Below are positions 1 through 33,769 of a DNA stretch of 33,769 nt, piece by piece. The notes below the pieces were generated by a model. It saw nothing but the letters and a program-made list of their open reading frames with translations. It was not told where the DNA came from and did not search any database. The stretch's first letter is position 1; each line of letters starts with the position of its first letter. The translations under genes and the position numbers were made by a program. Source of the stretch: Occallatibacter sp. (lineage in GTDB: Bacteria > Acidobacteriota > Terriglobia > Terriglobales > Acidobacteriaceae). The stretch is from assembly GCA_017883405.1 (NCBI GenBank), contig JADGNO010000176.1, positions 1 to 33,769 on the forward strand, read 5' to 3'.

Positions 1-386
1 TCGCCTGCTACTGTTCCTACAACCTCAGGCCAGCCTGCCCGGTCCATCGCAGCGGCCACGGGTTGAGCCCCTCCCATTGCCGTTCGTAACACCACCTGGT
101 TCATCGCCTGCTTGGCCCGCAGACCAAAGCTTTCGATCATCTCTTCAACCGACGGCGGCGCATCCTCTGCATGGGCGGCTGCGCTTGTTCTGCGATGCCC
201 GTTTCCGTTCGGCAGCGAATACCCACTCGGGCCTTTGTTGAGCCGCAATTCATGAATGTCTCGGGAGAGCGTTGCCTGCGTCACATCAATGCCGCGTCGT
301 CGCAGCTTGCGCCGCAACTCGTCCTGGCTGCTCACCAGCGAGCTCTCCAGCACTTCCTTGATCGCATTGAGCCTTTGATGCTTCAT
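1..386 (-). CDS. argR: Arginine repressor ArgR (3' end beyond window)
   Basis: Not in the ORF track because it runs off the left edge. Reading the minus strand from the ATG at 386 gives a typical ArgR N-terminus. Residues about 1-70 form the winged-helix DNA-binding domain, including the recognition-helix motif VTQATLSRDIHELRL. A linker follows, then the start of the C-terminal oligomerisation and arginine-binding domain (RTAMGGAQPVAAAMDRAGWPEVVGTVAG). About 128 codons are visible of the usual 150-170. ArgR-family proteins are arginine-responsive hexameric repressors of arginine biosynthesis. The gene follows the diguanylate cyclase on the same strand after a 110-nt gap, and that gap holds a promoter inside two ARG-box-like palindromes, so autoregulation is likely. 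Arginine biosynthesis genes may lie beyond the left edge, but that cannot be seen. Confidence 0.93.
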   Translation of the reverse strand, partial: MKHQRLNAIKEVLESSLVSSQDELRRKLRRRGIDVTQATLSRDIHELRLNKGPSGYSLPNGNGHRRTSAAAHAEDAPPSVEEMIESFGLRAKQAMNQVVLRTAMGGAQPVAAAMDRAGWPEVVGTVAG

Positions 387-456
387 CACGGCCTTCCGGT
401 CCCTTTTAAAAATCTTTACCCCAAAAAACTTGCGCGGCCCGCTAACGGAGTCCGCG

Positions 457-495
457 CACGTATAAATATACATGACAATTGTATAAGTATGCAAA
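457..495 (-). promoter_or_regulatory. Tandem ARG-box-like operators over the argR promoter
   Basis: Two related palindromic 13-mers, GTATAAATATACA (460-472) and GTATAAGTATGCA (481-493), match at 11 of 13 bases and start exactly 21 bp apart. The first contains the perfect palindrome GTATAAATATAC. The second extends to TTGTATAAGTATGCAA. A 21-bp repeat distance is what paired 18-bp ARG boxes separated by 3 bp give in well-studied ArgR systems. On the minus strand a promoter fits inside them: -35 TTGCAT (494-489), 18-bp spacer, -10 TATATT (470-465), which would start transcription about 70 nt upstream of the argR ATG. Binding of ArgR here would block RNA polymerase. The spacing and location are seen; the binding is inferred. 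Confidence 0.7.
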
Positions 496-496
496 C

Positions 497-1921
497 CTAT
501 TTTTGCACAGTTTCGGCCGATTCTCCTGTTGATTTTGTGGGTACCGTTTCGTCCGGATGGAGCACGGCCCGCTCGCGCCAGCGCTGCTCTTTCTTCAGCC
601 GCTTAGCCTGGTACATGGCCTCGTCAGCATTGGCCATTAAGTCATCGAGTGTTTCCTTGCCTGCCTCATCCAGAGTCACATAACCAACGCTGAGACTCAA
701 TGGGTACTCGCGCCCCTCGCTGCTGTTCTTCCGCGCACAAACTTCCTTCAGCCGATTAGCCGCCGTCGCAATCGATCTGCGGCTGAACTGGCCGGCAACG
801 GCAAACTCGTCGCCGCCGATGCGCCCTAGTACGTCCGTATCGCGAAACGTTGTGCGCAAGATAGCAGCGCTCTCTGAGATGTATGCTGAGCCCACCTGGT
901 GTCCCAGCGAATCGTTGATCACCTTCAGATCGTCCAAATCGATAAACATGACTGAGAACTGAACTTTGGATCGCTGCGCCATGCGCATGGCCTGTTCCGC
1001 AAGTAAATGGAAGCCCCTTAAATTATGGAGACCCGTCAATTCGTCGCGCAACGCCAACGCATTAATTTCGGTTTCCATTCCGTTGATCCGCCACACCAGG
1101 TAGAGCAACATTGATATGGAAAAAACTGCGGCTGCCGAGGCCAGCAACGCGGTGATGTAATGCGGCGGCATCACGCCCACGCCGATAATCCGAACTCTCG
1201 TAGCTTCGCGAAAAAACGGCGCCAATAGCAGGATGGGCGAGAGAATCCGGGCGAGGTTGCCGCCATTTCCGCCACCCGCATAGATGGAAAAAATGCCATT
1301 TTCAGTCCGGCGGAGCACAGTGAATATCGTCAGAAGCAAAAGGCAAATCAGGGTTCCGGGCGACGTGGCAACGCTGGCCGGAATTCCGAAAACTCTCCAC
1401 TCACCGAACAAGTAGCCTGAAACGACAGTAAACGTCAAAAGGCACAAAACCAGCGTGAGCACATCGCTCAACCAGACAGCGACCCGGCCTTCTACTGTCA
1501 TGGCTAACATGGTCAAGCCGAGCGCTAGAAACGCGCCCGCAGATTGAGGAGTCATTCTCATCGGTAGAACAACCCCGTGGACGTGGGAAAACGCCTCCAG
1601 CGCCGGCACGTAGGAGATGACGTATTTGAAGAGCACCAGCATGGCCAGCAGAATGACTGCGCCCGCAAGCAGTGGACTTAGCCAGCGTTTCCATCTTGTT
1701 TGTCCGGTTCCAAGAAGCATCAGGCACAGGGCGCTCAGAAGGGAAGCCGCAGCCGACTCGGGCTTCATTGGCAGCAAACTCCCCAGCACAGCCCAGAGCG
1801 GACCCGGCAAGCGCCAGGCAGCCAGTTGCACAGTCGATAGCAGGATCAATAATGCAAGGCAGGCAGTTTCAGTCCGTTCGAACCACGCAAAGATGGCTGG
1901 GTTTGGATTGCGAGGAAGCAT
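497..1921 (-). CDS. Membrane-bound GGDEF diguanylate cyclase
   Basis: The protein has a long hydrophobic N-terminal half with roughly seven or eight membrane segments, then a C-terminal GGDEF domain. The catalytic motif RIGGDEF is intact, and RDTD lies exactly five residues before GGDEF, matching the RxxD inhibitory I-site. An active, product-inhibited enzyme making c-di-GMP from two GTP at the inner face of the membrane is therefore expected. The N-terminal sensor type is not recognised, and its ligand is unknown. The start is uncertain: the ORF opens with GTG at 1987, with ATGs at 1942 and 1921, and none has a clear ribosome-binding site. I chose 1921 because it begins just before the first membrane segment. 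Its stop codon sits immediately next to the argR operator. The window also holds a c-di-GMP phosphodiesterase at 18.5-20.1 kb. Confidence 0.9.
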   Translation of the reverse strand: MLPRNPNPAIFAWFERTETACLALLILLSTVQLAAWRLPGPLWAVLGSLLPMKPESAAASLLSALCLMLLGTGQTRWKRWLSPLLAGAVILLAMLVLFKYVISYVPALEAFSHVHGVVLPMRMTPQSAGAFLALGLTMLAMTVEGRVAVWLSDVLTLVLCLLTFTVVSGYLFGEWRVFGIPASVATSPGTLICLLLLTIFTVLRRTENGIFSIYAGGGNGGNLARILSPILLLAPFFREATRVRIIGVGVMPPHYITALLASAAAVFSISMLLYLVWRINGMETEINALALRDELTGLHNLRGFHLLAEQAMRMAQRSKVQFSVMFIDLDDLKVINDSLGHQVGSAYISESAAILRTTFRDTDVLGRIGGDEFAVAGQFSRRSIATAANRLKEVCARKNSSEGREYPLSLSVGYVTLDEAGKETLDDLMANADEAMYQAKRLKKEQRWRERAVLHPDETVPTKSTGESAETVQK

Positions 1922-2072
1922 GGTGGAAGAAGGTTTCGGCATTGTCGAAGAATGGAACCCAATCGTTCGGCAACGGCGGCCTTGCACCCGGTCCCAGTTT
2001 CAGTTTACTCCTCAACGCTACTTGGCCTGGGCGGCAATGTCTCTCCAACCACGGTGGTAGATCAACAACTTA

Positions 2073-2084
2073 CGTAATATTACG
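2073..2084. promoter_or_regulatory. 12-bp perfect palindrome in divergent intergenic region
   Basis: CGTAATATTACG is a perfect 12-bp palindrome between the divergent diguanylate cyclase and TfoX-like genes. It is followed by a related half-site (gaatgACGTAgt). The symmetry and position fit an operator for a dimeric regulator, but no matching regulator is visible nearby and the word may be chance in an AT-rich patch. Confidence 0.3.
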
Positions 2085-2168
2085 AATGACGTAGTCAAAA
2101 TGCTCTCACGGGACGCGAACTGTTGCGCTGAATCTTGACCGTATCTGTTATGTTGTTTCGTGAAAGCC

Positions 2169-2558
2169 ATGCCTCGCCCCGCCAAACGAAGTCAGAACCC
2201 TCCACACGCATTTGTCCTGGAGGCGCTCGCGCCGTTGAATCCCGAAGTCCGGCGCATGTTCTCAGGTTTCGCCGTTTACCTGGGCGACCGCATCGTTTGT
2301 ATGCTCCGCGATCACGACAAATCTCCCCGGGACAATGGCGTCTGGCTGGTTCTTTCTGACGGTACCAATCCCGCCGATCCCAAGCTCCGCCGTGAATTCC
2401 AATCCATCCGTGCAATCGAGCTTCTGGGAGACAAGATTCGCCATTGGCTTCTCATTCCAAGCGACAGTCCCACATTTGAGGCCGAGGCGCTCCACGCCTG
2501 TGACCTCCTGCGGCAACGCGATCCACGCCTCGGCCGAATCCCTGAATCAAGGCGATAA
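2169..2558 (+). CDS. Small TfoX-N-like protein
   Basis: This 129-aa soluble protein has the layout of the TfoX N-terminal domain family: an early MFSGFAVYLGDRIVCML strand pair, resembling the family's MFGG-x-G-x-Y pattern, and a C-terminal helix with ALHACDLLRQRDPRLGRIP. The family includes the competence regulator TfoX/Sxy, but many stand-alone members have no known role. There is no DNA-binding motif to point to. The ORF track starts at GTG 2160; I prefer the ATG at 2169, three codons later, though neither has a good ribosome-binding site. The acyl-CoA synthetase gene follows after 115 nt on the same strand, so cotranscription is possible. The TfoX assignment is by pattern only and could be wrong; a conserved hypothetical is the fallback. 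Confidence 0.6.
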   Translation: MPRPAKRSQNPPHAFVLEALAPLNPEVRRMFSGFAVYLGDRIVCMLRDHDKSPRDNGVWLVLSDGTNPADPKLRREFQSIRAIELLGDKIRHWLLIPSDSPTFEAEALHACDLLRQRDPRLGRIPESRR

Positions 2559-2673
2559 GGCCCTCTGATATTATGGCGACTCCCACAATCCAAGCGCATC
2601 GCCATCCCGCGCTGATACACTCTCGTTTGTCCCCAGCTAGAGCTTCGGCACACATGTTTTCTTACTGACAACC

Positions 2674-4470
2674 ATGAATCCGCCCATCTCTACCATCAAC
2701 GATCTTTTTTGCCGCGTCGCTTCGGCAGCCAATCCTCGTGCCGTACTCTGGCAGGACGAATTTGGCCAATGGCAGCCCATCTCTTCAGACCAGATCTACC
2801 AGCGTGTTCGTGCGCTGGCCCAGGCGTTTCTGAGTTGGGGAGCGCAAAAGGGAGACCGGATCGCACTCATTGCAGAGAACCGCTGGGAGTGGGTTGTTAC
2901 CGATTTTGCTGCGCTCGCCATCGGCGCCGCCGACGTGCCCATCTACCCCACCCTCACCGGCGAGCAGATTGCCGAGCTTATTGCCGATGCCGGCTGCCGC
3001 ATTGCCGTCGTGTCCACCCGTCAGCAATATGACAAGCTCAACTCAGTCCGCGCACGCACCTCGCTCGAACGCATCGTGATTATGGACGCGCCTGCACCCG
3101 AGGGCGCCATCTCATTTGGCACTTTGATCGACGATTACGATAATCGCGGCGCAGAGCGTGATCCGGTTTTTGACGCGCTCGTGCGTTCCGTCGAACCAAA
3201 AGATCTGGCCACGCTCATCTACACATCCGGCACAACGGGGGAGCCCAAGGGCGTTGCCCTTACGCATGGCAACATTGCCGCCAACCAGAATTACGCTCCG
3301 CAGGAATTCTCATTCAATTCCACGGACGCCTGCATATCGTTCCTGCCGCTCTCGCATGTGACCGCGCGCGCACTTGACTATGTGATGTATAACTCCGGCG
3401 CACAAGTGGTTTACTGCTCGCAATTCGACAAGCTGCCGCAGGCGATGAAGGAAATCAAGCCGACGGTCATCGTCGGCGTGCCGCGCGTTTTTGAAAAAAT
3501 CCGCCAGGCGGTCGAAAGTCGCTCCGCGCTGTCGCCCGTCAAAAAGCGGTTGCTCGCATGGGCCATTCGCACGGGCTCCAACTTTATTGACACGGTCTAT
3601 GACGGCCGCAAGCCATCGTCAACACGATGGGGCCTGGCGAACAAGCTCGTCTACTCCAAGGTGAGTGAGGCCTTTGGTGGCCGCGTTAAGGTCTTTGTCT
3701 CCGGTGGCGCTCCTCTCGGCATCGACACGGCTCGCTGGTTCGCTTCAGTAGGCATCGCGCTCTGGGAAGGGTACGGGCTTACCGAAACTTCGCCGGTCAT
3801 TTCTCTCAACACGCCGCGGCACCACCGCATGGGCGCTGCCGGCATGCCGATTGGCAATGTTGAACTCAAATTTGCTGAAGACGGCGAGCTGCTGGTACGT
3901 GGACCGTCAGTTTTCCCCGGCTACTGGAACAAGCAGGATGCGAACGCGGAATGCTTTGATGCCGCAGGCTGGTTCAGGACCGGCGACATTGGCCATTTTG
4001 ATGCCGACGGCTTTCTGTACATTACCGATCGCAAGAAGGAACTGCTGAAAACCTCGGGCGGCAAAATGGTGGCGCCCCAGCCAATTGAGAACAAGCTGAA
4101 GAACAGCATTCTGGTTGCCCAGGCGGCACTGGTCGGCGACAAACATAAGTTCATCTCCGCGCTCATCTCGCCGAATTTCGTAGCTCTTGAGGATTGGGCC
4201 AGGCAACACGGTGTCGAGGCCGGCTCGCGTGCCGATCTGGTGGCGCACAGCCGGGTTGTTGCGCTCTATGGAGAAATTGTCCGCGAAGTAAACGGCTCCC
4301 TTGCCAACTTCGAAACGCTCAAGCGTTTCCGCGTGGTGGCCGATGAGTGGACACAGGAGAGCGGCGAGCTGACCCCGTCAATGAAGCTCAAACGCCGGGT
4401 GCTTACACAGAAGTACGCGGCGGCAATTGCCGAGCTTTACGAGGACGAAGCAACCGCACGAGGCGAATAG
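2674..4470 (+). CDS. Long-chain fatty-acid--CoA ligase (AMP-forming)
   Basis: This 598-aa ANL-superfamily enzyme activates long-chain fatty acids to acyl-CoA via an acyl-AMP, consuming ATP. The ATP-binding P-loop is at residues 183-193 (YTSGTTGEPKG), the A5 motif GYGLTETSP at about 366, the ATP ribose-binding motif TGDIGHFDADGF near 434, and the hinge region ITDRKKELLKTSGGK just after. Length and the extended C-terminal part fit the FAA1/FadD15-like long-chain class rather than E. coli FadD. The product is probably peripheral to the membrane. No beta-oxidation genes follow, so its role could be lipid uptake or recycling. Its last 68 nt are overlapped by the convergent membrane protein gene. 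Confidence 0.93.
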   Translation: MNPPISTINDLFCRVASAANPRAVLWQDEFGQWQPISSDQIYQRVRALAQAFLSWGAQKGDRIALIAENRWEWVVTDFAALAIGAADVPIYPTLTGEQIAELIADAGCRIAVVSTRQQYDKLNSVRARTSLERIVIMDAPAPEGAISFGTLIDDYDNRGAERDPVFDALVRSVEPKDLATLIYTSGTTGEPKGVALTHGNIAANQNYAPQEFSFNSTDACISFLPLSHVTARALDYVMYNSGAQVVYCSQFDKLPQAMKEIKPTVIVGVPRVFEKIRQAVESRSALSPVKKRLLAWAIRTGSNFIDTVYDGRKPSSTRWGLANKLVYSKVSEAFGGRVKVFVSGGAPLGIDTARWFASVGIALWEGYGLTETSPVISLNTPRHHRMGAAGMPIGNVELKFAEDGELLVRGPSVFPGYWNKQDANAECFDAAGWFRTGDIGHFDADGFLYITDRKKELLKTSGGKMVAPQPIENKLKNSILVAQAALVGDKHKFISALISPNFVALEDWARQHGVEAGSRADLVAHSRVVALYGEIVREVNGSLANFETLKRFRVVADEWTQESGELTPSMKLKRRVLTQKYAAAIAELYEDEATARGE

Positions 4471-5059
4471 GCGAACCCCACCGTGTCAGATCTTTTCCGA
4501 ACAGAAGTCCTTTTATCGCCAGTATCTTCAAGCCTCTGAAGAATGGGCTTCCCAATGCACCAACGCCCAGCAAGGCGCCAAACAGAATGACGGCGTCGAT
4601 ACTCAGTCGTCCCTGCCGCGACCAGTACGCATCCGGGCTCAGGTTCAGCCATAAGGCAAACTCGTCGAGCGTAAGCGCCGCTCCCGCTCCGTAACTGACG
4701 GCCATCAGCCGGCCAAAAAAGATTGAGATTGGAGTATGGGAGCGACCCAGGTCAGCCAGCCATCCATAACCCACCAGCAAGAGAATGAGGATGCCCCACA
4801 CCAGGTGGTGAATATGCATTCCGCGGACTACGACCCACTGAAACATGCCTTCGTGGGCGGCAATCCGGTGGACGAGGAGCCGCACGCCTACAAAAGTAAG
4901 CAGAAACGAAACCGAGGCAAGGAACATGCGCTGCCGCGGCCGGTCCGGTATGGTGCTCCGCACCAGGAACCCCAGCCGGGTCAGCTGCAATAGAACCAGC
5001 AGGACGATAACCACCAGGCTGACAAATGCCAGCAGTAAAAGTGCTCCGATTCCAAGCAT
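4403..5059 (-). CDS. Polytopic integral membrane protein, unknown function
   Basis: This 218-aa protein has about five hydrophobic segments: one at residues 3-30, one near 45-65, one around HIHHLVWGILILLLVGYGWL, one at LMAVSYGAGAALTLDEFALWL, and one at AVILFGALLGVGALG. The histidine-rich HIHH motif at the start of a membrane helix, and the acidic LTLDEFALWL, look conserved-type rather than random, which is why I accept the ORF despite its tail overlapping the acyl-CoA synthetase gene by 68 nt. The C-terminus is basic and would be cytoplasmic. I do not recognise a characterised family. The upstream region carries inverted repeats. Only a weak ribosome-binding site (AGAAAG) precedes the ATG at 5059. 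Confidence 0.75.
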   Translation of the reverse strand: MLGIGALLLLAFVSLVVIVLLVLLQLTRLGFLVRSTIPDRPRQRMFLASVSFLLTFVGVRLLVHRIAAHEGMFQWVVVRGMHIHHLVWGILILLLVGYGWLADLGRSHTPISIFFGRLMAVSYGAGAALTLDEFALWLNLSPDAYWSRQGRLSIDAVILFGALLGVGALGSPFFRGLKILAIKGLLFGKDLTRWGSPIRLVRLLRPRKARQLPPRTSV

Positions 5060-5399
5060 ATCTTTCTAAGTCTACAAGGGAACGAGTACAGGGGACGAGG
5101 GAACAAGAGGACAAGGTGCCGGTTCAGGAGTAACAACAGGACAAGTTCTGATCTCAAGCACCCAGACCGCTGTACCAGAGTTTCCGGTCTTCAGGTATGC
5201 ATATACGCACACTCCAATTCCCTAATCCCTTATCCCTATCCCCTGTACTTCCGTGAGCGTGGTCACGATTCCCCTTTACAGGGGCGGGGTACACTGTTTA
5301 AGGCGTTAAGTTCGGCGTGGCCTTGATTTGTGCGCCCATTTGCAAAAACAAATTGCTCACTGCTCGGCCAGTGGCCGCGCGATTTCAGGAGATTGTGCG
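5060..5399. repeat. 340-bp intergenic region with imperfect inverted repeat and small hairpin
   Basis: No gene is visible between the divergent membrane protein and pfk genes. A purine-rich stretch around 5076-5110 (GTACAGGGGAcgAGGGA at 5086) recurs inverted at about 5213-5250, where the complement reads GTACAGGGGATAGGGATAAGG. The arms enclose about 100 bp. A separate small hairpin, CCCCT-TTAC-AGGGG, lies at 5271-5284. The arrangement resembles the short non-coding interspersed repeats found in some acidobacterial genomes. I see no transposase or target-site duplication. Promoters for both flanking genes must lie here but none stands out. Confidence 0.45.
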
Positions 5400-6434
5400 A
5401 TGCGAGTTGCTTTGTTGACCGGTGGCGGCGACTGCCCCGGATTGAATGCGGTTATCTATGCCGCGGTGAAAAAGGGCATCAACCATTACGGTGACGAGTT
5501 CATCGGCTTCCTCGATGGCTGGAAGGGCGTTCTTGAGAATCGCTTCATTCCTCTCACCCTTGAGGCCATTGATGGTATCCAGCTGAAGGGCGGCACCATC
5601 CTTCACTCTTCGCGGACCAACGTGAAGAAGATCCCCGGCGGCATCGAGAAGGTTCAGGAAGTTCTGAAGCTAAATAAGATCGATGCGCTCATCGCACTTG
5701 GCGGCGACGATACACAGTCGGTCACGCTCTATTTGAGCGAGCACGGCCTGCCAGCTGTTGGCGTGCCCAAGACCATTGACAACGACATCAGCGGCACCGA
5801 TCAGACCTTTGGCTTTGATACCGCGGTGGCCATTGCCACTGAGGCTGTCGATCGCATTCACACCACCGCCGACTCGCATAACCGCGTGGTTGTTATTGAA
5901 GTAATGGGCCGCGACGCCGGCTGGATCGCCTACGCGGCAGGTATTGCCGGAGGCGCTCACGTAGTCCTGGTTCCCGAACTGGAAATCGACATCGACCACG
6001 TCTGCGCGCTGCTCAAGTACAACTACGATCACGGCAAGCACTATGGCGTTGTGGTCGTCGCGGAAGGCTGCCACCTGCCTGAAGTTGGCCAGGTAGTCGG
6101 CTCGGCACAGGTAGATTCCTTCGGCCACGCCCGCCTTTCAGGTATTGGCGAAGCACTGGCGGAGTTGATCGAAAAGAAGACCGGCTTTGAAACCCGCTCA
6201 GTGAACCTGGGACATACCCAGCGCGGCGGCGTGCCTACAGCGTTTGATCGCCTGCTCGGACAGCGCTATGGCCTCCATGCCATCGACATGGTGCACGAAC
6301 AGAAGTGGGGCCGCATTGCAGTTCTGCACGGCCTTGACATCACCGACATCACCATTAAGGAAGCTATCGCGACCAATCGTCGCCTCGACAAGCGCTTCTT
6401 TGATGTGATCACCGGCCTCGAAGCTAAGGTCTAA
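5400..6434 (+). CDS. 6-phosphofructokinase, probably PPi-dependent type
   Basis: This 344-aa PFKA-family enzyme phosphorylates fructose 6-phosphate in glycolysis. The start is the ATG at 5400, with AGGAG eight nt upstream. The ORF-track extension to 5328 lies before the conserved first strand MRVALLTGGGDCPGLNAVI. The catalytic TIDND and the active-site SSRTN are present. The phosphoryl-donor positions read GGDDT and PKTIDND. In E. coli-type ATP enzymes the equivalents are GGDG and PGTIDND. Asp followed later by Lys at these two sites is the known signature of pyrophosphate-using PFKs, so a reversible PPi-dependent (or mixed) enzyme is inferred. The gene stands alone and ends at a strong terminator. 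Confidence 0.93.
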   Translation: MRVALLTGGGDCPGLNAVIYAAVKKGINHYGDEFIGFLDGWKGVLENRFIPLTLEAIDGIQLKGGTILHSSRTNVKKIPGGIEKVQEVLKLNKIDALIALGGDDTQSVTLYLSEHGLPAVGVPKTIDNDISGTDQTFGFDTAVAIATEAVDRIHTTADSHNRVVVIEVMGRDAGWIAYAAGIAGGAHVVLVPELEIDIDHVCALLKYNYDHGKHYGVVVVAEGCHLPEVGQVVGSAQVDSFGHARLSGIGEALAELIEKKTGFETRSVNLGHTQRGGVPTAFDRLLGQRYGLHAIDMVHEQKWGRIAVLHGLDITDITIKEAIATNRRLDKRFFDVITGLEAKV

Positions 6435-6452
6435 CCAAACCCATGCTTCCAT

Positions 6453-6486
6453 AAAAAAGCCATCCTCCCACGGAGGATGGCTTTTT
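6453..6486 (+). terminator. Intrinsic terminator after pfk
   Basis: A perfect 10-bp GC-rich stem, GCCATCCTCC with loop CAC and GGAGGATGGC, is preceded by six A residues and followed by five T residues. It sits 18 nt after the pfk stop codon. The A/T tracts on both sides mean it could work in both directions. Confidence 0.93.
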
Positions 6487-6583
6487 GCTTTTGCAGGAAA
6501 TTCTTGAACGGCATCCGGCCCAATAGAATTGCAGAAGTAACAATCGAAGCACAGCCCATGCTGACCTGCTGACTTGCTGCCTT

Positions 6584-7051
6584 ATGGACTACCGCCTTTA
6601 TCGCGACGACGATTTCACGCAGCTCTACAATATCGAGCTTGCGTGTTTCGAGCCCCCGTTTCGTTTTTCGCGGCAGACAATGCGGCGGCTCATCGCCGAT
6701 CCTGACTCCGCAACCTGGATCGCAGAGGAGCAGGAGCAAATGGCGGGCTTCGCCATCCTCTACTGGGCGCAACCGCCGGAGCAGCCCCTCGCCTACATCC
6801 AAACGCTGGAAGTACTGCCCGCGCATCGCAGTCGCGGAGTTGGTCGCGAGTTGCTGCGTCGCGTAGAAGAATCGGCCAGCTCCGCAGGAGCACACGTCAT
6901 CTGGCTGCACGTAGCCGAGAGCAACGCGCCTGCCATTCGCCTCTATGAGGCGCACGGTTACAGCCAGCAGGGCAGGGAAGAGAATTTCTACGCCAAGGGC
7001 ATTCCAGCCCTGCTTTACGCCAAGCCAATAGAACACTCTCCAACTGCTTAA
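6584..7051 (+). CDS. GNAT-family N-acetyltransferase (RimI-like)
   Basis: This 155-aa protein covers a full GNAT domain. Motif A, the acetyl-CoA pyrophosphate-binding loop, is LEVLPAHRSRGVGRELLRRV at about residues 75-93. Motif B follows as VAESNAPAIRLYEAHGY, typical of RimI-like ribosomal-protein or small-molecule acetyltransferases. The substrate cannot be told from sequence. The gene lies alone between the pfk terminator and the convergent S10 peptidase gene. The ATG at 6584 has no strong ribosome-binding site. A long ORF on the opposite strand (6431-7036) runs through the terminator and is a shadow. Confidence 0.9.
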   Translation: MDYRLYRDDDFTQLYNIELACFEPPFRFSRQTMRRLIADPDSATWIAEEQEQMAGFAILYWAQPPEQPLAYIQTLEVLPAHRSRGVGRELLRRVEESASSAGAHVIWLHVAESNAPAIRLYEAHGYSQQGREENFYAKGIPALLYAKPIEHSPTA

Positions 7052-7129
7052 CGTCGGTCTTTCCTAAGCTTTGTGTCTGCCATCGGCAAAATTGCAATAC
7101 GATGTACGGGCCATTTGAAGCCCGAGTTC

Positions 7130-8788
7130 TTATTTGCCCGCTGCGTCTGCTTTTGTAATGAAAGCAGCGACGCGGTCGTGAAGTTGCTTGCGGCACTCAT
7201 CGTTCACGTACGCCATGTGCCCAGCCTCGTACCAGTCGTATTCGATGTTTTTCGTCAAAGAATCAGGGATCGACAAGTGCCGTTCTTCGTACATCGCCGC
7301 AAAGAATGGCGTGGCGAGATCATAGTAACCGTCATTCAACATGATCTTCAGGTTGGGATTGGTCTTCATGGCGTTCGCCAGATCCTCGCTGACATCCAGA
7401 CCGATTGCGGCTGCCAATCCTCCGCTTTGCCCGCTCCTCGACAAATCCCAACGCGCGCCATCGAACAATGCACGGGGCAAATAGGTGGAGGCCGCACCAT
7501 ATTTAAGATCGTTGTGAAGATAACTGTTGATAAGAGAGAAGTAGGCGGAAGAAATGGCGGCACTTTGCGGATCGTATTCTGCGCCTTCGCTCAGTGGATC
7601 AAGGGTGGGTCCGAGATACCGAGTGTCATATCGGCCCGTGGTCATGTTGTCATCGTCGGCAAAGGCTTTCTCGAACTGGCCACCATTGATGCGCAAGTTG
7701 GCTTTTAGAACATACGCGACTGGCAAACCAGTGTAACGGTGAATCTTCTCGGCGACCGACTGTTTGTCAGATGAGCTTAGCGCAGTTCCCTGGGCCAGTG
7801 CATGCGTGTACTCGCCCATTGCGAATTCTTCAACTTCATTCAGAAACGGGGCGAGCGCGGGTGGCAGAGGAGACAGTTTCTTGTGGTACCAGGCCGTGGC
7901 CGCAAAAGTGGGCAGCGCGAGCGCATAAGGAAGGTCCATTCCCGGCCGGGCTCCGCCGACGCCGATGCCAACAGGAAAATTGAAGATCTGGCCGAGAAGC
8001 ATAACGCCGTTCAAGTCGATGTTCTTCTTGTTCTCAAGATCATTTGCCAGAACAGCAGAGCGGGTAGTTCCATAGCTCTCGCCAAACAGAAACTTGGGTG
8101 AGTTCCAGCGATCATATTTTGAGAGAAAGCGAGCGATGAAACGGGCAAAAGCCTCTGCATCCTGGTCCACGCCCCAGAACGCTTTCCCTGCATCCTTGCC
8201 AATCAGGCGGCCAAATCCTGTGCCGGGCATGTCAATGAAGACCAGGTCACTGACGTCGAGCAGGCTGTCGGTATTTTCAACCAACTTGTAGGGAGCCCCC
8301 GGGAGATGCGTGTCTCCGTTAGTCTCAACATATTTTGGCCCTAGCGAGCCCAAGTGCAACCACATGGTCGAACTGCCTGGTCCGCCGTTATAGAAAAACG
8401 TGACTGGCCTTGACTCGGCTTTGGCGTCCTTCTTGAAATACGCAACGTAGAACATGCGCGCAACCGGCGGGGCATCGGCGGGATCCTTTGGCGCGGAGAC
8501 TGCCAGCTGTGTGCCCGGCAATGGCTTTCCGTCCGGCTCGAGCTGCGCGTCCTGAGAGTCGGTTGCTCCCACGGTGATGGTGCCGGCAATGGCGGTGTAG
8601 ATAATGTGCTTACCGCCGGCATTCACTTCGCCCTGTGTCGTTGCGTCAGGTTCGGCGGCGGTCAATTCGGCAGCCTTCTCTACGGATGCAGTCTTTGTGG
8701 CTGCGTCGTCTGAGGCGTAGATGACGGCGGGCACAAGGCACCAAGCCGCAGCAGCCACGGCCGAGGCAATTCTCAAAACCAAAGTCAT
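7130..8788 (-). CDS. Secreted S10 serine carboxypeptidase-like protein
   Basis: This 552-aa protein has an N-terminal signal peptide (hydrophobic residues about 4-25, ending near VIYAS) and then an alpha/beta-hydrolase fold of peptidase family S10. The oxyanion and substrate-carboxylate motif NGGPGSS lies at 134-140. The nucleophile motif is FGESYGTTR near 240, and the C-terminal triad residues appear in NDGYYDLATPF (Asp) and EAGHMAYVND (His). All three catalytic residues are therefore present. It should remove C-terminal residues from peptides in the periplasm or outside the cell. The start is well supported by AGGAGG upstream (8795-8800), with a -10-like TATACT further up at 8831-8826. It is divergent from deoC. 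Confidence 0.92.
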   Translation of the reverse strand: MTLVLRIASAVAAAAWCLVPAVIYASDDAATKTASVEKAAELTAAEPDATTQGEVNAGGKHIIYTAIAGTITVGATDSQDAQLEPDGKPLPGTQLAVSAPKDPADAPPVARMFYVAYFKKDAKAESRPVTFFYNGGPGSSTMWLHLGSLGPKYVETNGDTHLPGAPYKLVENTDSLLDVSDLVFIDMPGTGFGRLIGKDAGKAFWGVDQDAEAFARFIARFLSKYDRWNSPKFLFGESYGTTRSAVLANDLENKKNIDLNGVMLLGQIFNFPVGIGVGGARPGMDLPYALALPTFAATAWYHKKLSPLPPALAPFLNEVEEFAMGEYTHALAQGTALSSSDKQSVAEKIHRYTGLPVAYVLKANLRINGGQFEKAFADDDNMTTGRYDTRYLGPTLDPLSEGAEYDPQSAAISSAYFSLINSYLHNDLKYGAASTYLPRALFDGARWDLSRSGQSGGLAAAIGLDVSEDLANAMKTNPNLKIMLNDGYYDLATPFFAAMYEERHLSIPDSLTKNIEYDWYEAGHMAYVNDECRKQLHDRVAAFITKADAAGK

Positions 8789-9082
8789 TCTCGTCCTCCT
8801 TCAGGGGAAAGTGTTTTGAATGCTAAGTATAGACACCAATTTTCGGCTCACGATTTTTAATTTCAGCGATGGGAGCCGTGCAGTCGCGAATTGGCCACGG
8901 AGATCTGTCAATTGATCCAATCGCGTCCTTCTCTAGTGCGGTTGCTTTGCAGGTCGCATGGATTTATTCTTCTCTATCTGACTCTTGGCGTATCCGCTCC
9001 CTTGTCAGCGGCACTTAATAAAGGCTCCGGGAGCCGGTATCTTTTCTACTTTGCAATCTTGTGTTCTCGTGGAGACAGAAAT
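8789..9082. promoter_or_regulatory. Divergent promoter region between S10 peptidase and deoC
   Basis: On the minus strand a -10-like TATACT (8831-8826) lies about 40 nt before the peptidase start. No matching -35 is clear. On the plus strand a perfect inverted repeat, GGCTCC-G-GGAGCC (9023-9035), lies about 48 nt before the deoC ATG and could be an operator. The deoC frame stays open back to 8891, but that stretch lacks conserved DeoC sequence and the internal ATG at 9083 has a good ribosome-binding site. I therefore treat it as non-coding. Confidence 0.4.
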
Positions 9083-10102
9083 ATGGCACTCCAACCAGCA
9101 GAATCCGCGCACGGTGTTGAATCCATCCCCGTCGTGCTCAACGGTCGTACCCTCGAAGCGAATCGGCGCATCCCGCTCAATATCGATTGGGTTGACCAGG
9201 TCCGGGTCAACACCAGCGCTGTCGAGCGCCGCGCCGCAACTCACGTTACGCGCCGCACGGTTAAGAAGGACAACCAGGCTGCGTGGCTGTTGCGCGCCAT
9301 CGCCTGCATGGACCTGACGACACTCAGCGGCGACGACACACCCGATCGCGTGCGACGCCTGTGCGCCAAAGCGCGCAACCCGCTGCAGCGCCACATTGTC
9401 GAGGGCCTCGGCATTCAGGATCTGCATCTGCACGTTGGCGCTGTCTGCGTTTATCACGCCTTTGTTGAAACCGCGGTCAAAGCGCTTGAAGGCTCCGGCA
9501 TTCCCGTTGCCGCTGTTTCCGCCGGTTTTCCGCATGGGCTTTCTCCGCTTGCCGAGCGCGTAGACGAGATTCATCGCTCCGTTGAAGCTGGAGCATCCGA
9601 GATCGACATCGTGATTACACGCGCGCATGTTTTCAATGGCGATTGGCAGGCGCTCTACGACGAGATCGCGGCATTCAAAGAAGCCTGTGGACCGCACGCG
9701 CATTTGAAAACCATTCTCGGCACTGGCGATCTAATGACGCTGCGCAATGTGGCTCGTGCAAGCTGGGTGGCCATGATGGCCGGCGCTGACTTCATCAAAA
9801 CCTCCACCGGCAAAGAATCTGTGAACGCCACACTGCCCGTGTCGCTGGTGATGGTGCGCTGTCTTCGCGATTACGCCGAGCGCACCGGCATGGCCGTGGG
9901 CTTCAAACCTGCCGGCGGCATTCGCACGGCAAAGCAATCGCTTGACTGGCTTTCGCTGATGAAAGAAGAACTCGGCCGCCCATGGCTAGAGCCTTCATTG
10001 TTTCGCTTTGGCGCCAGCGGCATGCTCGGCGATATCGAGCGCCAGCTTGAGCATTATTTAACCGGCCGCTACTCGGCCACCTATCGTCATCCGATCGCGT
10101 AA
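9083..10102 (+). CDS. deoC: Deoxyribose-phosphate aldolase
   Basis: The enzyme cleaves 2-deoxyribose 5-phosphate to acetaldehyde and glyceraldehyde 3-phosphate in deoxynucleoside breakdown. The Schiff-base lysine is K239 in DFIKTSTGK. The second catalytic lysine is K275 in GFKPAGGIRTA. The Asp of the EIDIVI strand is also present, so it should be active. At 339 aa it is longer than E. coli DeoC (about 259 aa), with an N-terminal extension of the kind found in the larger, eukaryote-like DeoC class. The start at 9083 is chosen because GGAGA lies seven nt upstream; the track's 64-residue extension looks non-conserved. The aldehyde dehydrogenase gene 49 nt downstream would oxidise the acetaldehyde released, so the two form a pathway pair. 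Confidence 0.93.
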   Translation: MALQPAESAHGVESIPVVLNGRTLEANRRIPLNIDWVDQVRVNTSAVERRAATHVTRRTVKKDNQAAWLLRAIACMDLTTLSGDDTPDRVRRLCAKARNPLQRHIVEGLGIQDLHLHVGAVCVYHAFVETAVKALEGSGIPVAAVSAGFPHGLSPLAERVDEIHRSVEAGASEIDIVITRAHVFNGDWQALYDEIAAFKEACGPHAHLKTILGTGDLMTLRNVARASWVAMMAGADFIKTSTGKESVNATLPVSLVMVRCLRDYAERTGMAVGFKPAGGIRTAKQSLDWLSLMKEELGRPWLEPSLFRFGASGMLGDIERQLEHYLTGRYSATYRHPIA

Positions 10103-10106
10103 AGAC

Positions 10107-10131
10107 CATCGGAGTTTGTCTCCGGTGTTTT
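10107..10131 (+). terminator. Hairpin with short T-run between deoC and ALDH gene
   Basis: CATCGGAG, a five-base loop and CTCCGGTG form an 8-bp stem with one G-T pair, followed by four T residues. It starts five nt after the deoC stop and ends just before the ribosome-binding site (AGAAGGAAG) of the next gene. It looks like a weak intrinsic terminator or attenuator. If it works, it would lower ALDH expression relative to deoC. Confidence 0.5.
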
Positions 10132-10151
10132 GAAGTTCAGAAGGAAGCGCA

Positions 10152-12536
10152 ATGAGCATCGTGGAAAAGTTCTACAGCATGGAATACGGAGTCGCGCCGG
10201 AAGATCCTAAAGAAGCGTTGCAATGGCTCGATCGTCATCATCGCCGCTTCAATGAGTTCATTGGCGGCGGGTGGGTTGCGCCTGCGAGCGGCGAATACAT
10301 GACCACCAGCGATCCCTCCACGGGTGAGACCATCGCTGAAGTTGCTAAGGGCAACATCGACGATATGAATGCTGCCGTTGCCGCTGCGCGCAAAGCCCTG
10401 CCCGTTTGGCAGGCCCTGAGCGGACATGAACGCGCGCGCTATCTCTACGCGCTGGCGCGGCTGGTGCAGAAGCACGCCCGCCGTCTTGCCGTACTAGAAA
10501 CCATGGATAACGGCAAACCGATCCGCGAGAGCCGTGACATTGATATTCCTCTGGTCGCGCGCCACTTTTATCATCACGCCGGCTGGGCGCAGCTTCTTGA
10601 ATCCGAATTTCCCAACTACCAGGCATGCGGCGTCGTCGGCCAGATTATCCCTTGGAACTTTCCACTGATGATGTTTGCGTGGAAGGTAGCTCCGGCACTT
10701 GCGGCGGGCAACACCGTGGTTATCAAGCCTGCAAAGTACACGCCACTCACCGCTCTCGCGTTTGCTGAGCTTGCCATGGAAGCTGGCTTGCCCCTTGGCG
10801 TGCTCAACGTGCTTACCTGCGATGCGAAAACCGGTCAGGCTCTCGTCGAGCATCCCGGCGTGGATAAAGTCGCGTTCACCGGATCCACCGAGGTGGGCCG
10901 CGTCATTCGCAAGGCCACTGCGAATTCGACCAAGAAGCTCTCACTGGAACTTGGCGGCAAATCGCCCTTCGTTGTCTTCGACGATGCCGATATCGATTCC
11001 GCCGTCGAAGGTTTGGTGGATGCAATCTGGTTTAACCAGGGACAAGTTTGCTGCGCCGGCTCGCGGTTGCTGGTGCAGGAGCGGGTGGCGGAAACGCTTT
11101 ACACGCGCCTGCGCGCCCGCATGGAAACGCTGCGCGTTGGACTGCCGCTCGACAAGTCCATCGACATCGGCGCTATTGTCTCGCCGGTGCAGCTTGAAAC
11201 CATTCGCAAGATGGTGGATGCGGGCGTAGCCGAAGGCGCGCGCTGCTGGCAGCCGAGCCATCCAATGCCGGAGAAGGGCAGCTACTACCCACCAACGCTG
11301 CTTACCGATGTGCATCCTGCGGCGACCGTTGTGCAGGAAGAAATCTTCGGGCCAGTACTGGTCGGCATGACGTTTCGCACGCCGGCTGAAGCAGCCGAGC
11401 TTGCCAACAATACTGTTTATGGCCTGGCCGCCAGCGTGTGGAGCGAGAACATCAATGTTGCGCTCGATCTTGCTTCGCGCATAAAGGCTGGCGTGGTGTG
11501 GGTAAACTGCACCAATCAGTTTGACGCAGCCTGCGGTTTCGGCGGATATCGCGAGTCCGGTTATGGCCGCGAAGGTGGACGCGAAGGCATACTCGAATAT
11601 CTGACGCCAAAATGGCTGCACACCCTCTCCCCAACAGCAGAATCTCCGGCGGCGAATCCAGTTCACGACGAAGAAGAATTCTTTCTGCCAGAAGGTTCGC
11701 CGATTGATCGCACGGTTAAGATGTACATTGGCGGCAAGCAGGCGCGACCTGACTCCGGCTACTCTTACCCGATTTACGGCAGCAATGGCGAGCTGATTGG
11801 CGAAGCGCCGCTCGGCAATCGCAAAGACATTCGCAACGCGGTGGAGGCAGCACGCGGCGCGTCGAGCTGGGCAAAGATCAGCGCCCATGGCCGAGCGCAG
11901 GTGATCTACTACATCGCCGAAAACATGATTCAGCGCCGCGACGAAATTGTTGCTCGACTGGCGCGCGTGGTCGGCGAAGATCAGGCGGCAGCCGAGGTGG
12001 ATCTTTCAGTTCAGCGCATTTTCAGTTACGGTGCCTGGGCCGACAAGTACGAAGGCATCGTGCACCATCCTCCCGGCCGCAACATTACGATTGCCATGCC
12101 GGAGCCGGTTGGCGTCATCGGTATTCTGGCTCCGACGCAGGCTCCGCTGCTCGGGCTGCTCTCGCTTATTCTTCCGGCCATTTGTGTCGGCAATGCTGTT
12201 GTTGCAGTGCCTTCAGAAAGCTATCCGCTCATCATCGGCGATCTCTACCAGATTCTCGAGACGAGCGATGTGCCGAGCGGCGTAGTGAACCTTGTTGCCG
12301 GGCGCCCCGCGGAGCTGGCCAAGACGCTTGCCGAACACGACGGCATTGAGTCGATCTGGTGTTTCCGCAGCAACCAGGAAGCCGACGCGGTACGCGCTGC
12401 TTCAATCGGCAATATGAAGCAGGTATGGACCAACGACGGTCACGAGTACGACTGGTTCAGCCAGCAGGCGGAAGGACGCTGGTTCTTGCAGCACGCCACG
12501 CAGGTGAAGAACATCTGGGTTCCTTACGGCGAATGA
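10152..12536 (+). CDS. Two-domain aldehyde dehydrogenase of the ALDH16 type
   Basis: This 794-aa protein contains a complete ALDH domain (residues about 35-490) and a second, shorter ALDH-like domain (about 520-794). In the first, the NAD-binding strand IIPWNFPLMM, the general-base region LELGGKSP and the nucleophile motif GQVCCAGS (C300, matching C302 of ALDH2) are intact. The second domain keeps the Rossmann part (VGVIGILAPTQAPLLG) but has no GQxC motif and should be non-catalytic. This is the architecture of the ALDH16 family, whose second domain serves structure and dimer formation. Bacterial members retain the active cysteine. The position behind deoC suggests acetaldehyde oxidation to acetate. 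A clear ribosome-binding site, AGAAGGAAG, precedes the ATG. Confidence 0.92.
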   Translation: MSIVEKFYSMEYGVAPEDPKEALQWLDRHHRRFNEFIGGGWVAPASGEYMTTSDPSTGETIAEVAKGNIDDMNAAVAAARKALPVWQALSGHERARYLYALARLVQKHARRLAVLETMDNGKPIRESRDIDIPLVARHFYHHAGWAQLLESEFPNYQACGVVGQIIPWNFPLMMFAWKVAPALAAGNTVVIKPAKYTPLTALAFAELAMEAGLPLGVLNVLTCDAKTGQALVEHPGVDKVAFTGSTEVGRVIRKATANSTKKLSLELGGKSPFVVFDDADIDSAVEGLVDAIWFNQGQVCCAGSRLLVQERVAETLYTRLRARMETLRVGLPLDKSIDIGAIVSPVQLETIRKMVDAGVAEGARCWQPSHPMPEKGSYYPPTLLTDVHPAATVVQEEIFGPVLVGMTFRTPAEAAELANNTVYGLAASVWSENINVALDLASRIKAGVVWVNCTNQFDAACGFGGYRESGYGREGGREGILEYLTPKWLHTLSPTAESPAANPVHDEEEFFLPEGSPIDRTVKMYIGGKQARPDSGYSYPIYGSNGELIGEAPLGNRKDIRNAVEAARGASSWAKISAHGRAQVIYYIAENMIQRRDEIVARLARVVGEDQAAAEVDLSVQRIFSYGAWADKYEGIVHHPPGRNITIAMPEPVGVIGILAPTQAPLLGLLSLILPAICVGNAVVAVPSESYPLIIGDLYQILETSDVPSGVVNLVAGRPAELAKTLAEHDGIESIWCFRSNQEADAVRAASIGNMKQVWTNDGHEYDWFSQQAEGRWFLQHATQVKNIWVPYGE

Positions 12537-12662
12537 GGCTGCGGAATACTGCATTTGCAATAGGTCATTTCCGCCTGGAATGGCTACAAAACACATTGAT
12601 AACGAACGGCTCGCCTTAATCGATGCGTGCTGAAAACGGCTGGCTGATCCCGGAATCTTGGT

Positions 12663-13772
12663 TCAGTTTGGCGCAACGCCGGTCGGTGGCTGCACCTGTT
12701 TGTAGCCGGCGGGGACTTCGAAGTGCGAGGGATCGACTGGCGCTGACGAAAAATTGGATGTGGTGATTTGAGTCTCCATCAGGATGGCGCTGGTGGGTTG
12801 CGCCTGAGCGGACGAGTTCCCGTCCTGATCGGCACTATGGTCGGAAGAATCGCTTTTCTTTTTCCCGAAGCCGCCGAAGTGGGGGAGCATGGAACCCATT
12901 GCGGACTTTGCAATCTGACCGGAGCTCGGAGCTGCAGGGCTTGCGTCAGCAGGCAGTGGCGCCTCTGAAGCGGCGGGCAGAGGCTGCCCGTTGACAGTGG
13001 TTCCCATGCGCATGACTTGCATGATGGGAACACCTTTGAGTTTTTGCATCTCGCCGGCCATGTCGTTGAGTGCCTGGCCCGCGCCGGGATTCTGAGAGAG
13101 CATCTTGCTGAAGTCGAAGCCGAGGCCGATGGAGGCGTCGGACATCTTGACGGCAAAACGTTTGTAAAAATCGCGCACCTGGTCATAGCCGGGGACTGAA
13201 GGCACCATCCACATGTCGTTAGTGATTGCCATGCTTCCGGACTGCTGTGACTTCGTATCGGTTGCGTTCATCATGAGCGTCATAATCGCTTCGCTGCTCG
13301 AAAGGCCGCTGACTTCCTTTTGTGCGCCGGTGTTGCGAACCTTGACGTCGAAGCTCATTTTGACGTTTTGCGCGTCAGGATTGGCGGCGGGTTGCGGTTG
13401 CTGCTTGGCGGCCTGCTGCTGCATCTGCGCGCGTGCGTTTTCCATGGCCTGCTTCATTTGTGCGAAGGTCGTGACGGTGTAGGTCTTTTTGGCTACGTCA
13501 ACATGCGTGACGGTTTCCTTGTCCAAATCAATGATCTCGATGCTATCGGCTGAGACGTTGGCGAGGCGATTGTCTTTGAGGTAGATTGTGGAGACGACGG
13601 GGTCGCCGATATGGCGGGCCTGTGAGCTGAAGACGCCGACGGTCTTCATCATTTTGAGGAGCGAACCACCGGTGATTTGGGTGGTTTGCTGATAGGTGTA
13701 ATCGCTGGCATGGAGCGTTGCGGGCAGGAGTAGGCCGAGCGAGAGAATTGTGTACTGCAGGCGGGGAAGCAT
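12663..13772 (-). CDS. Exported protein of unknown function
   Basis: This 369-aa protein starts with a signal peptide (MLPRLQYTILSLGLLLPATLHAS). The start at 13772 is chosen because GGAGG precedes it; the track's extra 23 residues lack the signal shape. The mature part has a beta-rich first half (QQTTQITGGSLLKMMKTVG onward) that recalls LolA-like or DUF4412 lipid-binding folds. A Gln/Ala-rich helix with several QQ pairs follows at roughly 105-130. The linker near the C-terminus is rich in Ser, Asp, Gln and Lys (KKKSDSSDHSADQDG). The periplasm is the probable location. I do not recognise a characterised family. The gene stands alone, convergent with the ALDH gene. Confidence 0.8.
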   Translation of the reverse strand: MLPRLQYTILSLGLLLPATLHASDYTYQQTTQITGGSLLKMMKTVGVFSSQARHIGDPVVSTIYLKDNRLANVSADSIEIIDLDKETVTHVDVAKKTYTVTTFAQMKQAMENARAQMQQQAAKQQPQPAANPDAQNVKMSFDVKVRNTGAQKEVSGLSSSEAIMTLMMNATDTKSQQSGSMAITNDMWMVPSVPGYDQVRDFYKRFAVKMSDASIGLGFDFSKMLSQNPGAGQALNDMAGEMQKLKGVPIMQVMRMGTTVNGQPLPAASEAPLPADASPAAPSSGQIAKSAMGSMLPHFGGFGKKKSDSSDHSADQDGNSSAQAQPTSAILMETQITTSNFSSAPVDPSHFEVPAGYKQVQPPTGVAPN

Positions 13773-13895
13773 GGGGGAACCTCCAAAAGGGGGAATGCGA
13801 ATGCAGATTGAAGGGCAACCCGACACAGTATCGAGTTGCACGAAGTCTACGCACAGTTATAGTGCGCGTCAATGGCATTGCGTTACAGGATTGTT

Positions 13896-14372
13896 TTAGC
13901 GGCAGGATGCCGGCGTTTTTGTGCCGTTTACTACGACCCAGCCGTTATCGGCGGTTCGGTGCGTTGAGCAGTGGACGTCGTGGATGCCGGCTGCCCATCC
14001 GCCGCCGCTGATATAGCCCTGCCCGTAAGCGAAGACCTGCTCACCGCGTGTCGCGCTCACAGCTCCATCCAGAGAGTCGTTGATCGCAATCTGCACGCGC
14101 ACGATGTTGCCCTGGGGAAGTTGGGCGTCTACGGTAATGATGTGGTGACTGCCATGGCGGCCGCCACTGTTCACGCGGGTTCCTTCGGCGGTTCCGCAGA
14201 CCATCACGTTTTCAACGTAACTGCGCGACTGATCGTTGATCATCTGCTGCAGCTTCGCATTCACTTGCGGGCTGCAGGAGCGGGGAACCGGTACGTCGTG
14301 ACCTTGTGCAAAAGACGGAATCGCGATAGAGACGCAGAATGCAACAGCCAAGGATGCGAGTGAGTTTCTCAC
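13896..14372 (-). CDS. Exported DUF3465-like protein
   Basis: The best start is a GTG at 14372 with AAGGAG seven nt upstream, giving a 158-aa protein beginning with a signal peptide (RNSLASLAVAFCVSIAIPSFAQG). The track ORF starts 63 nt earlier in sequence that does not look like a leader. The mature domain, with a GSHHIITV strand, VRVQIAIND, a GEQVFAYGQGYISGG stretch and IHDVHCSTHRTADNGWVV, resembles DUF3465, a small OB-like domain of unknown function found in secreted proteins. Several cysteines (in RSCSPQ, MVCGTAEG, VHCSTH and the C-terminal ASCR) suggest periplasmic disulfides. No partner gene is evident. Confidence 0.75.
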   Translation of the reverse strand: MRNSLASLAVAFCVSIAIPSFAQGHDVPVPRSCSPQVNAKLQQMINDQSRSYVENVMVCGTAEGTRVNSGGRHGSHHIITVDAQLPQGNIVRVQIAINDSLDGAVSATRGEQVFAYGQGYISGGGWAAGIHDVHCSTHRTADNGWVVVNGTKTPASCR

Positions 14373-14557
14373 GTTGGTACTCCTTTTCTTCGCTGCGGCG
14401 GAATCTTGCCGACTTGATGAGAATGATATTCGCATTACCGTAACCTGAGTCCCGGTTGGTGCGGCGGTTGAATTTTTAATCGGACTGTCTTTTTTTTGCT
14501 TGACTACGTGGATTCATCAAAGGAATGATCAGTTTCACAACGGAAGAGGAGGTAATT

Positions 14558-14740
14558 ATGGGAATTCTTGAAGAGGCAGCCGGAGCGTTTGCTGCGGTAG
14601 AAGGCGTGAAGAAACTTGACCCCAATGCAGGAATCATCACAGAAGGCGTTGCGGCCATTGCCGGTTTCGAAGGCACGAAGGAAATTACCAACCTGATTGA
14701 AGAGAAGAAAGACGAAGAGAAACCAGATTCGCAAGGCTAG
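14558..14740 (+). CDS. 60-aa acidic small protein, unknown function
   Basis: The ATG at 14558 has GGAGG seven nt upstream, a far better start than the track's 14525. The product has an alanine- and glycine-rich amphipathic first half (MGILEEAAGAFAAVEGVKKL, then GVAAIAGFEG) and a highly charged Lys/Glu tail (EEKKDEEKPDSQG). A TTGACT -35-like element lies upstream at 14500-14505 but its -10 is poor. A small hairpin, TGGTC-AATC-GACCA, follows the stop at 14742-14755. The strong ribosome-binding site and the low-complexity but protein-like composition support a real gene. Function unknown. Confidence 0.6.
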   Translation: MGILEEAAGAFAAVEGVKKLDPNAGIITEGVAAIAGFEGTKEITNLIEEKKDEEKPDSQG

Positions 14741-14875
14741 TTGGTCAATCGACCAGTCCTAAACAGGGGCGCATTACAGTTGCCTAAGCCTGAAATCCCC
14801 CTTACTGAAATGGCTAGATCGATGAGATCCGGCCGTTTTACTTTCAAATCCTGACGCCCAAGGTGGAGATTCAGG

Positions 14876-14938
14876 ATGATTTTGCTGGTGTTTGGCGGCG
14901 TATTACTCCCAGTGGCAATGCTGCCCTTGCTCAGTTAG
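14876..14938 (+). CDS. Possible 20-aa hydrophobic miniprotein
   Basis: Too short for the ORF track. An ATG preceded by GGTGGAG at seven-nt spacing opens a 20-codon frame, MILLVFGGVLLPVAMLPLLS, ending in TAG. The product would be one membrane-spanning helix. It sits in the gap between the 60-aa gene and the convergent NHL-repeat gene. Small transmembrane proteins of this size are often missed in annotation, but a chance ORF is equally possible. Confidence 0.3.
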   Translation: MILLVFGGVLLPVAMLPLLS

Positions 14939-14944
14939 TAGAGG

Positions 14945-16042
14945 TTATTGGGCAGGTTCGAGCGTTAGTTTTTGCACTCGCCAATTAAGCAGTTCGGCGG
15001 CGTACAGAACATTCTCTGAAGGACATGCCAGCTCGTGAATCCAACCAAACTGGCCCGGCCTGTGGCCGACGACGCCAAGGGCGCCAAGCACTTTGCCATC
15101 GAGATCGAGCTTGTAAATGCGCCCCGGATAACTGTCCGATACAAAGAGCACCTGGTGTGGTCCGGGCGAAATGCAAATGGCCCATGGAGAGCCATTGGAC
15201 ATGGTTTTGTTCAGTGGTGCAGGCGCCTCGGAGGTTGCCGGGACTTCAGCGGGGGCGTTTCCCATCCATGGGCGAATTTTGTGATCGTACGGCACGTTGA
15301 TGTGAATCTCGCGCAGGTATTTGCCGTCGCCGTCGAATACCTGGATGCGTCCGTTGCCGCGGTCGGCCACGTACACGTTGCCGGCCTGATCGGTGGCAAT
15401 GCTGTGCGGCGTATTGAACTGGCCTGGGCCGCTGCCAGGCTGACCCCATGACTTGATCCAGTTGCCATCCTTATCGACTTTGGCGATTCGCGAATTGATA
15501 TAGCCATCGCTGATGAAGGTATTGCCCGCCGAGTCCCAGGCCATGTCTGTAACCTGGCGGAACTCTCCATCGATTGGGGGCAGAGGCGGCCTGGGGTGCT
15601 TCAACGGACCGGTGCCTTCGTCGGAAGCCTCCTGCTTGCGACCGAAAACCATGATCACCCGACCTTCGGGGCTGAACTTGATGACCATGTCCGAACCCTT
15701 GTCCGCGACCCAGATGTTGTCTTCCTTGTCCACCTTGACAGCATGCGCATAGCTCCATGCATAGAGGTGGCGGCCAATTTCGCGAACGTAATTTCCTTGA
15801 GCGTCAAACTCGAGCAACTGCGCCGCAGCCGCGCCATAGGCTGGGCCCGTTGTGCCGCCACGCGAAAAGACGAACACGTGGCCCTTCGAATTAACTGCTA
15901 CACCGGCCGCCTCTCCGAAAAAGACATCGGGCGGCAGCTTGAAGAAATTAGTCTGTGCCTTGAAGTGGATTTCAGGTACGGACTGCTGAGCCAACAAAGG
16001 AATGGGCAGGCAAAGAGCCAGCACCAATGCGAAACATTTCAT
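14945..16042 (-). CDS. Exported NHL-repeat beta-propeller protein
   Basis: This 365-aa protein has a signal peptide (MKCFALVLALCLPIPLLAQ). The start at 16042 has AGGAGT seven nt upstream; the track start at 16081 overlaps the dipeptidase stop (ATGA) but lacks as good a site. The body is made of NHL repeats, visible as QPGSGPGQFNTPHSIATD, then AGNVYVADRGNGRIQVFDGDGKYLREI, with further copies at WVADKGSDMVIKFSPEG and GHRPGQFGWIHELAC, giving a probable six-bladed propeller. NHL propellers bind ligands or, in the peptidyl-glycine lyase group, catalyse cleavage. No catalytic set is obvious here. It follows the dipeptidase gene closely and is probably cotranscribed with it. Confidence 0.88.
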   Translation of the reverse strand: MKCFALVLALCLPIPLLAQQSVPEIHFKAQTNFFKLPPDVFFGEAAGVAVNSKGHVFVFSRGGTTGPAYGAAAAQLLEFDAQGNYVREIGRHLYAWSYAHAVKVDKEDNIWVADKGSDMVIKFSPEGRVIMVFGRKQEASDEGTGPLKHPRPPLPPIDGEFRQVTDMAWDSAGNTFISDGYINSRIAKVDKDGNWIKSWGQPGSGPGQFNTPHSIATDQAGNVYVADRGNGRIQVFDGDGKYLREIHINVPYDHKIRPWMGNAPAEVPATSEAPAPLNKTMSNGSPWAICISPGPHQVLFVSDSYPGRIYKLDLDGKVLGALGVVGHRPGQFGWIHELACPSENVLYAAELLNWRVQKLTLEPAQ

Positions 16043-16077
16043 TCTTTTACTCCTGGTAAACGAGGCTTCGATAGTCG

Positions 16078-17457
16078 TCATTTTTCCGGAGCCTTGTCAA
16101 ACGGTTGTTTCACTGTGATCCTCGGCCGGTTTTCTACCTGCAGCTGTTTTGAAACTGCTTCGACTTCGCGGAAGACGCGCAGCAGATTGCCGCCGAGTAT
16201 TTTGCGGCAGTCCTCTGCCGAGTAGCCGCGTTCGATGAGCGCTGCTGTGATCTTGGGGAAGTCTGCCGGCGAGTCGATGCCTTGCGGCAGTTGGCCGCTG
16301 ACTCCGTCGAAGTCGGAACCGAGGCCTACGTGATCGACACCTGCAACCTTGGCGATGTGGTCGATGTGGTCGATCAGCGCAGAGAGCGGGGGCCGCGGAA
16401 TTCTATCGGCAAACGAGCGCTGCACCTTTTCAACTTCCGCCGCGCTTGCAACGCGGCCTTCCGCTTTGGCCTTGTCATTTAACTCCTGAACGGCTTTGTC
16501 CATCTCCGGGCCGATCGCTTTTTGGGCGTTGCGGTAATCCTGTGAGACGAAGCCGGAGTAGAAATTGACCTGCACGACGCCGCCCTTCGAGTCAGGACCG
16601 CCGGAGTTGGCGATGGCGCGCAACATATCGTCCGTCATGTTGCGCGGAGAGTCGCAGAGAGCGCGTGCGCCGGAGTGGGAGGCGATGACCGGTGCGCGCG
16701 TGATGATCAGTGTCCTGAAAAACGTTTTGTCGGAGACGTGTGACACATCCACCATCATGCCGAGGCGATTCATCTCGTACACCACGTCTTTGCCGAATTC
16801 GCTCAGGCCTTCTTTCGTGTGTGCGATGTTCGGATCGTTGAAGTCGCCAGAACTGTCGGCCCAGCCATTGGAGTTGGCCCAGGTGAGGGTCATGTAGCGC
16901 ACGCCGAGGGCATAGTACTGACGCAAAGGTCCAATCGAATCCTCGATGGAATGGCCGCCCTCAAGACCTATCAAAATGGACAGTTTGTGTTCGCTATGGG
17001 CGCGCGCAATTCCGTCGGCGGTGGTAACAAATTCCACATCTCGCGGGTGTTTCGCGACCTGCTGTTTGACGGCGTCGATGAGTTCGAGAGTCCGTCGCGC
17101 ATATTGGCCTTTGTACCTGTCCGGTTCCACCCAGATGGAGAAGAACTCGGCGGCAAGATTTCCCTTGCGGGCGGAGTCAAGGTTGAAGTTGCCACCTTTC
17201 AGCGGGTCGGCAAGGTCGAAATGCTCTTCGAGAAAGCGCTGCGGCGTGTCAGCGTGGGTATCGATTACGATGGCCGATTGCTGGACGGCGGCGGGCGAAA
17301 GTTTTGCCTTTGGAGTCATGGTGTGTGCCAGCCTCGCGGGAGATGGGATGGCTGCCGGCGCGGTTTGGGCCGACATGGAAATTGCCCCGGACGAGCCCGA
17401 GAGCAGCACGGTGGCGGTAGTCGCAAGCAGGGAGGGTAAGCCGTGTAGCCGCATCAT
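16078..17457 (-). CDS. Exported membrane dipeptidase (peptidase M19)
   Basis: This enzyme of the amidohydrolase superfamily hydrolyses dipeptides, including those with D-residues, using two zinc ions. The metal-binding features are present: DTHAD (HxD), GLEGG (bridging Glu), then VDVSHVSD and ASHSGARAL (His ligands), and GLGSDFDGV (Asp). The start at 17457 gives 459 aa with a weak signal peptide (LPSLLATTATVLLSGSSGA). The track begins 15 codons earlier, and both starts have poor ribosome-binding sites. The product is probably periplasmic, possibly recycling peptidoglycan or scavenged peptides. The NHL-repeat gene follows directly. Confidence 0.93.
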   Translation of the reverse strand: MMRLHGLPSLLATTATVLLSGSSGAISMSAQTAPAAIPSPARLAHTMTPKAKLSPAAVQQSAIVIDTHADTPQRFLEEHFDLADPLKGGNFNLDSARKGNLAAEFFSIWVEPDRYKGQYARRTLELIDAVKQQVAKHPRDVEFVTTADGIARAHSEHKLSILIGLEGGHSIEDSIGPLRQYYALGVRYMTLTWANSNGWADSSGDFNDPNIAHTKEGLSEFGKDVVYEMNRLGMMVDVSHVSDKTFFRTLIITRAPVIASHSGARALCDSPRNMTDDMLRAIANSGGPDSKGGVVQVNFYSGFVSQDYRNAQKAIGPEMDKAVQELNDKAKAEGRVASAAEVEKVQRSFADRIPRPPLSALIDHIDHIAKVAGVDHVGLGSDFDGVSGQLPQGIDSPADFPKITAALIERGYSAEDCRKILGGNLLRVFREVEAVSKQLQVENRPRITVKQPFDKAPEK

Positions 17458-17531
17458 CTTGCCTGTGAGTGTATACCTGTTTCCGGGGGCTAAAAGCCAC
17501 ATTCCGCGCCGGGCATGCGACCCTCATCGTT

Positions 17532-17540
17532 TGCTATACT
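17532..17540 (+). promoter_or_regulatory. Extended -10 promoter element for tRNA-Leu
   Basis: TGCTATACT carries an extended TGn motif and a near-consensus -10 hexamer (TATACT, 17535-17540), placed 17 nt before the tRNA 5' end. No good -35 lies at the expected distance, which fits an extended -10 promoter. Confidence 0.55.
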
Positions 17541-17557
17541 TGTATGGTTCACCTTGT

Positions 17558-17642
17558 GCGGAGGTGGCGAAATTGGCAGACGCACTAGCTTGAGGTGCTA
17601 GCGCCGCAAGGCATAGGGGTTCAAGTCCCCTCCTCCGCACCA
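17558..17642 (+). tRNA. tRNA-Leu, anticodon GAG
   Basis: The acceptor stem pairs GCGGAGG with CCTCCGC, followed by A and an encoded CCA. The anticodon arm is CTAGC-TTGAGGT-GCTAG, giving anticodon GAG, which reads CUC and CUU leucine codons. A long variable arm (GCCGCAAGGC) and the T-arm GGGG-TTCAAGT-CCCC confirm a class II leucine tRNA. An extended -10 lies just upstream, and secG begins 47 nt downstream on the same strand. The track's minus-strand ORF 17524-18222 crosses this gene and is a shadow. Confidence 0.97.
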
Positions 17643-17688
17643 TCCGATATTGAGTCCGGGACGCCGGGCAGACTTGGAACGCTTCGCA

Positions 17689-17991
17689 ATGCAGATTCTT
17701 TTCTATGTTTTCATCGTGATCCACCTGATCGTGTGTTTCTTCCTGATCGGTGTCGTCCTCATCCAGCAGGGACGCTCGGCGGATCTCGCGGGCGCCTTCG
17801 GCGGACAGGGTTCTCAGACGGCGTTTGGGCCGCGCGCGGCTGCCAATGTGCTTACGCGCCTTACCACCTGGTCGGCTGTGCTCTTCATGTGCACCTCGCT
17901 TGCTCTGGTTATCCTTTACAACCGTGCCAGCGGTTCCCACTCGGTACTTGAAAACGCCAAGCCTGCGCCCATCAGCACGCCTGCCAAGTAA
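17689..17991 (+). CDS. secG: Preprotein translocase subunit SecG
   Basis: This 100-aa protein starts at the ATG at 17689; the track's TTG start lies 39 nt further up without support. Two membrane helices are visible (LFYVFIVIHLIVCFFLIGVV and LTTWSAVLFMCTSLALVIL), separated by the conserved SecG loop containing LIQQGRSADLAGAFGG and GSQTAFGPRA. SecG joins SecYE in the inner membrane and assists SecA-driven export. Lack of an obvious ribosome-binding site is the only weak point. The tRNA-Leu/secG neighbourhood is common in bacteria. A 60-aa gene follows 36 nt downstream. Confidence 0.95.
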   Translation: MQILFYVFIVIHLIVCFFLIGVVLIQQGRSADLAGAFGGQGSQTAFGPRAAANVLTRLTTWSAVLFMCTSLALVILYNRASGSHSVLENAKPAPISTPAK

Positions 17992-18027
17992 GGCAGAAAC
18001 AACCGTACCAAGCGAGGATTCAAGCCC

Positions 18028-18210
18028 ATGCCGCTTTCCGGAGAAGCCATCCGCCTGATGAACTACATTGACGACACAGCGGTAACGCTGCGCCGCGTCC
18101 TCGCTACCATACCTGTGCTGACGCCTGAAGAGCGGGCGCGGGTTGCAGAGCACCTTAAGGAAGTTCGGCCCAACGCGGAAGACGTTGCCAAGGCGCTTGC
18201 GGCCAAGTAA
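18028..18210 (+). CDS. 60-aa helical small protein downstream of secG
   Basis: The product is soluble and mostly helical, with the sequence TPEERARVAEHLKEVRPNAEDVAKALAAK at its end. GAGGA lies about ten nt before the ATG. The spacing of 36 nt from secG and the same strand suggest cotranscription. Codon use and composition look like a real gene. I know no family or function for it. Intergenic palindromes follow downstream. Confidence 0.65.
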   Translation: MPLSGEAIRLMNYIDDTAVTLRRVLATIPVLTPEERARVAEHLKEVRPNAEDVAKALAAK

Positions 18211-18453
18211 TACCTGACCCACTTCTAGTTGAGTGAAGTTGGCAGCGGAAAGTTTTCGCGCAGTCCCTTCGGGACTGGAGAACTTATTGCTGCAAGTTTA
18301 CCCGCGCTGAAGCGCGAGGCTAAGGGGCTTTGCGCCTCCGGCGCGTTGTCGCGATATTTCCCTCAGCCATAGTGGATTGTCGGCGTTGCCAATGAGCCAA
18401 TGAGTGTCTCGGCATGCCAGCGGACGGTGTTGGGCTGCGTCTGCGTTATCCCC
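18211..18453. repeat. Intergenic palindrome cluster (REP-like)
   Basis: Three small perfect hairpins lie close together: CAGTCCC-TTC-GGGACTG (18261-18277), CGCGCT-GA-AGCGCG (18303-18316) and GCGCC-TCC-GGCGC (18332-18344). The middle one sits in the context CCCGCGCTGAAGCGCGAGGCTAA. Clustered short palindromes in an extragenic gap between convergent genes resemble REP or BIME-type repeats; similar words are, from memory, common in acidobacterial intergenic DNA. None has a T-tract, so they are not typical intrinsic terminators. No gene is seen here. Confidence 0.5.
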
Positions 18454-20106
18454 TCACGCTGTCCTTGAATAAACCAGGCGCAATTTCTGAATGGGAGCTT
18501 CAATCTCCGGGCCTGGTATTGCAGATTCCAAGTCGGGAATGAGGGGCTGGTCGTTTGCGAGCAGGCTCTTGATTGCTTCAGCGGACGCGGGATGCCCGTA
18601 AAGCCAGCCTTGCGCGTATATCTTCTGTAGGCCGGGAGAGAAATAGTCAGACTGCATCTGGGTTTCCACCCCTTCAACCACGACTCCCAACTGAAGCGAC
18701 TTGGCTATGCTCAGAATCTGCGGCAGGATGGTGACGGCTAGCGAGTCGGTGCCGATTACGCGTGTAAATGCCTTATCGATTTTAATTGTGTCGGCGAATA
18801 GGTACAAAAGCTTGTCGAGGTTTGAGTGTCCGGTGCCGAAGTCGTCGATGTGGATGCTATGCCCCATCCGGCGGAGATTGCGGATTGTTTCCATTGCAAT
18901 TTCGCCGTCCGCGGCTGATCGCTCGGTAATCTCAATGACAATGCTTTCTGGTTTTACATTTGCTCGCCTGAGCGATTCGTCCAACATGGGAAGGAAGGTG
19001 GGGTCTGACAGATCCGCTCCTGCAACGTTCATGCTGATGCGAAAGCCGGGGCGATTCCGCATTGTGGTCGCGAAATCGTGCAGAATGTGCTGCAACACCG
19101 ACCGGGTTATCTTGCTTACGAATCCTTTTTCCTCGGCTATCTTCACAAATACATCCGGATCGATTACCTCGCCGGCTGCATTTGTCCAACGCGCCAGGGC
19201 CTCAGCGCCAACCGTCATCTGCGTGGCAAGGTTGACGATCGGTTGATAAACAACCTGCAGCTTGTCACTATCCAATGCTCGAGAAAGCTGGGAGGGCAGA
19301 TCGTTTCTACGGGCGCGCATATTCGACAACAGCATTCCGAAAAGGAGCCATATCAATCCTCCGACAGCGGCGCTCGCCGAGATTGCCATTGTGCCGTTCC
19401 GTAGAACGTAGGCAGCCGGTACGGTTAACGTAACGCAATTGAAGCCGAGAGTAGAGCATCGGGTAGAAAACAACATCTCTCCTGCGCGACCCGAGTCCTC
19501 GGATGATGATGTCAGATTGCTGGATTCTTGCTGACGAATCGCTAACGCTTCGGCCGGCAAACTCGGGGCATTCTTAATAGTTACCTCAAGGTGTACAGGA
19601 TCACCTCCTTGATTCGGAGGTTCACCGGAATCAATTACGACGAAAGAATTGCCAGATTGAAGGGCAGCGCGATTCAGGCCAGATAGGTTGGAGTGTTTGA
19701 GGCTGTAATAGATGAAGCCGCCCGTAGTTTGCGTGGAATCAAGACCCAATGAGGAGAACGAACGGACCGAACGACCGGCGGTAGCAGAGCATTGAATCTT
19801 GTCGCCGCGGATTCGGCCGGCATCTTTCAAGTGCACTGAACGAAACACCATGTCTCGCAGAGTACCGATTTCCTGGTCTGCACAGGCTGCGGATGCCGGA
19901 ACCTTGAGTACTTCAAGCGCCTTGCGGGCTTCGCCAAAAGATGCGTTGCTCTGGACGAGCGCGAGACCTGAATAGTGAGCGAGGCTGACGAGGGATTGCC
20001 AGATTACAAGTTGACGGCCGAGAAAATAGCCCGCAGAACCGCCAATGATGACCAGGATAAAGATAAGAATGCGATTCGAGATTTGATGATGGAGGGCGCG
20101 GCTCAT
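18454..20106 (-). CDS. CSS-motif EAL-domain c-di-GMP phosphodiesterase
   Basis: This 550-aa membrane protein has an N-terminal membrane helix (about 11-30), a periplasmic region with cysteines including ACADQE and IQCSATAGR, and a second helix (about 235-260, ISASAAVGGLIWLLFGMLL). An EAL domain follows from about 280 to 525. The periplasmic part fits the CSS-motif sensor, in which cysteine redox state controls phosphodiesterase activity. The EAL signature is complete: AEALARW, IEITERS, IDDFGTG, IKIDKAFT and VVEGVET, so hydrolysis of c-di-GMP to pGpG is expected. The ATG at 20106 lacks a good ribosome-binding site of its own and overlaps a possible leader ORF. It may oppose the diguanylate cyclase at the left of the window. 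Confidence 0.93.
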   Translation of the reverse strand: MSRALHHQISNRILIFILVIIGGSAGYFLGRQLVIWQSLVSLAHYSGLALVQSNASFGEARKALEVLKVPASAACADQEIGTLRDMVFRSVHLKDAGRIRGDKIQCSATAGRSVRSFSSLGLDSTQTTGGFIYYSLKHSNLSGLNRAALQSGNSFVVIDSGEPPNQGGDPVHLEVTIKNAPSLPAEALAIRQQESSNLTSSSEDSGRAGEMLFSTRCSTLGFNCVTLTVPAAYVLRNGTMAISASAAVGGLIWLLFGMLLSNMRARRNDLPSQLSRALDSDKLQVVYQPIVNLATQMTVGAEALARWTNAAGEVIDPDVFVKIAEEKGFVSKITRSVLQHILHDFATTMRNRPGFRISMNVAGADLSDPTFLPMLDESLRRANVKPESIVIEITERSAADGEIAMETIRNLRRMGHSIHIDDFGTGHSNLDKLLYLFADTIKIDKAFTRVIGTDSLAVTILPQILSIAKSLQLGVVVEGVETQMQSDYFSPGLQKIYAQGWLYGHPASAEAIKSLLANDQPLIPDLESAIPGPEIEAPIQKLRLVYSRTA

Positions 20107-20183
20107 TCAACTGACCTGAAGCGTGCGTTCTTGCTGTAGCCATCGCAGACACTTCCATCTCCATACGTAATTTGTTGGTTCAA
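20103..20183 (-). CDS. Possible 26-aa leader ORF translationally coupled to the EAL gene
   Basis: The strongest ribosome-binding site upstream of the EAL gene is AGGAGG at 20199-20194, about 90 nt before its ATG. Ten nt after it a TTG opens a 26-codon frame (LNQQITYGDGSVCDGYSKNA...) whose TGA overlaps the EAL start as ATGA. This suggests a leader peptide feeding ribosomes onto the poorly equipped EAL start. The spacer is long and the start codon is TTG, so the reading is tentative. Confidence 0.35.
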   Translation of the reverse strand: MNQQITYGDGSVCDGYSKNARFRSVE

Positions 20184-20506
20184 ATGAATCAATCCTCCTT
20201 TATGGGAATTACCAGTCCCCCAAGGGAGGGTGACGAAAGAGTTGAGTAATGAAAAGTAGGTGACCACAGTAACTTTGAAGGGGATTCTCAGCGGATTTTG
20301 AGAGAAATGACTGAAAGCGGCGCTCGGCGTCCGATCACGGACCGAAAACAGGTAAGCCGCTCGATGGGGACATTGGTAGGTCGAATCATCGAGTCTGCCG
20401 AAAAGAGCCTGATGTTTGGGTTCAAATTACCTATTGAGTTCCCGGTGTAGAATGCTCCTTCCGTTCAAAAGGGGTGGCCAACCACCCATGTAACAGGAGG
20501 AACGAC
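20184..20506. other. Divergent intergenic region between EAL and GH51 genes
   Basis: No gene is recognised in this 320-nt stretch. It holds two small inverted repeats, TCTCA-N8-TGAGA (20286-20303) and GTCCG-ATCA-CGGAC (20329-20342), either of which could be an operator for the arabinofuranosidase gene. A TAGAAT -10-like hexamer at 20448-20453 lies 54 nt before the GH51 ATG but has no convincing -35. The AGGAGG of the EAL leader ORF is at its left end. Confidence 0.4.
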
Positions 20507-22645
20507 ATGACGATCAGTCGGCGGGAATTTGTGGCGGCTTCAGTAGCAGGGGCAGCTCTGTTGAACCATGGAGTCAAGGCCTTCGCGGCTCCAGCGGGAA
20601 ATATCCAGGTTGGAATAGACGCGGCCAAGGTGGGCGCTCCAGTGTCTCCGATGATTTTTGGCGGGTACATGGAGCCGGCCACTACACGGGTGTGGGCTGA
20701 GATGCTGACCGACCGCAAATTCGGGCGGCCGATTACAGACGCGCAACCGCCTCAGGAGGGATCGTTCTTCCGTCGCATGGCCGGCGAGCCGTTCAAGCCG
20801 ATGGGCCCGGCGGGCACGGTGGAAATGGACAGCGAGAAGGCCTTTGTGGGCAAGCACAGCGCACGCATCAAGCTTGATGCTTCAGAACCGCACGGCATTG
20901 CGCAATCCAAGCTGCGCGTGGGCCAAGGCAGATCGTATGTGGGCCGCATTTATCTAGCCGGCGATGCCGGGGCCAAGGTTGTGGTCCGCCTTGTCTGGGG
21001 CGCAGGCGCCGGTGATTCGCAGACGGTTCAGATTCCCGCATTGTCCGGTCAATTCAAAAAGTTTCCGCTCAAGTTTACTTCGCCGGTCGACACGGACCAG
21101 GCGCGCTTTGAGGTTCTCGGCACCGGCAGCGGGACATTTCATGTTGGGAACGCTTCGCTGATGCCTGCCGACAACGTGCAGGGATTCAATGCGAGCATGG
21201 TGAAGCACATTAAGGAGGTCGGCTTCCTGATGGCGAAGTGGCCCGGCGGCAATTTTGTATCCGGTTACGACTGGTACGACGGCCTGGGCGATGCTGACAA
21301 GCGGCCGCCCAAACCGCAGCCCATGTGGTCGAACCGGATCGAGTCGAACGATGTTGGTATCCATGAGTTCATTGCTTTTTGCCGGCTGATTGGAGCGGAG
21401 CCGGACCTGGCTGTTAATACCGGGTTGGGAGAAGCTCGCGTTGCGGCCGAGCTCGTTGAATATTGCAATGGGACCGTGAATACGCGGCTGGGTAAGATGC
21501 GCGCGGACAACGGCCATGCCGAGCCATTCAATGTTCGCTGTTGGACGATTGGCAATGAGATGTACGGCCCATGGCAGTTTGGCTATATGCCGATGAGCCA
21601 GTACACCGTGAAGCACAATTATTTTGTTGAAGAAATGCGCAAGGTGGACCCGAAGATCAAGGTAGCGTGTGCCGGGGCGAGCATTTGCGAGGAGTCCTGG
21701 TGCGCAGCGGAACAGAAGCAGATGGAGCCGGGTTTCTGGCAGCCGCCGCTACTGGATAAGCTGCCTTTCAAACATGAATCGAAGAACGATTCTGACTGGT
21801 GGCTGCTTAAAGACAGTTCCGACTACATCGACTACATTTCCGAACATACCTATTGCTATCCGGACATGGCTTTCGATGCCGAGAAGCAAATGTATGTCGA
21901 CGTCACGGATCCGTTGCAACTGAGAACGCGCCGCATGGCAAATCGCATTGGCGCAGCTTTTGAAGCGTGGCAGTATTACGTGGAAAAGATGCCGGTGCTG
22001 AAATCAAAAAATATCAAGATCACATTTGATGAGTGGGGCTGCCGCTATCGCACGCCGCCGGGCCGCGCTCCGCAGCTGGTGGGAATGGTGACGGCGCTCT
22101 CGTATGCGGTCTTTCTGCATGAAATGTTCCGCCACTCCGACATGATCGATGTAAGTTGTCCAACGGGAGGGCTGAACACACTGCTGATGGACAGCACAGG
22201 ACAGGCTGTGGGACTGACGGCAGAAGCGCTGGTGATGAAGCTTATTCGCACACACTTTGTGGATGCGCTGCCGATTGTCGTCAGCGGAAACTCGCCGCAG
22301 GTGCCGATGCGAGGCACGCCGATGGTTGATATGGGTTCGGAACCGGTGGGAAGTCCGACCTACCCGATCGATGTTCTGGCAGCATTCTCGGGCGATCGGA
22401 AGACTTTTATTCTTTCCGTGATCAATGCTACAGAAGAAGCGCAGGAATTTATGCCGCAGATCAGTGGAGTCAAACTGCGCGGCACGGGTAAACTTTCGCA
22501 GCTTGTCGCTCCCAGTGCTACTTCAAACAATGAAGTTGGCAAAGAGCCGGTCGTCAAAATCGCTGAGAGTTCGGTGGGCGCGTTGCCTGAAAAGGTGCAG
22601 CTGCCGCCAGTGAGCGTAAGCATTTACCAATACGAAATCGCGTAA
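20507..22645 (+). CDS. Tat-exported alpha-L-arabinofuranosidase (GH51)
   Basis: This 712-aa enzyme begins with a twin-arginine signal (SRREFVAASVAGAALL). Its start at 20507 is fixed by AGGAGG six nt upstream. A beta-sandwich carbohydrate-binding-like region (about 60-230) precedes the GH51 TIM barrel. The acid/base Glu lies in WTIGNEMYGPW (about 348) and the nucleophile Glu in ITFDEWGCRYR (about 508), followed by the C-terminal beta domain typical of the family. It should release terminal arabinofuranose from arabinoxylan, arabinan or arabinogalactan side chains, in the periplasm or outside. The length fits long, CBM-bearing GH51 members. It is monocistronic and ends at a strong terminator. 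The minus-strand 220-aa ORF inside it is a shadow. Confidence 0.93.
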   Translation: MTISRREFVAASVAGAALLNHGVKAFAAPAGNIQVGIDAAKVGAPVSPMIFGGYMEPATTRVWAEMLTDRKFGRPITDAQPPQEGSFFRRMAGEPFKPMGPAGTVEMDSEKAFVGKHSARIKLDASEPHGIAQSKLRVGQGRSYVGRIYLAGDAGAKVVVRLVWGAGAGDSQTVQIPALSGQFKKFPLKFTSPVDTDQARFEVLGTGSGTFHVGNASLMPADNVQGFNASMVKHIKEVGFLMAKWPGGNFVSGYDWYDGLGDADKRPPKPQPMWSNRIESNDVGIHEFIAFCRLIGAEPDLAVNTGLGEARVAAELVEYCNGTVNTRLGKMRADNGHAEPFNVRCWTIGNEMYGPWQFGYMPMSQYTVKHNYFVEEMRKVDPKIKVACAGASICEESWCAAEQKQMEPGFWQPPLLDKLPFKHESKNDSDWWLLKDSSDYIDYISEHTYCYPDMAFDAEKQMYVDVTDPLQLRTRRMANRIGAAFEAWQYYVEKMPVLKSKNIKITFDEWGCRYRTPPGRAPQLVGMVTALSYAVFLHEMFRHSDMIDVSCPTGGLNTLLMDSTGQAVGLTAEALVMKLIRTHFVDALPIVVSGNSPQVPMRGTPMVDMGSEPVGSPTYPIDVLAAFSGDRKTFILSVINATEEAQEFMPQISGVKLRGTGKLSQLVAPSATSNNEVGKEPVVKIAESSVGALPEKVQLPPVSVSIYQYEIA

Positions 22646-22670
22646 ATTGCGAAGAACTTCAACCAGAGTG

Positions 22671-22707
22671 GGCCGGCAGTTCGCTGATGAATTGCCGGCC
22701 TATTTTT
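22671..22707 (+). terminator. Intrinsic terminator after GH51 gene
   Basis: The stem GGCCGGCAGTTC pairs with GAATTGCCGGCC over 12 bp (one G-T pair) around a six-base loop, followed by TATTTTT. It lies 26 nt after the arabinofuranosidase stop codon. Confidence 0.9.
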
Positions 22708-22771
22708 CGGGGCCGCATTCTGCGGACGACTGTACGGCTGGTGACGGCCACCGCCTACAATAGAAAGACAC

Positions 22772-23302
22772 ATGCCTACCGTCGCAATTATTGGAGCAGG
22801 CCCGCTTGGCCGCTGGCTGGCGCTTGAAGCCGCACGCGCTGGATTTGCTGTTTTGCTTGAAGACGTGATGCCGAGCAACCTGCATCATGCCCAGGAGTTT
22901 ATCCGCCAGCAACTTAATGCGGAAACTTTGCCGTCGGTTCGGTTTGTTTCGTCCATTGAGGATGCAGTGCGCGAGGCCGACCTGGCGATAGATTGCATTC
23001 CCGACGAGCTTGAATCGAAGCTGGAGATTCTTTGGTTGCTCGACCGCATGTCGCCGCCGCAAACGGTGTTCGCTACGCCGACCACGCGGCTCTCGATTGC
23101 CGACCTGGCCTCGTGCACATACCGGCCGGAAAAGTGCATCGCAATTGTCGCGGAGCCGCAGTCGCTGGTGGCTGGGCAGAGTAACGAAGTGCTTCTGCGG
23201 AAGACCGCGAGTACGACGGCAGAAACTGTTTCACTTGTGGAAGATTTCTGGAAGCGGCTGGGGCACTCCCCGATCTTCGAGCTGGAAAACAGTGATCAGT
23301 GA
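22772..23302 (+). CDS. Stand-alone 3-hydroxyacyl-CoA dehydrogenase NAD-binding domain protein
   Basis: This 176-aa protein matches the N-terminal Rossmann domain of 3-hydroxyacyl-CoA dehydrogenases: a GAGPLGRWLALEAARAGF dinucleotide loop, an acidic residue after strand 2 (LLEDV), AIDCIPDELESKLEIL and FATPTTRLSIADLA. The C-terminal helical domain that completes the family's active site and dimer, normally taking it to about 280-310 aa, is absent. The ORF ends cleanly and no continuation is seen in the 41-nt gap before the convergent bshA. It may be a short paralogue with another role or a truncated remnant. NAD binding is likely; dehydrogenase activity is doubtful. Confidence 0.78.
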   Translation: MPTVAIIGAGPLGRWLALEAARAGFAVLLEDVMPSNLHHAQEFIRQQLNAETLPSVRFVSSIEDAVREADLAIDCIPDELESKLEILWLLDRMSPPQTVFATPTTRLSIADLASCTYRPEKCIAIVAEPQSLVAGQSNEVLLRKTASTTAETVSLVEDFWKRLGHSPIFELENSDQ

Positions 23303-23343
23303 ATAGCGGGCTCTGAAGGCTGGTGGTCGTTGACGGGTTCCAA

Positions 23344-24492
23344 CTACTTGCCGCTGCTTGCCAGCACCTTTTCGTAGTAGCGCACGTATTGCGGCACTAC
23401 GAGGGATGCGCAGAATCGCTTTTGCGCGTTGCGCCGCACTTCATCGCGCATTGTTTCGAGACGTGCCTTGTCGCTCAGCAGGCTCAACGCTCCCTGCGCC
23501 ATACCGTCTACATCGCCCACCTTGTAGAGCAATCCCGTAAAGCCATCTTCTATCAGTTCGGGAACGCCGCCCACGCGGGTTGCGATTGACGGGACCTTGC
23601 ACGCCATTGCCTCAAGGGCAGCCAGCCCGAAGGATTCAAGTTCGCTTGGCATGAGCATCAGGTCCGCAAGGGGCAGCAGTTCATTTACGCGGTCCTGCTT
23701 GCCGACAAAGTGCACTTTGCTCTGGATGCCAAGATCGTGCGCGAGCCATTCGGCGGCAGAACGGTCGGGGCCGTCGCCGACCAATACCAATTGAGCAGGC
23801 ATTTTGCTGACGACGCGCGCAAAGATCTCGACCACATCTACTACGCGTTTTACCGGCCTGAAGTTGGACAGGTGCATGAGGATTGCTTCGTGCGGGGCGG
23901 CGAACTTGCGCCGCGCTTCGGCGCGCAGTTCCTCGTCGCTGAAGGGCGCGTAGACATCGCAGTTTACAAAGTTTGTCACGACTTCAATGTCGCGCGTTAC
24001 TTCAAAACTTTCGATGGTCTTTTCTTTTAGGTAATTCGAAATGCTGGTAACGCCGTCGCTTTCCTGGATGGCATAGTGCGTAATGGGCAGATAGCAGCGA
24101 TCAAGTCCCACGAGTGTAATGTCGGTACCGTGCAGTGTGGTCACAAACGGGAGCCGGCGTCCGCGGGTTGCAAGCATTTGCCGCGCTAGCAGCGCGCTTA
24201 CTGAGTGCGGAATAGCGTAGTGCACGTGCAGCAGATCGAGTTCGTTGAACTCTGCCACTTCGGCCATGCGCGAGGCCAGCGCAAGATCGTAAGGGGGAAA
24301 CTCAAACAACGGATAGCTGGAAACCGGAACCTCGTGATAAAAGATGCCTTCTTCTCGTCCGTTCAGCCGGAAGGGCTGCGAATAGGAGATGAAGTGCACC
24401 TGGTGACCGAGTGCAGCTAGCTCAATGCCTAGCTCCGTGGCCACTACGCCCGAACCGCCGTAGGTGGGGTAACACGTAATTCCGATCCGCAT
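23344..24492 (-). CDS. bshA: N-acetyl-alpha-D-glucosaminyl L-malate synthase BshA
   Basis: This 382-aa GT4-family glycosyltransferase makes the first intermediate of bacillithiol by joining GlcNAc from UDP-GlcNAc to L-malate. The N-terminus MRIGITCYPTYGGSGVVATELG and the following HQVHFISYSQPFRL match BshA closely. The central LLHVHYAIPHSVSALLARQM and the donor-site region PSELESFGLAALEAMACKVP fit the retaining GT-B fold. The start at 24492 is preferred over the track's TTG at 24504; a GGAAG lies five nt upstream. Later-step genes bshB and bshC are not in the window. The protein is cytosolic. It follows the RraA-like gene on the same strand after 171 nt. Confidence 0.93.
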   Translation of the reverse strand: MRIGITCYPTYGGSGVVATELGIELAALGHQVHFISYSQPFRLNGREEGIFYHEVPVSSYPLFEFPPYDLALASRMAEVAEFNELDLLHVHYAIPHSVSALLARQMLATRGRRLPFVTTLHGTDITLVGLDRCYLPITHYAIQESDGVTSISNYLKEKTIESFEVTRDIEVVTNFVNCDVYAPFSDEELRAEARRKFAAPHEAILMHLSNFRPVKRVVDVVEIFARVVSKMPAQLVLVGDGPDRSAAEWLAHDLGIQSKVHFVGKQDRVNELLPLADLMLMPSELESFGLAALEAMACKVPSIATRVGGVPELIEDGFTGLLYKVGDVDGMAQGALSLLSDKARLETMRDEVRRNAQKRFCASLVVPQYVRYYEKVLASSGK

Positions 24493-24663
24493 AAGGTCTT
24501 CCAAATTGGAGCGCGAGGTACGAAAACATGCCAGCTTTTGCCGAAACGGCAGGCCGTTGCATGTCCCTCAAGATTGTAGATGATCCTGAGGGCCGGGCGT
24601 CGGCGGGTCTGCAATCGCGTCGAAGTTTACTGCAAGGAAGTTTTACAGGCCACCGCTGAGATC

Positions 24664-25617
24664 TTATTGAGCAGAGCGGGGCGATCTGGCCTTCGTCAGC
24701 AACGCGTCAAATTCGGACCTCGGCATTTTCAGCATGTCCGGATGCGCCTCCACCCACTTCGCAAAAGCATCGTACTTATCCGCTGTCCATCCCCCTTCAA
24801 ACTGCGCGCCGTTCTTTCCCTCGCGATTCAATTCGAAGTTGAAGTCGTCTTTCAACGAGGTGAACTCCGCATAGCTGACTGCATCCTCCGCAAGAATGGC
24901 CGGGATAAAGATGACTCCTTCCGGCTTGCACAGAACCAGGTCTCCGGGCAGCACAACTGCGCGCCCTATGCGGATGGCGGCGTTGATCGAGGCCAGTTCC
25001 ATGTTGGCCCACGCCGACGGATCGTATCCGCGATAGAAGCCGTTGAAGTTTGGAATCTCACGATTCTCCTCCTGGTCGCGAATCCCGCCATCGAAGACAA
25101 ACCCGGTGTGAGTATGCGCCGCTACAGCGTTGCCTAGATTGGATCCGATCAAAGTTCCCTCGATCACCTTTCCGAATCCATCGGCCACATACACATCGCC
25201 AATCTGCAATTCGGCGATTGGCCAGCTGTTCGTTCCAGAGCCACGGCCGAGCAGGCGTCCTTCCGCTTTGCCTTCGGCGGCAATGGCCCTGGTCATGTCT
25301 GGACGCGAAGGCATGTATTGCGCCGTGAGTGCGCGGCCCGCAAATGGCTTGTCAATATGCAAAGCCTGCCATCCGGTGTCGAATTGATTGTTGTATCCCT
25401 GACCGCGCAAAAACTCCCAAATGTCTTCGATCGTCGTGTCGACCGCGCGCTTCAGGAGCGAGTCGGGCAGCCTGGGCCTGCCGTCCGGGAATCGATCGCC
25501 CTTCCATTCCGAGGTGTAGAAGAGTATCTGATCCCGAGTGGTCTTCGCCTGGCTGAACGCAGATGAGGGTGAAGTCGCAATGATGGCCAGAAGGAACGCA
25601 ACGACTATTTTTTTCAT
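24664..25617 (-). CDS. RraA-like family protein with signal peptide
   Basis: The protein is 317 aa from the ATG at 25617 (GGAGA eight nt upstream). It begins with a convincing signal peptide (MKKIVVAFLLAIIATSPSSAFS). The core fits the RraA / HMG-CHA aldolase fold: a small domain with IEDIWEFLRG, then IGSNLGNAVAAHTHTGFVFDGGIRDQEE, carrying the family's GGxRD motif, and a proline-rich end PGDLVLCKPEGVIFIP. Family members are RNase E inhibitors or divalent-metal aldolases/decarboxylases of hydroxy-oxo acids. Export to the periplasm rules out RNase E control here and favours an enzyme. It lies 114 nt downstream of the MR/MLE gene and is probably the last member of that operon. Confidence 0.88.
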   Translation of the reverse strand: MKKIVVAFLLAIIATSPSSAFSQAKTTRDQILFYTSEWKGDRFPDGRPRLPDSLLKRAVDTTIEDIWEFLRGQGYNNQFDTGWQALHIDKPFAGRALTAQYMPSRPDMTRAIAAEGKAEGRLLGRGSGTNSWPIAELQIGDVYVADGFGKVIEGTLIGSNLGNAVAAHTHTGFVFDGGIRDQEENREIPNFNGFYRGYDPSAWANMELASINAAIRIGRAVVLPGDLVLCKPEGVIFIPAILAEDAVSYAEFTSLKDDFNFELNREGKNGAQFEGGWTADKYDAFAKWVEAHPDMLKMPRSEFDALLTKARSPRSAQ

Positions 25618-25730
25618 CGTTCTAATCTCCACTTCAGTCAGGTGGTTGCAAGAGTCTGTGCTCGAATCGCACGCACATCAAATCGACAATTCATTTCGCT
25701 TATGAACAGAGCAGACCAATCAGCGCTCGA

Positions 25731-27101
25731 TCAACTGAACAACGCGTCGTCCCAAGACTGTGCTTCATCCCACATGGGCGTGGGGTCAAAGTAGGCGGTC
25801 CCCGGCTTCAGGTGACGCTTTACTTCTTCGTCGTTCAACGTGATGCCCAATCCCGGCTTGTCAGGCACAGTGATGAAGCCCTTGTTAACGATTGGTTTTT
25901 CGATGCCGGTCACCAAGTCCTGCCAGAAGGGCACATCGAGCGCGTGGTTTTCAAGCGCCAGGAAGTTGCGTGTGGCAGCGGCACAGTGAACATTTGCCAT
26001 GCAGCTTATCGGAGTCCCTGCAAAGTGCATGGCCATGGGGACGCCATGAGCGAACGCCATGTCGCCGATTCGATGGGTTTGCAGGATTCCGCCGGAGGTG
26101 GCAAGGTCCGGATGAATCTTATCCACGGCATGCTCGCGGCAAAGAGTTTCAAAGTCGGAGACCTGATAAATATCTTCTCCGGTGAGGATGGGCGTGGGGT
26201 TAGCCTCTCTGATTTCCTTCAGCAGATCGGTGTAGTACCACGGAACGACATCCTCCATCCACTCCAGATTGAACTTCTCATATGCCTTGCCGAGGCGAAT
26301 GACAGACTTGACGCCGATGTGGCCCAGATGGTCGATTGAGAGCGGCATATCGTAGCCGATGTTGTCGCGCACCGCAGCAACGTATTCACATAGCCGATCG
26401 ATGCCTTTGTCTGTCACTTCAGTCGCCATAAACGGGTGCGGCTGGCTGCGAAGCTCCCATTTGTCCTGCCCGGACGGTTGCATCACAGTGCCGGGGATTC
26501 CTTCGAGCACGTTGATACCGAGGTCCATTTTCACCCAAGTCAGGCCCATTTCTTTGCGCTCTTTGGCGCGGCGGCCGTACTCGGCCGGATCCATCGATTC
26601 GGTGGTATCGGCATAAATGCGAATCTTATCGCGCCATTTGCCGCCCAGCATCTGATAAACGGGAATGTTGTAGACCTTGCCAGCGATATCCCAAAGTGCC
26701 ATTTCAACGGCACATACTCCTCCGGCCTGTCGTGCGTTGCCGCCAAATTGCGCAATCTTCTGAAAGAGGTAATCGATGTTGAGCGGGTTCTCGCCCAGCA
26801 GCCGGCTCTTGAGCACCATCGCATACTGAGGACCCGCGATGTCGCGCACCTCTCCCAAACCGTACACGTCCTGGTTGGTGTCGATGCGAATGATGACGCA
26901 CGGGCTCGGGCCTGGCTTGACCACTACGGCATAGCGCATGTCGGTAATCTTCAATGTGGACGGGCTTGAGGCCTGATTCACATTCCTGATGGCAGGCTCC
27001 GTGGCTTCAGCGCTGCGACGAAATGCTCCGCCAGCCAGCACGGCCAATGAGGACTTGAGAACGCTGCGACGGTTGATGCGCGGCTTCCATGTTTCAAACA
27101 T
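25731..27101 (-). CDS. Tat-exported mandelate racemase/muconate lactonizing-family enzyme
   Basis: This 456-aa enolase-superfamily protein starts with a Tat signal (INRRSVLKSSLAVLAGG). The capping domain spans about 50-170 and the barrel follows. Likely catalytic and metal-binding residues are K191 (VKMDLG), D257 (SIDHLG), E283 (WMED), E309 (TGED), D332 and H359 (MHFAGTP). The pattern is closest to acid-sugar dehydratases such as galactonate dehydratase, which remove water from aldonic acids to give 2-keto-3-deoxy acids. The exact substrate is unknown. A Tat signal is unusual in this mostly cytosolic family but is seen in some environmental bacteria. Its ATG overlaps the ThuA stop by eight nt, so the two are translationally linked. 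Confidence 0.9.
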   Translation of the reverse strand: MFETWKPRINRRSVLKSSLAVLAGGAFRRSAEATEPAIRNVNQASSPSTLKITDMRYAVVVKPGPSPCVIIRIDTNQDVYGLGEVRDIAGPQYAMVLKSRLLGENPLNIDYLFQKIAQFGGNARQAGGVCAVEMALWDIAGKVYNIPVYQMLGGKWRDKIRIYADTTESMDPAEYGRRAKERKEMGLTWVKMDLGINVLEGIPGTVMQPSGQDKWELRSQPHPFMATEVTDKGIDRLCEYVAAVRDNIGYDMPLSIDHLGHIGVKSVIRLGKAYEKFNLEWMEDVVPWYYTDLLKEIREANPTPILTGEDIYQVSDFETLCREHAVDKIHPDLATSGGILQTHRIGDMAFAHGVPMAMHFAGTPISCMANVHCAAATRNFLALENHALDVPFWQDLVTGIEKPIVNKGFITVPDKPGLGITLNDEEVKRHLKPGTAYFDPTPMWDEAQSWDDALFS

Positions 27102-27984
27102 GGTGAATGCTTACCTTTCTCCAAGACTCTGCATGAAGAGAACGCGTTTCAGAAGCCTTGGCGGCTACCCAGCGCACGGCGTTGACCAGCATGGCCTGAT
27201 AGGCGGGATTTCCGTGGGCTTCGTTGGCATGGCCCAGCGCGATATTTACGATGCGTGTCTTTGGGTCATTGACCACCCACACTGAGGCGTATGCTTTCCC
27301 GCTTTCGGCTTCTGGACTGGTCTCTGCAAGCACATCGACTGGCGCGCCGGGATTGAATTCCATGCGATATTGTTCGTCGATGATTTTGAATTCGGCAGGA
27401 ACGCCGTGCATGACAGCGTGGGCGGGTTGGCGGTTGAAGACTGTGAACTCGCCGCGGCCATGGCTCCTGGCGCCTCCGCCCACGAACCGCTGATTGTAGG
27501 CGGGTACGTTTTGCCAGTTGAACCACGCGGCTGCGTGACAGACTACGACTCCGTGGCCTGCATCAGCGAAGGCATTCAGCGCGTTTTGAAAAGCCGGTGT
27601 GCCAAAGCTGGCGTGATTTGCACTGAATACGAGGACGTCAGCATGTGCGAGTTGCGCCACGGCTTCATCGGCATTCGAGGTGTAAGCTGTCGCAATTCCG
27701 CCGGCCGCATTGAGTGTGGCGTTGTCTGCGGCGTGAAAATAAGTTTCAAAATCGTGTGAGCTGCCGCCGCCAACAAGCAAGGTGCGGATGGTGCCGGCTT
27801 GCGGCTTGGCCGGAAGTGTTTCGCCACTGGCCGGCAATGCCTGCTCTGCGTCTGTGAGCAGGGCGGCCCCGAGGTGAGCTGCATGCGCAACACCGGTGGC
27901 TGCGCCGGCAATTGCCGCAGCCACGCCGACTCCTCCAACGCTCAATACTTTTCGGCGCGTAATTCTTGAAGCGTCGTCGGTCAT
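27094..27984 (-). CDS. Tat-exported ThuA-like domain protein
   Basis: This 296-aa protein opens with a Tat signal (ITRRKVLSVGGVGVAAAIAGAA). The rest is a ThuA domain, a class I glutamine-amidotransferase-like fold: LLVGGGSSHDFETYF, ADVLVFSANHASFGTPAFQ, GHGVVVCHAAAWFNW and RIVNIALGHANEAHGNP are its characteristic strands. ThuA proteins occur in trehalose and sugar-acid catabolic clusters and in many secreted bacterial proteins, but their reaction is not settled. The start overlaps the cupin stop as ATGA, and its own stop overlaps the next ATG, so it is part of a coupled operon. The product is expected in the periplasm, with the MR/MLE enzyme. Confidence 0.88.
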   Translation of the reverse strand: MTDDASRITRRKVLSVGGVGVAAAIAGAATGVAHAAHLGAALLTDAEQALPASGETLPAKPQAGTIRTLLVGGGSSHDFETYFHAADNATLNAAGGIATAYTSNADEAVAQLAHADVLVFSANHASFGTPAFQNALNAFADAGHGVVVCHAAAWFNWQNVPAYNQRFVGGGARSHGRGEFTVFNRQPAHAVMHGVPAEFKIIDEQYRMEFNPGAPVDVLAETSPEAESGKAYASVWVVNDPKTRIVNIALGHANEAHGNPAYQAMLVNAVRWVAAKASETRSLHAESWRKVSIHHV

Positions 27985-28415
27985 TTACTCACGTCCGCAC
28001 CGTGTCTTATGGCAGGTTCAATTTTGCAGTCAGGCATTGCCCGCAGAATTTCTTCCTGACCGGTTGGTCCGAATACGACGAGAAAGCGCAGAGTATTATC
28101 TCCGGTGTTCACTGTTTCGTGAAAGACGCCGGCGGGCAAGTGGATCAAGTCGCCGGCCACGACGCGGCGTCTTTGCTCTCCGCCGATGTCGACCATCTGC
28201 GTGCCTTCGCCTTCAATGACGTAGAGAATCTCCTCCATGTCGGGGTGGTTGTGACGGAGATGTCCCTTGCCCGGCTCAACGGTTACAACGCCGAGCAAGA
28301 ACTTGTCTGCGCCAGTGACCTTGGGCTCGCTGAGCCATTGCAGGCGGCCCCAATCAAAGGCCAGGGTTTCTACATCGTCGGGCTGTACGAATCGCTTACC
28401 GCTGATTTGAGTCAT
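27981..28415 (-). CDS. Single-domain cupin protein
   Basis: This 144-aa protein has both cupin motifs. Motif 1 is GHLRHNHPDMEEILYVIEGEG, with the HxH and Glu metal ligands. Motif 2 is GDLIHLPAGVFHETVNTG, with the fourth His ligand. A metal-binding jelly-roll enzyme or sugar-acid-binding protein is expected in the cytoplasm, as it has no signal peptide. Isomerase, dioxygenase or sensor functions are all possible. The ribosome-binding site GGAGGA is strong. The gene lies 23 nt after the TIM-barrel gene and overlaps thuA by four nt. Confidence 0.9.
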   Translation of the reverse strand: MTQISGKRFVQPDDVETLAFDWGRLQWLSEPKVTGADKFLLGVVTVEPGKGHLRHNHPDMEEILYVIEGEGTQMVDIGGEQRRRVVAGDLIHLPAGVFHETVNTGDNTLRFLVVFGPTGQEEILRAMPDCKIEPAIRHGADVSK

Positions 28416-28438
28416 GAGACTCCTCCGTGAGGACTTGA

Positions 28439-29272
28439 TTATGGCTTCGAGATGACAGCCTTTTTGAACGATCGGGTCTGTTCGGTAATGGCGCGCTCAA
28501 CGGCGAGCCGCTCAATGCTTGAAGCTCCGAAGAAGCCGTGCACGCCCGTGGTGTGTTCATAAATGAATTGCGAGTCTGCGGGTTCGGCGATGGGACCGCC
28601 ATGGCAGATGACCAGGATGTCTGGATTGATGGCGGCAGCTGCATCGCGAATCTCCTGAACTTTGACGGCTGCATCGGCGAGCGTCATGGATGTGTGTACA
28701 CCGATGCTGCCGCCGACCGTGCATCCCATATGGGCCACCAGAACATCGGCTCCTGCCCTGGTCATCTTCACCGCTTCGTTCACGTTGAAAACGTAGGGGC
28801 AAGTCAGAAGATCCAACTGGTGCGCAATCCGGATCATTTCCACTTCAAGGTCATAGCTCATTCCCGTCTCTTCAAGATGAACGCGGAATGTGCCGTCGAT
28901 GAGCCCGACGGTTGGGAAGTTCTGCACACCAGCAAAGCCAAGATCGCGAATCTGCGGCAGAAACCTGTGCATGCGCCGGAAGGGGTCGGTTCCGCAAACG
29001 CCGGCGAGGACGGGCGTGTGCTTGACCACGGGCAAAACTTCTTCAGCCATTTCAACCACAATCTGATTTGCATCGCCGTAGGAGAGCAGCCCGGCACTGG
29101 ATCCGCGGCCCGCCATCCGATAGCGGCCGGAATTATAAATAATGATCAGATCTGCGCCACCGGCTTCAGCAAACTTGGCTGAAATTCCTGTGCCCGCGCC
29201 GACGCCAAGAATGGGCGATCCGGCACGAACCTGTTCGCGCAGCCTGGCAAGACACTGCTCGCGTAACGTCAT
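28439..29272 (-). CDS. Phosphoenolpyruvate-hydrolase-family TIM-barrel protein (Tm-1 C-terminal half)
   Basis: This 277-aa cytosolic protein matches the PEP-hydrolase-like TIM-barrel family (TIM-barrel signal-transduction-type domain). Typical strands are [61 protein letters not shown] and [15 protein letters not shown], with [13 protein letters not shown] near the end. Homologues form the C-terminal half of the tomato Tm-1 protein. The reaction is not firmly established, though a phosphoenolpyruvate-mutase-like or aldolase-like role fits the fold. Its ATG overlaps the Tm-1-like N-terminal gene stop as ATGA, and AAGGAG lies upstream. The pairing suggests the two proteins work as a complex. 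Confidence 0.88.
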
Positions 29273-30504
29273 GCGTTTTTCTTCTCCTTTACGATCTCAA
29301 GAAACTCTGCAAACAGCCGCGCCGCGAACGATGGGTCATTGATGTGCGCGTCCACCTCAACCAGTTTGACCGCAGGCTTTATGTACTGCCTGATCGCATT
29401 GAACAAAGCCTCATCGGCTTCGTGGCTGTAAAACGGCTGGCCTGGACAATCGATTGCTGAGACGCCGCGCAGTGGTAGCACGATGGTTACAGGGCCCATG
29501 GCTGCGCTGGCTCTCTCGGCAATCTGTTTACCAAGGATCGCATTTTCGGCGGGCGTTGTGCGCATCAAAGTGACGGACGAATTGTGGCGGTACAGCGTGC
29601 GCTCGCGATATTTTTCGGGGACGGTTTCGAAGGGACCGAAGTTGACCATATCGATGGCGCCGACTGAAATCACCTGCGGCACGCCGCAGATTCCGGCTTC
29701 CTGCAGGCGATTGGGACCGGCGGAAAGAATTCCACCGGCCAGCTCATCTGCAAGTTCAGTTGTTGTAATGTCAATAACGCCGCAGGCAAGGCCCGAGCGG
29801 ATGATCTGTTCCATGCTCTGACCGCCGACTCCGTTGGCAGAGAAGACGAGCACTTCGAATCCAGCCTTCTCCAGCATGCCTCTTACCTGGGTGACGCACG
29901 GCGTGGTAACGCCAAACATGGTGGCGCAGACCAAGGGGCGGTCTGCGACGAACTGCGGCGTCGGCAATCCACACATTCCGGCCATGGCGTTGGCGGCGGT
30001 TGTGAGCACATTGCAGGTGACGCGATTCAAGCCGGCGATATCAGAGACAGCGTGCATCATCAGCATGTCTGAGCCGCCCACGTAGGACCGGACGTTGCCT
30101 GAGGCCGAAGTTGAAACCATCAGCTTGGGCACGCCCAGCGGCAACTCTCTCATGCCGGCGGAGGCAACGCTGGTGCCGCCTGAGCCGCCAACTGCGAGCA
30201 CACCTGCAAGCGGTTGCTGACGATGACGCTCGCTGAGCCACTCGGCAAGCCCGACCTGCATGGTCATGACGGCCTGACCACGGTCGCCACCGGAGATTAG
30301 TGCTTCAAGCGAGCTCCCGCCGCGCAGGGCAATCTGTTCGCGAGTAATGTCGGGTGTAAACGGCGGCGGCCCCAGAATACCCACGTCAATGACGATGACG
30401 TCGATTCCGAGCGAGCGCAGATGGTCGCGCAGAAACCTGACCTCATCCCCTTTGGTGTCGAGAGTTCCGATAAGTGCGACTGGACCACGCGGATTGAGCT
30501 GAAT
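29269..30504 (-). CDS. Tm-1-like ATP-binding (UPF0261) protein, non-canonical ATT start proposed
   Basis: The ORF track begins at a GTG (30384) inside the conserved domain. Reading the same frame upstream recovers family-typical sequence, [23 protein letters not shown] then [12 protein letters not shown], back to about 30480. The frame stays open to a TGA at 30538-30540, but contains no ATG, GTG or TTG before the GTG. An ATT at 30504-30502 with GGAGG five nt upstream is the best start, giving 411 aa, the normal length of the family. The rest ([37 protein letters not shown]) is typical. Family function is unknown; the tomato homologue Tm-1 binds a viral replication protein. First gene of the operon. 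Confidence 0.85.
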
Positions 30505-30565
30505 AACTTCCTCCGAAGTACTGATTGAAACTGTATCTCAATGGCTCATAGTCCATTTGGGGTGG

Positions 30566-30595
30566 AATGTATTCTCGTCCGTCGAACGTTGTCAA
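30566..30595 (-). promoter_or_regulatory. Sigma-70-like promoter of the Tm-1/MR-MLE operon
   Basis: On the minus strand a perfect -35 TTGACA (30595-30590) is followed after 18 bp by TACATT (30571-30566). This would place the transcript start about 54 nt before the proposed ATT codon. The -10 lies within the inverted repeat GAAT-GT-ATTC (30565-30574), a possible operator. Confidence 0.65.
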
Positions 30596-30616
30596 GAATC
30601 TCACGCCAGGGGTCTG

Positions 30617-30647
30617 CTGCGCGACTCTTGAAATAAAAGTCGCGCAG
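30617..30647. other. 10-bp inverted repeat between beta-helix gene and operon
   Basis: CTGCGCGACT and AGTCGCGCAG form a perfect 10-bp stem around an AT-rich 11-nt loop. It lies 39 nt downstream of the beta-helix gene and 22 bp upstream of the operon -35. No T-tract follows on the minus strand, so it is either a non-classical transcription end or an operator for the operon. Confidence 0.55.
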
Positions 30648-30685
30648 TGCGATGGTGGCTGATATGTGCCGATGTGGGCTGGAGC

Positions 30686-33631
30686 TTATTGGCCCGCAGC
30701 CACTGTTTGAAGGGAAAAAAGCGAACCGCGCGCGCCGATGAACAGTGTTTTTTTATCTGCTCCGCCAAAGGCGAGACTGCTTGGCCGCTCCGGAATTTCA
30801 ACTATGCCGATTTGCTTTCCGCTGGAGTTGTAAATGTAGAGCTGACCTTCTGCTACGTACACGTTTCCGGATGCGTCCGCTACAACGCTGGAACCTCCGC
30901 GCGTTGCAAATTCGGAAGCTGTGGCATGGGCAAGGCTATCAAGTCTCAGGTGATAGGTGGCGTCGTCTTCTTCGCTTGCTACCAGGTGCTCATCGCCGAC
31001 GCGGAAGAGCCGCCATTGCGATGTTTGCAGCATGGGCTGCCAGTTACCGCCAGCCATAATGGCGTTTGAAGTGCCGGAAGCATAATAGAAATTACGCGGC
31101 TCATCCTTTACAACGGCCTGGATAGCCATGTTGCTACGGCCTGCGTAGACCACGCCTCGGCGCTCCATCTGCATCATCAGGGTTTCCATGCTGTTGTGGA
31201 AGCCGACCGGCAGCATGAGATTTGTATCGGCGACGGATGCGCTTACGCCGTCGATTTTCTTTGCTTCACCGGATTTGGTGTCAACGCTGAAGACCGTTCG
31301 GCTGTAGTCCTGAACCAGTAATGAGCCGCTGCCGGCGAAGGCCGCGGCCATGGGCGTTTGCACTTTGTCGGTCAGCAGTTCGGCCTTCTTTTCGTCTGCG
31401 TTCCACTTGTAGATATGGTGCATGGCGGCGTCGGTGAAAAACAGGTGTCCGCTTTCGTTGGTAGTAAGCCCGGCAATGTTGCTGAAGCCGCTTGCCACCT
31501 GTTCCAACGTTGCGCCGGCTGCGAAAACGCCCGCAGGCAGGGGCAATGGGGTACCAGCTTTGACTTCCGAATTCAGCGTGAAGGTTGTGAAGTCATGGGT
31601 GCGGATGCGCACGCCGCTGGTGGCGTCAAAGAAACTGTTGTCGAATGCAAGGCGCGTCATGCTGAAGTCGTGCACGTTTTCGAAATGAACGTCGCTTGAG
31701 TTTGCTGCTTCAACCGCGTTCAGCTTGGGCAGCACGTTTCGCGACACGCGGTACATGAACAGATTCGCGAACAGCATCTGATGCGCGTCTTTAAATTCGA
31801 TGGAGAACGAGTCGGCGCCGGCGGGGTTTTCTTCCTCGGTTTGCAACGCGTACACCGTCCAGTTTGACGCGTTATGGAATTGCGTTTCGTGTTGCATGTG
31901 GTGCTCGCACGACATCTGGTAGACGATGCTGGGCGTGGTTGTGCTTTCAACCAGCAGGCCGGCTCTCGCCAGCGTGTTCGCTGTCCACACGCCGCGGAAG
32001 ATGCCGCCGCCACCATCTTTCACCCACAGGCTGGGATATTGCGCTCCTGCTCCTGCGTTTGGATTGAAGGCTCCTGGACTTTGCGGCTGCGCAGGCCGGG
32101 GTAGATTTGGATTGAGCGCGGAATTTCTGCGACCCGGCCCACGCATGAAATTCACATCTTCAACGAACGACGCAGGACCAGCGCGCCATACAAGTCCTGC
32201 TGCGCGGTGGTCCTGGGGCGAGGTCAGGATGCCGATGCCGGTCATGATGGCCGCGCCGCCTTTGGCGCTCTCAACCAGCGGCACTGCCTCGCCTTCGCCG
32301 GTAAAGTTTGGCGCATCGTCGGTTGCCACAATCACAGCAGTCACGGGATTGAAACCGATCAGCACGCTGTCCGGCTTGAGTTGCAGCGTGTTTGTTACGC
32401 GATAGGTGCCGCTGGGGAAATACAGAATTCGATGCGCATCGATGGCGGCCTGCAACGCCGCCGTGTCGTCAGAGCCGTCTCCTTTGACGCCGAGTGAGTG
32501 CACGTTGACCCACTGCTGCATGGGCGGCAGGGCAGGGATGTCGGATGCTACAGCTTTGTCTGCGCCGGAGCGCTCGCGATGGTGAATTTGTACTCCGCTC
32601 TCGCGTCCGTCAGGGCCGATTGCAAGGCCAATGGTCAGATGCTCCTCAACAAAAGGCTTGGTGCTTCCTTTCACAGCGAATGTCGAACTTGAACCGTCCT
32701 GCCCTTGAATCAATTGCGGCACGTTTTTGCAGACGATGCGGTCAAGCGTTACCTGGTGATGCGCCTTGCGGGCATCGCCAAGCACGATTGCAGAGTGGCT
32801 GATGTCTTCAAGCACCAGGTCGCGGCCGTACAACTGCTCTGTCATTCCGTGCGTGATTTCGACGGCCACCGGTGCCTGCGCAATGCGATCGCGGATCAGC
32901 GTCATGCCAACTTCCTGCGTATGGATGGCCGCCTTCTTCTGGCCGGTGATGCTGGAATCCATCAGCAGAAATTGCCATGCGGGTGAGGTGCGAACGGAGA
33001 TTATGCCGTATTCGCCACCCTCAATTTGCAGGTCGATTGCGCCATTGCCCACATCTTCAAGCGCGGCCCGGCCATCGCCCACCTTGAACCGCATGTGCTG
33101 AACAAACGAGTGCTGCGCCACATGAAACCGCACCGCGATTGCTGCCGGATTTCCGGCGCCGACCTCGAAGTCGAGGTTCATGATTCCGCTGTAGAACGTG
33201 AACTCGTTTGCGTCCATCACAGGCTCACTGGCCTGGGGGCGCATTGAGGAAAACTGAAGCATGTACCGGCCGGTTCCCAGAAATTCGTGGCCTTCCTGAT
33301 AGCCGGGTGTGTTTGCTCCCAACACAAACACAGGGCGATGCGCGCCGTAGCCAATGAGCCGGATGCCCGACCACAGGCGAATCGTGTGACTGAGGCGATA
33401 TCTTCCTTCGGCGACAAAGACGATGCCCTGGCCGGTCGTCTCTGAAACGTGATCGATGGCGGTCTGGATGGCAGCGGTATCGTCGGCCTGCCCATCGGCG
33501 ACTGCGCCGAAAGCGCCACGCTCAAGATAGACCGCGTGAGGATCGTCTGGCCGCACCGTATATATGGATTGGGCTGAGAGTTGATATGAGGCCAACGTAA
33601 CAAAAAGAGATATTGAAATAAGGCAACGCAT
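30686..33631 (-). CDS. Secreted tandem beta-helix protein (GH55/pectate-lyase-3 type) with C-terminal propeller
   Basis: This 981-aa protein has a signal peptide (MRCLISISLFVTLASYQLSAQS); the start at 33631 is chosen for that, with GGAG ten nt upstream. Two beta-helix domains of the pectate-lyase-3 superfamily start with matching motifs: GAFGAVADGQADDTAAIQTAI near residue 38 and LGVKGDGSDDTAALQAAID near 378. Tandem helices of this kind are the layout of GH55 exo-beta-1,3-glucanases. From about 700 to the end, repeats such as GFSNIAGLTTNESGHLFFTD and GSSVVADASGNVYVAEG indicate an NHL/SMP-30-type beta-propeller. A secreted polysaccharide-active or binding enzyme is likely; the substrate is unproven. 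It is upstream of, and codirectional with, the Tm-1 operon. Confidence 0.85.
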   Translation of the reverse strand: MRCLISISLFVTLASYQLSAQSIYTVRPDDPHAVYLERGAFGAVADGQADDTAAIQTAIDHVSETTGQGIVFVAEGRYRLSHTIRLWSGIRLIGYGAHRPVFVLGANTPGYQEGHEFLGTGRYMLQFSSMRPQASEPVMDANEFTFYSGIMNLDFEVGAGNPAAIAVRFHVAQHSFVQHMRFKVGDGRAALEDVGNGAIDLQIEGGEYGIISVRTSPAWQFLLMDSSITGQKKAAIHTQEVGMTLIRDRIAQAPVAVEITHGMTEQLYGRDLVLEDISHSAIVLGDARKAHHQVTLDRIVCKNVPQLIQGQDGSSSTFAVKGSTKPFVEEHLTIGLAIGPDGRESGVQIHHRERSGADKAVASDIPALPPMQQWVNVHSLGVKGDGSDDTAALQAAIDAHRILYFPSGTYRVTNTLQLKPDSVLIGFNPVTAVIVATDDAPNFTGEGEAVPLVESAKGGAAIMTGIGILTSPQDHRAAGLVWRAGPASFVEDVNFMRGPGRRNSALNPNLPRPAQPQSPGAFNPNAGAGAQYPSLWVKDGGGGIFRGVWTANTLARAGLLVESTTTPSIVYQMSCEHHMQHETQFHNASNWTVYALQTEEENPAGADSFSIEFKDAHQMLFANLFMYRVSRNVLPKLNAVEAANSSDVHFENVHDFSMTRLAFDNSFFDATSGVRIRTHDFTTFTLNSEVKAGTPLPLPAGVFAAGATLEQVASGFSNIAGLTTNESGHLFFTDAAMHHIYKWNADEKKAELLTDKVQTPMAAAFAGSGSLLVQDYSRTVFSVDTKSGEAKKIDGVSASVADTNLMLPVGFHNSMETLMMQMERRGVVYAGRSNMAIQAVVKDEPRNFYYASGTSNAIMAGGNWQPMLQTSQWRLFRVGDEHLVASEEDDATYHLRLDSLAHATASEFATRGGSSVVADASGNVYVAEGQLYIYNSSGKQIGIVEIPERPSSLAFGGADKKTLFIGARGSLFSLQTVAAGQ

Positions 33632-33769
33632 AAGGAATTCACTCCGGCAGATCAAGCATATTTGCGACCAACCTTTATACCGCATTCCGTTGGTCTATGG
33701 CGTTACGCACCGACACAAGAGTCATCCCCGAATTTGCCGGCGCGCGGCCGAGTTTTGGGGCAATCGGAA
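33632..33769. other. Upstream edge region, no gene assigned
   Basis: These 138 nt precede the beta-helix gene. On the minus strand a TATAAA (33679-33674) could be its -10, without a convincing -35. One frame from the right edge runs to a stop as PKLGRAPANSGMTLVSVRNAIDQRNAV. It may be the end of an upstream gene, but I do not recognise it. Confidence 0.3.

Follow-up and report, generated by a model that had tools for sequence, protein, structure and literature searches.

The six genes described here make up one apparent operon in which two conserved modules are locally combined, and the region is tentatively read, with a probability of roughly 45%, as a composite carbohydrate-acid catabolic operon. 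The window, that is the whole stretch of 33,769 nucleotides of Occallatibacter sp. that was analysed, is one contig (C22) of a MAG of 3.84 Mb in 340 contigs, estimated to be 78% complete. All six genes lie on the minus strand. Module A comprises a UPF0261/Tm-1-like protein of 411 aa (29269-30504; Pfam UPF0261 N and C, 204 and 299 bits), a PEP_hydrolase (PF09370) TIM-barrel protein of 277 aa (28439-29272; 435 bits), a single-domain cupin of 144 aa in which no signal peptide was seen (27981-28415; Cupin_2, 64 bits) and, in Acidobacteriota, a ThuA-domain protein, here of 296 aa with a Tat signal (27094-27984; PF06283, 86 bits). Module B comprises a Tat-signal MR/MLE enolase-superfamily protein of 456 aa, hereafter MLE (25731-27101; Pfam MR_MLE N and C), and an RraA-like class II aldolase/decarboxylase family protein of 322 aa with a Sec-type signal (24664-25632; PF03737, 58 bits). 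All six proteins score above the curated Pfam cut-offs of their families, which are 27 bits for UPF0261 and 33.4 bits for ThuA (PF06283).

The junctions are an ATGA overlap between Tm-1 and TIM, a 23 nt gap between TIM and cupin, a second ATGA overlap between cupin and ThuA and an 8-nt overlap between ThuA and MLE; the five co-directional genes and four junctions listed in the earlier note can thus all be read directly in the sequence. The exported RraA-like gene that it had placed downstream is also present, 98 nt past MLE to a GTG or 113 nt to an ATG, with its PF03737 match and a leader that is Sec-type by sight, and there is no terminator-like site on the minus strand of this gap. The cluster holds no transporter or regulator, as had been stated; in relatives, TonB, MFS or ABC transporters and MocR-type, IclR or GntR/TetR regulators do stand beside one or other module. 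Base composition is uniform over the cluster with the exception of ThuA, whose GC3 is somewhat lower; module A was also considered as foreign DNA by this measure and gave no clear signal.

The Tm-1 frame, which extends up to 30504, has no ATG, GTG or TTG ahead of residue 41. Its start is likely to be the ATT at 30504, 5 nt after GGAGG, or alternatively this base is an assembly error. A Shine-Dalgarno-like sequence, GGAGGAAGTT (30505-30514, minus strand), abuts the ATT. The perfect TTGACA claimed previously as a promoter does exist upstream, at 30595-30590, with an 18 nt spacer to TACATT, and this sigma-70-like candidate (30566-30595, minus strand) matches 10 of 12 consensus positions. Nevertheless, such sites occur near chance frequency in the region, where a scan found 5 against 2.6 expected in shuffles, and the candidate is weak evidence.

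Module A (Tm-1, TIM and often cupin) is a widespread core. PF09370 is over its cut-off in 10 of 300 genomes of the family and PF06792 in the same 10, while a scan with the TIM protein over genomes of 84,980 species yielded 80 close relatives from many phyla. Tm-1 lies directly upstream of TIM in most of these relatives, the poribacterial ones mostly departing from this order, and the two genes adjoin in most phyla sampled. A related cupin adjoins the pair in Actinomycetota, Latescibacterota, Sporosarcina and some Acidobacteriota; the annotations of Mesorhizobium and Sinorhizobium put a cupin at this position too, and in Phyllobacterium one follows Tm-1. Both Sinorhizobium (Tm-1-TIM-cupin) and Phyllobacterium (Tm-1 and cupin) have a divergent sugar ABC transporter adjoining. 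In Bacillota, a second TIM-family protein often precedes the pair, fused in the one tested to an AraC-type DNA-binding domain. The ORF tables of this survey come from a codon-position-weighted caller rather than from curated annotation; it misses some genes (TIM in locus L167), and simple longest-ORF calling misses genes in high-GC loci. Deduction of a substrate from the Tm-1/TIM neighbours in other phyla was tried and rejected, as the 87 proteins are mixed (ABC, MFS, EamA, Gfo/Idh/MocA) and of no single class. Elsewhere, Tm-1/TIM also stands beside branched-chain-type ABC transporters and fumarylacetoacetate hydrolase, which do not resemble sugar catabolism.

The predicted structures suggest what the pair may do. 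The Tm-1 model (mean pLDDT 86; pTM 0.58, a low global confidence) has as its closest solved structures plant Tm-1 and 9mpy, the UPF0261 protein Saro_1862 of Novosphingobium aromaticivorans with acetovanillone bound. A sequence search gives the same relatives, and at this pTM the fold comparison adds little to it. Window Tm-1 and Saro_1862 are about 33% identical. Acetovanillone catabolism in N. aromaticivorans begins with the single-component kinase MarK (PMC13101465, from 2026, citing a 2025 JBC paper) and, judged from organism and ligand, Saro_1862 is probably MarK. The TIM model (pTM 0.85) matches first 2p10, its nearest solved relative at 59% identity and itself only a putative phosphonopyruvate hydrolase, followed by methylisocitrate lyases and carboxyphosphonoenolpyruvate phosphonomutase (Foldseek E about 1e-10 to 1e-9, 15-17% identity). 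Given the lead from acetovanillone-bound Saro_1862/MarK and the predicted likeness of the TIM fold to methylisocitrate lyases, it is proposed that UPF0261 and TIM may act as a kinase and then a lyase, which would be the most economical reading of the pair.

Exported ThuA-domain proteins occur at seven acidobacterial Tm-1/TIM loci (the window, L096, L097, L101, L167, L168 and L169), and since L096/L097 and L167/L168 are related pairs, these amount to about five independent cases. The three ThuA proteins for which a full alignment was made share 20-27% identity with that of the window. In the two related pairs, ThuA is part of a larger fusion protein that also contains a cupin, or else DUF7133 together with a cupredoxin-like domain. 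Because of this low identity and the differing fusions, the association of ThuA with Tm-1/TIM seems to have arisen several times. A profile search found no ThuA in 20 MLE control loci or in 80 broad loci, although, with a profile built mainly from positives, the zero counts elsewhere are lower bounds. The window's own genome has four ThuA matches in 3.84 Mb, a density that predicts about 0.3 for the roughly 0.3 Mb covered, and the Poisson probability of at least five is about 2e-5, a rough value that ignores the relatedness of loci. Nothing useful was found in the literature linking ThuA with 3-keto sugars.

Module B is conserved in its own right. MLE orthologues of 67-90% identity are present in 32 of the 300 family genomes, the window's included, and in 22 of the 32 an RraA homologue lies within 5 kb, as counted from coordinates; several of the remainder are broken across contigs. 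The gene order around MLE varies between genomes. Among 20 MLE neighbourhoods, several genomes or single ones carry exported UxuA-like and ManD-like proteins, DUF362, Gfo/Idh/MocA and an IclR regulator, and galactonate- and fucose-type MFS transporters are neighbours in some genomes. A sugar-acid role for MLE-RraA is supported by these family neighbourhoods, as ManD/UxuA-like proteins and galactonate/fucose-type transporters adjoin the genes in relatives. The metal ligands D257/E283/E309 and the general-base D332-H359 dyad of MLE are invariant in a ten-sequence alignment. The motif D257-H258-L259, kept in orthologues, has no His two residues past the first metal ligand; a His occupies the L259 position in all five PDB matches listed, and H258 or H261 might substitute for it. 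None of the named dehydratase (NCBIfam equivalog) cut-offs is reached by MLE, the best score being 187 bits against 311 for galactonate dehydratase. RraA keeps R185-D186, which by motif correspond to Arg-123 and the metal ligand Asp-124 of HMG/CHA aldolase (PMC5065237), and scores 38 bits against the named-family cut-offs of 304.5 and 179 for that enzyme.

Signal peptides were called by eye, without a predictor. Twin-arginine leaders are present on MLE (NRRSVLK) and ThuA (TRRKVLS), and the Tat signals reported previously for both proteins hold, that of ThuA by sight and that of MLE with its RR invariant in 20 sequences, the window included, the remainder of the leader being variable; R11, R12 and K16 are invariant in the ten-sequence alignment. 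RraA orthologues have leaders like the Sec-type leader of the window protein. TatC was not found in the window's own genome; given that it is present in 17 of 17 relatives searched and that the MAG is 78% complete, the assembly has probably missed it. An exported dehydratase-aldolase step is supported. The earlier proposal of dehydration outside the membrane followed by aldol-type cleavage stands in so far as an exported dehydratase-family protein accompanies an exported aldolase-family protein, linked family-wide and catabolic in character; the chemistry itself we infer.

Of the 300 family genomes, none but that of the window has modules A and B side by side. MLE is present in seven of the ten genomes that carry module A (Fisher p about 8e-6; 5e-5 without the window's own genome and 3e-5 at genus level), an association that phylogeny and genome content confound, with relatedness ignored in the p values. 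In the other six of these genomes the modules are on different contigs or, in one (G034), about 0.7 Mb apart, and where contigs are short (e.g. G137) a break could hide their closeness. It could be argued that the two are fortuitous neighbours, module A having been inserted upstream of a resident MLE-RraA, so that the transcript is now common and the substrates differ. This is a serious contender, if a somewhat unlikely one: no second case of the joint arrangement turned up in the sample, each module also occurs alone, MLE is found elsewhere in varied gene orders, and no close relative of the window ThuA was found in the other 299 family genomes. However, the overlaps at three of the four junctions, including the 8 nt between ThuA and MLE, suggest translational coupling, the base composition is even apart from the ThuA GC3, and module B is enriched in genomes that bear module A.

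The opposite view, one integrated linear pathway of six genes, could draw on the single-strand run, the coupled junctions and the one promoter candidate, but is decidedly improbable given that no other sampled genome has all six together. The neighbourhood survey splits them into two separately conserved modules, MLE-RraA and Tm-1-TIM-cupin(-ThuA), and with this the earlier note's single conserved operon of five or six genes falls away. An aromatic (lignin-derived) ketone pathway, in which a phenolic ketone would be the substrate that UPF0261 phosphorylates, with the RraA-like protein as an HMG/CHA-type aldolase, is very improbable, for although acetovanillone is bound in Saro_1862 and a kinase begins acetovanillone catabolism in that organism, aromatic 4,5-cleavage pathways end with HMG/CHA aldolase (PMC5065237) and some Tm-1/TIM neighbours look aromatic-type, there is no carboxylase or ring-cleavage enzyme among the tested genes of and around the cluster, MLE-RraA stands among sugar-acid proteins in relatives, and the identity of window Tm-1 to Saro_1862 is low.

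In the composite carbohydrate-acid operon, the Tat-exported MR/MLE protein would probably act outside the cytoplasmic membrane, turning a sugar acid of the aldonic or uronic type into a 2-keto-3-deoxy acid by dehydration, and the Sec-exported RraA-like protein would probably cleave or decarboxylate the resulting keto acid. The product, once imported, would be phosphorylated by the cytoplasmic UPF0261 protein and the phosphorylated product cleaved by the TIM-barrel protein, of PEP-mutase/isocitrate-lyase fold. Precursors would be handled by the exported ThuA and by the cupin, which may be isomerase- or mutarotase-like. Modules A and B would thereby share one substrate and, with no importer in the cluster, transport would fall to components encoded elsewhere. 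A wider proposition, which we consider unlikely, is that the UPF0261-TIM kinase-lyase couple is an undescribed route for a modified sugar or sugar acid, which in Acidobacteriota would be fed by exported ThuA and here also by the exported dehydratase and aldolase, with the processing of an acid sugar split between the two sides of the membrane.

The more interesting part of this locus is module A. The UPF0261-TIM pair is spread over many phyla of bacteria, and in land plants the two are fused, yet no paper giving it a function was found in the literature searched. Its recurrent neighbours offer a functional test of an old unknown: the company of cupin and exported ThuA, the ligand-bound UPF0261 structure and the lyase-like fold of the partner together give a testable kinase-then-lyase hypothesis. 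As for module B, with MR/MLE exported by Tat and RraA exported too, the dehydration of a sugar acid and the cleavage of a keto acid would both lie beyond the cytoplasmic membrane; among the pathways known to us, none has both there.

The UPF0261-TBST pair, as described in PMC5028733, is fused in plants (Tm-1-like) and encoded by separate genes in bacteria, with co-occurrence and co-evolution of the two; no catalytic function is given in the passages on the pair. The window has both domain families, as separate genes in the bacterial manner, but differs from the pair described there in the presence of the cupin and exported ThuA and in sharing one operon with MLE. Window Tm-1 belongs to the same Pfam family as Saro_1862 (PDB 9mpy) and aligns with it over nearly the full length, whereas the identity is only about 33% and the aromatic ligand is that of Saro_1862. 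The TIM protein shares its predicted barrel fold with methylisocitrate lyase and carboxyphosphonoenolpyruvate phosphonomutase, yet its identity to these is as low as 15-17%. MLE has the metal triad, D-H dyad and two-domain architecture of the MR/MLE sugar-acid dehydratases (GalD, ManD, RhamD); unlike these, it is Tat-exported, falls below the named-family cut-offs and has D-H-L in place of D-x-H. The RraA-like protein has the PF03737 domain and R-D motif of the HMG/CHA aldolase/RraA family and differs from HMG/CHA aldolase in being exported, in its extra N- and C-terminal regions and in scoring below the named-family cut-offs. Finally, the KDG kinase/KDPG aldolase branch dehydrates, phosphorylates and then cleaves, and the composite operon would follow the same logic with other protein families and with dehydration moved outside the membrane.

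Immediately upstream of the six-gene cluster, and on the same strand, lies the gene for a 999-aa protein (window 30686-33685) that contains two pectate-lyase/RHGA-like stretches and an SGL-like region at its C-terminus; a protein 36% identical to it is found near the orthologue of the cluster's MR/MLE gene in another genome (locus L153). Also near the cluster, on the opposite strand, is an alpha-L-arabinofuranosidase-like protein (window 20474-22645) with a leader judged by sight to be of the Tat type. The apparent start of the Tm-1-like gene is an ATT with a good Shine-Dalgarno sequence in front (window 30495-30514), and ATG, GTG or TTG was not found in this frame ahead of residue 41. This ATT appears to be a rare start codon or else an assembly base error.

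In the related acidobacterial loci L167 (4961-8587) and L168 (5102-8812), the Tm-1-like gene and its PF09370 TIM-barrel partner are followed immediately downstream by an exported protein of ~1200 aa joining ThuA, DUF7133 and cupredoxin-like domains. A 3-keto-disaccharide hydrolase family protein follows the pair in L165 (1347-2258), hinting at a connection with 3-keto-sugar metabolism. In some poribacterial loci (L033, L061 and others) the TIM-barrel gene has no Tm-1-like gene close by and adjoins a PhyH-family protein. In Bacillota loci (L018, 7430-8662, and others similarly) an additional PF09370-family protein, carrying a fused AraC-type HTH domain in the single case tested, precedes the pair, which suggests that the PF09370 barrel can serve as a ligand sensor.
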